Positions 1-64,000 of a stretch of DNA of 64,000 nt are shown here, piece by piece; the first letter of the stretch is position 1; each line of letters starts with the position of its first letter. The DNA comes from Prochlorococcus sp. MIT 0701 (lineage in GTDB: Bacteria; Cyanobacteriota; Cyanobacteriia; PCC-6307; Cyanobiaceae). Under the pieces are notes generated by a model, which worked only from the letters and a program-made list of their open reading frames with translations, searched no databases and was not told the origin of the DNA. The stretch spans positions 1-64,000 of the forward strand of contig NZ_JNBA01000030.1 of assembly GCF_000760295.1 (NCBI RefSeq). The letters run 5' to 3'. The position numbers and the translations under genes are program-made.

Positions 1-357
1 GAATCCCTTAACCACATCAGCTCCAAAATTCCCCATTTGGGCACCACCAACTTGCGCTGCAGCTACACCACCAACAGCCCCTGCTTTTGAAGCATCTCCT
101 GTAGGGCCTCCTGGAGCACCAGTGCCAGGGTTGGCATTGCCTGGGTTGGCATTACCTGGGTTGGCATTGCCTGGGTTGGCATTGCCTGGGTTGGCATTGC
201 CTGGGTTGGCATTGCCTGGGTTGGCATTGCCTGGCTTGGCAGGAGGGGGAGACCCGCCACCGCCATGATTACCACCGTGAGCTGCCGTACGCCTCCAGGC
301 TTCTGCCTCTTCTCTTATTTGCTCAATCCTGTTGCGGAAAGCAGTTGAGGCTCTCAT
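1..357 (-). CDS. Partial PGNAN-repeat (collagen-like) protein, C-terminus outside window
   Basis: An open frame starts at an ATG (bases 357-355) and runs off the left edge without a stop, so 119 residues are visible. The N-terminus (MRASTAFRNRIEQIREEAEA) looks like a short charged helix. It is followed by a Gly/His-rich linker, then seven tandem 15-bp units encoding PGNAN, then a Gly/Ala-rich stretch (PGTGAPGGPTGDASKAGAV). No signal peptide is visible in the part seen. Function is unknown; such repeats are usual in flexible or surface-exposed linkers. Another minus-strand frame across the same bases gives an MPTQA repeat, but only the PGNAN frame has a sensible N-terminus and stays open to the edge. 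The gene is cut by the window boundary. Confidence 0.6.
   Translation of the reverse strand, partial: MRASTAFRNRIEQIREEAEAWRRTAAHGGNHGGGGSPPPAKPGNANPGNANPGNANPGNANPGNANPGNANPGNANPGTGAPGGPTGDASKAGAVGGVAAAQVGGAQMGNFGADVVKGF
131..235. repeat. 15-bp tandem repeat, seven units, coding
   Basis: The unit TTGGCATTGCCTGGG is repeated seven times head to tail. One unit carries an A at its ninth base and the last unit has a C as its final base. The 15-bp period keeps the reading frame and encodes PGNAN on the minus strand, so unit number could change by slippage without breaking the protein. Confidence 0.9.
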
Positions 358-746
358 TGAGAAAAAAATGCTTAAGATTCTTTTAGAGACCTACATGAAT
401 TTAGTCAATCAATATTTAACAAAAAGCAGCAAGATCGCCTTCCATTTTTCTTTGCTTTTGCCGATTCCGAGCCAGGAGAAATATTTCCAAGTATTAGGAC
501 TTACCCAAGCCAAGCGACGGAATCACTCTTGCAAGTAACAACTACAGTAGAGGAATTGCCAAGAAGTTAACTTCACTCTCTCAACAAAAAATCCTGCAGA
601 CACTATGAGCTCTTAGCCGGAAGTCTATTCAGCTGCGATTAAACCAAGGAAAGAATTGGTCATCAACAGCATTGAGCATGCTTTGAACCTCACGGCGTGC
701 CACTCGAGCTGAAAACAAGCGTTAGCCGCAATGGAATCTAAGCGAC
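358..746. other. Gene-free interval upstream of cysS
   Basis: About 390 bases lie between the start of the repeat protein and cysS. The two genes are divergent, so promoters for both should be here. Short open frames in this stretch have no recognisable content. I see no RNA gene or strong hairpin. Confidence 0.5.
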
Positions 747-803
747 ATGAGACAGGATGCAGAACGTGTGGCCCTAGCCTCAAAGCAAGCTCCAGCTCTG
801 CCA

Positions 804-2303
804 GTGTCACTGCGGTTCACAAACACCCTCACCCGCCGCACGGAAACCTTTACTCCGCTCAAGGACGGACACGTCAGCATTTACTGCTGCGGCGTCACGG
901 TCTACGACCTCTGCCATCTCGGCCATGCCCGCAGCTACATCGCCTGGGATGTGCTGCGTCGCTATTTGATCTGGCGTGGCTACTCAGTCACCTTCGTGCA
1001 GAACTTCACTGATATCGACGACAAAATCCTCAAGCGTGCCGCTGAAAAGAAATGCTCGATGGAGCATGTCAGCGAGCAAAACATCGAAGCCTTCCATCAA
1101 GACATGGATGCCCTAGGCATCCTGCGGCCCGATCGCATGCCCCGTGCCACACAATGCCTAGACGGGATACGCAGCTTGATCGGAGAATTAGAAGCCAGTG
1201 GGGCTGCCTACTCCGTCGATGGCGATGTCTACTTCGCCGTGATGAAACATCACGGTTACGGCAAGCTCAGTGGTCGTGATCTCAATGAGCAGCAGCAAAA
1301 CGCCGATGGTCGTATAGCCGATACCGAAGAGGCGCGCAAGCAACACCCCTTTGATTTCGCACTATGGAAGGGAGCTAAAAGCGGAGAACCAAGCTTTCCC
1401 TCACCCTGGGGAGCAGGGCGCCCGGGCTGGCATATCGAGTGTTCCGCCATGGTGCGTGAGGAATTGGGCGAAACAATCGATATTCACCTGGGTGGAGCTG
1501 ATCTGATCTTCCCTCATCACGAAAACGAGATTGCTCAATCTGAGGCAGCTACGGGCAAGCAGCTTGCTCGCTATTGGCTACACAACGGCATGGTGAATGT
1601 CGGCGGTCAGAAAATGAGCAAGTCACTTGGCAACTTCACCACAATCAGAGCCCTGCTAGAAAGCGGCATCTCTCCAATGACGCTACGCCTGTTCATCCTG
1701 CAGGCCCATTACCGCAAACCGCTCGACTTCACAGCCGATGCCATCAACGCTGCAGCCACTGGATGGAAAGGCCTTAACGGAGCCCTTGGCCTCGGGAACA
1801 TCTATACCAACACCCTCAACTGGCCTGAAGGCGGACCCCTACAACAAGCAGCTATTCAACCCGACCATTCCTCCAGCCAGGAGCAATGCAACGAGATACG
1901 TCAACACTTCATCGATGCACTGGACGATGACCTCAACACTTCAGGGGCCATCGCAGTGCTCTTCGATCTTGCCCGCCCCCTACGTGCCCTAGCGAACCGC
2001 TTGGAGCGTGGAGACACAAAGGCAATTCAAGAAACAGCGCAGCTGAACTTGCTCCCACGTTGGCAACTGCTGGTGGAGCTGGCCAATGTGCTCGGGCTTG
2101 AGGCCGAAAAAACCGCGCAACCAGCCCCCGATGACAACAACAGGGTTGATGAAAACCATATTCAACTCGCCATTGCCGCTCGCAAAGAGGCCAAAGCCGC
2201 CCGTGATTTCGCCAAAGCCGATCGCATCCGCGACGAGCTGCGCGCCCAAGGCATCGAACTGATCGATAAGCCAGGGGGCCTCACAGACTGGATCAGCAGC
2301 TAA
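804..2303 (+). CDS. cysS: Cysteinyl-tRNA synthetase
   Basis: Class I aminoacyl-tRNA synthetase that charges tRNA-Cys in the cytosol. The catalytic core shows the Zn-site cysteine in [19 protein letters not shown], which also contains the HIGH-type signature (HLGH). The second signature is KMSKS in QKMSKSLGN, and the usual C-terminal anticodon-binding part follows. About 499 residues is close to the family norm. The GTG at 804 places the first residues ([11 protein letters not shown]) exactly where family members begin. An in-frame ATG at 747 would add 19 residues not expected in the family. Neither start has a clear ribosome binding site. Confidence 0.95.
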
Positions 2304-2347
2304 TCATCTACCGCGGAACGTTCTGGTTTTCAACCATCAGCGCCTCG

Positions 2348-2437
2348 ATGAGCGACTTCGGCTTCGCCAGCAAGAAATACACGCGCTTCAGCGACATCGA
2401 CAATGCCCACCTCTGCTTTAGAGAGATGGGTCCATGA
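2348..2437 (+). CDS. Possible 29-aa ORF or gene remnant
   Basis: An ATG-initiated frame encodes MSDFGFASKKYTRFSDIDN and ends CFREMGP. The same frame stays open upstream to the cysS stop region (IYRGTFWFSTISAS). The amino-acid make-up looks protein-like rather than random, but I cannot match it to a family. It could be a decayed gene tail between cysS and the convergent symporter gene. Confidence 0.2.
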   Translation: MSDFGFASKKYTRFSDIDNAHLCFREMGP

Positions 2438-2458
2438 ACCCCACCCGTGAACCCTTGA

Positions 2459-3790
2459 TCAGGTCCCAGTCCATGTCTGCAGCAGGTCCACGACGCTAAC
2501 GATCAAACCAAAGGCCACAACAGGTGGTGACACCCAACGCAGCATGAACAGCAACAAGCGACTTAACCCAAATGGTGTCTCACAACCAGCAAGATCTTCC
2601 TTGAAGCGACCGGGCACCACCCAACCCAACAAAACAGCCAGCAGCAATCCACCAAGAATTAACAACAGATTCAGCAGAGAATCCATCCAGCCGAGAACAT
2701 CCGTTGAAGTAGCTGCCGGCAGACCGAGCACAAAAATTACGGCTACAGAGAGCCATACCGCCCGAATACGACTACAACCAAAGCGATCGATCAGGCAAGC
2801 CACTGGCACCTCAAGCAAAGACACCGCAGAGGTGATCGCAGCGATGTAAGCCAACGCGAAAAAAAGCACAGCCACAACACGGCCAGTCTCCCCGAGAGAA
2901 GCCAACCCCGTAGGGATAGAAATGAATAAAGCTCCAACGGTGGAATCGCTGATCACATCCTTGAGAGCAAATGTCATCACCACTGGGAAGGTGATCATCC
3001 CTGCCAGCAAACCCACGGCTGTATCCATGCTCACCACTGCTACCGCTTCGCGAGGCAGGTGATTGCGTCGATCCAAATAGGCGGAATAAGCCAGGATACA
3101 GCCAATCCCAGTGCCAATTGAGAAGAAGGCTTGGTTGAAGGCGTTGCGCACCGTCGTGGTATTGAACAACTGATCAGCGTCCCAGCGGAACAGGAATGTG
3201 TGATACCCCTGCAAGGCTCCCTCGAGAGTGGACGCCCAACACGCCAATGCAATCAGCAACAAAAAAAGCAAAGGCAGCCCCCAGCGAGAGAGGCGCTCAA
3301 TACCACCACGAACACCTGCTGCCACCACCAAAGCAGTAAGCACCAAGCTGAGCATCTGACCCCATAGGGCGTTGCTGCCCTTGCTCACGACACCGAAAAA
3401 ACTCTCCGCCTCCGTCATGTCAGCGGGCAAACCCACCAAAAGGGCATGGAACAGGGTGTGACCGGTCCAACCCATCAACACGGCATAAAAAGCCAAGATT
3501 CCGCAGGGGGCGATCACAAACAGCCAGCCCATCGGTTGCCAGCGGGCTCCAGCTGCTGCAACCGGTGCCAGCAGAGGACTTTTACCCGTACTGCGGCCAA
3601 GCACCATCTCGGCAATCAACACCGGCAGGCAAACCACTAACACAATCACTACATAGAGGAACAGAAACGCCGCCCCACCCCCCTGAGAGGATCGATAGGC
3701 GAAGCCCCAGAGATTGCCCAGCCCCACTGCACTGCCTGCCGCGGCAAGCACAAAGCCCACGCCCGATCGCCAATGTTCCCGAACTGCCAT
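2459..3790 (-). CDS. Neurotransmitter:sodium symporter (NSS/SNF family)
   Basis: Inner-membrane Na+-coupled transporter of the LeuT-fold NSS family, usually carrying amino acids or related amines. The first helix holds the family signature GSAVGLGNLWGFAYRSSQGG, which forms the sodium and substrate site. About a dozen hydrophobic segments follow over 443 residues, a typical bacterial length. The substrate cannot be told from sequence. It is convergent with cysS and divergent from dxr across only 78 bases. Confidence 0.88.
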   Translation of the reverse strand: MAVREHWRSGVGFVLAAAGSAVGLGNLWGFAYRSSQGGGAAFLFLYVVIVLVVCLPVLIAEMVLGRSTGKSPLLAPVAAAGARWQPMGWLFVIAPCGILAFYAVLMGWTGHTLFHALLVGLPADMTEAESFFGVVSKGSNALWGQMLSLVLTALVVAAGVRGGIERLSRWGLPLLFLLLIALACWASTLEGALQGYHTFLFRWDADQLFNTTTVRNAFNQAFFSIGTGIGCILAYSAYLDRRNHLPREAVAVVSMDTAVGLLAGMITFPVVMTFALKDVISDSTVGALFISIPTGLASLGETGRVVAVLFFALAYIAAITSAVSLLEVPVACLIDRFGCSRIRAVWLSVAVIFVLGLPAATSTDVLGWMDSLLNLLLILGGLLLAVLLGWVVPGRFKEDLAGCETPFGLSRLLLFMLRWVSPPVVAFGLIVSVVDLLQTWTGT

Positions 3791-3868
3791 GGCTGGAGAT
3801 CCTTGTTAAGACAAGCTTGCCAGTGTCTGGCCATCTAGTGGGAGACTGGCTTCAACTGCCGGAACAGT

Positions 3869-5122
3869 GTGAAAGCCATCAGCGTGCTGGGCTCCACCGG
3901 TTCGATCGGTACTCAAACCCTCGAGATTGCCGAAGAATTTCCTGAGCAGTTCAGGGTTGTGGCCCTAACGGCCAGTCGCAACTTGTCACTGCTCATTGAA
4001 CAAATCCAGCGACACCATCCCGAGGTTGTTGCCCTCGCCGATGAATCACTTCTGCCAGAGCTGGAGCAGCAGCTCAACGCACTGCCTAGCGAGCAACAAC
4101 CACCTCACTTACCTGAGTTGTTAGCTGGCCCAGAAGGGCTCAATGTGGCTGCCTCATGGGATAGCGCTGATCTCGTCGTCAGCGGCATCGTCGGCTGTGC
4201 TGGGCTACTGCCAACACTGGCAGCAATCAAAGCCGGCAAGGATCTTGCCCTCGCCAACAAAGAAACCCTGATCGCCGCAGCACCTGTCGTGCTGCCTGAG
4301 TTGAAACGCAGCGGCAGTCGGCTGCTTCCAGCAGATTCCGAACACTCGGCCATTTTCCAGTGTCTGCAAGGAACACCCTGGGCTGAGAACGCACGCCTCT
4401 CAACGGGAGTTCCTACCCCTGGGCTGCGCCACATCCAGCTCACAGCATCTGGAGGTGCCTTCCGCGACTGGTCAGCAAAAGATCTCGAGAAAGCCACCGT
4501 TGCCGATGCAACCAGCCACCCCAACTGGAGCATGGGACGCAAAATCACCGTGGATTCAGCCACCCTTATGAATAAAGGGCTAGAGGTCATCGAAGCCCAT
4601 TACCTCTTTGGCATCGACTACGACCAAATCGAGATCGTGATCCACCCTCAAAGCATCATCCACTCGATGATCGAGCTGGCTGATTCCTCCGTGCTGGCGC
4701 AGCTCGGCTGGCCAGATATGAAACTACCAATCCTCTATTGCCTGAGCTGGCCGGAGCGGCTCGAAACACCTTGGCGGCGGCTGAATCTCACCGAAGTAGG
4801 CGAACTCACCTTCCGCGCCCCTGATACCAAGAAATACCCCTGCATGGAACTTGCCTACGCCGCAGGACGTGCCGGCGGGACCATGCCAGCCGTCCTCAAT
4901 GCTGCCAATGAAGAAGCAGTAGCCCAGTTCCTTGAGGAGCGCATCCATTTTCTTGACATCCCGGAAGTGATCGAGGCTGCCTGTGAACGCCACAAGCCAG
5001 ACCTGCAGACACAACCCAACCTTGATGACGTGCTTGCCGTCGATGCATGGGCACGCAAGGCCGTACAAGAGCAGGTGAAACGGGGCAGCCGTCGCCTACC
5101 AATACCAGCTCTGACAGCATGA
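3869..5122 (+). CDS. dxr: 1-deoxy-D-xylulose 5-phosphate reductoisomerase
   Basis: Second enzyme of the MEP isoprenoid pathway; converts DXP to MEP with NADPH and a divalent metal. The N-terminal Rossmann motif is [22 protein letters not shown] and the conserved [11 protein letters not shown] stretch form the substrate and metal site. At 417 residues it is slightly longer than the E. coli enzyme. Translation starts at GTG 3869. Its TGA overlaps the ATG of the following [2Fe-2S] protein (ATGA), which implies coupled translation. In cyanobacteria the pathway feeds carotenoids, the phytol tail and quinones. Confidence 0.96.
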
Positions 5123-5466
5123 ATTTCAAGGTGAGTCATCACCTACTTCTTTGCGCCACAGCCAACAAGGCGGCCTGTTGCAGTGCAGATGTCGGCAACG
5201 CCAGCTGGGCCAATCTCAAAAAACTAATCAAACAGCTTGATCTCGAAAACATTGATCGCCCAGAAGGTGTGGTTCTGCGTAGCAAGGTCGACTGTCTACG
5301 CATCTGCAACGACGGACCAATCCTGCTGATCTGGCCAGACGGGATCTGGTATGGCGGTGTGACACCAGAACGAATCGAATCAATCGTGAGAGAGCATGTG
5401 CTTGAAGGCCAGCCAATCGAAACTTGGATCATCCGCCGGACACCTCAGCAGCAGAGACATACCTGA
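5119..5466 (+). CDS. Thioredoxin-like [2Fe-2S] ferredoxin family protein
   Basis: A 115-residue protein whose cysteines (C12, C20/C21, C59, C63) match the pattern of thioredoxin-fold [2Fe-2S] ferredoxins, with a CLRIC motif carrying the last two ligands. The ATG at 5119 overlaps the dxr stop codon; an upstream in-frame start inside dxr is less likely. Translational coupling to dxr suggests a role in or near isoprenoid synthesis, where IspG and IspH need electrons, but that is inference. It could equally be a general electron carrier. Confidence 0.8.
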
Positions 5467-5484
5467 GTTTTTACTGAGTTTTTG

Positions 5485-6594
5485 TCAAGCCCCAAACTTT
5501 GACAGCCAACGGGCCACCACCTGATCCCCCCAGCAGCCTCCGATTGCATGGAAACCATTGTGGCCGCCGTGGGGTGTCAACAACACTTGGATGCGCTGCT
5601 CACTGGATGGAAACATGTTCGCTGCCAACTGTTGAGCGGCTTCTACTGGCACCCAGGGATCATCTAGCGCTTGCAGGAGCAGTGTCGGCGGCAGGCGGCT
5701 GGGGTTCTCAAGCAAGGCGATCAACGGTGAGGCGCCAGCGTAGTAAGCATCAACATCGCAATAACCCCAGCGCGGGGCTGTGATGGCAGTATCAAACTCT
5801 CGGATCGTTGCTGGCGGGCTCTGCCCCTTCTCCCCATTGAGCACTTCCCTTTCCTGGACAGTCACGCCAAAGGGATCCGCCAACGTTTGACGAATCAACC
5901 GCTGCAGCAACCAACGCTGATAAACCCTGTTGCGGGGTCGCTCGATTGAGGCACTGCAAGCCGCTAAATCAAGGGGACTACTGGTACAAACCAATCCATC
6001 CAAAACCGCTTGACCAGGCGCGCGCGCGTGGCTTGGCTCAAGACAGGCATTGAGAAGCATCGTGCCCCCAAGGGAAATACCTGCCCCAAGCAGAGGGACT
6101 GCGCCTCTCGAAGCAACACCCTCGCGCCCAAGCTGATTACAGAGCTGCCGGGCCCGTAACAACACCGGGCCAAGATCGCTATTGCACTCAGCGGCATAGG
6201 TCCCTGCTGAGAGATGCCGCCCAGGGTCTGCACCACGCAAATTCAAGCGCAGCACGGCAAAACCAGCCGTCTGAAGAGCGCAGGCCATCCGTCGTAGACC
6301 TTCACGTTGACTGGAGCCCCCCAATCCATGCAGCAGCAAAACCAAGCCACGCGCCTGGCGGGTGACTGCAGGGCGATCAAACAAAGCCAACAAATGACCC
6401 GGACCCGCCATACCGCTCGGCAAGGCAGGCACTTCAATTTCAATCGCTTGGCCTCGATCACTTGGCAAGCGCACCGGTCTGAGTGTGTCGCGAAGGGTCT
6501 GCAGATCGCCGCCTAGCCAAGGCAAACGCTGCTTAAAAAGACCAATCCCCAGCTGTTTTAAAAGCTGGGAATCGGTCTCAACCCTTCTTGCCAA
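5485..6594 (-). CDS. YheT-type alpha/beta hydrolase
   Basis: A 369-residue protein with an alpha/beta-hydrolase fold. LLLHGLGGSSQ forms the oxyanion region, GISLGGT carries the nucleophile serine, DDPWVP the acidic residue and HGGHNGF the histidine. Order and spacing match the YheT/UPF0017 family, whose physiological substrates are poorly known. No signal peptide is seen. It overlaps the end of pntB by 17 bases on the same strand and may be the last gene of the pnt transcript. Confidence 0.8.
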   Translation of the reverse strand: MARRVETDSQLLKQLGIGLFKQRLPWLGGDLQTLRDTLRPVRLPSDRGQAIEIEVPALPSGMAGPGHLLALFDRPAVTRQARGLVLLLHGLGGSSQREGLRRMACALQTAGFAVLRLNLRGADPGRHLSAGTYAAECNSDLGPVLLRARQLCNQLGREGVASRGAVPLLGAGISLGGTMLLNACLEPSHARAPGQAVLDGLVCTSSPLDLAACSASIERPRNRVYQRWLLQRLIRQTLADPFGVTVQEREVLNGEKGQSPPATIREFDTAITAPRWGYCDVDAYYAGASPLIALLENPSRLPPTLLLQALDDPWVPVEAAQQLAANMFPSSEQRIQVLLTPHGGHNGFHAIGGCWGDQVVARWLSKFGA

Positions 6595-8017
6595 TGCCGA
6601 GCTCCTTCAGTTCAACCAAAAGATCACCCAACACCTTCTTGGCATCACCAAACACCATGGAAGTATTGGCCAGTTCAAACAGATCATTCTTAATCCCTGA
6701 ATAACCGGCACTCATGCCGCGTTTGACCACAAACACCGTGCGAGCTTCCTGCACATCCAACACAGGCATGCCGTAAAGAGGGGAAGTGGTGTCAGTTTTG
6801 GCCTGGGGATTGACCACATCATTGGCTCCAAGCACCAACACCACATCAGTGGCCGGGAACTCAGGATTGATGACATCCATCTCCTTGAGCTGCTCATAAG
6901 GAACATCAGCCTCAGCCAAGAGAACGTTCATATGGCCAGGCATGCGTCCAGCAACCGGATGAATGGCATAGGTGACCTCAATGCCCCCAGCTTCCAAGAC
7001 ACGGGTAACTTCACGCAGGGTGTGCTGCGCCTGAGCCACTGCCAGGCCATATCCAGGAACAATCACAACCCGCTCTGCCGCCTCAAGGGTGAGCGCACAC
7101 TCCTCAGCGCTGCAACTGGTGATGTTTTTATATTCGCCACCGCCGCCAGAAGCAGCGCTTGCTCCTAACGCTCCACCAAACAACACCGATACCAACGAGC
7201 GATTCATACCGTTGCACATCACCTGAGTAAGGATCAGACCAGCAGCTCCAACCATGGCGCCAGCAACAATCAGCAACTGACTGCCGACAACGAAACCTGC
7301 CGCTGCCGCCGCAACACCTGAATAACTGTTCAACAGTGAGATCACCACTGGCATATCGGCGCCGCCAATCGGTAGCGTTACACCGATTCCCAACAAACCG
7401 GACCCGATCACCAACAGCCACAGCGCACTGACGTTGTCGCCATGGCGGCCAAGCTCGATGGCAGCCACTAGAGACATCACAGCCAGAGCAATATTCACGG
7501 CATGCCGAACATTGCTCTGCATCCAAGGCGGTGTTGACAGCCAGCCCTGCAGCTTTGCCATCGCCACGATTGAACCTGTAAAGGTGATCGAGCCAACAAA
7601 AACAGACACCACAATCGAGATGTCTTCAACCACTGCGCTGCCGGCTTCAACAGCTCCAGCGCCTGTCGGGAAAATTGCAACGCCGAGAGCTACCAGCAAC
7701 GACGACATGCCTCCGCAGCCGTTAAACAGAGCAACGGTCTCCGGCATGGAGGTCATCGGCACGCGCTGCGCTGTGATCGCACCGAGACATCCACCAACCA
7801 CCGTGCCGAAGATGATCCAAATCCAGGCCTCAGCAGAGATGCCGCTGGTGCCGAGATAGTTCACTATCAAGCCCACCGCGGCAAGTGCCATGGCAACAGC
7901 TGCAAGGCGATTGGCCTCACGGGCAGAGCGCACCTTCGAAAGGCCCTTGATCCCAAGGGCAAGGAGTAAAACCGCGACCAGATCAATCGCGAACTTGAGG
8001 ATCTCAGCAATATTCAT
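6578..8017 (-). CDS. pntB: NAD(P) transhydrogenase subunit beta
   Basis: Membrane and NADP(H)-binding subunit of the proton-translocating transhydrogenase, which drives NADPH formation from NADH with the proton gradient. The first half has about nine hydrophobic helices. The C-terminal third is the soluble NADP(H) domain, with VIVPGYGLAVAQAQH and the GANDVVNP motif. Its start codon abuts the stop of the upstream pntA2, giving the operon pntA-pntA2-pntB. 479 residues is typical. Confidence 0.96.
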   Translation of the reverse strand: MNIAEILKFAIDLVAVLLLALGIKGLSKVRSAREANRLAAVAMALAAVGLIVNYLGTSGISAEAWIWIIFGTVVGGCLGAITAQRVPMTSMPETVALFNGCGGMSSLLVALGVAIFPTGAGAVEAGSAVVEDISIVVSVFVGSITFTGSIVAMAKLQGWLSTPPWMQSNVRHAVNIALAVMSLVAAIELGRHGDNVSALWLLVIGSGLLGIGVTLPIGGADMPVVISLLNSYSGVAAAAAGFVVGSQLLIVAGAMVGAAGLILTQVMCNGMNRSLVSVLFGGALGASAASGGGGEYKNITSCSAEECALTLEAAERVVIVPGYGLAVAQAQHTLREVTRVLEAGGIEVTYAIHPVAGRMPGHMNVLLAEADVPYEQLKEMDVINPEFPATDVVLVLGANDVVNPQAKTDTTSPLYGMPVLDVQEARTVFVVKRGMSAGYSGIKNDLFELANTSMVFGDAKKVLGDLLVELKELGIGKKG

Positions 8018-8322
8018 CAGTGGTTGTCCTTGCGGCGAGCGGACTTGCGGCTGAACATGGCCAGCATCCGATCGGTAACGAGAAATCCGCCAATCACGTT
8101 GAACAAGGCGAAACCAAGAGCAACAGCACCCATCGCCAGCAGAGGGGTGTTGTTTCCGGCCTTGATGATCAGGGTGAGAGCGGCCAACATCGTGATCCCC
8201 GAGATCGCATTGGCACCACTCATCAAAGGCGTATGCAAAGTGGGAGGCACCTTGCCGATCAGTTCAAGGCCAAGCAAGCTGCCAAGCAGCAGCACCCAAA
8301 GGGCCTCACTCAAGAACGACAT
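8017..8322 (-). CDS. pntA2: NAD(P) transhydrogenase subunit alpha part 2 (membrane)
   Basis: A 101-residue protein with about three hydrophobic helices, equivalent to the membrane C-terminal part of one-piece PntA. A conserved stretch is MSGANAISGITMLAAL. In this organism the alpha subunit is split into two genes, as in many cyanobacteria and alphaproteobacteria. It shares its end bases with both pntA and pntB, so translation of the three is probably coupled. Confidence 0.93.
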   Translation of the reverse strand: MSFLSEALWVLLLGSLLGLELIGKVPPTLHTPLMSGANAISGITMLAALTLIIKAGNNTPLLAMGAVALGFALFNVIGGFLVTDRMLAMFSRKSARRKDNH

Positions 8323-9515
8323 CAGTTGGGCCCTCCCGTGTTGAGCACATCGTCATGGCGGATCACACCGTTGTGACTGATCAGACATCCGGCAATTAAC
8401 TCATCCTCAGTGTTGAGACTGAGCTGACCGTCCTTCAAAACGGGCTCCAACAGAGCGACCAAATTGCGCGAGTAAAGCGCACTGGCGTGATTGGGAACAC
8501 TGCAAGGGAGATCGGAGGCACCGATCAACTTCACGCCGTTGCGAGCGACTGTTTCACCAGGACGAGTATTCGCACAATTTCCACCCTGTTCAACGGCAAG
8601 ATCGACCACCACAGCACCTGGGCGCATGCGATCGAGCATGAGATCACTGATTAATCGTGGAGCTTTTCTACCAGGCACCTGAGCAGTACAGATCACCACA
8701 TCGGCTTGCGCTAACTGATTGGAGAGCTGCTGACGCTGAGCCGCCAGAAAAGCCTCAGAAGCCTGCTTGGCATAGCCCCCAGACTCATCTGGCCTCTGAT
8801 CAATTTCAGGAGGATCGATAAAGCGTGCCCCAAGTGACTCCACCTGCTCCTTCACGGCAGAGCGGACATCACTGACGTAGACCACAGCACCCAGACGCTT
8901 TGCTGTAGCAACTGCCTGCAATCCAGCCACACCAGCACCTAATACGACGACCCGCGCTGGCTGCACCGTGCCAGCAGCCGTCATCAACATCGGAAAGTAA
9001 CGATCAAGAGCAGCAGCAGCCAACAGCACCGCCTTATAGCCAGCAATATTGGCCTGAGAGGAAAGGGCATCCGCAGACTGTGCCCGGCTAATTCTCGGCA
9101 GCAGCTCTAGGGCCATCGCTGAGAGCTTTGCTGTCTTCAGCGCCGCTGCTAAGGAACTGTTGGCATAAGGCGCCAACAAACCAACAACAAGGGCCCCAGA
9201 TCGCATCCTCGCCAAAGCACTAGCAGAAGGAGATTGAACGCATAGGACGACATCGGCCTGGCTCCAGGCCTGTGAATCTCCCGGAGCAACCAGCTCAGCA
9301 CCAATGGTGTTGAAATCACCATCAACAAAACCTGCGGCAAGGCCGGCGCCACGCTCAACGGCAACCTTGCTGCCCAGAGAAAGAAACTTCTTCACCGTGT
9401 CCGGCGAAGCCGCAACACGGGTTTCTCCCATCGCCGATTCCAACGGAATTAAGAGTCTGGGCAAGAGAGAGGACTGGTTGAACCAGGCGAGATTACGGGG
9501 TCGACCTCCCGGCAC
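8322..9515 (-). CDS. pntA: NAD(P) transhydrogenase subunit alpha part 1 (NAD-binding)
   Basis: Soluble NAD(H)-binding subunit, related to alanine dehydrogenase. It shows IPLESAMGETRVAASPDT at the N-terminus, VLGAGVAGLQAVATAKRLGA for the dinucleotide fold and VVVDLAVEQGGNCANT near the end. The GTG at 9515 has an AGGAAAG ribosome-binding-like sequence six bases upstream. However, family members normally start near a TTG at 9464, which gives MPRLLIPLE, so the first 17 residues are uncertain. It is the first gene of the pnt operon. Confidence 0.93.
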   Translation of the reverse strand: MPGGRPRNLAWFNQSSLLPRLLIPLESAMGETRVAASPDTVKKFLSLGSKVAVERGAGLAAGFVDGDFNTIGAELVAPGDSQAWSQADVVLCVQSPSASALARMRSGALVVGLLAPYANSSLAAALKTAKLSAMALELLPRISRAQSADALSSQANIAGYKAVLLAAAALDRYFPMLMTAAGTVQPARVVVLGAGVAGLQAVATAKRLGAVVYVSDVRSAVKEQVESLGARFIDPPEIDQRPDESGGYAKQASEAFLAAQRQQLSNQLAQADVVICTAQVPGRKAPRLISDLMLDRMRPGAVVVDLAVEQGGNCANTRPGETVARNGVKLIGASDLPCSVPNHASALYSRNLVALLEPVLKDGQLSLNTEDELIAGCLISHNGVIRHDDVLNTGGPN

Positions 9516-9590
9516 CGGGAGCTTTCCTGAAGAAAAGAGTTTTTCAGCTGGCTTTATAGCTAAGAAGGACTGTTAACTCCAACTCCCTCA

Positions 9591-10169
9591 ATGGGCCTAA
9601 CTGCAATCGAATGTCCGGATGGTGTTTGCCATAGCCATCACGGAGGCCATGCTGTGGAGCGCTCCACAATGCAGAACAACCTCCAGGGACACGGGCGAGA
9701 ATGGTGTGAACGCCTGGCAGAACGGATCTACGAGATCTCGGTGGATACCTTCTCCCAGACAGTGATGCCGAGCCTCCATTCCGCAGGATGGCAGAGACGC
9801 CATTTGGATTGGGAATTCAAGCTCGACAAACAGGAGTCAGAGCCTGACAAGGCTTTGGTAGACGGGATTATCAACGCCACCGAGAGTTTCCTACGCAGCA
9901 GTGAAGTCCACCGACTGTTCATTCAAGAACTGGTTCAGGGAACCTTTGCTGAAGCCGGTTCAGACACCCTGAGGGCATCAGCCGTTCAAAAGCTGATCGA
10001 AAACGAATTGCTCACCATGCTCAAAGAGCAAAAGGAGCAATTGCTCGATCGCTTAGCTGGTCAACTCATGGATGAGGCTCAGGGCAACTTCGAGATCGCA
10101 CACACTGCAGCAAGCGAAGGCCTCAATGAGGTTGAGCACCTGCTCGTAAACCACACCGAAGCGCTCTGA
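9591..10169 (+). CDS. Conserved-looking protein of unknown function
   Basis: A 192-residue soluble protein, mostly helical by composition, with no signal peptide or membrane segment. The N-terminus has a Cys/His cluster (CPDGVCHSHHGGH) that could bind a metal. The rest is acidic and Glu/Leu-rich (LIENELLTMLKEQKEQLLDR), suggesting helical bundles. An internal ATG at 9669 (MQNNLQGHGREWCERL) is an alternative start that would remove the Cys/His cluster. I recognise no family. It is divergent from the pnt operon and is followed by a long perfect palindrome. Confidence 0.65.
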   Translation: MGLTAIECPDGVCHSHHGGHAVERSTMQNNLQGHGREWCERLAERIYEISVDTFSQTVMPSLHSAGWQRRHLDWEFKLDKQESEPDKALVDGIINATESFLRSSEVHRLFIQELVQGTFAEAGSDTLRASAVQKLIENELLTMLKEQKEQLLDRLAGQLMDEAQGNFEIAHTAASEGLNEVEHLLVNHTEAL

Positions 10170-10198
10170 ACTCAATCAGACAATTGGTAGCAACTCCT

Positions 10199-10242
10199 GC
10201 TCCATCGCCAAGGCCTGAAGCTTCAGGCCTTGGCGATGGAGC
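10199..10242. repeat. 44-bp perfect palindrome
   Basis: The two 22-base arms are exact reverse complements with no spacer. The centre reads AAGGCCTGAAGCTTCAGGCC. It lies 30 bases after the stop of the 192-aa gene. On RNA it would fold into a very stable hairpin, but no T-run follows on either strand, so it is not a classic intrinsic terminator. It may end the upstream transcript in another way, bind a dimeric protein, or be a small repeated element. Confidence 0.9.
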
Positions 10243-10536
10243 CAGCGTGATCTCAGGATCAGCGGATCAATGTCACATTCATGTAGCCAACACTGCTCCA
10301 AGCTGCGGCGTTGCTGAAAAATAAACTGGGCTGAATGGTGGCGTTTGGCCATGGTGGCAGGGGGCCGAAAACCCCAGAAGCTCTTGATCGGAAGCTAAAG
10401 ATGCCAACAGCGAAAGGAATAGTTAGAAAGACCTATCTTCTCGTGCAATGCCATCTCCAAGCCTTCCTTTGAACTGCTGGGAGAGTCCGACCAGCCCAAA
10501 ATCCGACCCCGCATTTGGCAGCAACAGCTGATTCAG
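10243..10536. other. Interval before the helicase, includes likely uncounted 5' coding sequence
   Basis: The first part (to about 10430) shows no gene I can support. From about 10430 the helicase reading frame is open, following a TAG, and looks coding up to 10536, although it has no ATG, GTG or TTG. Confidence 0.45.
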
Positions 10537-11898
10537 TTGCTTCGTCGCCGCCTTTCTCCACGGGCAATCCAAGGGCGAGATGTGCTTGTGCATGCTGGCC
10601 CAGGTGCAGGCAAAACCCTCGGAGCCCTACTCAGCTTCCAGGCCATGCAGCGAGGGGGTGGCTTAACGCGATTCATAGTTTTTTGCCACCGCAACTCGAT
10701 TCTGAATCAATGGCACCAAGCATCTGCACAACTAGGACTCAACTTGCAGGACTGGGAAGCCTGCCCAGAAAAACCCGAGATCCTCAAACAATCAGACGGG
10801 TGGGCAGTGACCTATCAAGGTGCCGGTCTTCAGTTGGAGACCCTGATAGCAGAACTAAAGGACTGGGCCGGGGACGGCTTACTCGCTATTGCCGATGAAG
10901 CCCACCACCTCGGAATGAATCCAGATGAACCTCAGGGTCCAGCCTGGGGACGCACCTTTCTTGCTCTAACTGACAGCAGCAAAATACGGCTTGGTCTTAC
11001 TGGCACGCCATTCCGCGCCGACAATCTGGCCTTCTGTGCAGCCCGAAGGGTGCGAGTGGAAGCCGAGGGAGCTCTGGTGGAGCAGATCAGCCCAGATCTC
11101 TGCGTGGAGCCCAGTGAGCTGATTCATGCTGGAGATGTGCGCCCACTCGAATTCCGCTTCCAGGACGGCTGGGTGGAACACAGCCGTCCTGGACATCCCG
11201 ATCGAGATGTCTCCCCCCTCTCTGCTGAAGAGCGAGAAAGCTGGCGAGCACGCAATCTGCGCAGGGCTATTCGCATCTCAGATTCAAGCAGTATTGCCTT
11301 ACAACTGTTAATACGGGCACGACGTCAACTTGAGAAGGTACGTCGCCACCATCACGATGCCGCGGGCCTAGTGATCGCTAGAGATATCGAACACGCTGGT
11401 GGCATCGCCCAGCTCCTGCAAGAGGAAGGTGATCGTGTCGAGCTGGTGCACTCCCAAGACCGTGATGCCAGCGCGCGCCTGGCAGCCTTCCAAACAGGCA
11501 AAGCCGACTGGCTAGTAAGCATCGACATGTGTGCCGAGGGATTCGATGCCCCAAGACTTCGCGTGGTTGCTTATCTCACAACGGTGGTAACGCGCAGCCG
11601 ATTCATACAGGGAATCACTCGCGCTGTAAGGATCTCCACGGCAAGAGCATCGTTAGAGCCCGTACCTCGTCACCCTTCCTATGTCTTTGCACCTGCAGAT
11701 CCCTTACTGATGGGCCATGCCCGCAGCTGGTCGAAAACAGAGCCATATTTCATCAGAGACAGCGAAGCGAAAACAGAGGAAAACACAACGATGGGTCACT
11801 GGCGAGGCCCAAGCCTGCCACTAGAAGCAGTCAACGACGGAGCCGGTGCTGTCATCCGACTACGCACACCAAATCTGCCCAGTTTTTTGCAGCGTTGA
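10537..11898 (+). CDS. Superfamily 2 DEAD/DEAH-type helicase
   Basis: ATP-dependent nucleic-acid helicase or translocase with the type III restriction-subunit-like core. Motif I is GPGAGKT, motif II is DEAHHLG, motif III is LTGTPFR, and the C-terminal RecA domain ends with SIDMCAEGFDAPRL and QGITRAVR. At 453 residues it is a compact core with no obvious extra domain. The first normal start is TTG 10537, but the frame is open upstream. There it encodes PKIRPRIWQQQLIQLL, which resembles the Q-motif region just before motif I, so the true protein is probably longer. No restriction or methyltransferase partner is adjacent, so a role in repair or RNA metabolism is as likely as defence. Confidence 0.85.
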   Translation: MLRRRLSPRAIQGRDVLVHAGPGAGKTLGALLSFQAMQRGGGLTRFIVFCHRNSILNQWHQASAQLGLNLQDWEACPEKPEILKQSDGWAVTYQGAGLQLETLIAELKDWAGDGLLAIADEAHHLGMNPDEPQGPAWGRTFLALTDSSKIRLGLTGTPFRADNLAFCAARRVRVEAEGALVEQISPDLCVEPSELIHAGDVRPLEFRFQDGWVEHSRPGHPDRDVSPLSAEERESWRARNLRRAIRISDSSSIALQLLIRARRQLEKVRRHHHDAAGLVIARDIEHAGGIAQLLQEEGDRVELVHSQDRDASARLAAFQTGKADWLVSIDMCAEGFDAPRLRVVAYLTTVVTRSRFIQGITRAVRISTARASLEPVPRHPSYVFAPADPLLMGHARSWSKTEPYFIRDSEAKTEENTTMGHWRGPSLPLEAVNDGAGAVIRLRTPNLPSFLQR

Positions 11899-11992
11899 CG
11901 AAAACTTTGGCGAAAGAAAAATGCGACGTTCTATAAAATCAAGCCAGATATAGACCCCTTATATGCAATTCTCTGGCCAATGGGGACAAATC

Positions 11993-12241
11993 ATGAACAC
12001 AGCTATTCGACGACGTATAAGCGTTTCTACTTGTTGGGCATCCGCCAGAATCGCTTTACTAGACAGCAAAGAGAGCTACGAAGACAGTTACGCCATCACC
12101 CAAGAATTCCGCGAGTGGATCACATGTCCTGGTGGACATCACGAACTACTTGAGGACTCAGCTCTTGTGGTGCCGAACCTTCCCAGCAAAAGCCATTCCT
12201 TCGACAAAACAAGCGACCCAGACGAAGCCCTAGAGATCTAG
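11993..12241 (+). CDS. Small hypothetical protein
   Basis: An 82-residue frame from an ATG preceded by GGGGAC (MNTAIRRRISVSTCWASAR). It ends in an acidic tail. A start at 11963 would add 10 residues. There are no recognisable motifs, signal peptide or membrane helix. It follows the helicase by about 95 bases in AT-richer sequence. It may be a lineage-specific small gene or not a gene. Confidence 0.35.
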   Translation: MNTAIRRRISVSTCWASARIALLDSKESYEDSYAITQEFREWITCPGGHHELLEDSALVVPNLPSKSHSFDKTSDPDEALEI

Positions 12242-12591
12242 GCAAATTTAACCAGGGATTTCTGCTGAATTGAAATACTCTACACGCAGAAGTCAAGCCG
12301 TGAGAGAACTAATAAAAGTTTCAATTCAAGAGGGCACAACATCATCAATTCTCAGAGATTGTCAATACTCTTGTACCCACCAATAATTTCACCGCCTAGG
12401 CCATTCAATTCATCAAGCCAACAACCAATTCCTTAGGAGCAAATTGGAATCAATAAGCAAATCTTTCTCTATTAATAAAAAATAGTTTGTATCATTATAA
12501 AATGAAAGTTGAAGTGGTAAAACCTAATGAAGAAGCAGTGTCAATCCCTATCAATGATTCAAGTCCAGCCCATCTATTCTTATGGAGCTGA
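12242..12591. other. AT-rich gene-free interval
   Basis: About 350 bases between the small hypothetical gene and infA, clearly richer in A and T than the flanks. I see no supported ORF, tRNA or strong terminator. It is convergent space, so it may hold terminators too weak to see or a small RNA. Confidence 0.45.
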
Positions 12592-12861
12592 TTAACGGCG
12601 TCGTGGTCCACCAGGGCGATTTCCACCTGGACGGCCCCCTGGAGCTCCAGCATTTCGCTCTCGATAAGTGATTCTGCCTCGAGTGAGGTCATAGGGACTG
12701 ATCTCCACCAGCACCTTGTCACCTGCGAGCAATTTGATGCGGAACTTGGTGAGCTTGCCGGCGGCACGACATAAACACTTATGACCGGCGGGCTGCTCAA
12801 GGGTGACCAGATAGAACCCGTTACCTTGTTCCTTCTCAATCACACCCGAGGTTTCGATCAT
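12592..12861 (-). CDS. infA: Translation initiation factor IF-1 with RG-rich tail
   Basis: An S1-like OB-fold protein that binds the ribosomal A site during initiation. The first 70 or so residues align with IF-1: SGVIEKEQGNGFYLVTLE, then LLAGDKVLVEISPYDLTRGR. Typical IF-1 has about 72 residues; this one has 89 because of a tail rich in Gly, Pro and Arg (GGRPGGNRPGGPRRR). It stands alone here rather than in a ribosomal-protein operon, so it could be a second IF-1 copy or an RNA-binding relative. Confidence 0.85.
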   Translation of the reverse strand: MIETSGVIEKEQGNGFYLVTLEQPAGHKCLCRAAGKLTKFRIKLLAGDKVLVEISPYDLTRGRITYRERNAGAPGGRPGGNRPGGPRRR

Positions 12862-13131
12862 GCGGTTGTGCCGTGGCTCATTGGTTAAATCGGAGTTTAG
12901 GTTGCGGCCCCCTGCAAACTCGGCAGAGTCAAACAGTCTCTAGGACCGATTGTCATTTCGCCACGCTCTCCATGATGGTCCACCGTTAAGACTCAGGCTT
13001 AAACGATGACTCATCTCAATTGAAGCAATCAAGCGCTGACGATCCCTCCAAAAATCTATCTATGCTGACACTGCTCGCGTCTACTGACTGATCAGCTGGC
13101 CACCCAAGCAGACGACTTCACAACCCTTCTG

Positions 13132-13743
13132 TTGAACAAGCCCTACGGCGTCCTAAGCCAGTTCACCCCAGAACCTGGCAGCCAGTGGAAGTGCTTAGCA
13201 GAGTTAATCCCGATACCCAGGGTGTATGCGGCAGGCCGCCTAGATGCTGACAGTGAAGGCCTATTGGTTCTCACTTCCCATGGGCGCCTGCAGCATCGAC
13301 TCACCGATCCCCGTTTAAGCCACTGGCGGGTTTATTGGGCGCAAGTAGAAGGTTCTCCGAATGCAAGTCAACTACAAAAACTTGCCTCAGGAGTGATCAT
13401 TCAGGGAAAGCGAACCCGACCTGCCCGTGTGAACTGGCTGAAGGGAAAATCTGCTCCGATCGTAAGAGAGCGGGACCCACCCATCCGTGTGCGACAAAGC
13501 ATCCCCACCAGCTGGCTTGAATTGAAGCTCAAAGAAGGGAGAAACCGACAGGTTCGGCGAATGACAGCAGCCGTGGGGCTGCCAACCCTACGGTTGATCC
13601 GTCATCGCATCGAGCTTCTGTATGGAGAGCCACCCCTCAGCATTGAAGGGCTGGATCCTGGCCAATGGAGACAGGTCTCATCAATAGAGAGCAAGCGTCT
13701 GCTGTCCCTTCTCAATCGTCCGGCAGCTGACCCACAAGCGTGA
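13132..13743 (+). CDS. RsuA/RluE-family rRNA pseudouridine synthase
   Basis: Isomerises a uridine in rRNA. The catalytic motif GRLDADSEGLLVLTSHG contains the essential aspartate, and the family start LNKPYGVLSQFTPE and the later EGRNRQVRRMTAAVG are present. It lacks the N-terminal S4 domain, as RluE does, so an RluE-like role on 23S rRNA is likely. The only ordinary start is TTG 13132, right at the first conserved residues; the frame is open a little further upstream. It overlaps the end of arsM tail to tail by 32 bases. Confidence 0.85.
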   Translation: MNKPYGVLSQFTPEPGSQWKCLAELIPIPRVYAAGRLDADSEGLLVLTSHGRLQHRLTDPRLSHWRVYWAQVEGSPNASQLQKLASGVIIQGKRTRPARVNWLKGKSAPIVRERDPPIRVRQSIPTSWLELKLKEGRNRQVRRMTAAVGLPTLRLIRHRIELLYGEPPLSIEGLDPGQWRQVSSIESKRLLSLLNRPAADPQA

Positions 13744-14515
13744 CGGCGCGAAATTCAATGTCTTCAACCACCTGCCAGGGTTGATCAGAACGATCGGCAT
13801 AGCTCACCCTCTCAAAGCCCAAGGCACGGAAATCCTCCAGAAAGGCCTCCTCCTGCCAGGCCCCACTAATGCAGCCACTCCATAGTTCCGGATCCTGCTG
13901 AAGAGCAAGGGGTACTGGCTTATCACAAACGATATCGCTAATAGCGAGCCGTCCACCTGGTCGTAAAACCCTGCGAATGTTGGCCAGCAGATTCTGACGA
14001 TCTGCAGGATTCACCAAATTGAGCACACAATTGCTCAACACCACATCAATCGTCCTATCGGCAATCAGCGGAGCTCCATCAACCTGAGGGGCGTCAAGCG
14101 CTTCGATAGCACCCTCCACAAAGCGCACATTGGCAAAGCCAATCCGCTCCGCCACAACTGGTGCGGCCTGACGAGCCAGGTTGAGCATCTCAACATTGAG
14201 ATCCACCCCAATCACGGCACCCGCCGAACCGATCAGCTGGGCACAAATGAAGGCGTTCTTGCCACTGCCACTGCCAAGATCGAGCACGGTGTCACCAGGC
14301 TTAACCCAGCGAGTTGGATCACCGCAGCCGTAATCGCGCTCCACAACATCACGAGGGATCACCTTAAGCAGGCTGAGGTCGAAGGCCACCGGGGTACACA
14401 AACAAGCTTCCTGAGCCTGCGCTGCAGCTCCATAGCGTTCCTGTACAGCCTGCGTCTGATCCAACGCATCAGATCCAGAACCTGAAACAGAGGGACTACA
14501 GCAGCTACTGCTCAT
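13712..14515 (-). CDS. arsM: Arsenite S-adenosylmethionine methyltransferase
   Basis: A class I SAM methyltransferase that methylates As(III). The SAM site is VLDLGSGSGKNAFICAQL. Cysteines at 64, 163 and 215 have the spacing of the three catalytic arsenite-binding cysteines of ArsM, and CCSPS at the N-terminus and ACLCTPV are also typical. 267 residues is short of the 280-380 usual elsewhere, with a reduced C-terminus. In phytoplankton the product can be volatilised or passed on to arsenosugar synthesis; two glycosyltransferases of that type lie at 30.3 and 32.7 kb. No ArsR is adjacent. Confidence 0.85.
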   Translation of the reverse strand: MSSSCCSPSVSGSGSDALDQTQAVQERYGAAAQAQEACLCTPVAFDLSLLKVIPRDVVERDYGCGDPTRWVKPGDTVLDLGSGSGKNAFICAQLIGSAGAVIGVDLNVEMLNLARQAAPVVAERIGFANVRFVEGAIEALDAPQVDGAPLIADRTIDVVLSNCVLNLVNPADRQNLLANIRRVLRPGGRLAISDIVCDKPVPLALQQDPELWSGCISGAWQEEAFLEDFRALGFERVSYADRSDQPWQVVEDIEFRAVTLVGQLPDD

Positions 14516-14597
14516 GAAAAAAGCCCTTCAAGAAAGATCAATTCATTGTGATCGTTAGGGAAGGCATCGGTGAACAATCCTGCATGCGCAAAGAGCA

Positions 14598-14813
14598 TTA
14601 GCCCAAGGCCTCCAGCAGCTCATGCACTGTCTGCCACTGGCCGTAGTAGTAATTGGCCCTGGCCCGGCGCTCAGCATCCTCGAGGCCGTCAAAGGCATCG
14701 AATCCAAGGTTGCGCCAAAGCTCATGCCCGCAAGCCCGATCGAGCTCCTGAATGGCCTCACGAGACAAATTGTCTAGCCGGCGCTGCAGGTTTTTCACTT
14801 GAACAACAGACAT
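14598..14813 (-). CDS. Small conserved-looking protein of unknown function
   Basis: A 71-residue charged, helical protein (MSVVQVKNLQRRLDNLSREA ... YYYGQWQTVHELLEALG). It has no cysteine motif beyond one residue and no membrane segment. It lies between arsM and ycf39 on the same strand. The balanced composition and the clean ATG start support a real gene, but I cannot name it. Confidence 0.55.
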   Translation of the reverse strand: MSVVQVKNLQRRLDNLSREAIQELDRACGHELWRNLGFDAFDGLEDAERRARANYYYGQWQTVHELLEALG

Positions 14814-14888
14814 GCCAGCGGAGAGAGAAACAGACCCGCTAATAGTACAAACAAACCATCGCCACGCCAGTGGTGGATGAAAAATCGC

Positions 14889-15851
14889 TTAAAAAGGCAG
14901 CTTTCTCCTGCTTTCCTCGTCGAGATCTGCCTCCATCTCCCGCAGGCGCTTGAGGATCGTGTCGTAGTACTCGGCGATGTAACTCTCAAGAGGGGTGGTT
15001 TCCGACGGATCCAAGCCAAAGCAGGCATAGGTGTCATCCATTGGTGCATCCAAAGCAATTCCCCCTCCAGTGACCTCTGCAAAAGCAAGCCTTTCAGCCA
15101 TATTCACTGACTGTTCAAAGAATGAGACCACTCTCTGGCTCAATCCGATCAGAAAAGGCGATACACGGATCATCTTGGCTGTTTTACTGCTGGACTTTTC
15201 GCAAAATTGCACAATTTCTTCAGAGGTCCAAGCCTTCGGACCCACGACAGGAAAGCTGCGACGGATCGTTTCAGGACGCTCCAAGGCAGCCACAGCAAAA
15301 CGTGCGACGTCCTGGGTATTCATGTATGCGACTGCTGTAGGCGTTTCACTCACCCATACCGTCTGGTTTTCAAGAACGGGTATGGCGATTTGACCAATCA
15401 ACCCCTGCATAAAGGCCACACCCTGCAAAATCGTGTAATCGAATGACGAATCTGCCAGCAGCCTCTCGGTGCAGAATTTGATGTCCATCAGTGGCACATT
15501 GAGATGCTTCTCAGCTGCCAACAAAGACAGAAATACATAGCGCTTCACACCGGCTTTCTCACAAGCCCTCAGCAGATTGAGCTTTCCGTCCCAATCGGTT
15601 GTATAGACACTCGAAGAATCATCGGGACGGCTCGTGGCCGCATCAATGACCGCATCGACGCCATCAAGGGCGTAATCAATACTCCCTGGATCAAGAAGAT
15701 TGCCGCAGGTGAGCTCGCAACCCCACTCCTGCAGGAAAGCCCCTTTACGAGGTTTACGCACCATGCAGCGGACCTGATGGCCAGCATCAATGGCACGGCG
15801 AGCTATCTGCCGCCCCAGGGTGCCAGTTCCACCAACCACCAGAACCTGCAT
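14889..15851 (-). CDS. ycf39: Ycf39/HCF244-type PSII assembly factor (NAD(P)-binding)
   Basis: An atypical short-chain dehydrogenase with a Rossmann fold: MQVLVVGGTGTLGRQIARRA, then VDAVIDAATSRPDD and VKRYVFLSLLAAEKH. The family acts with Hlips in early photosystem II assembly, at the D1/pre-reaction-centre step and pigment delivery. About 320 residues is typical. The ATG at 15851 puts the Rossmann motif at residue 1; a further in-frame start at 15872 is unlikely. petM lies directly upstream. Confidence 0.9.
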   Translation of the reverse strand: MQVLVVGGTGTLGRQIARRAIDAGHQVRCMVRKPRKGAFLQEWGCELTCGNLLDPGSIDYALDGVDAVIDAATSRPDDSSSVYTTDWDGKLNLLRACEKAGVKRYVFLSLLAAEKHLNVPLMDIKFCTERLLADSSFDYTILQGVAFMQGLIGQIAIPVLENQTVWVSETPTAVAYMNTQDVARFAVAALERPETIRRSFPVVGPKAWTSEEIVQFCEKSSSKTAKMIRVSPFLIGLSQRVVSFFEQSVNMAERLAFAEVTGGGIALDAPMDDTYACFGLDPSETTPLESYIAEYYDTILKRLREMEADLDEESRRKLPF

Positions 15852-15906
15852 AGGGCCCTTCAATACAAGCAAGGAGCCTATATCGAGCGACTCCAGGCTG
15901 CGAACT

Positions 15907-16005
15907 TCAGTCCCCCTGCAGCTTCAACAAGAGAGCACCACCTGCAAGACCCACTGGGATCAACACCCAGAAGACGGCAGCAATCCCGAAAATCTCCGAA
16001 GCCAT
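15907..16005 (-). CDS. petM: Cytochrome b6f complex subunit 7 (PetM)
   Basis: A 32-residue single-helix protein. It reads [20 protein letters not shown] and ends KLQGD, the expected form of PetM, a small peripheral subunit of the cytochrome b6f complex in the thylakoid. It sits 55 bases upstream of ycf39 on the same strand and is easily missed because of its size. Confidence 0.92.
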
Positions 16006-16033
16006 GAATGGGCATATGAATCACGCACACCAT

Positions 16034-17323
16034 TTAACGCCCTTCCTGACAAATCTCGTGGCAAATCCGCAAAAGCTCGGTCACTGTCGCATCGGTTCGC
16101 AGTTGTCCTGCCATAACGGCACTACAGCAAGCCTCATAGCCAGCAGACCGCAGAGCCTCTACCAATGCCAAAACAGACGGCGGACCAGACAAAGCCAGAC
16201 GCTTGGCCAGTTCAGCTGTGGACCAGCAATAGACCGGCAAGCCGATATCAGACTGCAAGCGATGCAAGAGCCGAAGGGTGGCGGATGCGATAGGAACGAT
16301 CGACTGTTCTGCCAATACCAACAAATCGGCCAACACATCTGGCGCCTGAAGGGGGCCCAACCAAAGAGGACCGCTCACCGCCCAGCGGCCACCTCCTTGA
16401 GAACACATACACCCTGACCATCCCTGCAGGGAAAGCAGTGGTTGAACAAGCTGAGCGCCACAAGCCTCACAGCGAGCTAAAAGCCCAAGCTGGCTCTCCT
16501 CACCGGCAGCAAGTCGACGCTTGATCCTTACCGCAACACGAAAAGTACGACCTTCACTAAAGCTGACTAGGGGCTCCAAACCACGCCCTAGCAGCCAGGC
16601 ATGTCGTGCAAGAACCCCAAGCTGCAGCCTCAAAGCGATCTCCCAGCTGGATGGATGAACCCGAGCCGCAGCAGCCAAACTGCGAATTGCCCCTGGCCGG
16701 TCATGACCTGTTGGAGAGCGACCATCACTGCTTGCAAGCAGCAACAAACCCTCAGAAGCGAGAACCTGCAACACAGGTTGCAGAAACGCATTCGGACAAC
16801 CAAAACAATCGAGATCAATCAGATCAAAACGACACTGATCGAGGTAGGCACGGCTCAGGAGGACCTCAGCGGGCTGATGAAAAAGCTTGAGGGAGATTTG
16901 CTCTTGGCGCAGAGGGGCCAGATTCCTCTCCAACAGAGAAGCGCGCTCAAGATCGGCATCATTCACCCACAGCTCAGGCAGCTGCTCTACTCCTGACGCC
17001 AACAATGATGGGTTAACAGCTTCCAACCCCCAGCGCAAAGCACGAATACCGCAACCAGCCATCAGGTCCAACCAGCACAAAGCAGGCGAAAACTTCCCTC
17101 TCCTCTGCTGCTGAAAAGAAGCCAATAAAACCGAAAGATCACGGGAAGGACGAGACTCTGGGCGAAAGAAACCACCTCCTAGCTCCAAAACGGCTGACCC
17201 TTCGCGATAGTGGGTGGTGGGTTGGTTCAAGCCGCTTTGTTTGCAACTGACTTCCAGACTGCCGAGCGGGCCATTCAAGAGACAGGTGCTGACTGGGGCG
17301 AATCCAATGATTGGTATTGGCAA
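16034..17323 (-). CDS. trm1: tRNA (guanine-N2)-dimethyltransferase Trm1
   Basis: A SAM-dependent enzyme that dimethylates guanosine in tRNA (positions 26/27). Visible motifs are YREGSAVLELGGGFF, the RDLSVLLASF stretch, WLDLMAGCGIRALRWG for SAM, and DLIDLDCFGCPNAFLQPV with the catalytic aspartate. A C-terminal CxxC pair (RCEACGAQ) probably binds zinc. Trm1 is mostly archaeal and eukaryotic and sparse in bacteria, cyanobacteria being one exception. The N-terminus is doubtful: a TTG at 17230 gives [11 protein letters not shown], closer to the conserved start, and would shrink the divergent overlap with the next gene to about 20 bases. Confidence 0.87.
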   Translation of the reverse strand: MPIPIIGFAPVSTCLLNGPLGSLEVSCKQSGLNQPTTHYREGSAVLELGGGFFRPESRPSRDLSVLLASFQQQRRGKFSPALCWLDLMAGCGIRALRWGLEAVNPSLLASGVEQLPELWVNDADLERASLLERNLAPLRQEQISLKLFHQPAEVLLSRAYLDQCRFDLIDLDCFGCPNAFLQPVLQVLASEGLLLLASSDGRSPTGHDRPGAIRSLAAAARVHPSSWEIALRLQLGVLARHAWLLGRGLEPLVSFSEGRTFRVAVRIKRRLAAGEESQLGLLARCEACGAQLVQPLLSLQGWSGCMCSQGGGRWAVSGPLWLGPLQAPDVLADLLVLAEQSIVPIASATLRLLHRLQSDIGLPVYCWSTAELAKRLALSGPPSVLALVEALRSAGYEACCSAVMAGQLRTDATVTELLRICHEICQEGR

Positions 17324-18229
17324 GGCCTACGTTGTCACTGGCGTGTACTGGGAGCAGAGGGTGCACGTCCACTCGTGCTGATACACGGATTCGGCGCCAG
17401 CAGCGCTCATTGGCGGCACAATGCTGCCCCCCTAAAAGCTGCAGGATTCCGCATCTACAGCCTTGATCTGATCGGTTTTGGAGCTTCAGCCCAGCCAGGA
17501 CTGAAACAATTTCGACGGCTCGACAATCGACTGTGGGGCAAACAGTTAGCAGCCTTTCTTGAGCAGGTTGTCAGGGCCAGCCCCTCTCAACAAGCAGTAC
17601 TAATAGGCAATTCTCTAGGGGCACTAACTGCTCTCACCACAGCCGCATTTCGCCCAGACCTTGTTGAAGCTGTGGTAGCCGCTCCATTACCGGATCCGGC
17701 ATTGGTTGAACCATTGAGCTTCCGCACCACCCGCTGGGGGCGCCGATTGAAGCACAAGTTCATCGCAATCATCTTCCGCCTATTGCCTCTAGAACTGATT
17801 GTTCCTCTCATCGCAAGAACGCCACTCCTTAAAGCAGCTCTTCAGATGGGCTACCACCACTCCATCCAGTTAGACCATGAGCTGCTACACCTGATCGCCC
17901 AACCTGCAAGGCGACCCTCGGCAGCTCGCGCCCTACGAGCAATGTGCGTTGGCATGACACTACGGCCAGTTGGCTGCACAGCTCCTCGCTTACTAAAACG
18001 GCTGGCTAACAGGCCCGACAGCCCCCCCATATTGCTGCTCTGGGGACGAGAGGACCGTTTTGTGCCATTAAAAATTGGCCATCGACTGCAGCATAAATAC
18101 CCATGGATCACTCTTTCAGTACTTGATGAAACTGGCCATTGCCCCCATGACGAATCCAGTCATGGTTTTGATCAAGCCGTGTTGAGCTGGCTGAACCTTA
18201 ATTTAGGTAATGATCAACAACGGGCATGA
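17210..18229 (+). CDS. Alpha/beta hydrolase
   Basis: A 339-residue alpha/beta-hydrolase with [14 protein letters not shown] for the oxyanion hole, [10 protein letters not shown] with the nucleophile serine, GREDRFVP with the acid and [10 protein letters not shown] with the histidine. This type is common in cyanobacteria and similar to plant plastid hydrolases, some of which act on chlorophyll or its derivatives; the substrate here is unknown. It starts at GTG 17210, but later starts are possible. Its TGA overlaps the ATG of ilvH. Confidence 0.83.
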
Positions 18230-18756
18230 AGCACACCCTTTCAGTGCTAGTCGAAGACGAATCCGGAGCTCTAAGTCGGATCGCAGGCCTTTTTGCACGC
18301 CGTGGTTTCAACATCGACAGCCTTGCGGTAGGCCCAGCCGAAACGTCTGGACAATCTCGACTCACGATGGTTGTAGAGGGAGACGATCATGCCCTCCAAC
18401 AGATGAGCAAACAGCTCGACAAACTCGTCAATGTTTTGCAGGTGCTTGATCTAACCAGGCAACCTGCAGTCGAACGAGAACTCATGCTGCTCAAAGTTTC
18501 CGCCCCCGCTCACCAGCGCAGTGCCATTTTCGATCTCGTTCAGGTCTTCCGAGCGAAAGTGGTGGATGTGGCCGATGCAGCACTTACCCTTGAGGTGGTT
18601 GGTGACCCAGGCAAGCTGGTGGCGCTCGAAAGCTTGCTTACCCCGTACGGGATCATCGAAATCGCCCGTACCGGCAAGGTCGCGCTTGTAAGGGCCTCAG
18701 GGGTCAACACCGAACTTTTAAAGGTCTCCCCAAGCGGCAGCCGATTACCGGCCTAA
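18226..18756 (+). CDS. ilvH: Acetolactate synthase small (regulatory) subunit
   Basis: Regulatory partner of acetohydroxyacid synthase in branched-chain amino-acid synthesis; it binds valine. The N-terminal ACT domain reads [20 protein letters not shown] with [16 protein letters not shown]. The C-terminal ALS_ss_C domain follows. 176 residues is normal. The ATGA overlap with the preceding hydrolase implies coupled translation; the large subunit is not nearby. Confidence 0.95.
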
Positions 18757-18781
18757 TGCATTGGCAATGCAATTAATGCTT

Positions 18782-19486
18782 TCATTGCGCCATCACGACA
18801 CTGGCTTGAACAATTCGATCACCCTGCTGAATGGCATCCACCACCTTCAGCCCCTTGATCACCCTGCCGAAAACGGCATAACGGCCATCAAGTTCGGGCA
18901 AAGGACGCAAAGCAATGTAAAACTGAGCACTGGCTGAATCCGGCGCCGGGGAACGAGCCATGGCCAGCGCCCCTTTCTCATGAGTCAATTGCAATTGCAG
19001 CAACTCTCTGGGGTTGGTGATCAGCTCTCCATAGCGAGGCTGATCATCTGTTTTCAACTTCACTTCAAAGGGAATGAAGCGGGCCTGAGCACTGGCGGGA
19101 TCGATGAAACTGCCCTTCCCGTAATGGGACTTGAGCGTTTTAGGATCCTTTGAAGCAGGATCACCGCCCTGCACAACAAAGGACACGGGCTCTTTCACGA
19201 CCCGATGAAAAACAGTCCCGTTATAGACACCACGTTTAACAAGATCAACGAAATTACCTGCGGTAACAGGAGCGGCATCACCATCCACCTCAAGGGTGAT
19301 TTCGCCTCGATTCGTACTCATCTGCACATTTGCCTTGCCCTGCAAGCAGGGGCTACTCAGCGTGGAACAAACCGCCTTGATCGATGCCGTAGTGGACTTG
19401 CTGCAGCTAACCAATAAGGGCAAACAAAGCAGAAATCCCCAGACATCTTGGCGCCGAAACAAAAGCGCAAGGGATGCGAGCAGCAC
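18782..19486 (-). CDS. Cyclophilin-type peptidyl-prolyl isomerase, lipoprotein
   Basis: A cyclophilin domain (VDLVKRGVYNGTVFHRVVKE, FVVQGGDPASKD, SAQFYIALRPLPELDGRYAV) that catalyses prolyl cis-trans isomerisation. The N-terminus is a hydrophobic signal with a lipobox (LPLLVSC), so it is probably a lipid-anchored periplasmic or thylakoid-lumen foldase. Only 3 bases separate it from the end of ycf4 on the same strand. Confidence 0.9.
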   Translation of the reverse strand: MLLASLALLFRRQDVWGFLLCLPLLVSCSKSTTASIKAVCSTLSSPCLQGKANVQMSTNRGEITLEVDGDAAPVTAGNFVDLVKRGVYNGTVFHRVVKEPVSFVVQGGDPASKDPKTLKSHYGKGSFIDPASAQARFIPFEVKLKTDDQPRYGELITNPRELLQLQLTHEKGALAMARSPAPDSASAQFYIALRPLPELDGRYAVFGRVIKGLKVVDAIQQGDRIVQASVVMAQ

Positions 19487-19489
19487 AAT

Positions 19490-20065
19490 TCAGAGCCCTT
19501 CAAGATTCACGTCAAGAAAACGCGCTAGCTCAGCACCATCCTGCTCTAACTGTGCAAGGGGGAGAGGCTGACCGACGCGGGTAAGAGTGATGTCTCGCCG
19601 ACCTTGAACCCGCAAGGACAAGCGGCGAAGGGGATTGAAGCCATCGCGCACCTCAACCTTGACGGCTTTGACATCCTTAAGGGGGAACTCCACGCTGATC
19701 AGCTTGAAATATCCGCGACGGCAAATTTTCACCATCCCGGAAGCCTTGTCAAAGCTGTTGCTACCTGCACCCAAATTGACGTTGATCATCGCCAAGAGAT
19801 AGGTCGCAAGAAGCAAACCTCCTAGGCCATAGAGACCCATCACCAAGCCCTGAGGCACGAAAAGAAGAGTCGAAGGCTTGCCGATGGGGAGAAGATCTCG
19901 CCCCAAAAAACTAGACAGGGACGTAAGTGTGAAGCCCAGACCGCCGATTGTGACGATTGCGGCCAAGAGCTGATTGGAGAGACGTCGAAAACCGAGGACC
20001 GGTTGCTCAAGCCGCTCTAGAGAAGCATCTCCGGCCTTAGGGGTTCCCTGCAGATCAGCTGACAT
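19490..20065 (-). CDS. ycf4: Photosystem I assembly protein Ycf4
   Basis: A thylakoid membrane protein needed for photosystem I assembly. It has two N-terminal transmembrane helices, the second around [20 protein letters not shown], followed by a soluble beta-rich domain ending VNLEGL. The ATG at 20065 gives 191 residues, the usual length; a start at 20110 would add 15 poorly supported residues. It is divergent from psbD across about 195 bases. Confidence 0.92.
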
Positions 20066-20259
20066 GACTGCCCAATATGAATCTCCATTCTGGACTGAGA
20101 CGGCGAGCAACGGGCAAAGTTGAAGTAAGCCAAACGATCAACAGCACTACTACAAGGGGTTTCAGCTCAAGGCAACTCTCTTCCAAAGGCCCCTTGGGGA
20201 TTGTTAATGTCTTGAGGTATCCCACAGCTTGCGGCAGACCCGCACCGTTTTTTTTTCCC

Positions 20260-21315
20260 ATGACGATCGCTGTAGGACGCGCGCCTCAGCGGGGATGGTT
20301 CGACGTCCTCGATGACTGGCTCAAGCGCGACCGCTTCGTTTTTGTTGGCTGGTCCGGCCTTCTCTTGCTCCCCACGGCCTATTTGGCTCTGGGAGGCTGG
20401 TTTACCGGTACCACCTTCGTTACCTCCTGGTACACCCACGGCATTGCAAGTTCCTATCTGGAAGGCTGCAATTTCCTTAGTGCCGCTGTAAGCACCCCCG
20501 CAGATGCGATGGGTCATAGCTTGCTGCTGCTATGGGGCCCTGAAGCTCAGGGTGATTTCGTGCGCTGGTGTCAGCTTGGTGGCCTCTGGACCTTCGTAGC
20601 CCTACACGGCTCCTTCGCTCTGATCGGCTTCATGCTGAGACAGTTCGAGATTGCCCGTTTGGTTGGCATACGCCCCTACAACGCACTCGCCTTCTCTGGA
20701 CCAGTCGTTGTCTTCCTGGCGTGTTTCCTCATTTACCCCCTAGGACAACACAGCTGGTTCTTTGCTCCCTCGTTTGGGGTTGCAGCAATCTTCCGCTTCA
20801 TTCTCTTCCTGCAGGGCTTCCATAACTGGACTCTGAATCCTTTCCACATGATGGGAGTAGCAGGAATCCTCGGTGGTGCTCTGCTCTGTGGCATCCATGG
20901 CGCAACGGTGCAAAACACCTTGTTCGAGGATGGCGCTATGTCAAACACCTTTAAAGGATTTGACCCCACCCAGGAAGAAGAGACCTATTCGATGGTCACC
21001 GCCAACCGTTTCTGGAGCCAGATCTTCGGAATCGCCTTCTCCAACAAACGCTGGCTGCACTTCTTCATGCTGTTCGTGCCTGTCATGGGCATGTGGACTC
21101 CGTCGGTTGGCATCGTCGGCTTAGCCGTCAACCTGCGGGCCTACGACTTCGTGTCGCAGGAAGTCCGCGCCGCTGAAGACCCCGAATTCGAGACCTTCTA
21201 CACCAAGAACGTTCTTCTCAACGAAGGTATCCGAGCCTGGATGTCCGTTGCGGACCAACCTCACGAAAACTTTGTATTCCCTGAAGAGGTAATGCCACGT
21301 GGAAACGCCCTTTAA
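20260..21315 (+). CDS. psbD: Photosystem II D2 protein
   Basis: Core reaction-centre protein of photosystem II, binding P680 chlorophylls, pheophytin and the QA quinone. The 351-residue protein starts [20 protein letters not shown]. It contains the helices and the iron/QA ligand region ([20 protein letters not shown]) and ends MPRGNAL. The ATG at 20260 follows a T-run; an upstream extension of the frame is not expected. Its end overlaps psbC by 17 bases, the conserved arrangement. Confidence 0.98.
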
Positions 21316-22693
21316 ATCTTCCATACTGCAGAATGCCGGGGGATACAGCCTTGAATCCACCGGTTACGCATGGTGGGCAGGTAATGCCCGGCTGATCAAC
21401 CTTTCTGGACGCCTACTTGGCGCCCACGTTGCCCATGCAGGTCTGATGACTTTCTGGGCGGGAGCCATGCTCCTGTTCGAAGTCAGTCACTTCACCTTCG
21501 ACAAGCCAATTTTCGAGCAAGGCCTGATCTTGATGCCACATGTGGCAGCGCTTGGTTATGGCGTTGGTACTGGTGGCGAAATCGTCGACATCTACCCGTT
21601 CTTCCATTGCGGGGTGATGCACTTGATCATCTCTGCTGTGTTCGGCTTAGGTGGGGTCTATCACTCCTTAGCCGGCCCTGAAAAATTGGAGAATTACATC
21701 TCTCCATTCTTCAGGCTTGATTGGAAAGACAAGAATCAGATGACCAACATTCTTGGTTACAACCTGATTTTTCTAGGCTGGGGAGCTCTTGCTCTGATCC
21801 TCAAGGCCTGCTTCTTTGGCGGCATCTATGACACCTGGGCTCCAGGTGGTGGCGACGTGAGATTAATCACCAGCCCCACACTTGATCCAGGTGTGATCTT
21901 TGGATACCTGTTCAGTTCTCCCTGGGGAGGTAACGGCTGGATCACTGGTGTCAACTCAATGGAAGACATCGTTGGTGGTCACATTTACGTTGCTGTTCTT
22001 CTATTCGTTGGCGGCCATTTCCACATTGCCACCAAGCCATGGGGATGGGTTCGTAGAGCCTTTATCTGGAACGGAGAGGCCTACCTCAGCTATGCCCTCG
22101 CTGGCCTGAGCTGTTGTGGTTTCATTGCCACGGCCTACATTTGGTTCAACGTAACCGCCTATCCATCAGAGTTCTACGGTCCATCGAACGCCGAAGCTTC
22201 TCAAGCACAGAGCTTCACCTTCCTTGTTCGTGACCAACGCCTTGGCGCAAATATTGGTTCTGCCATGGGGCCAACAGGCCTTGGTAAGTACCTGATGCGT
22301 TCTCCTACTGGTGAAATCATCTTTGGTGGAGAAACGATGCGCTTCTGGGACTTCCGTGGTCCTTGGTTAGAACCACTGCGTGGCCCCAACGGCCTGAGCC
22401 TTGAAAAGCTTCAGAACGATGTTCAGCCATGGCAAGTGCGCCGTGCTGCTGAATACATGACCCACGCCCCCAACGCCTCCATCAATTCAGTAGGTGGAAT
22501 CATCACCGAGCCCAACTCGGTGAATTTCGTGAACCTTCGCCAGTGGTTAGCTGGTCACGCGTTCTTCCTAGCTTGGTTCACCATCGTGGGGCACTGGTTC
22601 CACGCAGGGCGAGCCAGAGCTGTTGCAGCCGGGTTTGAAAAAGGCATCGATCGTAAGACCGAACCAGCCTTGTCAATGCCTGATCTGGACTGA
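21299..22693 (+). CDS. psbC: Photosystem II CP43 chlorophyll-binding protein
   Basis: Inner antenna protein of photosystem II, six transmembrane helices, also donating a ligand to the Mn cluster (the [14 protein letters not shown] loop). The GTG start at 21299 inside psbD is the usual psbC start. Sequence landmarks include [19 protein letters not shown] and [11 protein letters not shown]. At 464 residues it is complete. Translation is coupled to psbD, keeping D2 and CP43 in step. Confidence 0.98.
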
Positions 22694-22734
22694 TTCTCAA
22701 TATCAAGCATCGATCTTGTTAATCGGGAAAACCT

Positions 22735-23397
22735 TCAACCCTCGCCATTGCGGCGAGGGTTTTTTGATGAAGACATACCCCAGCAACCAGGAAGGACTTT
22801 TCGCAACCAAGGCAGACTTAGGCCAATCACATTGCTGTAGCAACCTTCAAGACGACTTACAGCCATACCTCCCTGACCTTCCAATGCAAATCCACCGGCA
22901 CATCGCAGTGGCTCTCCAGTCGCGACATAAGCCTCAATTTCCGATTGGCTCAACTGCGCAAAGTAAACACGAGTGCTGACAGTTTCTGTCAATAGCCCAT
23001 CCAGAGCGACTTCCAAGGCTGTATCCGCTGATTGACAGGCTGACAACAAGGAATGCCCCGTATGCAAGACACCACTTCGCCCTGACATGCGCCGCCAGCG
23101 TTTCACCGCAACAGTGGCATCCAAAGGCTTGCCAAAGATCTCACCCTCAAACTCAAACACTGAATCGCAGCCGAGCACAGCCTTAATCTCATCCTTGAAG
23201 AGATCTGCAGAGCGCTTATCGGCTAGCTGGTTCAACACTGCCGAAGCCTTGGCCTGCGCCAAAAGCTGCACCAAATGGCTGGGATCATTATGTTGAAAGC
23301 TTGATTCGTCCACCCCACTCACCATCACTTGATGGGGGATCAAGGCCTGTTGAAGCAGTCGACGGCGGGCTGGAGAAGCCGAGGCAAGCATCAACAC
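22735..23397 (-). CDS. maf: Maf-like nucleoside triphosphate pyrophosphatase
   Basis: A house-cleaning pyrophosphatase of the Maf/YhdE family acting on dTTP, UTP or modified nucleotides. Motifs are [14 protein letters not shown] at the N-terminus and [18 protein letters not shown] in the middle. At 220 residues it is slightly long because of a C-terminal tail that coincides with the psbC terminator hairpin. Possible starts are M1 or M3 (MLMLASAS). It is convergent with psbC. Confidence 0.9.
22737..22765 (+). terminator. Intrinsic terminator of psbDC, inside maf 3' end
   Basis: A 10-bp GC-rich stem (AACCCTCGCC / GGCGAGGGTT) with a five-base loop is followed by a T-run. It ends the psbDC transcript. 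The same bases encode the last residues of the convergent maf gene (NPRRNGEG). Confidence 0.88.
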
Positions 23398-23439
23398 AAT
23401 GAATTACAGCAGTGAGAACAAGTTCGTAGGCTGCCATCA

Positions 23440-23850
23440 ATGGTCGACCTTGCCACCGTTGCCATGACAAGCGAGATGGAATTGCTTGACATGCGCAGTA
23501 AAAAACGTGCTTCCCAAGCCATGCGCTGCCTACGGTTTGACACCAGGTTTTATACCGATGCCCAAACAACAGGGCTCAATGCTGAGAGCGTTTGGCAGCA
23601 AGCCCGGCAATACTGCTTGCCTGGATGCAGCTGGTTTCAGCGTGCTGACGCTGTTGAAGCCGCTTTTCGCTGGTTGATTACCGTTGGTGTGTTGCGCCGT
23701 GAAGTCGATGGGCAGGGGTTGACAGCAAAAATCCGTCTAACCCCCTTGGGCCGCCAGCTACTTGAACAGACACCAGGGTTACCAACACAACGAGCTGGGT
23801 TTTTCGAAAGACTGCAACACAATCTGCGTCGACTTTGGCCCAGACAATGA
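23440..23850 (+). CDS. Conserved-looking protein of unknown function, upstream of cobQ
   Basis: A 136-residue soluble protein, basic at the end ([16 protein letters not shown]), with a middle that could be a winged-helix ([18 protein letters not shown] ... [13 protein letters not shown]). The first Mets (residues 1, 9, 13, 18) leave the start uncertain. Its TGA overlaps the ATG of cobQ, so the two are probably co-translated. I do not recognise the family; a DNA-binding role is only a guess from the winged-helix-like pattern. Confidence 0.6.
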
Positions 23851-25367
23851 GCACCGATGGGATGTCTACCCCCCTAATGGTGTTAGGCACATCCAGTGGA
23901 GCTGGTAAATCATTAATGTCCGCCGCTCTCTGCAGGCTGCTGCTTCGGCGAGGCGAAACACCCATACCCTTCAAAGGGCAAAACATGAGCAACAACGCCT
24001 GGGTTGACGAGAGTGGCGGAGAGATGGCCTATTCACAAGCCCTGCAAGCTTGGGCGGCAGGACTCGAGCCCCAATGCGCCATGAACCCTGTGCTGCTCAA
24101 ACCCCAGGGAGACAGCACAAGTGAAGTCATACATCTGGGTCAAAGCGTTGGCACGGCGCGTGCCGAGACCTACTACGAGCAATGGTTCCGACCTGGATGG
24201 AGCGTCATCCGTGAGGCGCTAAAAGACCTTCAGTGCTCTTACACCCATGGCCGGCTTGTCTTGGAAGGTGCAGGCAGCCCAGTGGAAGTCAACCTGCAAC
24301 GCCGAGACCTCACCAACCTGCGATTGGCTCAGTTCCTGCGTGCCCGCTGTTTGCTCGTTGCCGATATCGAACGCGGTGGTGTTTTTGCCCAGATCATTGG
24401 AACCCTGTCTTTACTTAAGCCTGTAGAAAAGCAATTGATACGCGGGCTACTCATCAATCGTTTCCGTGGCCGACGCGAACTTTTTGATGAAGGGCGCGAT
24501 TGGCTAGAAGCCAAAACCGGTATTCCCGTCATCGGTGTAATGCCATGGCTGGAAGAGCTCTTCCCGCCCGAAGACTCCCTTGATCTACTGGAGAGAAGAG
24601 GCAAAAGGAATGATGCCGAGATCGAAATCGCTGTATTGAAATTGCCATCCCTAAGTAATTTCTCCGATCTCGATCCGTTAGAAGCAGAACCCACAGTTCA
24701 ACTGCGTTGGGTGGAACCCGGCACATTCCTCGGGACACCAGATGCTGTCATCATTCCCGGCAGCAAGCAGACACTGCGCGATCTAAAATCCATAAATCGC
24801 AGTGATTTAGGCCGGCAGTTGCAAACCTACGCCCAAAGCGGCGGCCATGTGCTGGGCATCTGTGGCGGCATGCAAATGCTTGGGCGAACTCTGGCAGATC
24901 CACTAGGTCTGGAAGGCTTCACAACAACAGACTCATCAAGCAGCATGGCAGGACTCAATCTGCTGCCTATAGATACCGTTTTCAAACGCAGTAAGGCTCT
25001 ACGACAATGCCAAATGATCACCCAGTGGCCAGACAATGCCAAGGTGACGGGGTTTGAATTACACCATGGAAATAGCCAACTCATTCAAGGGAGCAATGAG
25101 TCTGTCCTACCTATGGCTGACGATCCCTCGCTGGGTTGGGTCAGTAAAAATGAGAGATGCGGCCAAATCGCGGGAACTTACCTGCACGGAATTTTTGAGA
25201 ATGGTCGCTGGCGAAGGCTGTGGCTCAATCTGATAAGGAGGCAAAAGGGTTTAGCAGACTTGCCCACCGATATACCCCACCATGGACAACAAAGAGAACA
25301 ACTACTCAATCGCCTCGCCGATGTTTTCGAAGAACATGTCAACATCAACTCACTGCTGGAAACATGA
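23847..25367 (+). CDS. cobQ: Cobyric acid synthase
   Basis: An amidotransferase of the cobalamin (pseudocobalamin in marine cyanobacteria) pathway that amidates adenosyl-cobyrinate a,c-diamide to cobyrate using ATP and glutamine. The N-terminal P-loop-like domain has [19 protein letters not shown] and [11 protein letters not shown]. The C-terminal class I glutaminase-like domain has [15 protein letters not shown] with the catalytic cysteine and [11 protein letters not shown] with the histidine. The ATG at 23847 is chosen for its ATGA overlap with the preceding gene. 506 residues is typical. Confidence 0.95.
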
Positions 25368-25609
25368 CTGTCGCTGAGATTGAAATTCAATGGCCGAATG
25401 GCACAATCTCCCTTACAAAACCAGGGATTGATTGGCTCCAGGTTGCTCGAGACGCAGGGATCATCATTCCCACAGGTTGCTTACAAGGCAGCTGTGGCGC
25501 TTGTGAGATTGAGGTGAATGGAGAAGTGGTGCGAGCCTGCATCGCCATCGTTCCCAGAGCGAAATCATGCCAACTCAAAGTGGATTTCGCCAACGATCCT
25601 TTCTGGTGA
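25364..25609 (+). CDS. Plant-type [2Fe-2S] ferredoxin, short form
   Basis: An 81-residue ferredoxin with ligands C39, C44, C47 ([11 protein letters not shown]) and C59 (VVRACIA), the C-x4-C-x2-C...C pattern of the beta-grasp [2Fe-2S] family. It is shorter than photosynthetic ferredoxin I (about 97 residues), lacking C-terminal sequence. The ATG at 25364 overlaps the cobQ stop (ATGA). Coupling with cobQ may mean it donates electrons in corrin synthesis (cobalt reduction), but this is inference. Confidence 0.88.
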
Positions 25610-26142
25610 TCTATCGCAGAGCTATCAATCCTTTGTAAACAGCATTTGCCTTACAGCTGTTGCAGGAGCCACAGAGGGGTTAGCACTGACGACTTTCTCC
25701 GGGGAGAAACAAATTCAGGCACTAATAGTCGGCGAGTGACAATGAATGGCTGCACTAGTGATTATTTCTGACGCAAGCCAATTCCTACTCATGGGCTTTT
25801 GCCTAGAAACAGCCTGGCTTGGTGGGCACTTCTACGAGCAATTCTCGCAAGTTGTGACATCGGCATTGCCCTACATCGACTACTGCCATATCTAGACATC
25901 CAAGCTAGCTGCTGTGCCGACGTTGTAGGAGGCAGACGCTCAAGCCTGCTTAAGCCACCTCTCCTTGGATTGAATCCTTGGTACAACACTTTTGCAAGGG
26001 CATGGAGCAGCCGCTCTACTTTTGAGCCTGCTAATCGGCAAGCTGCGCTGTCGATAACTTCAGCTGCCCAATCATCTCTTGATGACTCTGCTGCCATGAA
26101 AGATCAACAGCTCGCTAAAGTGATTGCAACAAAGAAAACAAA
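25610..26142. other. Interval of about 530 bases with only weak ORFs
   Basis: Between the ferredoxin and the methyltransferase gene. Overlapping frames on both strands (25789-26097 minus, 25799-26158 plus) lack recognisable content. A 49-residue plus-strand frame at 25746-25895 looks slightly protein-like. It could be a decayed gene region. Confidence 0.4.
25746..25895 (+). CDS. Doubtful 49-aa ORF
   Basis: An ATG-started frame, MAALVIISDASQFLLMGFCL, continuing with aromatic-rich sequence to YIDYCHI. There is no clear ribosome binding site. It might be a small gene or a fragment of a lost one. Confidence 0.2.
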   Translation: MAALVIISDASQFLLMGFCLETAWLGGHFYEQFSQVVTSALPYIDYCHI

Positions 26143-26973
26143 GTGCTCCCTGGAGTAGACGCCTCAGCTCATGTGGTTAATTGCTTTAGGGCAAAATATA
26201 CCAACATCAGTCTCGACAACTTTGCACATTTATGGGTCACCAAGCCAGCTGAGAAGCTTGCAAATCGATACCTTCAGGAGGTAGGCGAATCCGAAGATAT
26301 TGCTCACTGCCTCAGGCATCGATTCTTTCTAAAAAGGCTTCGAGAGTTCAGCATTCAAGCAACAAAAGGAGTGTTTATCAATATTGGGGCTGGATTCACC
26401 AATTACCCCTATCTACTCAACACTCCCATACCATCCTGTGAAGTAGACAAGCCCAACCTGATCGAGTCAAAGCAGCAAAGGATCCAGAAGCTTCAATCCT
26501 CTCAGCTACTACCAGAAAGAGACATTCTATTCCTCCCTACAACAGACCTCAATAAGAGCAGCGAAAACAAAAAGCTATTCGATTCATTAAGTCAATGGAT
26601 AGCCTCACGCCAATCATTTGTTCTCATGGAAGGGCTTTTATACTGGCTTTCACAAGACTCAGTCAATTCACTTTTCAAACATCTACAGCAAACACAAACA
26701 GCCGGAAGCCTTCTAGCACTGAATGCATTCAAACCAAGCGAAGCTTCTAAGGCAATGTTCCAAAGGCTAAGGAAATTCAGCGAAAAAGGCTACGGTATAG
26801 GAAAGTTTTCTCCCAATACACTCAGCGAAACATTCCACGAGAATCTCTTAGGCTACAAATTGATCGATCAAGCAAATTACATCAACCTCTCAAAGCAACT
26901 TGACGAAGTCAAAGAGCTTGAGAATAAAGACTCAGTGCTAGAAGAGGATTGCTACCTGTTACGTAAGATATAG
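26143..26973 (+). CDS. Leucine carboxyl methyltransferase-like SAM methyltransferase
   Basis: A 276-residue protein of the LCMT/PPM (COG3315) class. It has an N-terminal helical part, INIGAGFTNYPYLL for SAM, an acidic residue in CEVDKPNLIESK, and FVLMEGLLYWLSQDSV, typical of this class. Members O-methylate carboxyl groups on small molecules or peptides; the substrate here is unknown. The gene is markedly AT-richer than its neighbours, with many AAA, ATT and TCA codons, which suggests acquisition. It starts at GTG 26143. It is preceded by about 530 bases with no clear gene. Confidence 0.75.
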   Translation: MLPGVDASAHVVNCFRAKYTNISLDNFAHLWVTKPAEKLANRYLQEVGESEDIAHCLRHRFFLKRLREFSIQATKGVFINIGAGFTNYPYLLNTPIPSCEVDKPNLIESKQQRIQKLQSSQLLPERDILFLPTTDLNKSSENKKLFDSLSQWIASRQSFVLMEGLLYWLSQDSVNSLFKHLQQTQTAGSLLALNAFKPSEASKAMFQRLRKFSEKGYGIGKFSPNTLSETFHENLLGYKLIDQANYINLSKQLDEVKELENKDSVLEEDCYLLRKI

Positions 26974-27038
26974 AGGAGAGAAGGAAAATCAACAATGAGC
27001 TTTATATGTAACAAATAGGCAGCACAAAAGTGAAGGGT

Positions 27039-27611
27039 TTAACCCTCGAATTCACGGCGCGGGGAACTAACACCAGCTGGTTGTACACCCTTAATGTAGG
27101 CGAGCATCGTATCGGCATCAGAGACCTCAAACGGGTCGCCATCAGCATTATCACTAAAGCCAGGCTCAACAAACATCTTTTCAATATTACAATCATTCAC
27201 TAGCATCGAATAGCGCCAGGAACGCAAACCAAAACCTAGGTTCGATTTCTCAACAAGCATGCCCATTTTACGAGTGAACTCTCCATTGCCATCAGGGAGC
27301 ATAAAGATATTCTTGGTACCCAAATGTTTGCTCCACTGGAACATTACGAAAGCATCATTCACTGAAAGACAGATAATCTGATCAACACCTTGGGCAACAA
27401 GTTCTGCATGCAACTCCTCATAACGTGGCAAATGATTGGATGAGCACGTAGGAGTAAAAGCGCCTGGGAGGGCTAACAAAACAACCTTCCGCCCCTTAAA
27501 GATTTCAGCACTAGTAAGGTCTTGCCAGCGGAATGGATTAGACCCGGCCACAGATTCATCGCGCACGCGAGTCTTAAAGGTGACATCTGGAACGCTTTGA
27601 AGGAAAGGCAT
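27039..27611 (-). CDS. Peroxiredoxin, Prx5/PrxII type
   Basis: A thiol peroxidase that reduces hydrogen peroxide and organic peroxides. The peroxidatic cysteine is C56 in [14 protein letters not shown]. The ATG at 27611 gives 190 residues; a longer frame from 27710 would run into dnaA. The C-terminus ([11 protein letters not shown]) is an extra tail. It lies downstream of dnaA on the same strand. Its stop codon sits in a small inverted repeat (27034-27046). Confidence 0.92.
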
Positions 27612-27687
27612 TGGAAAGGCTGAGGTTGATGCAAACAAAATCTCATACACCTCATCTGATCTTGTCAAATGATCAAATTTTTGAAAC

Positions 27688-29079
27688 CTATCGCCGACGG
27701 CGTGAATCAATCTGCAGCAGATCCCTCACACGCCGAACCTGACTGGCCAACTGAGGATCACTGGATAACCTTTTCTCCACTTGCTCGATGGCATACATCA
27801 CTGTGGTGTGGTCCTTTCCGCCAAAAGTCTCACCGATACGAGGCAAGCTCAAATCCGTGCCCTGACGCATCAGATACATGCCCACCTGCCGAGCATGGCT
27901 AACGGCCCGCCTACGACTGCTGCTACGCATATCTTGAGGAGTCACGTCAAAAACCTCAGAGACCTTATCAATCACTTGTTGTGGGGTAACGTCCACCCCT
28001 TGACCATTAGGGTCAAGCATTGGTGCCACCGATTCAACTGTCATCGGCAGCCCCGTGATCGAAGCGAAGGCAACTGCCCTGGTAAGAGCCCCCTCAAGTT
28101 CACGGATATTGGATGTGAAGCGCCCAGCGATGTACTGAATTAAATCGCGAGGCAGCATCATGCGTTCCTGTTCCGCCTTCTTCTGCAAAATTGCCATGCG
28201 GGTCTCAAGGTCAGGCGACTGAATATCAGCGATCAAGCCCATAGAGAATCGAGAGATTAGGCGTTCTTGAAGCTTTGGAATCTGACTTGGAGGTCTATCA
28301 CTAGCGATCACAATCTGCCTACCTGCTTCATGGAGAGCATTAAAGGTATGAAAGAACTCTTCCTGGGTGTATTCCTTGCCTTCAATAAACTGAATATCGT
28401 CAACCAAAATCAAATCAGTAGCCCGATATCGATCTCGGAAAGCTTGCATACCATCCTTGCGAATAGCTTGAATTAAGTCATTTGTGAAGGTCTCTGTAGA
28501 AACATAAGCCACCTTTGCTTCGGGATTGATCTCAAGCCTGTAGTGACCAATAGCCTGCATTAGATGAGTCTTGCCCAGGCCAACACCGCCGCAAATGAAT
28601 AAAGGATTGAACTCTCGCCCAGGAGCTTCTGCAACGGCTAACGCAGCAGCATGGGCCATGCGACTGTTCGGCCCCACGACGAACCGATTGAAGACATAGC
28701 GCAGGTTCAGGCCTGGAAGAATCCGCCGCGGGCCACTAGAAGGGACTGTTGAGGCAGTGGTTGCTTCTGCAGCAGGCAAAGGAATGGGCGCCGATGCCAT
28801 TGGTGGCAACACCCTCTCAGCAGAGTCTTCCTCCTGAGCCTGAACGGAAACCCTCACTGGCTGGCCGTAAATCTTCGCCGCAGCCGCCTCGATTGTCTGA
28901 ACGTAATTCTTGCGAAGCCAGTTACTTGCAAAGCTATTTGGAGCAAGCAGAGTCAACTCCCCGTCCCGAAAACCACTGCAAATAGCAGGACGAATCCATG
29001 TCTCAAACGTAGGTTTGCTGAGATTGTGCTGAAGGGCCTGCTGCACCTTGGACCACAGCTCATTGCCCGTTAGCACCAC
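27688..29079 (-). CDS. dnaA: Chromosomal replication initiator protein DnaA
   Basis: AAA+ protein that binds DnaA boxes and opens the origin. Domain I starts [20 protein letters not shown]. The AAA+ core has [17 protein letters not shown] and [15 protein letters not shown]. Domain IV ends with the DNA-binding signature [20 protein letters not shown] chose GTG 29079 because AGGGG lies seven bases upstream; a TTG at 29112 is the alternative. No cluster of DnaA boxes is visible around the gene, so the origin is probably elsewhere. Confidence 0.96.
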
Positions 29080-29178
29080 ATCCTTTCCCCTTCGATGGCT
29101 GAATCTACGCAACTTCTATCGAGCAAGCCGTCTTTAATAAGACCCTGATGTTCTCGTTCCCTGGCACCTGCGTTTGTC

Positions 29179-30333
29179 ATGACCCTTGCCCTATCTGCCC
29201 ACAGGCTGCATCCGATCAGATGGCTTGGCTTGGTCCTCATCAGCATCAACCTAAGTGGCTGCAACGAAGGGTTACGTCAACGCATCGGCATTGGTTCTAA
29301 GACAAGCCCAGACAACACCCCTGTCGTCAGTGATCCACCCAAGTCAGCGCCTCTGCAGCCTGGCACCAATGTGATCGTGATTGCTGTGGAACAAGTCGGT
29401 CCGGCAGTGGTGCGCATCGACACGGTGAAACGGGTGGCAAACCCCCTTGGCAACCTCTTCGGCGGCGGACCTCCCATCCAACGGCAAGCAGGCCAGGGAT
29501 CAGGTTTCATCACACGCTCTGACGGGCTGATCTTCACCAATGCGCATGTGGTTGATGGGGCAGAACAGGTATCGGTAACCCTTCCAGATGGCCGCAACTA
29601 CAGCGGCAAAGTGCTTGGTGGTGATCCCCTCACCGATGTAGCCGTGGTCAAAGTCGTGGCGAAGAAGCTTCCCGTGGCCCCCCTTGGCAATTCCAACAAC
29701 ATCAAGCCTGGTCAATGGGCAATCGCTATCGGCAATCCTCTTGGACTAAACAACACCGTTACTGCAGGCATCATCAGCTCCGTCGACCGCACCAACGCCT
29801 TGGGGGGAGGGCAACGAGTTCCCTACATCCAAACTGACGCCGCCGTAAACCCAGGCAATAGCGGAGGACCACTCATCAATGCCTCAGGACAGGTGATCGG
29901 AATCAATACTGCCATCAAAGTTGCACCAGGAGGCGGGCTGAGTTTTGCAGTACCGATCAACCTGGCCAAACGAATTGCCCAACAAATCGTGGGGAGAGGG
30001 CAAGCTTCTCATCCCTATATCGGGGTAAGGCTTCAGAGCCTTACCCCCCAGCTAGCCAAAGAAATCAACGCAACAGGAGGGGAATGCCAGGTTCCTGAAG
30101 TTAATGCTGTTCTCGTTGTCGAAGTGATGTCTCGCAGCCCTGCAGACAAAGCCGGCGTGCGCCAATGCGACTTAATTAGTGAGGTCAATGGTGAGGTCGT
30201 CCGCGACCCTTCACAAGTACAACTTGCCGTTGATCGTGGGGAGGTTGGCCAACCCATGCCGCTCACCCTTGAACGAAACGAGAAGACGATCGAATTAATC
30301 GTGAAACCAGCAGAACTACCGCGCCAGGGGTGA
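29179..30333 (+). CDS. HtrA/Deg-family serine protease, lipoprotein
   Basis: A periplasmic or lumenal protease/chaperone for damaged proteins. The catalytic triad is H123 (FTNAHVVDG), D153 (DPLTDVAVVKV) and S228 (NPGNSGGPL). One PDZ domain covers roughly residues 275-375 (PYIGVRLQSL, VVEVMSRSPADKAGV). The N-terminus has a hydrophobic signal ending in a lipobox (NLSGC, C28), so it is probably lipid-anchored. It is divergent from dnaA over about 100 bases and closely followed by the glycosyltransferase gene. Confidence 0.93.
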   Translation: MTLALSAHRLHPIRWLGLVLISINLSGCNEGLRQRIGIGSKTSPDNTPVVSDPPKSAPLQPGTNVIVIAVEQVGPAVVRIDTVKRVANPLGNLFGGGPPIQRQAGQGSGFITRSDGLIFTNAHVVDGAEQVSVTLPDGRNYSGKVLGGDPLTDVAVVKVVAKKLPVAPLGNSNNIKPGQWAIAIGNPLGLNNTVTAGIISSVDRTNALGGGQRVPYIQTDAAVNPGNSGGPLINASGQVIGINTAIKVAPGGGLSFAVPINLAKRIAQQIVGRGQASHPYIGVRLQSLTPQLAKEINATGGECQVPEVNAVLVVEVMSRSPADKAGVRQCDLISEVNGEVVRDPSQVQLAVDRGEVGQPMPLTLERNEKTIELIVKPAELPRQG

Positions 30334-30339
30334 ATTGAC

Positions 30340-31047
30340 ATGTCAAAACCAGCGCTGGTTGTGATGGCCCGCTGGCCGGCAGCAGGCAGATGCAAACGAA
30401 GACTGGCCACCAATCTTGGAATAGTGCGTGCAGCATCTATCCAGGCCAGGCTTACCAAACACACTCTGAGCGTGGCAAATAATCTTGCCAATAGAGGTCT
30501 AGTCGAGGTGCAATTAGCGATCACTGGCCTCGCTCCCAAGGCAGCCAAGCGCTGGGCAGACGATCAGGGCATGAACGTTGTGGAGCTGCAAGGGAACGGA
30601 AGCCTGGGTGAACGGATGCGCCGACAGGTCTTGCGAGCACAGCAGCGACACAATCCAAAAATCAGCGCAGGTCGCACCACACTGCTAATCGGCACGGATC
30701 TGCCAAATTTGTGCGATCGAGATCTGCTTCAGGCCCTAGAGGCTTTGCAAGAGCATGAGTTCGTGCTTGGACCCGCTACTGATGGGGGCTACTGGTTACT
30801 TGGACTCTCAGGACGCTTGGTAAAGCCCGTAACACGCTGGCCCTTCTGCGGCATTCCCTGGGGGAGCAATCGGGTACTGCAAATCACACTGCAGAAAGCA
30901 GCAGATGCAGGCGTGATGCCTTGCTTGCTGCGCGAACAAAACGATCTCGATTGCCTTGAAGATCTTTCACCATGGCAAGCATGCGAGGAAGGATTGATAT
31001 CACAAAGATATGAACCAGGAAACAACTCGATTAAGGCTATAAAATGA
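30340..31047 (+). CDS. TIGR04282-type glycosyltransferase (arsenosugar/rSAM-associated)
   Basis: A 235-residue GT-A-like nucleotidyl/glycosyl transferase (DUF2064). Motifs are VVMARWPAAGRCKRRLA at the N-terminus, LLIGTDLPNLCDRDLL for the metal site, and VLGPATDGGYWLLGL. This family co-occurs with a radical SAM protein and with TIGR04283 transferases, and is linked to arsenosugar synthesis in some annotations. The paired TIGR04283 gene lies at 32.7 kb, split off by the calcium-repeat gene. It starts 6 bases after the protease gene. Confidence 0.8.
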   Translation: MSKPALVVMARWPAAGRCKRRLATNLGIVRAASIQARLTKHTLSVANNLANRGLVEVQLAITGLAPKAAKRWADDQGMNVVELQGNGSLGERMRRQVLRAQQRHNPKISAGRTTLLIGTDLPNLCDRDLLQALEALQEHEFVLGPATDGGYWLLGLSGRLVKPVTRWPFCGIPWGSNRVLQITLQKAADAGVMPCLLREQNDLDCLEDLSPWQACEEGLISQRYEPGNNSIKAIK

Positions 31048-31130
31048 GTCTTCAAAAACAAAATACCCTTTTCAAAAGTGAAGTAGTGCCGCTCAAAACG
31101 TCTTATCAGTGAGCAACATCACAGCTCTAA

Positions 31131-32150
31131 GTGAGGTGGGTCATCACCTCAGCCAAAGATTTGGGAGATGGTGTGTTCACCGAGGAAGAGATCCCTCCCC
31201 ACGACCTCAAAGCAATGAACTTCAAAACACATCTTCAGCAGGATATACAGCCAGATAGATATCCCCTCAAAAGAGGTAGAGAGGCACTAGGGCAAAAAAG
31301 GTTAATTGAAAGATCATTTGAACATGCTCAAATTCCAAAATCCTTCGAGACAGAGATTGGGCTTAATAGGCTTAACCCAGAAGTTATCGATCCAAATTCC
31401 GAAGAAAATTCTGAGCCGACAATCAAGGAGAGCGCGATAGACCTCAATCACGAGAGCAACACAGACAGACCAAAGCTTCCAACGATGACACCACTAGGTC
31501 ATAATGCTCCAGATGGACCGATTGAAGATGACAATAAAGAGCCCGTAGATCATCTTAGCTTTGATCAAGAAAGTTTAAATGTGAATCGCCTCATTGATCC
31601 TAGCAACTTTATAAATATGGACGAATTCCTTGGCGATATTCAAGACATTCAAGATATGGCAAAAGAAATCGTAGCAGGAGGGACCCAAAGTGGATGGTTC
31701 GATGATTTCGTGGAAGGCTGGGATAGATTTTGGGATGATGACAATAGATTAGGGACAGAAGACGAAGATGATCTAACCGGATGTGGAGATGATCTAGATG
31801 GTGACGGCACACCTAATTGGAGAGATTGGGATTACCATTTTGGCGATGACAAGGATAGCGATGGTGACGGAGTGAACAACAGTAGAGACAAGGATAATGA
31901 TGATCCTGATATCCAGATCATGGCCGGACAAGGCAAGGGAGGCAATCTTCCTCCATGGGTCAATGCCATGAATATTGCTGATACAAGTGAAATCAACCAG
32001 CATCACGAATCTATCCTTTTAGAGTCAATCGCCTCCCCACTTGAACAAACTCTCCTAACCGAAGATCTCTTTATGATTCATAAAATTCAAGCAAACGACT
32101 TTTCACAACCAATGCCAAATGCAACCATCACTCCCATTTCAGACATCTGA
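31131..32150 (+). CDS. Acidic protein with thrombospondin type 3-like calcium repeats
   Basis: A 339-residue, strongly acidic protein. Around residues 205-260 it has DxDGDG repeats (GDDLDGDGTPNWRDWDYHFG, then DKDSDGDGVNNSRDKDNDDP) like thrombospondin type 3 calcium-binding loops. No signal peptide is visible at the GTG start (31131); an ATG at 31215 (MNFKTHLQQ) is the alternative. The remainder has no recognisable domain. It is AT-rich compared with neighbours and splits the two glycosyltransferase genes, suggesting insertion. It may be a secreted or surface protein using a non-classical or C-terminal export signal. Confidence 0.65.
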   Translation: MRWVITSAKDLGDGVFTEEEIPPHDLKAMNFKTHLQQDIQPDRYPLKRGREALGQKRLIERSFEHAQIPKSFETEIGLNRLNPEVIDPNSEENSEPTIKESAIDLNHESNTDRPKLPTMTPLGHNAPDGPIEDDNKEPVDHLSFDQESLNVNRLIDPSNFINMDEFLGDIQDIQDMAKEIVAGGTQSGWFDDFVEGWDRFWDDDNRLGTEDEDDLTGCGDDLDGDGTPNWRDWDYHFGDDKDSDGDGVNNSRDKDNDDPDIQIMAGQGKGGNLPPWVNAMNIADTSEINQHHESILLESIASPLEQTLLTEDLFMIHKIQANDFSQPMPNATITPISDI

Positions 32151-32674
32151 TCTAAGCATCAAATCGGCGACTTATTGCTAACGTAAAAAACTGACAGACT
32201 GATCAAATTATCTATAGACCACTGCTAAATTAGCGAGCCTCAATCAAAGCAATCACAAAGTCATACACAACTTCGGGGCTTTTATATGCTTCAGCAAAGT
32301 CCAATCAACTCTTGCTGAAGTTTCACAACTATACAGCTCCAAAGACTACGTATACAGGCCTATATCTCTTGCAGATTTTACCTGCCTAAGTTTCACGCCC
32401 TTCCATGACAATAGCCAAGATATAACTAGTCATCCTCTTCAATGTTTGATTAGCCAAAGCTTGCTCTCTAATCCGTTTAGCGAGGCACTCTGGTCAATCT
32501 TTATCGCAAGCAGATGTACTCTGCAAGTATGCAATACCAATTTCCTTAGAGCGGCTCCTACAAATATCCCTTATGGGATCTCGCCATTGAGTTGCTTAAA
32601 CAACAAGCCAATCAACCATATTTATCGTGATCCTCTAAGCCAATCCAATCAGGCAGTTTTCTGCAATATCAAAC
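32151..32674. other. AT-rich gene-free interval of about 520 bases
   Basis: No supported ORF. One notable feature is a 9-bp inverted repeat CTTCAGCAA (32289-32297) / TTGCTGAAG (32312-32320) followed by TTT, which could be a weak terminator or part of a small RNA. A nine-base word, AAGTTTCAC, occurs right after it and again about 75 bases on. Confidence 0.4.
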
Positions 32675-33370
32675 ATGAGCGAAGTGCCCAGCCTCAGCGT
32701 GATTGTGCCGAGCCTGAATGAAGCCAGCCGTCTACCACTGCTGTTGGCCGATCTTCAACGCTGGCCGACACCCCTTGACCTTTGGATCGTTGATGCTGGC
32801 AGCTCTGATGACACAGAACTCGTTGCCCAACTCACAGGAGCTCAAGTATTGCCAGTAGCCAATCCCAATCGGGGTGCTCAGCTCAGCCATGGAGCATGCC
32901 ATGCAAAAGGAACTTGGTTGATGTTCCTGCATGCTGACAGCCGCCTCCCCCCCCAATGGCCCGCTGTCGTTGAAGCAGTGATTACTCAGTCAGCAGGAGA
33001 GCTGAATGCTTGGTTTTTCGACTACAAAATCCAAGGGAAGGGATCAAAACTGCGTCTATTGGAACTAGCGGTGGCCCTTCGCAGCAATTGGCTACAACGG
33101 CCCTATGGCGATCAAGGCTTGCTCATCAGCAAAACGCTCTACCAACACATCGGGGGATACAAACCCATCCCTTTGATGGAAGATCTCGATTTGGTACAGC
33201 GACTCTCTTGCCAAGTCAGGTTGCTGAGCCTGGGATTACCCCTTTACACCGATGGCCGTCGTTTGCAACGGCTAGGTCTACTGAATCAAGCCTGGCAAAA
33301 CGCCCAATTGCGTAGACGCTGGCGCAGAGGAGACGAAGCCAAGCTGCTGTCGACGGTCTATTACCGATAG
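32675..33370 (+). CDS. TIGR04283-type family 2 glycosyltransferase
   Basis: A 231-residue GT2 transferase: LSVIVPSLNEASRLPLLLAD at the N-terminus, LWIVDAGSSDDTELVA for nucleotide-sugar binding, WLMFLHADSRLPPQW with the DxD-like metal motif, and GDQGLLISKTLYQHIGGYKP near the acceptor site. This family is the usual partner of TIGR04282 and is associated with arsenosugar synthesis. No membrane helices are seen. It is convergent with the GNAT gene, 4 bases apart. Confidence 0.82.
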   Translation: MSEVPSLSVIVPSLNEASRLPLLLADLQRWPTPLDLWIVDAGSSDDTELVAQLTGAQVLPVANPNRGAQLSHGACHAKGTWLMFLHADSRLPPQWPAVVEAVITQSAGELNAWFFDYKIQGKGSKLRLLELAVALRSNWLQRPYGDQGLLISKTLYQHIGGYKPIPLMEDLDLVQRLSCQVRLLSLGLPLYTDGRRLQRLGLLNQAWQNAQLRRRWRRGDEAKLLSTVYYR

Positions 33371-33373
33371 CCC

Positions 33374-33874
33374 TTAGGCATACCAGAAAGCACATCGGTG
33401 GCCATCAGGCTCCAGAGTCCAACCCTGTCGCTCATAGAAATCGACAACACCTGGATCAGCGAAGAGCGTGACCCGTTCAATACCCATCTCCTTAAGAGAT
33501 TCAAGGGTGTAATCCATTAGATGCTTACCCAATCCCACCCCCTGATAAATGGGGTGAATCGCTACATCCCACACTGTGGCTTCAAGAACTCCATCACCTG
33601 TACATCGAGCAAAACCAACCAAACGAGGCAACAGGGAATCATGGCGCCAAAGACCAACCTTGAGGAGAGTGTGATCAAGTGCCCGACGCACTCGACGCAT
33701 CGGCCGGCGACTCCAGCCCACAGCCTCCAGCAATTGTTCAAGCTCAACAAGATCGAATGAACGGTTTTGACTGAAGACAAGCTTGATCTGCTCATTCGAA
33801 GACGGGCACTCTCGTGCTCCATGCCCATAGGCCTGCTCAAGCACCTCCGGCGTTAGCGAACAGGAGCTGATCAC
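33374..33874 (-). CDS. GNAT-family N-acetyltransferase
   Basis: A 166-residue acetyl-CoA-dependent acetyltransferase. The core reads TVWDVAIHPIYQGVGLGKHL (motif A, acetyl-CoA pyrophosphate loop) and VTLFADPGVVDFYERQGW (motif B). This resembles the cyanobacterial/plastid Ycf52-NSI-like group, which acetylates proteins or small amines. The start is not certain. Confidence 0.8.
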   Translation of the reverse strand: MISSCSLTPEVLEQAYGHGARECPSSNEQIKLVFSQNRSFDLVELEQLLEAVGWSRRPMRRVRRALDHTLLKVGLWRHDSLLPRLVGFARCTGDGVLEATVWDVAIHPIYQGVGLGKHLMDYTLESLKEMGIERVTLFADPGVVDFYERQGWTLEPDGHRCAFWYA

Positions 33875-33974
33875 ACAGCAGTGCTCAACTGTCTTGATCC
33901 TGCCTCACCAACCCCCATAGCCATCACGCTTGAGGGTGCAATCAAGATCCAATCGCTGAAAGCAAAAACTAAAT

Positions 33975-35774
33975 TCAAAGTTTCGCCAGTCCCCGTTCCT
34001 GTAGTTCCGCCAACTGAGAATAAAGGCCCCCCTTGGCACGAAGCTCAAGGTGAGTTCCCTGCTCAATCAGCTCGCCCCGCCGAAGCACCATGATTCGATC
34101 GGCTGCTTCCACAGTGGCCAGGCGATGGGCAATCACAACAGCGGTGCGACGTTCAAGCAAACGATCTAGATCCCTTTGCAATGTCGCTTCCGTGGAAGGG
34201 TCCATGAAAGCTGTCGCCTCATCCATGACCAGCACAGTGGGGTTGCGAATGGCCACCCTTGCAACCGCTAAGAGCTGTCTCTCTCCCGATGACAAATTGC
34301 CGCCACGCTCCCTGAGCTCAGTCTCCAAGCCGTTGGGTAGCCGATTGAGCAAAGGATCAAGGCCAAGATCCCTACAGATCGCCCGCAAACGATCATCCTC
34401 AATCGAGGAATCCAATCGAAGGTTATCTGCAACATTGCCGCTAAACAGAAAGGTGTCCTGAAGCACAACCCCCAGTTGTTTGCGTAGCCGCGAAAGAGGG
34501 ATTGTTTTGATGTCAACACCATCAAGCATGATCCGCCCGACCTGAGGCTCGTAGAGGCGACACAGCAAGCGGATCAGGGTCGTCTTGCCTGAGCCGGTTG
34601 GTCCTACCAGGGCAACATGTTCACCAGCAGAAATACGAAAACTAAGATCCTGGAGAATCGGCTCGTCCGGCCGATAGGCAAAGCTCACGCCCTCAAACAC
34701 CACCTCACCGCAAGGAGCAGAAGCCGAGGGCCTAGCAGCGATGGGTTCCGCTTTAACAGGACTTGGATCGACAATGTCAAGTGGCTGCTCCAGCAACTCG
34801 CCAATCCGTTCAACAGCGGTCAGTCCCCCCTGAATCTGAGTGAAGCGATCAGCAAGTTGCCGCAAAGGATCAAACAAACGCTGGGAATAAAGGATGAACG
34901 TTGTCAAGGTGCCAAGGCCCATTGTCTCGGCAGTCACCATCCATCCACCAAGGGCCAGCACCGCAGCAACGGCTGCCAGGGCAACCCATTCGATAAAAGC
35001 TGAAATGCTGCTGTCATAAAAGATCGTTCCATTCACGGCTTGCCTGTAGGCCGAGCCAGTGCGATCAAATAGCTGCCCATTAAACGTTTCTCGACGAAAC
35101 ATCTGGACCACTTCAAGCCCCTGAAGGTTTTCCTGAAAATCGGCATTGAGCTGAGAGAGTTCCTCCCTCACGCGGTAATTGGCTTTCCGGTATCGGCCTT
35201 GCAACCAAAGGATCACCAAGGTGACCGGTACCTGCGTCACCAGCAGCAATCCCCCCAGCCGCCAATCAATCAACATCATGGTGACTGCAATCACCACAAG
35301 GGTGACGAGGTCCCCCAAAACTCCCACTGCCCCACTGCCAAAAACCTCAGACAGTGCATTCACATCACTGGTCAGCCGAGTCAACAACTTGCCAACAGGC
35401 ATCCGATCGTGAAAGCGCAGCGAAAGGGCCATGGCATGGCCAAAAAGATCGTTACGAATACGGGCCGTTAGCCGTTGCCCCAAGGCCTCGATATTGAAAG
35501 ACTGAAAGCCCTGCAGACCCAAGCGCAGAAGCACAGAAATCAGCAGAATCCCCACCAAAAGTCTTACGGCTGAGCTCACTGGCAGCTCACTGAGCCAAGG
35601 GAAGGTTGACTCTTGCTTCAAAACACTGATCGCCTGGCCCACCAAGAGGGGTTGAATGGCACCAGCGAGGGCTAACGGCACCAAGAGGGCCAGGACCATC
35701 CATAGACGCCGACGGTCCTCACGGAGATAACGCCCCAGACGCCGAACCCGCTGAAAATCAGTAACAGCCATCAA
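33975..35774 (-). CDS. ABC exporter, fused membrane-ATPase half-transporter
   Basis: A 599-residue half transporter of the MsbA/MDR type. An N-terminal six-helix export domain (residues about 25-310) is followed by a nucleotide-binding domain with [15 protein letters not shown] (Walker A), [15 protein letters not shown] (signature) and [12 protein letters not shown] (Walker B). It probably works as a homodimer exporting lipid, peptide or drug-like substrates. Its start overlaps the hisG stop codon (ATGA), an unusual pairing suggesting one transcript. Confidence 0.92.
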
Positions 35775-36424
35775 GCTGAATTCTTAGGTAATGATTGCTG
35801 AATCCGCATGGCCTCCACAATCAACTGAAGATCTCCACGGTCCAACCTCAAGGCCAATGGATGACCTATCAAGCGTGCCGAGGACTGAAATAGCTCCTCA
35901 ATGGCCACTAAGCCATTGTCGCGAAGGGTGCGGCCTGTCGCTACCAGGTCGACAATCGCTTCAGCAATGCCTGTTATAGGGCCAAGTTCTACCGAACCGG
36001 TGAGGTGAACAAGTTCTACAGGCAGATCAAGAGCGTCGAAAAATTCTCGAGCACAATGGGTAAACTTGCTAGCCACTCGACAATGGGGCGGTAGATCAGC
36101 CGCGTGCTTATAGCCACTGCTGTCCTTCACTGCCACAGCCATACGGCAGCCCCCGAAGCCAAGATCAACCAACTGGGCAACGGGCATCTGATGCTCCCGA
36201 AGCACGTCGTAACCCACAACTCCCAACTGGGCCTGGCCATAGGCAACATAAACGGGCACATCCCCGTTGCGCACCAACAATGCCCGGGCCCGACCACAAC
36301 GGGAAGGCACCATTAACTGACGATTGCCTGGATCAAGTACAGCGGAGAAATCCAACCCAGCAGATTGAAACCGAGCAACCGAATCATTCAGCAAAGCTCC
36401 CTTTGCAAGCGCGACCGTGATCAT
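35771..36424 (-). CDS. hisG: ATP phosphoribosyltransferase, short form
   Basis: First step of histidine synthesis: ATP plus PRPP gives phosphoribosyl-ATP. The short (HisG-S) form of about 217 residues needs HisZ as regulatory partner, which is not in this window. Sequence landmarks are [15 protein letters not shown], the [19 protein letters not shown] stretch and the PRPP-loop region [16 protein letters not shown]. The ATG at 36424 is chosen; the frame extends to 36469 but would then overlap gloB. Confidence 0.93.
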
Positions 36425-36453
36425 GGAGCGATGCGTCGACCTGGACTTTAACG

Positions 36454-37236
36454 ATGGAAGCAACCTCAACAGCTGCGACTACCGATGAACAACGTTCATC
36501 GGTCCATGCCCTTCCTGTTCTTCAGGACAACATCATCTGGATCTGGATTAAGGGAGACCAGGCTGTCGTTGTGGATCCAGCAATCGCAGAACCAGTCAAG
36601 ACATGGCTGCAAACTCGAAAGCTCTCACTCGCAGCAGTACTTCAGACCCATCACCATGCTGATCACATTGGTGGAACCCTTGAGCTGCTTAGGGACTGGC
36701 CTAACGCAGCCGTGGTAGCAGCCGCTGCAGACCGTGATCGCATTCCGTTCCAGACGATCTCCGTTCGTGATAGAGACAAGATTTCTCTTCTAAACAGCAG
36801 TGTTGAGGTGCTCGCCGTTGCGGGTCATACCAGAGCACACATTGCTTATTACCTGCCCACAAACAATGAAGATCGTGAAGATCCAGCCCTGTTTTGTGGT
36901 GACACCCTTTTCGGAGCTGGATGTGGCCGGCTGTTTGAAGGAACTGCCGAAGACATGTACAAGGCTCTGCAACGTCTCTGTTGCCTGCCAGCGAAGACCC
37001 GTGTGTATTGCGCTCACGAATACACCGAAGCAAATCTGCGCTGGGCCGCCGCCCTGCATCCAGAAGATGTTGCTATCAACGAGCGACTTGCAGACGTTTC
37101 CAGTCGCCGCAAGCGAGGTGCCCTGAGCCTGCCTAGCAGCATTTCAGAAGAACAACGTACCAACCTGTTTGTGCGTGCTCAGAGCAGCAAAGAGCTGGCA
37201 GAACTTCGCCAACACAAGGATCAATGGCAAAACTAA
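36454..37236 (+). CDS. gloB: Hydroxyacylglutathione hydrolase (glyoxalase II)
   Basis: Metallo-beta-lactamase-fold enzyme that hydrolyses S-lactoylglutathione in methylglyoxal detoxification. The metal-binding motif is [11 protein letters not shown]; further ligands are in [12 protein letters not shown] and [13 protein letters not shown], and [14 protein letters not shown] marks the glyoxalase II C-terminal substrate site. 260 residues is normal. It is divergent from hisG over about 30 bases. Confidence 0.94.
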
Positions 37237-37460
37237 GCACACATACCTAACTCAGCAAAATCAAAACGGCCTGCCCGTGGCAAAACCGCTCACAAACAAG
37301 ACAGGCCTGTCCCAATGGAACAGGACCAACAACCAGTGAGATTGCAGTCCATTGAGATCAAGGCCGCTCGAACATGAACGAAGCGGCCTCACTCCCAGAG
37401 GATTTTCAACAGAAACAAAAGCTGACAGCGATGATGCACCATTGATGCTCAGAGCAGACC

Positions 37461-37859
37461 ATGAACGCCCCTTCTGTGCAAGCAATCACAACAGCATCAG
37501 CTCCAGCACCAGTCGGGCCCTATAACCAGGCCGTACTAGCAGGAGGATGGCTGTACTGCTCTGGTCAAATTGCCCTTGATCCAACCAACGGGGTCATGGT
37601 TGGGCAAGGTGATGTGGAAGCTGAAACCCGCCAGGTCCTAAGCAATCTGATGGCTGTGCTCACAGCAGCCGGTGCTGAGCCAAGGCAAGTGATTCGTACC
37701 ACGGTTTACCTCACGGATCTGGCCGACTTCCAGAGGGTTAATGCTCTCTATGGCGAGATCTTCGGGGATGGCATCAGCCCAGCAAGAGCATGTGTTCAAG
37801 TAGCTGCCCTCCCAAAAGGTGGTCGAGTGGAAATCGATTGCGTTGCTTGGCTCGGCTGA
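37461..37859 (+). CDS. ridA: RidA-family reactive enamine/imine deaminase
   Basis: A 132-residue YjgF/YER057c/UK114 protein that hydrolyses reactive 2-aminoacrylate-type enamines. It shows PAPVGPYNQAVLAGGWLYCS and ends SPARACVQVAALPKGGRVEI, with the catalytic arginine in ARACV. Expected as a trimer in the cytosol. It follows gloB by about 225 bases. Confidence 0.93.
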   Translation: MNAPSVQAITTASAPAPVGPYNQAVLAGGWLYCSGQIALDPTNGVMVGQGDVEAETRQVLSNLMAVLTAAGAEPRQVIRTTVYLTDLADFQRVNALYGEIFGDGISPARACVQVAALPKGGRVEIDCVAWLG

Positions 37860-38149
37860 AAACAACCAGAGAGACGTGAAGCGCTTGGATCAAGCGTGTA
37901 GCGACTCAAGAAAATCTTGTCCCTGTCCTCTTATCCCTGACCTAGCAGGAGTTCTTCGATCCGATCAACCCTAATCACTTTGATTGACAGCGGAAGTGGG
38001 GTTACTGCTAACTCCTGTGACTTTCCCTAGCGTTGAAAGGGGAAAAAACGATTGGCCGAACCTAAAAGCAAAAGCCGAATCCGCCAAGACGGACAGTCCG
38101 CTGAGTAGTCTGAAGATTGCATAGGTTTAGAGGCGTACTGCGAGAAACC
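37860..38149. other. Interval with small inverted repeats before the DUF3136-like gene
   Basis: About 290 bases. Directly after ridA is a six-bp hairpin CGCTTG-GAT-CAAGCG (37882-37896) without a T-run. Near the other end is CGGACAGTCCG (38090-38100). No tRNA or ORF is supported; a small RNA or leader is possible. Confidence 0.35.
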
Positions 38150-38371
38150 ATGGCCGAAGCCAAGTTGACCATTGGCGAACTCGAGGCGGGTTATCCCCTT
38201 TACTGCAAGGCCCTAAGGCGACTGCTGCAGGAAGGTCGTAGCACCCAAGAGATAGAGCGCACAGTGTGTTGGAGCCATCTTGAGACCCTCAATCGTTGCC
38301 TCCCCAGCCGTTACAAGGCACCGTCTTATTTGCTTGTGCTGATCAGACGGGATCTGGAACAACCAAAGTAG
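38150..38371 (+). CDS. DUF3136-like small protein next to the carboxysome operon
   Basis: A 73-residue protein (MAEAKLTIGELEAGYPLYCK ... TVCWSHLETLNRCLPSRYK) that matches my recollection of DUF3136 proteins confined to marine picocyanobacteria. It has two cysteines and no membrane helix. The ATG at 38150 is preferred to a start at 38117. It is convergent with cbbX, the last gene of the carboxysome operon. Function is unknown. Confidence 0.7.
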   Translation: MAEAKLTIGELEAGYPLYCKALRRLLQEGRSTQEIERTVCWSHLETLNRCLPSRYKAPSYLLVLIRRDLEQPK

Positions 38372-38405
38372 AGAATGGTTTTCATCCAAAAGCTATCTTC
38401 AATCC

Positions 38406-39323
38406 TCATTCAGACGATTCCATAAGGGGTTGAGTCGGATGTCGACCTTCCAGCTCCCCTTGGAATACACGACTCGCCAAGATATCAGCAGATTCGATCG
38501 TCATCAGTTCATCACGACTGAGCGGTTCTCCCATGCGTGCAAACAATCGATTCGCCTGCCTCAAACGGGTACGGTCCAAAGCATTGCGAATTGAACGAGC
38601 ATTAGCAAAGAAAGGAAGATGACGGCGACGTTCGATGTAATCCTCGAAAACGCCCTCAGCTTCATGGCCAAAGTAATAGTTCTGCTGGACCAGGAATAAC
38701 TGAGCGATAGCCATCAACTCCTGATTGCTGTAATCCGGGAAATCAATATGGTGAGCAACCCTAGAAGAAAGGCCAGGATTAGATTGATAGAAAGTATCCA
38801 TCTTATCTTTATAACCAGCAAAAATAACAACAAAATCACCTCGCCGACATTCCATATCCTGTAGCAATATTTCGATTGCTTCTGCTCCATAATCTCTTTC
38901 ATTACCTGGTTTATAAAGGTAATATGCCTCATCTATAAACAACACACCTCCTTGTGCACGTTTAATCATCTCCCGAGTTTTTGGCGCCGTGTGGCCAACG
39001 TACTGACCAACTAAGTCGTCACGGGTGACAGTCACAACATGACCTTTGCGCAGATATCCAAGGCGATGAAGAATCTGAGAGATTCTGCTTGCAACAGTTG
39101 TCTTTCCAGTGCCAGGTCGTCCAGTAAAAGACATATGAAGACTTGGCATCGTGCTGGCTAAGTCAAAATCCTGCCTGGCCCGATCAACTAACAACAAAGC
39201 GGCAATTTCTCGAATCCTCGTCTTCACCGGCTTCAAGCCAATCAGCTCGCAATCCAACTGATCTAATACCTCTCCAACTCCGGAATCGGCATAAGCCAAA
39301 GAGAGATCAATTGAGGAGTCCAT
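38406..39323 (-). CDS. cbbX: CbbX, red-type/Form I Rubisco activase
   Basis: A hexameric AAA+ ATPase that removes inhibitory sugar phosphates from Rubisco by pulling on the large subunit. Walker A is [16 protein letters not shown], Walker [14 protein letters not shown], with sensor region [13 protein letters not shown]. 305 residues is typical. In alpha-cyanobacteria it sits at the end of the cso operon. Its start overlaps acRAF by 17 bases. A central stretch (about 38750-38950) is much AT-richer than the rest of the gene. Confidence 0.95.
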
Positions 39324-39558
39324 CTATCTCAGCTGCAAATTTATAATCATCTTCATTTAACTCAACCTCTTCTTCTTCATCCTCCGGCCGCAACGTGATA
39401 TTGACATAGGTACGTCCAAAACTAATATCAGGAAAGCGTTTTGCTGCTTCAGTATGCTCACCAAGACGATCTAAAAAATCCCTGGTTTCTGCATAGGTTT
39501 CGAATTCAAATCGCCGCTCGAGTCGTATGGGACGAACGCGCTTCTGCCATTGATTCAT
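39307..39558 (-). CDS. Pterin-carbinolamine-dehydratase-like Rubisco assembly factor acRAF
   Basis: An 83-residue protein with the PCD-like fold found in alpha-carboxysome loci: [20 protein letters not shown], then [20 protein letters not shown], then an acidic segment. The known family acts in Form IA Rubisco assembly rather than as a dehydratase. The ATG at 39558 is preferred to one at 39582. It overlaps cbbX, linking assembly and activation functions. Confidence 0.85.
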
Positions 39559-39700
39559 CACAACAGTTGAGAGGTGGATCATTCTAAGTCAAAGAATAAC
39601 CTTTATGCTTGTCATCAAAGTTGATCACACCAGAATTGCGAAGAAATTCGCCATAGAAAAACCCGACAAAGTATCCGGCTTAAATTAGGGTTTAGCTAAA

Positions 39701-40312
39701 TTAGCTACGGCGCTTTGCATGAGTGGGTCTTAATGCTGGCTCAACTTCCTCATGAGGACGAGCAATAATGTGGGCAGCAACAAGTCCATCACCAACCCTT
39801 TCACAGGCATCTGCACCAGCACGAACGGCTGCATTCACAGCTCCTGTTTCGCCACGCACCATCACAGTGACATAACCGCCACCGACATATTCCCTAGAGA
39901 TGAGGTTAACCTCAGCAGCTTTTGTCATTGCATCAGCCGCTTCGATGGCAGGAACCATGCCACGAGTTTCAATCATTCCGAGTGCGACCCCCTGAACAAA
40001 AGAAGGAACGGAGGAAGCAGGGGCCTTGATAGCACCACCAGACGCAGAGCCACTGCCACTGGAACCCACAGCACTCCTACCGCCCCTTGATGCGGACCCG
40101 GCACCCGTTGCTCTACTGGCGGATGTGCCCGCTGTGGCAGCACTTCTGCTCGTAGTCGACTTTGAACTTGATGAAGACGATGTTGAAGCAGAAACATCCA
40201 CAGTTTGTGTTGCCTTGCCAGGAAGAACTTTTTTGGCAACTTCAGAGCCAGCAGGTGTCGATTTCGTCAACGAAGGGCTGTCTGAAGAACTAGAGGAAGA
40301 AGGTTTTGGCAT
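39701..40312 (-). CDS. csoS1E: CsoS1E, BMC-H shell protein with low-complexity N-terminal extension
   Basis: The C-terminal half (from about residue 105) is a single BMC domain almost identical to CsoS1 (VALGMIETRGMVPAIEAADA, GYVTVMVRGETGAVNAAVRA). The first 100 residues are low-complexity Ser/Ala/Gly/Thr/Lys, so the protein is 203 residues against 103 for CsoS1. Such CsoS1E proteins are known only from some alpha-cyanobacteria. The tail may reach into the lumen or cytosol, or bind cargo. Confidence 0.88.
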   Translation of the reverse strand: MPKPSSSSSSDSPSLTKSTPAGSEVAKKVLPGKATQTVDVSASTSSSSSSKSTTSRSAATAGTSASRATGAGSASRGGRSAVGSSGSGSASGGAIKAPASSVPSFVQGVALGMIETRGMVPAIEAADAMTKAAEVNLISREYVGGGYVTVMVRGETGAVNAAVRAGADACERVGDGLVAAHIIARPHEEVEPALRPTHAKRRS

Positions 40313-40368
40313 GGATAAAAAGTTTAAGAAGAAGAGCAGAAATGGATCGAATCCGAATCATTTATTAC

Positions 40369-40620
40369 CTATCCATCAGGCAACCAGTAATCAATAATTC
40401 CTCCAATGGTCAGATCTGTTTGAGTGTTGGGATCTGGACATGCAAAACGTGCAGCTGATCCACTGGAGGTAAACACCCAATTGCCCTCTCGAGCACCAAC
40501 AGGATCAACAGCAACCAACTGCTTGCCAGCGTTATTACGCAGGATGCGCAGATGCATATGACCAAGACCGTCAACCCTTTGCGTACAAACCAAACGGCCC
40601 ATGACCTGCATGATTTCCAT
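40369..40620 (-). CDS. csoS4B: Carboxysome vertex protein CsoS4B
   Basis: An 83-residue BMC-P pentamer that caps a vertex of the icosahedral shell. It begins MEIMQVMGRLVCTQRVDGLG and contains GSAARFACPDPNTQTDLTIG. The ATG at 40620 shares one base with the csoS4A stop (TGATG), so translation is coupled. A start at 40665 inside csoS4A is unlikely. Confidence 0.93.
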   Translation of the reverse strand: MEIMQVMGRLVCTQRVDGLGHMHLRILRNNAGKQLVAVDPVGAREGNWVFTSSGSAARFACPDPNTQTDLTIGGIIDYWLPDG

Positions 40621-40895
40621 CAAGCTGAGCCCCCAGAAACTGGCTTCGGGGCTTCTGGATCCCAATGGTCAATAATGCCTACAATCGTAAGATCACTAGG
40701 ATAAGATTTACTTCCTGCCGCCTCTCTCGCAGCAGAGCTGCCGACACAAATAACCCAATCATCTGGCTTACAACCCACAGCATCGACTGCAACCTTCTTG
40801 GAACTTCCATCAAGAACAACTTGAAGGTGTTTGTGTTCGAATCCCGGGATTCGATTGGTGGAAACAAGCGGTTTAAGAACCTTGCAAATCAACAT
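40620..40895 (-). CDS. csoS4A: Carboxysome vertex protein CsoS4A
   Basis: A 91-residue BMC-P pentamer, paralogue of CsoS4B: MLICKVLKPLVSTNRIPGFE, VAVDAVGCKPDDWVICVGSS, LTIVGIIDHWDPE. It closes vertices of the alpha-carboxysome. It follows csoSCA by one base. Confidence 0.94.
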   Translation of the reverse strand: MLICKVLKPLVSTNRIPGFEHKHLQVVLDGSSKKVAVDAVGCKPDDWVICVGSSAAREAAGSKSYPSDLTIVGIIDHWDPEAPKPVSGGSA

Positions 40896-40896
40896 G

Positions 40897-42441
40897 TCAG
40901 TGTGCCTCCTGATGAACAGGCTCCAAGGAGGAACCGACTACCTCTGAAGTATCTTTTTTGTCACGATCACGAATCGTCAAGAATGTATGAAGAAGGCCCT
41001 GATCGAAAAGGTCAGAGTAACGCTCAGCAATAGCTTGATTTACGCGATAGCAATCAGACATAGCTCGATCCCTTGCACCTGGGACTTGCCCAGAGTAATC
41101 AAAGCGAACAACAACAGGAATTGGCAGATCTCGAGAAACATTCAACCCTTTAAAAATTTTCACTCCTACATCTAAATCTGGAGCACCTACTTCGACTGTA
41201 TCCAAATGAGCGAAATAGGTTAGGTTGCGAAGATGAACTTCCTTAAAACCTATTCCAACTCCAATAAAGCGCTCTGCATGCCCAGCATCTGGGTAGGGGC
41301 CAGCATGTAATTGCTTCACGTAATCAATCTGAGAAAAGTTGTTTGCAATCAATTTTGTAATGAATAACACCATCCCCTGATCAGGTTTCTTAGGTGCACT
41401 GGCTTCAACACGTTCAGCAATATGTTGCATTGCCTGAGCTGAAGTTAGAGAAAGCGTCTCTTGATAGAGATCTTCAGCCGAAAGCCACTCATCTAAAACA
41501 ATTGAGCCATCTGCCGCAGGAACATGGACACGAATCGCATCGGTATCGGTATCAAGCCCGATCAAAAGAAGGTCTACTGATGCACCACAACAGAAACTAT
41601 TCTCTACGGATTCACGAAAATCAAGAAGACGCTGTTGACCAGCTGAAGCTGCCAATGCATCATCACTTCCATGAGCCGCACATCCCTGATGAGATGGATC
41701 AAGGGAACTAAAGTGATAGGTGACAACCTTGAGATAACGCGTTGGAGAATCGGCTGAATTTGGAACACCTTCTCGATAACGTCTGTGTTCTGTCTTAATC
41801 CAACGGTTTACGGTTTTCTCAACATCAAATAGAGCGCCTGCATGGGAGCGCCGTCTTACTGAACTAAAAGGAATCCGTAAGGCATAAGCAATCGTATGTG
41901 CCAAGCGTCCATCAGCGCAGGGGGAGACATCAAGGAGATGAAAACCACAATCAACAAGAAATGAGTAAAACTCCTTTGCTTGTGGGCTACCTTCTCCTCC
42001 TTGAAGAGGATCTTCTTGAAAGAAACGGTCACTCACCTGCTGATGAAACTGAAACACACACCAAGCAAATAAAGCCCTCATATCTAATGCTCTTACCCAA
42101 GCCTGTTCCAAAAGGTGGCTCGGCAAATCAAAACCGAGTTCAGAGCGAGCAAGACTTTGAGACTTTGAGACAAAATCCTGATCATGCTGAAGAGCTGAAA
42201 TCCTTTTAAGCAAGGGCACAATCAGCTCAAAACAGCCTTTGACATTGCCTTCATAAGCCTGAAGATGCTGATTGAAGGCTCTGTCTGTAAGCGGGTGACA
42301 TTGGCCTTGTAACCCACGAGCAATACCTCTTGGGGTTGAACCAACAGAGATCTGAGGTGTTACCACAGGCCTCCTCCTTGGAGCAGTCGGAGCCAAGGGT
42401 CTTTGCGTTTGAGAGGCCAAATTGCGATTGCGATAGGCCAT
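40897..42441 (-). CDS. csoSCA: Carboxysomal carbonic anhydrase CsoSCA
   Basis: A beta-type carbonic anhydrase that converts bicarbonate to CO2 inside the carboxysome. Zinc ligands are C175 (SPCADGRLAHT), H243 (VTYHFSS) and C254 (SHQGCAAHG), with the Asp-Arg dyad in the CADGR segment, matching the known C/H/C spacing. The N-terminal 40-50 residues are basic, Pro-rich and disordered, as in forms that bind Rubisco. 514 residues is typical. The ATG at 42441 is chosen; the csoS2 stop lies 7 bases upstream. Confidence 0.96.
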   Translation of the reverse strand: MAYRNRNLASQTQRPLAPTAPRRRPVVTPQISVGSTPRGIARGLQGQCHPLTDRAFNQHLQAYEGNVKGCFELIVPLLKRISALQHDQDFVSKSQSLARSELGFDLPSHLLEQAWVRALDMRALFAWCVFQFHQQVSDRFFQEDPLQGGEGSPQAKEFYSFLVDCGFHLLDVSPCADGRLAHTIAYALRIPFSSVRRRSHAGALFDVEKTVNRWIKTEHRRYREGVPNSADSPTRYLKVVTYHFSSLDPSHQGCAAHGSDDALAASAGQQRLLDFRESVENSFCCGASVDLLLIGLDTDTDAIRVHVPAADGSIVLDEWLSAEDLYQETLSLTSAQAMQHIAERVEASAPKKPDQGMVLFITKLIANNFSQIDYVKQLHAGPYPDAGHAERFIGVGIGFKEVHLRNLTYFAHLDTVEVGAPDLDVGVKIFKGLNVSRDLPIPVVVRFDYSGQVPGARDRAMSDCYRVNQAIAERYSDLFDQGLLHTFLTIRDRDKKDTSEVVGSSLEPVHQEAH

Positions 42442-42448
42442 CAATCAA

Positions 42449-44824
42449 TCAACCCCTTGCGCCGCCAGAAACTGTGATCAAGGAGCCTTGATCAGTGTTA
42501 CCACTTGATCCTGTTACTCGACTCATTGGTTGAGAAAGTTCCTCATTACGCTTTAAATCAGCGGCAGGCATCGCAGACATCGGGCCTGGCCGAGTTGGAT
42601 TACGGCGACGAGCAGAAGCTCCTTCGGTACCAGTCACCCTTTCACTGCGATCCCAATCATCTCCGGTGATATTGAGGCCTGCAGATTGGCCTTCTCCTGT
42701 AACTCGTGATTCTGGGCGTTTTTGCCCTACATCATTGGAGGTTTCTTCAACAGGAACCGACTTAAAATGACGTTTTTTACGATCAAAACGGAACTGCTCA
42801 GTACCAGTAATTTTATCAACCGCCATATTAAAAGGACCCGTAATCTGAGAACCCTGCTCATAACTTGTACCTGTCACTCCAGAGCGCTGTTCACTCTTCA
42901 CATGAGCAGCCCTTGCTGGAGACTGAACACTAAAGTGAGTCCAAGGGGCAGACCTTTGTCCATCCTGTTGCAACTCACTACCAGCGGGGGCGTCTGATCC
43001 ACAAGCCTGGGCAAGTTGATCTCCACCAACATATGGGGTGCCAGTCAAAGGTTCACAAGCACCTTTCTCTGCTCCTGTCATCACTCCACCTACTCCAGGC
43101 TGAAGACCTGTCATGACAGCTCCAGGTGTACCCATCATCTTTGGGGTACGGTCCTGAATTTCTCTTACAGAATTTGTATCACACCAACCAGCAGCTTGTT
43201 CAAGCCCACCATATGGAGTTCCAGTGACTGCTTTACATGTTCCAGGCTCATCTCCTGTTACAAGTTCAGAGCGACCTGTAAGCGTTCCACTAACAGTTTG
43301 CGATTTATTTGTGAGGCTTAAACCTACCTTAGCCGCCTCAGGATTTGGCCTGCCACCGCAAAATGTTTTGTATTGCTGAGTACCAACATATTCATCACCG
43401 GTCACTCTTTTACAACTACCTGGTTCATTACCAGTAACATTCTCCGAGCGAGCAACATTGGTACCAGTTACACCTGCTCCACGCAGCGTATGAAATGAAC
43501 CAACTTTTTCAGCAGGTCTACCTTCAGGGAGTGGGTCAGCTCCAAGATACTGATCACCAGTAAGTTGCCGATTGGAGCCAGCTTCGTCGCCAGTAACCCT
43601 CTCAGAACGTCCAACCATCACACCACTAACCTTTCGACCATCTTCTGTAATGCTCTGGCCAACTTTTCTTGGTGAGGGTTGGCTAGCACCACAATATTGA
43701 TTGGACTGATTCGCCGAGATATATTCGGTACCTGTAAGAGTCTTACAAGTTCCAGGTTCATCACCAGTAACTTTTTCAGAGCGGCCAACTTCATTTCCAG
43801 TCACTCTATTTCCATGACTTGTATTTGTAACTGCAACCTTTAAAGGTTGCCCAGGTTGCGGCGCAGACTGGCAAAAGGCATCAAAAACCTCAGAGCCCAA
43901 GTATTGAGTGCCGGTAATTGAGCGACAAGTACTCGCTTCATTACCCGTGGTTTTAGAAGAGCGATTTGCTTGAGTACCAGTGACGAACTGACCTGTACTG
44001 GTTTCACTTAAACCAACTTTCCAATGGGCATCTGCTGCGACTGCCTGCTTGGAACCGTTACGGTTAGGGCCACAGGGACGACATGCACCAGAACGCTTTT
44101 TATCGGTAGATCCACTTTTGCTTCGCAATTCACGAACTCTTTGTGAAATCTCTCGACTTGACAAGTCAGGGTCTCCCTGACGAGCTACTGATGCTGCAGA
44201 AGTAGGTTGATTTGCCGCAGTTTTACCATGCTTGGATTGTGCTTCGCGACGAGCAAGAACTAAAGCACGGCTTGGATTTTGTATCGCTCTACGTTTCGTA
44301 GAAGGACGGTTCACTGAATTTCTTGAACTTAATCTTGAGACAGCATCAAAATTCTTTAAAGACTTAGAAGAAGATTTATCAAGATCTTTTTGATTGGCAG
44401 ATAAATCCTTAGCCTCATGACTGTCAACACTTTGCTGGCTAAACTTAGACGAGAGCTTCTTAACATCTGCACGGGTTCTATCTTTACTTTTTGCTGCAGG
44501 CTGACCACGGCGAGAAAGCTCATCACGACGTGCCAAAACCAAGTCACGACTTGGGTTGACTATGAATTTGGCTTGACGTCTAGGAGCGCTAGGGACTTCT
44601 CTAGGAACAGCAAAAGAGGTCTTTGCGTGTACTTTTTCAGATGATATTGAATCAGGACTATTATTCGATTTTACAAAAGATTGATCTGTTCTTGTAACAC
44701 GTGCATCAGAAGCAGTTCGGATGCGATTGGAATTTGATCCACTTAATGCAGTGGATTTCTTGCCTGAGTTGCTCAGGGCCTTACGGCGTTCAAGCGCTAG
44801 CTCTCGACTGGATTGTTTTGCCAT
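42449..44824 (-). CDS. csoS2: Carboxysome scaffold protein CsoS2
   Basis: The intrinsically disordered organiser that links Rubisco to the shell. Four N-terminal repeats bind Rubisco (for example SRELALERRKALSNSG, SRDLVLARRDELSRRG, SRALVLARREAQSKHG). Six middle repeats carry VTG/ITG motifs and Cys pairs (such as GRSEKVTGDEPGTCKTLTG) and bind shell proteins. The C-terminus ends with the conserved anchoring peptide (SRVTGSSGNTDQGSLITVSG). 791 residues. I see one full-length product and did not find an obvious slippery site as used by Halothiobacillus to make a short form. Confidence 0.95.
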   Translation of the reverse strand: MAKQSSRELALERRKALSNSGKKSTALSGSNSNRIRTASDARVTRTDQSFVKSNNSPDSISSEKVHAKTSFAVPREVPSAPRRQAKFIVNPSRDLVLARRDELSRRGQPAAKSKDRTRADVKKLSSKFSQQSVDSHEAKDLSANQKDLDKSSSKSLKNFDAVSRLSSRNSVNRPSTKRRAIQNPSRALVLARREAQSKHGKTAANQPTSAASVARQGDPDLSSREISQRVRELRSKSGSTDKKRSGACRPCGPNRNGSKQAVAADAHWKVGLSETSTGQFVTGTQANRSSKTTGNEASTCRSITGTQYLGSEVFDAFCQSAPQPGQPLKVAVTNTSHGNRVTGNEVGRSEKVTGDEPGTCKTLTGTEYISANQSNQYCGASQPSPRKVGQSITEDGRKVSGVMVGRSERVTGDEAGSNRQLTGDQYLGADPLPEGRPAEKVGSFHTLRGAGVTGTNVARSENVTGNEPGSCKRVTGDEYVGTQQYKTFCGGRPNPEAAKVGLSLTNKSQTVSGTLTGRSELVTGDEPGTCKAVTGTPYGGLEQAAGWCDTNSVREIQDRTPKMMGTPGAVMTGLQPGVGGVMTGAEKGACEPLTGTPYVGGDQLAQACGSDAPAGSELQQDGQRSAPWTHFSVQSPARAAHVKSEQRSGVTGTSYEQGSQITGPFNMAVDKITGTEQFRFDRKKRHFKSVPVEETSNDVGQKRPESRVTGEGQSAGLNITGDDWDRSERVTGTEGASARRRNPTRPGPMSAMPAADLKRNEELSQPMSRVTGSSGNTDQGSLITVSGGARG

Positions 44825-44856
44825 GCCCAACCAATAAAAAACGTCGTAAGGAGGAA

Positions 44857-44873
44857 AGAGGCTCGTTGCCTCT
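44857..44873 (-). promoter_or_regulatory. Hairpin just upstream of csoS2
   Basis: AGAGGC and GCCTCT form a six-bp stem in the cbbS-csoS2 interval, followed on the minus strand by TTTCC. Weak terminator or processing stem. Confidence 0.4.
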
Positions 44874-44881
44874 GATGAGAA

Positions 44882-44916
44882 TTAATAGCCCCGAAAGAAA
44901 ACCTCGAGGCTATTAA
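44882..44916 (-). promoter_or_regulatory. Nine-bp inverted repeat between cbbS and csoS2
   Basis: TTAATAGCC and GGCTATTAA are exact complements separated by 17 bases. The hairpin lies 22 bases after the cbbS stop and could protect the cbbLS message or partly stop transcription before csoS2. Confidence 0.5.
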
Positions 44917-44938
44917 GGAATAGATGCTGAAACTAAAA

Positions 44939-45280
44939 TCAGCGACCTTCAAATACTACGAATGCGGTTCCTTGACTTTGGGTGTACGCGTCATAACCAA
45001 CCATGCGAACATGGTGATCAGGGTATGCACGATGGCAAGCCTCAAGCTCACTGACGACCGTATTGAGATCCTTCTCGCCAAAGAAAGGTAACTTCCAATA
45101 AGACCAATAGGTCTGCATGGAACCGCTTGGGTGAACGTGCTCAATCACAGGGCTCCATCCCTGAGCAATGATGTAGGCAATTTGATCGTAAATTTCGTCC
45201 TGGGTCATCGGCGGTAAAAAGCCGAAGGTTTCCAGGGTGGCGACTGTTTGATAGTCACCAACTGTGCTCTGGAAAGGCAT
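44939..45280 (-). CDS. cbbS: Rubisco small subunit, Form IA
   Basis: A 113-residue small subunit that completes the L8S8 Rubisco. It shows ETFGFLPPMTQDEIYDQIAY near the start and PHVRMVGYDAYTQ-like C-terminal sequence (HHVRMVGYDAYTQSQGTA). It follows cbbL in the operon after a hairpin-bearing interval. Confidence 0.97.
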   Translation of the reverse strand: MPFQSTVGDYQTVATLETFGFLPPMTQDEIYDQIAYIIAQGWSPVIEHVHPSGSMQTYWSYWKLPFFGEKDLNTVVSELEACHRAYPDHHVRMVGYDAYTQSQGTAFVVFEGR

Positions 45281-45345
45281 GGTGAACCTTGGAATGTGGA
45301 TGTTTGAGGGCCAGTACGACTAAGTGTTGGCCTAACTAAATCTGA

Positions 45346-45376
45346 GAAAAAGTCTTGAGGAGACAGATGTCTCCTC
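45346..45376 (-). terminator. Attenuator-like hairpin between cbbL and cbbS
   Basis: On the minus strand GAGGAGACA and TGTCTCCTC form a nine-bp stem with a two-base centre, followed by AAGACTTTTTC. It lies 12 bases after the cbbL stop. It looks like a partial terminator or an RNA-processing stem setting cbbL above the downstream genes. Confidence 0.6.
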
Positions 45377-45388
45377 TAATGAGACTCT

Positions 45389-46801
45389 CTACTGAACGTC
45401 GAGTTTGTCGACGGTGTCGAACTCGAACTTGATTTCTTTCCAAGTTTCAAGTGCGATTGCCAGCTCAGGGCTATGCTTCGCGGCTTCCATCAGGATGTCG
45501 CGACTTTCCTTCTCGATCTCACGACCTGCATTACGAGCTTTGACACAAGCTTCAAGTGCGACTCGGTTAGCAGCTGCACCAGCAGCAGACCCCCATGGAT
45601 GACCATGAGTACCACCGCCGAACTGCAGGCAAGAGTCATCGCCGAAAATTGCCAGCAACGCTGGCATGTGCCAAACGTGGATACCACCAGAGGCCACAGC
45701 AAAGACTCCAGGCATGGAACCCCAGTCCTGGTCAAAGAAGTTGCCGCGATTACGGTCTTCGGGAACAAAAGACTCACGCAGGTTATCGATATAACCAAGT
45801 GTGGTCTGACGATCACCTTCTAGTTTGCCAACCACAGTTCCGGTATGAAGCTGGTCTCCACCGGAAAGGCGCAAACACTTAGCCAGCACACGGAAGTGGA
45901 TTCCATGCTTGGGATGACGGTCAATCACCGCATGCATAGCACGGTGAATATGCAACAGCATGCCGTTTTTACGACACCAGTTCGCTAAACCTGTGTTGGC
46001 TGTAAAACCACCAGTGATGTAATCATGCATGATGATTGGCATGTCGAGTTCTTTAGCGAACTCAGCACGCTCATACATCTCTTCAGGAGTTGTCGCTGTG
46101 CAATTGAGGTAATGACCTTTGACTTCTCCAGTTTCTTGTTGTGCAAGCTTGACAGCTTCAGCAACAAACTCAAAACGTTCGCGCCAACGCTGGAAAGGCT
46201 GAGAGTTGATGTTCTCGTCGTCTTTTGTTAAGTCGAGACCACCACGCAGACACTCATAAACAACACGTCCGTAGTTTTTACCAGAAAGGCCAAGCTTGGG
46301 CTTAATGGTGCAACCAAGTAAGGGGCGACCGTACTTATTCAAACGATCGCGTTCTACGACGATGCCATTAGGAGGACCACCGCAGGTCTTAATGAAGGCC
46401 ATCGGGAAGCGAATATCTTCCAGACGAAGATGGCGAAGTGCCTTGAAACCGAAGACATTGCCGACCAAAGAGGTCAGAACGTTAGTGATTGAACCTTCTT
46501 CAAAAAGGTCTAGTGGATAAGCAATGAAGGCATAGAAAGACTCTTTGTCTCCAGGTACATCCTCAATCCTGTAGCAACGACCCTTGTAAAACTCAAGGTC
46601 AGTTAGTAGTTCTGACCAAACTGTGGACCAAGTACCTGTTGAAGATTCAGCAGCAACAGCTGCCGCAACTTCCTCTTTAGGAACGCCTTCCTGTCCTGTG
46701 CACTTAAAGCAGGCCAGCAGGTCGGTGTCTAGGGGTACATAATCGGGAGTCCAGTAGGTGTCTCTGTACTCCTTAACCCCAGCGTCGTACTTCTTGCTCA
46801 T
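45389..46801 (-). CDS. cbbL: Rubisco large subunit, Form IA
   Basis: Catalytic subunit that carboxylates ribulose-1,5-bisphosphate. The carbamylated lysine motif is [20 protein letters not shown], the substrate-binding [19 protein letters not shown] is present and loop 6 is the [12 protein letters not shown] region. 470 residues matches proteobacterial-type Form IA, carried by alpha-cyanobacteria. It is downstream of csoS1 in the cso operon. Confidence 0.98.
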
Positions 46802-46844
46802 GGAATAGCTCCTTTTAAGTCGGTATAGAAGGTTGAGATAGCGC

Positions 46845-46857
46845 GGCTCTTAGAGCC
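46845..46857 (-). promoter_or_regulatory. Small hairpin between csoS1 and cbbL
   Basis: GGCTCT-T-AGAGCC forms a stem-loop in the 69-base interval between csoS1 and cbbL, with no T-run. Likely a processing or stability element, if functional. Confidence 0.35.
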
Positions 46858-46870
46858 ATCGCAGAAGGCC

Positions 46871-47182
46871 TCAGTCCTTCTGACCTACGAAATTGCCGTT
46901 GCCTAGCGCAGGCTCAACTTCGCGATGAGGACGGGCAATGATGTGAGCAGCAACAAGGCCATCACCTACACGCTCGCAAGCATCAGCGCCAGCACGGACA
47001 GCAGCGTTCACAGCGCCTGTTTCGCCACGCACGAGCACGGTGACATATCCACCACCGACAAACTCACGACCAATCAGGCGCACTTCAGCTGCCTTGGTCA
47101 TGGCATCAGCAGCTTCAATTGCTGGCACGAGGCCGCGGGTTTCGATCATGCCTAGGGCGATGCCCATGGTTTCGTTAGCCAT
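46871..47182 (-). CDS. csoS1A: Main alpha-carboxysome shell protein CsoS1 (BMC-H)
   Basis: A 103-residue BMC-domain hexamer that tiles the carboxysome facets: MGIALGMIETRGLVPAIEAA and FVGGGYVTVLVRGETGAVNA. It is the first gene of the operon csoS1-cbbL-cbbS-csoS2-csoSCA-csoS4A-csoS4B-csoS1E-acRAF-cbbX. A short AGG-type ribosome site lies upstream of the ATG. Confidence 0.97.
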   Translation of the reverse strand: MANETMGIALGMIETRGLVPAIEAADAMTKAAEVRLIGREFVGGGYVTVLVRGETGAVNAAVRAGADACERVGDGLVAAHIIARPHREVEPALGNGNFVGQKD

Positions 47183-47504
47183 TGCCTACCTGGAGTGATA
47201 AATGGAATGTTCGCAATGGAGAATGCTCTGCAGCCCATCCTTCCGTCAAGCAAATTTGACCAAAGAAGGGATCACCATCAGTAGTCGCCTGCATAAGCTG
47301 AGCTAATCACCCTGCCCAGGACTGTTTTAAACGACTGTTGTTTTTTTCGTCAGCACTTGCCCACATTTGGTTGGCAGCTGGGCTGCATCTCGTTAAAGGC
47401 TTTATTCGAGAGAGGCGGTCAGCGTTGGCCGAAGTCTGGTCTTTTCATCCCGTCCTGTCTCAGACATTTCAAAGAGCCTTCTCTAAGTCACCCTCTCCAG
47501 CAGA
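47183..47504. other. Divergent interval between csoS1 and rdgB
   Basis: About 320 bases that must hold the carboxysome operon promoter (minus strand) and the rdgB promoter (plus strand). A run of T at 47340-47347 is present but with no clear stem. I found no convincing sigma-70 pair or CbbR/CcmR-type operator by eye. Confidence 0.45.
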
Positions 47505-48122
47505 ATGAAAAGCCAGGTTTTTTTTGGTTTGGCTCAACCACTGCTGGCCATTGCTAGTGGAAACCCCCGCAAGGTTGCCGAAATCGAGGCAATGCTGGGT
47601 CCACTGCCGATCAATGTGCAAAGACAACCCAGTGATCTAAATGTTGAGGAAACCGGTTCCACTTATCTAGACAATGCCCTCCTTAAAGCTCGTGCGGCAG
47701 CAGAACTTTTAGGGAGCTTGGTTATCGCTGACGACTCTGGTCTTGAAGTTGATGCTCTTGATGGAGCCCCAGGGCTTTTCTCGGCCCGCTATGCCCCAAA
47801 CAATCAAGAAAAGATCAAAAAAATCCTTGCTGCACTTGCTGACAACCCCTATCGGAGTGCACGCTTCTGCAGCGTGATGGTTTTATGCGATTCACAGGGT
47901 CATCTTCTCAAGGCAGCCGAGGGGACCTGCTGGGGGGAACTGCTGAAAACGCCTGCCTACCAAGGTGGTGAATTCGAATCACTTTTTTGGGTAAGAGAAG
48001 CCAACTGCACCTATGGAGAAATGAACCTCGAACAACTATCAAGACTTGGCAGCCGCGGAAAAGCCGCTCGGATTCTTGCTCCTTGCCTTCGACAACAAAT
48101 CGGACTTGAAACGATTAGCTAG
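47505..48122 (+). CDS. rdgB: Non-canonical purine NTP pyrophosphatase (RdgB/HAM1)
   Basis: Removes dITP/XTP from the nucleotide pool. Motifs: [38 protein letters not shown] and ARYAPNN. 205 residues. The start is uncertain: a TTG at 47529 gives [13 protein letters not shown], nearer to the family start. Its position between csoS1 and csoS1D is conserved in picocyanobacteria as I recall, with no known link to carboxysomes. Confidence 0.92.
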
Positions 48123-48970
48123 CGATTGATTTGATCGATGGCTCGCATTGCCGCAGCTGCAGCCTCTTCAACATCACCTTCTTTACCCGCCAAAGTGAGC
48201 CTGCCAAAGGCGCCAACGCCTTTCACGTCAACGATGGTGATATTGGATGACTTCTCAGCTTCATTGGCAGCAATCAACACATACCCGGCAGGTTCGGTTT
48301 CAAGAATGAACATGCTCATTCCGGCTTCAATCATCGAACCGCGTCGGTTTTGGCGATTAATCAAAACAGCGTGATCTGGTGTAATCGCACGGATCACCTC
48401 TGTCCAACTCACATCACAAGAGCTTCTCTGACTAACCCGACTGCCAATGGCATCCAAGACAACATCGCCGGAATGGAGAACCGTGCTCTGGTCACGGTGG
48501 TATAGGGCCAAAGAACCAAAAGCCCTTTCCACAACCATTTGACCGAGCCGAACATTGCTCGCTTTCAGGGCAATATCAGTCACTCGATGGACAGCCATGC
48601 CTGGTGAGACCTCCATCCACAGGCAAGCATCACCAGGAATCGGTAAAAAGCCTTGACTCACCGTGCCCATGTAGGCAGCTAGCTGAGGCTGAAGTGAATC
48701 GAGGAAAACATACGTGCGCAATTCAATTTGCTGCACATGACTATTTTGACGGCCAACCCTTGCTGTCTCCGAATCAGTCGTAATGACGCAGCTTGCCCCT
48801 GAGGCCTGAGGCAAAACCTCAGTTCCTGTCACCAGCGAGCTTCCACCTTGACGCCGCTCCCGAATTTCTAAGCCCGCAAATCGCTGCATGGCGGGGATAA
48901 TACCTTGTGATTGAACATATCTTTCAAACGCACTGCTCTTGCAAGCGGCCTTAGAGCCGATACCGTCCAA
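48119..48970 (-). CDS. csoS1D: CsoS1D, tandem-BMC (BMC-T) shell protein
   Basis: A pseudohexameric shell trimer with two BMC domains and a gated central pore thought to pass larger metabolites such as RuBP. The first domain reads [20 protein letters not shown], the second [20 protein letters not shown]. The N-terminal 70 residues are extra and probably flexible. 283 residues. It overlaps the rdgB end by 4 bases, convergently, and is divergent from the next unknown gene. Confidence 0.93.
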
Positions 48971-48978
48971 ATCAATGA

Positions 48979-49392
48979 TTGGGATGGACTATGGCCACCA
49001 TGCAAGAAAAAAAATCTGAATCTACAAACCTTCCAACAGACCTAAAAGCAGAGCAAGCACTGGGTTTAATTGGTTTGGGCCTGATGCAAAAAATGCGGGA
49101 AGGTGCAAATGATTGGACATGGTCTCAAGCTGAGACTGGCGGACAAACGGATCTTTTGGCGCTTCGACAACGCCTCGAGCTCACATCTTTGGCCATTCAA
49201 ACGGGTGCTCCACTTAGCACAGCTGAGGTGTCAAAACTTCTTGGTGCTAGACCCGGCTCAAAGGAAGTCACAAGAGGAGGGCTGATCGCAAGGCGAGTCA
49301 GCAGAAACGTTTGGAAGCTCAGCAGTTCCGACAAAACTCCAGAGCGCAATGTTGATGGATTCAGCGGCGATGGATTCCGTCGCCGCCTTTGA
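48979..49392 (+). CDS. Unknown protein divergent from csoS1D
   Basis: A 137-residue soluble protein. ATGs at 48991 ([10 protein letters not shown]) and 49000 are likelier starts than 48979. The middle ([20 protein letters not shown], then [20 protein letters not shown]) resembles a DNA- or protein-binding helix-turn-helix-like segment with a [14 protein letters not shown] end. I do not recognise a named family. Its shared promoter region with csoS1D and position between carboxysome and bicarbonate transporter genes suggest a role in carbon acquisition. Confidence 0.6.
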
Positions 49393-49448
49393 ATCCCTAA
49401 AATATTAATCATCAAACTGATCAATCTCCCAAAAGAGATTGTCTTTAA

Positions 49449-49931
49449 TCATTCATCTTCCGACTCTTCTTTAGCCGACTGTTCAACATCTATGCAGACC
49501 GTGGTTGCCATCAATTGTTCTCTGGCCGCAATCACAGGAGCCACTTTGCCCTTGAGCTGATCAGCAGCTTCAGAAAGAGTCAGATCCTTCTTCTCACGTA
49601 TCTCGTCGACAGCGTCGCGGAAGATCTGCACCTGGTCACGATACTCACTGAATTCAGCCTGGCCAAGCTTCTCCTCAGCAACATCAAGGGTCTTTAAAGC
49701 CTTATCCAATGATTGGCCAGCCTTTTCAGCCTGGGCAATCGTGGATTCAGGAGTCAGCGCATTGACCAGCACTACAGCCTGATCAACTTGATTTCGAGCA
49801 GAGCAAACCAGCTCAGCATCCTCAGCTACTTTGATTTCATCATTGACAGCTTTCTGGCTAGATGACTCACAAGCAGCAAGTGTGAGAGATAAAGTCAGAA
49901 CAGCCGGCAAAAGGCGAACTGCAGCCATCAA
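49449..49931 (-). CDS. Unknown lipoprotein, helical
   Basis: A 160-residue protein with a signal peptide and lipobox (LTLSLTLAAC), so it is probably anchored on the periplasmic or thylakoid side. The mature part is helical and charged (KAGQSLDKALKTLDVAEEKL), ending with an acidic tail (EQSAKEESEDE). Two cysteines (VCSAR, TTVCIDV) could pair. No family recognised. It is convergent with the 137-aa gene. Confidence 0.6.
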   Translation of the reverse strand: MMAAVRLLPAVLTLSLTLAACESSSQKAVNDEIKVAEDAELVCSARNQVDQAVVLVNALTPESTIAQAEKAGQSLDKALKTLDVAEEKLGQAEFSEYRDQVQIFRDAVDEIREKKDLTLSEAADQLKGKVAPVIAAREQLMATTVCIDVEQSAKEESEDE

Positions 49932-50034
49932 TCCAAAAAATCGATTCTCTTAAATTTAGTCAGTTTTCGTCTGCACTTAAAAAAATCTAAGCGCAGACAC
50001 ATTGCATTGTGATAGAAAAACCTACGATCGAAAG

Positions 50035-50334
50035 TCAGCTCCTTCCCAACCAGGATGGAGCTCCGCCAAACCATTCGCCAAGGTCTTCATCCTCCGAGCA
50101 GTAGTCATCTGGTTCGGATGATCCAAGCTCAAGACCATCAAGCAACTGATCGATACCATCACGAGGTTGCAATTTCTGTTGCTCTCTCCTCGCTCTGTGC
50201 AACCAGGTTGCAACAGTTTGGTTTCGGTCAGCAAACTTATGAATATAGATTCGTTCACTTAAGCTAACAGGTTGATCGCTTGCGACTCGAGCAAGAATCT
50301 CTTGGAGGCGCAGGCGAGTATCTCTAGATAGCAT
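50035..50334 (-). CDS. Small acidic unknown protein in the carbon-uptake region
   Basis: A 99-residue protein: basic helical N-terminus (MLSRDTRLRLQEILARVASD), a middle that resembles a helix-turn-helix (VSLSERIYIHKFADRNQTVA), and an acidic, Trp-containing C-terminus (CSEDEDLGEWFGGAPSWLG). It may be a small regulator or adaptor. It lies between the lipoprotein gene and sbtB on the same strand. Confidence 0.6.
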   Translation of the reverse strand: MLSRDTRLRLQEILARVASDQPVSLSERIYIHKFADRNQTVATWLHRARREQQKLQPRDGIDQLLDGLELGSSEPDDYCSEDEDLGEWFGGAPSWLGRS

Positions 50335-50658
50335 CTACATAAAGACTCCTAATTACGTATTAGTAGAACTAGAAGTAAAGCCTTCGAACCAACCAGATTG
50401 CTTTCAAAACGGTACATGTATCTTAACACTCATCTTTCGACTAAATCTTGCTGCTAATTCTCTCAAATTACACAGCCAATGCCAGGTTAGATAAAAACAG
50501 GCGATGTCTAATCAAAAACTCTACTTGGCTTCCCATCTTCTTCAAACAAGTGCTTACCTTGATCGAAAAGATCAACTCTAAAGAGTGAATAAGACAAGGT
50601 TGGCTGTGTTTATATAACCAACACAATGCTAACTCTTTAAACTTCTGAAACCCTCTCA
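50335..50658. other. AT-rich interval downstream of sbtB
   Basis: About 320 bases without a supported gene. On the minus strand it has a small hairpin TTGATC-TTTTC-GATCAA (around 50559-50575). A 63-residue minus-strand frame has biased, unconvincing composition. It may hold the sbtAB terminator and the promoter of the 99-aa gene. Confidence 0.4.
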
Positions 50659-50940
50659 TCAGAGAGGCGCAGCCTCCGCAACGTAAGCTACACCACCATA
50701 ATAGTTAAGTATGGGATTTATCGATACACGCAACTTATCAAGAACTTCTATCTCGCAGAAGACAATCACATGAGCATTTGCACCAAGTCCACTAAAATCC
50801 ATGCCCTCTGTCACATACGTATCAGGCCCTCTACCAGTTACAGGCCTAATGACTGAATAGCCAGGTACCCCAGCTTTATCAAGAGCTTCAATGACTGAAT
50901 CAAGCTCTCTCTCACTTACGATCAAATCTAGGCGTTTCAT
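50659..50940 (-). CDS. sbtB: PII-like protein SbtB, short form
   Basis: A 93-residue PII-like trimer that binds adenine nucleotides (cAMP, AMP, ADP, ATP) and regulates SbtA. It shows MKRLDLIVSERELDSVIEAL, PGYSVIRPVTGRGPDTYVTE and INPILNYYGGVAYV. It ends AEAAPL and so lacks the Cys-containing C-terminal redox loop (CGPxGC type) of beta-cyanobacterial SbtB. It starts 4 bases after sbtA. Confidence 0.9.
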   Translation of the reverse strand: MKRLDLIVSERELDSVIEALDKAGVPGYSVIRPVTGRGPDTYVTEGMDFSGLGANAHVIVFCEIEVLDKLRVSINPILNYYGGVAYVAEAAPL

Positions 50941-50944
50941 GGAT

Positions 50945-51970
50945 TTAAGCTGCTGAAGGAATTAGCTTGTAAACCAAACCCATATATAGTGGGATGCCAA
51001 TCGTATGATTAAAGGGGAAAGTTAATCCCAAGGCGCTAGAAATGTAATATCTTGGATTGGCCTCTGGAACTGTCATTCGCATTGCCGTAGGTACGGCAAT
51101 ATACGAGGCACTAGAGCACAAAATGATAAACAAGAGTGCATTGCCATACCCTAAACCAAGGGCCCTAGCAACAAGGCCTCCGATTAAAGCGTTGAACATT
51201 GGCATCAGAATGGCAAAAAAGACAAGAAACGCTCCTGCTTTTTTGAGGTCTTTAAAACGCTGCGCCGCAACGATCCCCATGTCCAGCAAGAAGAAGCACA
51301 AGACTCCATAGAAAAACTTATAAACGAATGGTTCCATCTTCTCTACACCAGCAGGGCTATAGATAGAAGAAATGAAACCAATTACAAGGCTACCTGCAAT
51401 CAAATAGACATAGCCATTTAGCATCGATTCATGCAGAACTTTGCCCCAGTTCATTCCAGTTCCATCAGAGCCAGGACGTGCCTGACGGGAACCAAGGCGA
51501 ACTAGGACCAAACCAACGATGATTGCCGGTGATTCCATTAACGCCAGTGGGGCGACCATAAATCCGTCATAAGAAATATTTTGTGCCTGAAGAAAACTCT
51601 CAGCAGCGATAAAGGTCACTGCACTAATTGAGCCGTATGTCGCTGATATTGCTGCTGCATTAAAGACATCAAACCTCAATCGCAAAATACAGAAGCAAAT
51701 CAGCGGAATGATCGCCGCCATTAAAACAGAAACAGTAATGGTTGGGATGACTTGACCACCGAAACCATCTTTCGCCAAAGCCATGCCACCCCTAAAGCCA
51801 ACGGCCAACAACAGATAAAGCGAAAATAATTTCGGCAGCGGCGCAGGAATCTCAAGGTCAGCATTCAAGAAAACTGCAATCGCACCCAAGAAAAAAAATA
51901 AAACCTTAGGTGATAAAACATTTGCCAGTATGAGCCCTGCATCAAGTGCCGTTGCGGTTGCTGTGATCAT
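50945..51970 (-). CDS. sbtA: Sodium-dependent bicarbonate transporter SbtA
   Basis: A high-affinity Na+/HCO3- symporter in the plasma membrane, about ten helices over 341 residues. Landmarks are NADLEIPAPLPKLFSLYLLL, FRGGMALAKDGFGG and SSASYIAVPTAMRMTVPEAN. It forms a trimer with SbtB. Its clustering with the carboxysome and BicA gives one locus for carbon uptake and fixation. Confidence 0.95.
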   Translation of the reverse strand: MITATATALDAGLILANVLSPKVLFFFLGAIAVFLNADLEIPAPLPKLFSLYLLLAVGFRGGMALAKDGFGGQVIPTITVSVLMAAIIPLICFCILRLRFDVFNAAAISATYGSISAVTFIAAESFLQAQNISYDGFMVAPLALMESPAIIVGLVLVRLGSRQARPGSDGTGMNWGKVLHESMLNGYVYLIAGSLVIGFISSIYSPAGVEKMEPFVYKFFYGVLCFFLLDMGIVAAQRFKDLKKAGAFLVFFAILMPMFNALIGGLVARALGLGYGNALLFIILCSSASYIAVPTAMRMTVPEANPRYYISSALGLTFPFNHTIGIPLYMGLVYKLIPSAA

Positions 51971-52110
51971 ATAAAGAAGTTGCAGAAAGATCTGGTCTGT
52001 TTTAGATAATGACTGGGCAAGATGTCGTTGAAAGGAGCTTAGACAATTTTTTTACATCATTCAAAAGCTTAAGATTTCACAAGGTAGATTATATCATTAT
52101 TTTTATCAAA

Positions 52111-52150
52111 GATCCCAACCCCATGACGGTGGCCTCATGAGGCTGGGATC
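52111..52150 (-). terminator. Terminator-like hairpin downstream of bicA
   Basis: GATCCCA and TGGGATC close an imperfect hairpin over 40 bases, starting about 22 bases after the bicA stop. On the minus strand it is followed by TTTGATAAAAAT. It probably ends bicA and separates it from sbtA. Confidence 0.6.
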
Positions 52151-52172
52151 TCTAATAAGTTGTCACTTACTC

Positions 52173-53891
52173 TTATAAGTCAGCCAGGGCGGCTTCAAGA
52201 GCTTGAGTTCGGTTAGTCATCAACCCTTGCACATCAAACTTCTCAAGTCTCTTGCGGACCCTCTCGTTTGAAGCAACAACATAAGCTTTCCTTGAATGTT
52301 TCTTTGCCTCTTGAACCATCTGTTCAATGGCCAAAGTTGCAGTAATGCCAAGCCGAGGAACTTCAGTAATATCAAGGATCAAAACCTTGTAATTACGTAC
52401 CAGAGCCATTCGTTCTGTGATCCCCGAAGCAGCTCCAAAGCTCAATGGTCCACGCAGACGGAATAACATCACCTGCCCGCCACAGCGATCAAGCAATGCT
52501 TGTTCTGAAGGAGGTAAAGATGGCTCTTCAGCTTTAGCCGCAGCAGCTGATTTGTTATCAACATCACCATCCATCAAACGATTATCAGCATCCATTCCTT
52601 CCAATTGAGCTTGTGTTAATGAATCAATTGTCAATAGGTTTGCGACAAAAACACCAACCAAAACTGCTGAGATTAAATCCCAGAAGACTGTCATCAGCAA
52701 GACGCCATACATGACAACAGCTGTTTTGATCGAAAGTCGATGAGCTCTAAGCAAGAAGCTCCAATCAATGATGTCGAGACCTACCTTGACCAATATTCCT
52801 GCCAGCAAGGAAGTTGGAATTAAAGCTGCGAACTGACCTGCTCCATACAAAACAATCAAAAGCACAATGGAATGCACCATTCCAGACAGTGGCGTGCTTC
52901 CCCCAGATTTGACATTGATCACCGTCCGCATCGTTGCACCGGCGCCAGGCAGTCCGTTAAATAAGCCAGATATTGAGTTGCCAATTCCTTGACCAATCAA
53001 TTCTCTGTCTGAGTTATGACGAGTTTGAGAAATGTTGTCTGCAACCAGTGATGTCAAGAGTGAATCGATTGCTCCCAACACTGCAAGCACTAAGCCTGAT
53101 TTGATGATCAAAGGTAGAAATGCTGGGTCCCAGCTGGGCAAAGAAAAGCCCAGGCCACCTTCAGGAATCGTGCCAATACGCGGTAGCTCATCGATGCCTC
53201 GGGCTGCAAGGTTCGCGTCATTGAACAGCACAACCGAAAGGGGCGTAACGATCAACAAAGCCAACAACGGTGAAGGCACCCACTCGGTGAGACGCCTAGG
53301 TGCCAAAAAGACAATGGCCAAGGTCATCACAGCCACTGCTACCGCGCCCCAGTTGGGTTGAAAGTTTGCCGACAACTGAGTCAGGCAAGCAATCACACCG
53401 CCCTTGGTTGAGATGCCAAAAAGAGGTCCAATCTGAAGAATGAGGATGATCACCCCAATCCCAGACATAAAACCAGACACCACTGAATAGGGCACAAGCG
53501 TGATGTAACGACCCAGTCGCAAGACCCCAAACAAAATTTGGAATAGACCTCCAACAACAACTGCGGCCATCACCAGGGGCAAAAGCTCGCCTGGACCATC
53601 AACCGTTGGCAACGCTGTGGAAATACCAACAGCAGCAAGAGCGGCGACAACTCCTGCCACAGTGACGCTCATCGGTCCAGTCGGGCCGCTGACCTGAGAT
53701 GGAGTACCTCCAAACAGCGCTGCGAAGAAGCCAACAATCACCGCTCCGTAGAGACCGTAGATCGCGCCTCCATCGCCAAGGGCAGCATTGCCAAATGCGA
53801 GGGCTAAAGGCAGCGCCACCACCGCAGCGGTCAATCCGCCTAATAGATCTCCGCGAACATTGCGCAGATGAAATCCATGGATTAATGCCAA
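52173..53891 (-). CDS. bicA: BicA-type SulP bicarbonate transporter
   Basis: A low-affinity, high-flux Na+-dependent bicarbonate transporter of the SLC26/SulP family. An N-terminal part with about 14 membrane spans (LLGGLTAAVVALPLALAFG, TPSQVSGPTGPMSVTVAGVV) is followed by a C-terminal STAS domain (VMLFRLRGPLSFGAASGIT, VLILDITEVPRLGITATLAI). I chose TTG 53891 because GGAG lies eight bases upstream and it gives MALIHGFHLRNVRGDLLGG, where the family begins; the frame extends to 53969. SulP sulfate transporters look similar, but the context favours bicarbonate. Confidence 0.88.
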   Translation of the reverse strand: MALIHGFHLRNVRGDLLGGLTAAVVALPLALAFGNAALGDGGAIYGLYGAVIVGFFAALFGGTPSQVSGPTGPMSVTVAGVVAALAAVGISTALPTVDGPGELLPLVMAAVVVGGLFQILFGVLRLGRYITLVPYSVVSGFMSGIGVIILILQIGPLFGISTKGGVIACLTQLSANFQPNWGAVAVAVMTLAIVFLAPRRLTEWVPSPLLALLIVTPLSVVLFNDANLAARGIDELPRIGTIPEGGLGFSLPSWDPAFLPLIIKSGLVLAVLGAIDSLLTSLVADNISQTRHNSDRELIGQGIGNSISGLFNGLPGAGATMRTVINVKSGGSTPLSGMVHSIVLLIVLYGAGQFAALIPTSLLAGILVKVGLDIIDWSFLLRAHRLSIKTAVVMYGVLLMTVFWDLISAVLVGVFVANLLTIDSLTQAQLEGMDADNRLMDGDVDNKSAAAAKAEEPSLPPSEQALLDRCGGQVMLFRLRGPLSFGAASGITERMALVRNYKVLILDITEVPRLGITATLAIEQMVQEAKKHSRKAYVVASNERVRKRLEKFDVQGLMTNRTQALEAALADL

Positions 53892-54022
53892 AACGTAGTG
53901 CTCCTGCCCACTTGACTTGAACAAAACAATATCTGGCTGGGGGCCCCTCCTGTATGGCAAGAGAGGCAATGTGTCCGGCCTCTATAACAAAAAGCTTTTC
54001 TCGATCCCGAAGAGTTTATTAA

Positions 54023-55336
<1,314 letters not shown>

Positions 55337-55343
55337 AAAACCA

Positions 55344-56954
55344 ATGGAACTCACTCTCTGGACCTATGAAGGCCCTCCTCACGTAGGAGCCATGCGCATC
55401 GCTTCCTCGATGGAAGGAGTGCATTATGTGTTGCATGCCCCGCAAGGAGACACTTACGCGGATCTGCTGTTCACGATGATCGAGCGACGCGGACGCAGGC
55501 CCCCCGTGACCTACACCACCTTTCAAGCCAGGGATCTAGGAGGAGATACTGCTGAATTGGTCAAAGGTCATCTGCGTGAAGCCGTGGAGCGCTTTAACCC
55601 CGAAGCACTCTTAGTAGGTGAAAGCTGCACCGCTGAACTCATTCAAGACCAACCCGGCTCGCTTGCTTCAGGCATGGGTTTCAACATGCCTGTTGTGGGT
55701 ATAGAGCTGCCGGCCTACAGCAAGAAAGAAAATTGGGGAGCCTCAGAAACGTTCTATCAACTCGTGCGAGGCATCCTCAGCAAGCAGCCTTCTGAGGAAT
55801 CTGGCGTAAGTCATAGCCCTGCTGCATGGAAAAGCGAAGGACGCCGGCCCAGAGTGAATCTCTTGGGCCCAACCCTCCTCGGCTTCCGCTGTAGAGACGA
55901 CATTCTCGAATTGGAAAAACTGCTCAATCAACACGGCATTGATGTACATGTTGTTGCTCCACTTGAAGCAAGGCCAGCCGATCTAATGCGGCTGCCCAAT
56001 GCTGATCTGAATGTCTGTCTTTACCCTGAAATCGCAGAAGCAACTTGTCTCTGGCTTGAGCGCAATTACGGCATGCCGTTCTCCAAAACAGTGCCGATCG
56101 GAGTGGGTGCTACCAAAGACTTTTTAGAGGAACTCCATCAATTGTTAGAGATGCCTGCACCCAATCCAGGCGAAGGTGCAGAGCAATCGAAACTGCCCTG
56201 GTATTCACAGTCTGTGGATTCCAACTACCTCACCGGCAAGCGCGTGTTCATTTTCGGCGATGGCACCCATGCCATTGCCGCAGCAAGGATTGCTGATCAA
56301 GAGCTGGGTTTCAAAGTGGTGGGTCTTGGCACCTACAGCCGCGAAATGGCCAGACCGGTGCGAGCTGCAGCGAAGGAACTAGGACTTGAAGCACTCATCA
56401 GCGATGACTACCTTGCCGTGGAAGCTGCCATGGCAGAGGCAGCACCCGAACTTGTGCTTGGCACACAGATGGAGCGGCACAGTGCCAAACGACTGGGTAT
56501 TCCCTGTGCAGTCATCAGCACACCGATGCACGTGCAAGACGTCCCGGCCAGATACAGCCCACAAATGGGATGGGAAGGTGCAAACGTCATTTTCGATAGC
56601 TGGGTGCATCCATTGATGATGGGCCTTGAGGAGCATCTAATCGGTATGTTCCGCCATGACTTTGAATTTGTGGATGGTCATCAAAGCCACCTAGGACACC
56701 TAGGCGGACATCAGAGCCAAACGGAACAACAACAAAGCCAAGCAGCAACCAATCCATCAACGCAATCAAATGCAGATTCCTCATCTGAGGAATCACCTCT
56801 CTGGACCCCAGAGGGAGAAGCAGAGCTCGCAAAGATCCCCTTCTTTGTACGCGGAAAGGTTCGTCGCAATACGGAAAAATATGCGCGCCAGGCTGGTTGT
56901 AGACGTATCGATAGCGAAACCGTTTACGACGCAAAAGTCCACTTTCGGGCTTGA
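55344..56954 (+). CDS. chlB: Light-independent protochlorophyllide reductase subunit B
   Basis: Second subunit of the NB component (NifK-like), where protochlorophyllide is reduced in the dark. N-terminal [20 protein letters not shown], cluster region [15 protein letters not shown], and a C-terminal PCP_red domain from about residue 485 ([20 protein letters not shown]). A linker (residues about 450-480) is rich in His and Gln repeats ([16 protein letters not shown]). 536 residues. Confidence 0.96.
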
Positions 56955-57002
56955 CTATCAGAAAAAATAGAGAAACCTCTAGTCATTACAAGGGGCAAAG
57001 GG

Positions 57003-57022
57003 GATGAGTGTTTACACTCATC
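57003..57022 (+). terminator. Hairpin between chlB and chlL
   Basis: GATGAGTG and CACTCATC form an exact eight-bp stem with a TTTA loop, followed by TTTCC. It stands in the 202-base chlB-chlL interval and may reduce read-through, giving chlL its own regulation. Confidence 0.5.
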
Positions 57023-57129
57023 TTTCCTCAAAGATCAAACCCTTTGTCTCGAAAAGCAAGCAAACCAAGCAACCAGTTGTATCGAATTTGTTAGGAACCA
57101 ACAGACATAGATCTATTCGCCTTGAATAA

Positions 57130-58047
<918 letters not shown>

Positions 58048-58076
58048 CCTCTAAAAGGAGCAAAGCCCTTAATCAT

Positions 58077-59120
<1,044 letters not shown>

Positions 59121-59161
59121 CTAAGCGCTGAGCTTCACTCTCGACGCAAGCAAAACAAAAC

Positions 59162-59560
59162 TCAGCGCCAGATGACCCTCAAGCGATTCGGGGCGATCCA
59201 ATGATCATGCTCGTCCATCAGGCGAATGCCACCGCCAAGGGTGAACAAGCGATCAAAACGTTGCTGAAGGGTTTTCAGCTGGGCAGATTCAAGATTCAAC
59301 ACGGCGACAAGTTCACCATGACGATCAAGACGTTCCTGGTAAGCGATTGAGAGCTTGACCAGGGTCACAACACAAAGGGAAACCAATCCCAGCTTCATGG
59401 TCAATGCCAACAGGCTGAAATTAATCTCTCTGCGCTGCTCTTGCAGCTGCAAAGTAGACGCCATAGTGACTGCATCCATCACCTGAGGATGAGTCTGCTT
59501 CCGCTGACGCCGAGCTGCGCTTTTCTGTTTTGACCTGGGTCTAGCCAGGGGAGAGCCCAA
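59162..59560 (-). CDS. Unknown protein with one membrane helix
   Basis: A 132-residue protein: basic N-terminus (RSKQKSAARRQRKQTHPQ), one transmembrane helix (LGLVSLCVVTLVKLSIA), then a coiled-coil-like segment (VLNLESAQLKTLQQRFDRLF) and a short tail. The topology resembles a membrane-anchored structural or division-type (FtsL-like) protein, but I cannot assign a family. The start could be an internal ATG (residue 28 or 33). Confidence 0.6.
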   Translation of the reverse strand: MGSPLARPRSKQKSAARRQRKQTHPQVMDAVTMASTLQLQEQRREINFSLLALTMKLGLVSLCVVTLVKLSIAYQERLDRHGELVAVLNLESAQLKTLQQRFDRLFTLGGGIRLMDEHDHWIAPNRLRVIWR

Positions 59561-59640
59561 GTTTATTCAACGGTTGCCCGCTTGTAGCGCAGCAAACCAA
59601 AACTGCCAAGGGGCTAGACCCAATCAGATCAGAACCTCAA

Positions 59641-59751
59641 TCAAGCCTCATGAAGGCTTACGCCAAGGCGAAGGGCTAGCACACCGCAATGAAAAACAAC
59701 CACGAGGCACAAACCGGCCAAGTCGACATTTGCAATATCAGTGATGCCCAT
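59641..59751 (-). CDS. 36-aa single-helix protein, possibly PsaM-like
   Basis: An ATG frame of 36 residues, starting MGITDIANVDLAGLCLVVV and ending VLALRLGVSLHEA. It has one hydrophobic helix followed by an Arg and a short amphipathic end, the plan of PsaM (photosystem I subunit XII, typically ending like VLAYRLSTELYK). The likeness is partial, so PsaM is a suggestion. It lies near por and among photosynthesis genes. Confidence 0.4.
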   Translation of the reverse strand: MGITDIANVDLAGLCLVVVFHCGVLALRLGVSLHEA

Positions 59752-60054
59752 GATGGAAGGGGAACGCTAGAAGCATTCATATTCTCCTAGCAAAACGGTA
59801 CCTAAGACCAGTCTTCGCAAAGGCCTGTCACACCTATCAATGACACTTCCTCCGTCGAATGCCATTGACAGATCAATCTCCCCACCAGCCACTGACTGGA
59901 AAGACGCCTCTCAAAGCCCCTTGAGAGCAAAGTCTCGAAGCGACTTCCTAAGGAGAAGAGGGTTCCTGAAGATCAACTGATTAATAACCCTTTCAGCAAA
60001 AAACATGGGCTCTTGAAACTCGATGCTTAGCGCTGAAACTTGCACGTGGAATAG
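59752..60054. other. Gene-free interval downstream of the TSUP gene
   Basis: About 300 bases. It contains an inverted repeat CTCTCAA (59908-59914) / TTGAGAG (59921-59927) with a six-base loop, which could end the TSUP gene transcript on the minus strand. Nothing else is supported. Confidence 0.4.
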
Positions 60055-60822
60055 TTAATGCCCCAACACCAGGGTCAGGGCCTGACGGCCAGTGCCAAAG
60101 GCAAGCAACAGCAAAAGTGTTCTCAACATCCATGCCAGACGATTGCCAGAAACCCTTGCAAGCCTTGACGCTGACCAATGAGCGGCCAGAGCTGCCACGC
60201 CACCGAGCAAAAGCCCAATCCCTGCAGAGCCCCGTCCCTCGCCAAGAAACTGTAAAGAGGCCGCAGTCGCTGAACATGTCACGGCCAGGGTGCTTAAACG
60301 GATCGCCAAGTGAATAGGAACAGCCAAACCATTCACCATCAAAGGCACCATCAGCAAACCACCCCCCAAACCAAGCAACCCTGCGGAAAATCCTGCAACA
60401 CCGCCAACGACTGCAAGACCCGACAAAAAAAGAGTGGATTTGAGCTGCTGACCTGCTTGATGAGGCTCTGAGCGAATCGTGGCCGCCACCACGAGATAGA
60501 GCACCACCTGAAACGTCAGCAAAAGCCACCCAGAAACATCTAAACCAATCTTGCTGAACAGCAATGAAGACAAAAATGCGGCCACTCCGATGCTCAATCC
60601 AGCTCGAAGCTGAAACCCTCCAGCGAAGAGGTGGGTCAGTGTGCCACTCAACGCAGTGGGAACAATGGCGAAAGTACTGGTTGCCAACGCCTGGTGGGGG
60701 CTAAGCCCCATCCACAGCAGGAGTGGCGCAAAGATAAGGCCGCCACCAATGCCCAGGAGACCAGCAAGACCACCTGCCAAAAGCCCCAAAGGCACAAACA
60801 CCATCAAATCCCACAACACCAT
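60055..60822 (-). CDS. TSUP (TauE/SafE) family membrane transporter
   Basis: A 255-residue protein with seven or eight hydrophobic segments and two family repeats (GLLGIGGGLIFAPLL and GLLGLGGGLLMVPLM). The family exports sulfite, sulfonates or related anions; the substrate here is unknown. It is divergent from the lipoate ligase-like gene over 9 bases. Confidence 0.87.
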   Translation of the reverse strand: MVLWDLMVFVPLGLLAGGLAGLLGIGGGLIFAPLLLWMGLSPHQALATSTFAIVPTALSGTLTHLFAGGFQLRAGLSIGVAAFLSSLLFSKIGLDVSGWLLLTFQVVLYLVVAATIRSEPHQAGQQLKSTLFLSGLAVVGGVAGFSAGLLGLGGGLLMVPLMVNGLAVPIHLAIRLSTLAVTCSATAASLQFLGEGRGSAGIGLLLGGVAALAAHWSASRLARVSGNRLAWMLRTLLLLLAFGTGRQALTLVLGH

Positions 60823-60831
60823 CGCCGCTCT

Positions 60832-61674
60832 ATGCCGACAGCTGCATCCTGCCTACCTATCTCGCCAGGTCGCGGCCGCTTGATCTCCCCTTTGCGATTG
60901 TCCGGCCCAGAACAGATGGCCCTTGATGAGGTGCTGCTTGAGTCTTACCAAGCAGATGCGAAACCACTGCCAACACTGCGCTTCTATCAATGGAATGGTC
61001 CATGGCTTTCCCTTGGCCGCAACCAACGCCATTGGCCGCAGCACTGGAATGCTCTGGCAAAACAAGGAGATCTACAGATGGTTAGGCGACCCAGTGGCGG
61101 CAGTGCAGTCCTGCACGCAGGAGGTCTCACTTATGCACTGATCTGGCCCTCTCCTCCCCGCCAGAGACAACAAGCTTATAAACAAGCTTGTCAATGGCTC
61201 ATAAGGGGCTTTAAAGAGCTCGGATTACCTTTGCAATTTGGCCATCACCCAGCCAGGGGGGCCATCGAGAGCAATTGCTTCGCTTTATCCACAGCCGCTG
61301 ATCTTGTGGATCCTCAGGGTCACAAACGCATCGGCAGTGCCCAACTCTGGCGTCAGGGCCATCTCCTTCAACATGGCGAAATCATCCTGAATCCCCCTCA
61401 AAGACTCTGGCGAGAGGTCTTCCATTGCGAACCACCCAGCCAAGCACCAGCATCAATCCCTAGGGAAGGCCTGAGCAATCGCCTGCAAACAACGTTTCGC
61501 TCCTGTTGGCCAGAGGTGAACTGGCAAGAGAGCCCTATCACCAACGATGAATGGAGTTCAGTTGCCAACAAAGCAGCTAACTATGACGTACTGATGGATG
61601 CCTCAGGCTGCTCAACCAATCCGCCAGAGACCATCGACTCAACAACCTTAGGCAGTGCCATACCCAGGGGATAG
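60832..61674 (+). CDS. Lipoate-protein ligase A/octanoyltransferase-like protein
   Basis: A 280-residue member of the biotin/lipoyl ligase fold. RRPSGGSAVLHAGGLTYAL is the lipoate-binding motif and KRIGSAQLWR carries the conserved lysine. It may attach lipoate or octanoate to the lipoyl domains of pyruvate dehydrogenase or GcvH. The ATG at 60832 (MPTAASCLPISPG) is chosen; the frame extends into the divergent TSUP gene. Its 3' end overlaps the protease gene tail to tail by 94 bases. Confidence 0.85.
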   Translation: MPTAASCLPISPGRGRLISPLRLSGPEQMALDEVLLESYQADAKPLPTLRFYQWNGPWLSLGRNQRHWPQHWNALAKQGDLQMVRRPSGGSAVLHAGGLTYALIWPSPPRQRQQAYKQACQWLIRGFKELGLPLQFGHHPARGAIESNCFALSTAADLVDPQGHKRIGSAQLWRQGHLLQHGEIILNPPQRLWREVFHCEPPSQAPASIPREGLSNRLQTTFRSCWPEVNWQESPITNDEWSSVANKAANYDVLMDASGCSTNPPETIDSTTLGSAIPRG

Positions 61675-62849
61675 GTGTTCTGACGGCGAGCAGCTTCGAG
61701 AAACTGAGCAGGAAGCCTTACCCCAAGACGCTTGAGCACAGCCTCGGAAAGGTCAATTCGATCTAATGTTCCGCAAGGAAGACCAGCAATATTAAAAACA
61801 AGAAGCCTCCCCTCATCAGACTGTTCTAGCGCCATCACCGCCTGCCATAACGGGGCTTTCTCGACAATGGAAGGCAACTCAGATATCGGTTTCATGTGAT
61901 CCGCCAGGCATTGCCTATCCCATTGCTGCACAGGCAATTCTTTTAAGGGTTGATCCGTCATATAACCAACCCATCGACCAGAGCGACAAACTAAAACCCA
62001 TTCCTGAGGTGGCTGGTCTTCACTGCCAGCCAAACGCAACTGACTAAGCCTGCGCAACGACTGGTCATCTTCAAGAACACGGAAGCGTCGCCCAGCTGCC
62101 TGGCCCACGTTGAGCTCACGCAACACTTTCTGCAAGGCAAGTAGCTGGGTTTGAGAGCGAGATGCACCGAGACCAAACCAACCAAGCATCAACAACCAAA
62201 GCCCACCAATCCCACCACCTTTAAAGAAGAGCAACCACCCCCCCAACACCATTGCCGAAAGAGACAGGACACGACCAGTTGCTGTAGCGACCTGAACACC
62301 CTTCCTTTGACTGCCAGTCCACTGCCAGACCAAAGCCTTAAGGATCAACCCTCCATCAAGAGGCAGCCCAGGCAGCAAGTTAAAAAGGGCTAGCAGCAAA
62401 TTGAGCCCACCCAACTGCCCAACGAGATTGGCAAGCAGCGGATTGATGTGATCAGCCGCATGCACCCCTGCCGTAAGCAAGGAAACCGCTAACACCAAAC
62501 TCACCAATGGTCCTGCTGCTGCAACCCTTAAAGAGGCCATCGGTGTAGAGCACTCCCTCTCAACGCTGGCTACACCTCCAAGGAAGAACAGCGTGATACT
62601 GCGAACCTTGACCCCCTCACGCAGAGCGACCAAAGAGTGGCCTAACTCATGCAGGAGAACAGACAAAAACAACAACAGGGCCGTAATCAACCCCAGACCC
62701 CAGCTGATCCAAACTGGAAGCGAAGATTCAGCTGCAGCGGACACCTGATTTTGTGAAATCCAGGTAAAAAGCAACAGGATCACAAACCAGCTGGGATGAA
62801 TCCTTAAGGGGATTCCCCGAATCTTCATCAGCTCCCAGCCTTCGCCCAC
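61581..62849 (-). CDS. Site-2 protease family metalloprotease with CBS region
   Basis: An intramembrane zinc protease (M50). HELGHSLVALREG is the zinc motif and NLLPGLPLDGG carries the aspartate ligand, in about six membrane segments. The C-terminal part (from about residue 220) resembles a CBS pair (LADHMKPISELPSIVEKAPL). Such proteins cut anti-sigma factors or other membrane regulators. GTG 62849 (AAAGG-like site upstream) or ATG 62828 (MKIRGIPLRIHPSW) are likely starts; the frame runs on to 62984 but would overlap trpF. Confidence 0.87.
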   Translation of the reverse strand: MGEGWELMKIRGIPLRIHPSWFVILLLFTWISQNQVSAAAESSLPVWISWGLGLITALLLFLSVLLHELGHSLVALREGVKVRSITLFFLGGVASVERECSTPMASLRVAAAGPLVSLVLAVSLLTAGVHAADHINPLLANLVGQLGGLNLLLALFNLLPGLPLDGGLILKALVWQWTGSQRKGVQVATATGRVLSLSAMVLGGWLLFFKGGGIGGLWLLMLGWFGLGASRSQTQLLALQKVLRELNVGQAAGRRFRVLEDDQSLRRLSQLRLAGSEDQPPQEWVLVCRSGRWVGYMTDQPLKELPVQQWDRQCLADHMKPISELPSIVEKAPLWQAVMALEQSDEGRLLVFNIAGLPCGTLDRIDLSEAVLKRLGVRLPAQFLEAARRQNTYPLGMALPKVVESMVSGGLVEQPEASISTS

Positions 62850-62915
62850 CCTTTCATCTCCATCGAGCCGGATCAGCGGCCAGTAGCAAACCGATCTTAG
62901 AAAAGTCTCGAGCCA

Positions 62916-63593
62916 ATGGTCTTGCCTATGGGGTCTCCCACATCCACCGCAGTGAAGATCTGCGGTCTTACCAACATTGACCAAGCCAAATCGATTGCAG
63001 AGCTTGGTGTCGAAGCAATTGGCGTGATCGGCGTCGCAAACTCACCTCGTTATCTCGCGGAACCACAACGACGAGACCTTTTCGCTCAACTCAAGAGCTA
63101 CAAGCCAGAACTCCAACGGGTCTGGGTGGTCGCTGATCCAAATGACATCGACCTAGCCGAAGCCCTGCAAGGAAAAGGTGCACCGTCGACAATCCAGCTT
63201 CACGGCCAAGAAACTCCAGAACACTGCGCAAACCTGCGTATGCAGCACCCGAATACGCAGTGGTGGAAAGCCCTGCGCATACGTACCCATGAAGATCTCT
63301 GCCTTGCCCATACCTATGTAGGCCAGGTCGACGCGCTACTCCTCGATGCATGGAGACCTGGACAACTTGGTGGAACAGGCCATCGACTTCCCCTGAACTG
63401 GCTCCACCAAACCCAATTTGAACTGCCATGGTGGTTAGCGGGTGGTGTCTCCGCAGAGTGGATTCCAGAACTTTTGAGCCAGGTGAATCCATGGGGTTTG
63501 GATGCCTCAAGCCGTCTGGAGATTTCGCCAGGGATCAAGGATCTAAACCTGGTCGAAGCCCTGGTTCAAGCGGTACGTCAGTATCAGGGATAG
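62916..63593 (+). CDS. trpF: Phosphoribosylanthranilate isomerase
   Basis: A TIM-barrel enzyme of tryptophan synthesis that isomerises phosphoribosylanthranilate. The catalytic cysteine is in AVKICGLTNIDQA and the acid in ALLLDAWRPGQLGGTG; SSRLEISPGIKD binds the phosphate. 225 residues. A second ATG five codons in (MGSPTS) is equally possible. It is divergent from the protease gene. Confidence 0.93.
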   Translation: MVLPMGSPTSTAVKICGLTNIDQAKSIAELGVEAIGVIGVANSPRYLAEPQRRDLFAQLKSYKPELQRVWVVADPNDIDLAEALQGKGAPSTIQLHGQETPEHCANLRMQHPNTQWWKALRIRTHEDLCLAHTYVGQVDALLLDAWRPGQLGGTGHRLPLNWLHQTQFELPWWLAGGVSAEWIPELLSQVNPWGLDASSRLEISPGIKDLNLVEALVQAVRQYQG

Positions 63594-64000
63594 ATCAAGC
63601 GTTAAATCAAAGCCCTTAACTTAATTATAGCTGCAACGAATTCTTCTCTTAGAAGAGATTTAGCATCGCCCTGAGAGAGCCAGGCACTCACCAACAACAG
63701 AAGTTTAGATCATTCGGCATCTCTACCAAAACAAGCCTGAGAAAACATTCACCTGCTATCTACTTGTACTAGAAATAAAAACTATTTGCATTGATGATGC
63801 ATCGTCATACCCACAAAGAGGCTAACTATTATTGCCAACTAGCTACTTCCATTTACCTTCACGGGGATAGCGCAACTAACGCTTGCAAAGACTCTCGTAA
63901 TTTCTCAAGCAACATTCACTCAGTAGAACCCAAGGTGGTGTCCGAGCAACAATCCATTGCCGAATAGATAGTCGGAGCCAAGCTGAACAAGCCCAGGAAA
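63594..64000. other. AT-rich terminal interval without a visible gene
   Basis: About 400 bases to the window edge. I see no supported ORF, tRNA or strong hairpin; a weak CTCTT/AAGAG repeat lies near 63650. It may be the start of another intergenic or gene-poor region. Confidence 0.4.

Follow-up and report, generated by a model that had tools for sequence, protein, structure and literature searches.

A 44-bp perfect palindrome in the codons of a small Prochlorococcus gene and the hairpin that marine cyanobacteria keep past the end of its convergent neighbour

Background

Intrinsic (Rho-independent) terminators, including bidirectional ones, place a G+C-rich stem just past the stop codon between convergent genes, and in Bacillus cereus such stems are maintained by compensatory changes that pass through G.U intermediates (PMC5381666). 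Strong hairpins past the stop codon that lack a U-tract are described as well, as REP-like stabilising hairpins in E. coli and as U-tract-less 3′ ends in cyanobacteria, which are without Rho and where, in S. elongatus, a canonical hairpin with a U-tract ends only 22% of transcription units (PMC13289151). Perfect inverted repeats of which both arms encode conserved protein are found in the mitochondrial genomes of Nematomorpha (PMC6649704), and template switching can create and maintain hairpins, with perfect arms and double-sided changes as its expected products (PMC8794818).

The subject here is a 44-bp perfect palindrome in a 64,000-nt stretch of the genome of Prochlorococcus sp. MIT 0701 (the window). 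It shares with intrinsic terminators the stem just past a stop codon between convergent genes, and with those of B. cereus the compensatory upkeep, but it is without a U-tract on either strand, lies in the translated codons of the opposing gene and has an unusually long perfect stem. With the U-tract-less ends it shares a strong hairpin past the stop and a Rho-less phylum; unlike them it is non-repetitive and overlaps antisense coding sequence, and the 3′ end that it would make is deduced from comparative sequence alone. Unlike the coding palindromes of Nematomorpha it is bacterial, single, short and associated with a convergent gene end, and nothing suggests that the genome favours such palindromes generally. 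It resembles hairpins maintained by template switching in its perfect arms and double-sided changes, yet no clear block-copy event is seen here and the hairpin correlates with gene arrangement. As the sequence evidence shows, the palindrome is coding, is complementary far beyond the needs of the protein, is kept by compensatory change and stands without a U-tract 29 nt past the stop codon of a 192-aa gene. It is the most perfect example of a hairpin that marine cyanobacteria keep past the end of this gene.

The palindrome and its genes

An earlier, sequence-only reading had described two 22-base arms with no spacer and no T-run on either side, and this description stands: the arms (10199-10220 and 10221-10242, 22 nt each) are 100% complementary and directly adjacent, T-runs are absent from both flanks, and the calling of terminator-like sites returned none at the palindrome. 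The eight nucleotides after the stem, CAGCGTGA on the plus and AGGAGTTG on the minus strand, do not form a U-tract. The palindrome is by far the longest perfect short-spacing inverted repeat of the window. The view that such a length is not expected by chance was borne out, as the 24-bp core, allowing up to 3 mismatches, had no match in 100 dinucleotide shuffles. As RNA the palindrome folds at -42 to -44 kcal/mol on either strand; the stretch containing it reaches -56 kcal/mol (z = -6.9), the strongest 60-nt fold in the window when both strands are considered. The nearest complete relative in the genome collection (G003, 2,410,873 bp) has longest perfect palindromes of 26 and 24 bp in the 400 kb searched. 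Within the 2.59-Mb genome the arm has no other occurrence even with 3 mismatches, the exact palindrome was not found in viral contigs, and Rfam gave no family above the gathering threshold, with sub-threshold microRNA-type matches only (the best scoring 26.9 bits where 90 is required). The proposal of a small mobile palindrome or a repeat family is refuted by this single copy, REP and mobile palindromes being multi-copy. The argument from instability carries little weight, as 44 bp is on the short side for a palindrome to cause inviability.

Table 1. Features at and around the palindrome (positions in the window)
Feature	Position	Strand	Remarks
192-aa conserved gene, function unknown	9591..10169	+	Convergent with the small gene
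Gap between convergent stop codons, 6 nt	10170..10175	.	
Conserved small gene, 58 codons (MAKRHHSAQFIFQQRRSLEQCWLHECDIDPLILRSRWLHRQGLKLQALAMEQELLPIV)	10176..10352	-	ORF, homologues, dN/dS
44-bp perfect palindrome	10199..10242	.	RNA stem of ~20 pairs, 4-nt loop, no U-tract
Superfamily-2 helicase gene (ResIII / Helicase_C)	10537..11898	+	Divergent from the small gene; neighbour only

The palindrome had been taken to be intergenic, next to a gene of unknown function. The 192-aa gene does adjoin it, but a second conserved gene had been missed, and the whole palindrome is contained in this minus-strand ORF (Table 1). It spans the codons for LHRQGLK and LQALAME and one further base at either end. 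Its centre falls exactly on the codon boundary between AAG and CTT, so that whole codons pair with one another: CTC/GAG, CAT/ATG, CGC/GCG, CAA/TTG, GGC/GCC, CTG/CAG and AAG/CTT. Of 400 genomes of the family, 165 encode a homologue of the small protein, and an alignment search of 145 genomes of the class gave matches confined to members of the same family. Pairwise dN/dS across the complete ORF is 0.13-0.46, which indicates purifying selection on the small gene; its product, with the motif ECDIDPLILRARxLxxQGxxxxALxxEQELLPIV, has no family match in Pfam or NCBIfam. The sole Pfam match of the 192-aa protein is a weak, sub-threshold one to TetR_C_35, and the true start of the helicase gene may lie further upstream. 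Relative to the 192-aa gene the stem occupies 29-73 nt past the stop (-42.5 kcal/mol), in the manner of the G+C-rich hairpin that follows the stop in intrinsic terminators.

Other structured sequences were noted in the window. The second strongest hairpin, at 52101-52160 (-) with -38.9 kcal/mol, begins ~15 nt past the gene at 52173-53969 (-) and is followed by AAAATAATGA, which is not a U-tract. At 6521-6580 (-) a hairpin followed by TTTTT comes after the gene at 6578-8017 (-); it overlaps the called start of the ORF at 5485-6594, whose real start is probably further downstream. A 16-bp inverted repeat (94% complementary) lies within the helicase gene at 11159-11193, and tandem 15-bp repeats (TTGGCATTGCCTGGG) occupy the window edge at about 161-265.

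Complementarity beyond the protein

The contribution of the protein was measured with a null in which the amino acids were fixed and synonymous codons were resampled with local usage. All 21 of 21 pairs are complementary in the window, against 13.0 +/- 1.7 under the null, and with this protein all seven codon pairs would be complementary with a probability of about 1e-6. The fold itself lies at z = -5.0 relative to this null on both strands, and at -2.2 to -5.0 in the four nearest relatives (G003, G001, G004 and G006), where the plus strand taken by itself gives -2.6 to -4.8. When G000 is compared with G006, the hairpin codons have a synonymous divergence of 0.11 and the remainder of the ORF one of 1.50, a comparison that draws on few sites.

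A hairpin is also present at this site in sister species, with imperfect arms in G003 and G006 and wobble-paired arms in G001 and G004; stem differences between G003 and the window are scattered over several positions. The suggested search for the arm in the genome and in sister strains thus yielded no second copy but did yield sister hairpins, and those with imperfect or wobble-paired arms point to a 3′-end hairpin. When homologous codons of 11 narrow-gap species were aligned, 86.8% of the 20 pairs were formed, a percentage that is biased upwards because the species were picked partly for a hairpin at the same codon position; sliding the partner by 1-3 columns lowered it to 30-45%. Stronger evidence than the percentage comes from double-sided (compensatory) changes, which affect 7 of the 20 pairs and 21 cells among the 11 species, with pair types such as AU:5/GC:5, CG:5/UA:4 and UA:6/AU:3. 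The covariation score is 0.360, compared with 0.218 after shuffling, and none of 500 shuffles scored as high. The same columns are paired at 50% in wide-gap genomes and at 43% where the convergent partner is lacking. Structure is kept by compensatory change while the bases vary, as would be expected of a 3′-end hairpin without a U-tract. A hairpin that is retained in relatives while its bases change rules out both an assembly fold-back and a mobile repeat, and the former suspicion is further dispelled by homologous hairpins in independent assemblies. In another species (G323) an unrelated palindrome of 22 to 26 bp (CTCTTGTTCAAGC/GCTTGAACAAGAG) was observed at the small-gene coding end.

Gene arrangement and transcript strand

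A convergent pair with a measurable gap is present in 60 relatives, where the strongest hairpin usually begins within about 50 nt past the 192-aa stop. With gaps of up to 20 nt this hairpin is found within the small gene, and with wider gaps mostly at the small-gene stop; the hairpin at the small-gene stop of wide-gap genomes is usually a different one (for example GTGCTGCCGGATCAAACGATCGGCAGCAC). Structure at the small-gene coding end, relative to the synonymous null, has a mean z of -2.55 for gaps of 0-20 nt (n=30), -0.52 for wider gaps (n=28) and -0.41 without a convergent partner (n=20). A rank test between gap classes gives p = 3e-8 but ignores relatedness; a tree built from the 192-aa protein shows about 3 independent switches of gap class, and an independent-pairs test of the association was not significant. 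Exceptions are G034, G005 and G323, in which the hairpins are weak, and G282, in which the hairpin is in the ORF despite a wide gap. An apparent non-correlation between hairpin position and gap came from a search range anchored on the 192-aa stop; for this reason it was not used as evidence, and a two-sided search, symmetric about both stops, was made. There the strongest hairpin was downstream of the 192-aa stop, on the small-gene side, in 29 of the 32 genomes with a gap of 20 nt or less, and within the 192-aa gene in 3 of the 32. A general rule that close convergent genes embed hairpins found no support in the 400 kb of sister genome that were searched: with ORFs called by a simple longest-first rule, its other narrow convergent pairs had no such hairpins, and the hairpin is therefore a property of this locus.

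Several non-Watson-Crick positions in G001, G004 and G010 read as G.U on the plus strand and A.C on the minus strand, and the three stems fold at -39, -36 and -21 kcal/mol on plus against -26, -22 and -11 kcal/mol on minus. The preference for one strand is not clean: pairing across the alignment is 86.8% on plus against 81.4% on minus, and G003 and G006 lean slightly towards minus. The position of the hairpin and the G.U pattern favour a putative role in the transcript of the 192-aa gene.

Competing explanations

The main rival, and one that needs no function, is neutral template switching (quasipalindrome correction), by which one arm would be copied and re-copied onto the other where the C-terminus of the protein happens to permit complementary codons, giving a tolerated hairpin. 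The high background that the protein alone allows (13 of 21 pairs under the null) agrees with this, homogenised perfect arms and double-sided changes are what such copying produces (PMC8794818), and the arms may have become perfect at any time. It leaves unexplained, however, the unrelated hairpins at the small-gene stop in wide-gap genomes, the fading of the coding hairpin where no convergent partner exists and the one-strand wobble-paired stems of G001 and G004; the hairpin also persists over several genera despite high synonymous divergence outside the stem. Neutral switching as the whole account is given a minority share of belief, though the largest among the alternatives. Somewhat less probable, and on balance unlikely, is a hairpin that serves the minus-strand mRNA of the small gene, by translational pausing or mRNA stabilisation, or that acts as a bidirectional barrier for both transcripts. 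The palindrome does fold on both strands, minus-strand folding in narrow-gap genomes exceeds the synonymous null (mean z -1.99), and in G006 and G003 the minus-strand fold is slightly the stronger one. Against these observations stand the much lower minus-strand stability in G001, G004 and G010 and the location of the stem in translated codons; when the gap is wide, the small-gene stop lies within the hairpin, which a ribosome terminating there would open, and the hairpin still comes after the 192-aa stop.

Long perfect dyad symmetry is what a protein-binding operator, a mobile palindrome or an assembly fold-back would present, but a single copy, pairing that is conserved while the sequence is not, and the hairpins of independent assemblies make all three very improbable. 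Pure coding coincidence deserves next to no credence: the codons of L/E, H/M, R/A, Q/L, G/A, L/Q and K/L can all be complementary, yet in its simple form this explanation is disfavoured by the synonymous null, with its P of about 1e-6 given the protein, and by the covariation in relatives.

A putative 3′-end hairpin in antisense codons

The preferred reading, held at a probability of roughly 0.55 from comparative analysis, is that the palindrome would act as the 3′-end RNA hairpin of the plus-strand 192-aa gene, written antisense to the final codons of the small gene because the two stops are only 6 nt apart. RNA polymerase on the plus strand would pass the 192-aa stop, and the hairpin, starting 29 nt beyond it, would be clear of the terminating ribosome, leaving ribosome-free RNA to fold into a stem of ~20 bp. 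This stem would stop or pause the polymerase, block 3′-5′ exonucleases, or do both, and so fix the 3′ end of the mRNA. On the small-gene mRNA the same stem would lie in translated codons, where ribosomes would prevent it from closing; the element would then work in one direction despite its symmetric sequence. Template switching between the arms may have brought them to perfection here, and may occasionally re-make near-perfect arms.

Among the possibilities first listed for the palindrome, selection and a transcription stop fare best in the light of the sister hairpins; what is missing is the U-tract, and the element is therefore not a canonical intrinsic terminator. Nor does the label of an ordinary terminator suit its relatives, as a U-tract (at least 5 T in 8) follows the hairpin in 1 of 60 and is missing in 59 of 60. 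That such a dual-coded, U-tract-less hairpin might be a genuine noncanonical terminator of Rho-less marine cyanobacteria, its direction set by translation, is a more doubtful proposition.

Significance

For cyanobacteria, which have no Rho, the way in which most transcripts end is still to be worked out (PMC13289151). The locus reveals a small conserved gene outside the Pfam and NCBIfam families and is a clean bacterial case of a long perfect palindrome tolerated within conserved codons. It also offers a concrete, evolutionarily replicated hairpin without a U-tract, whose synonymous sites can be recoded with both proteins unchanged, so that termination, 3′-end protection and neutral template switching are separable by experiment.
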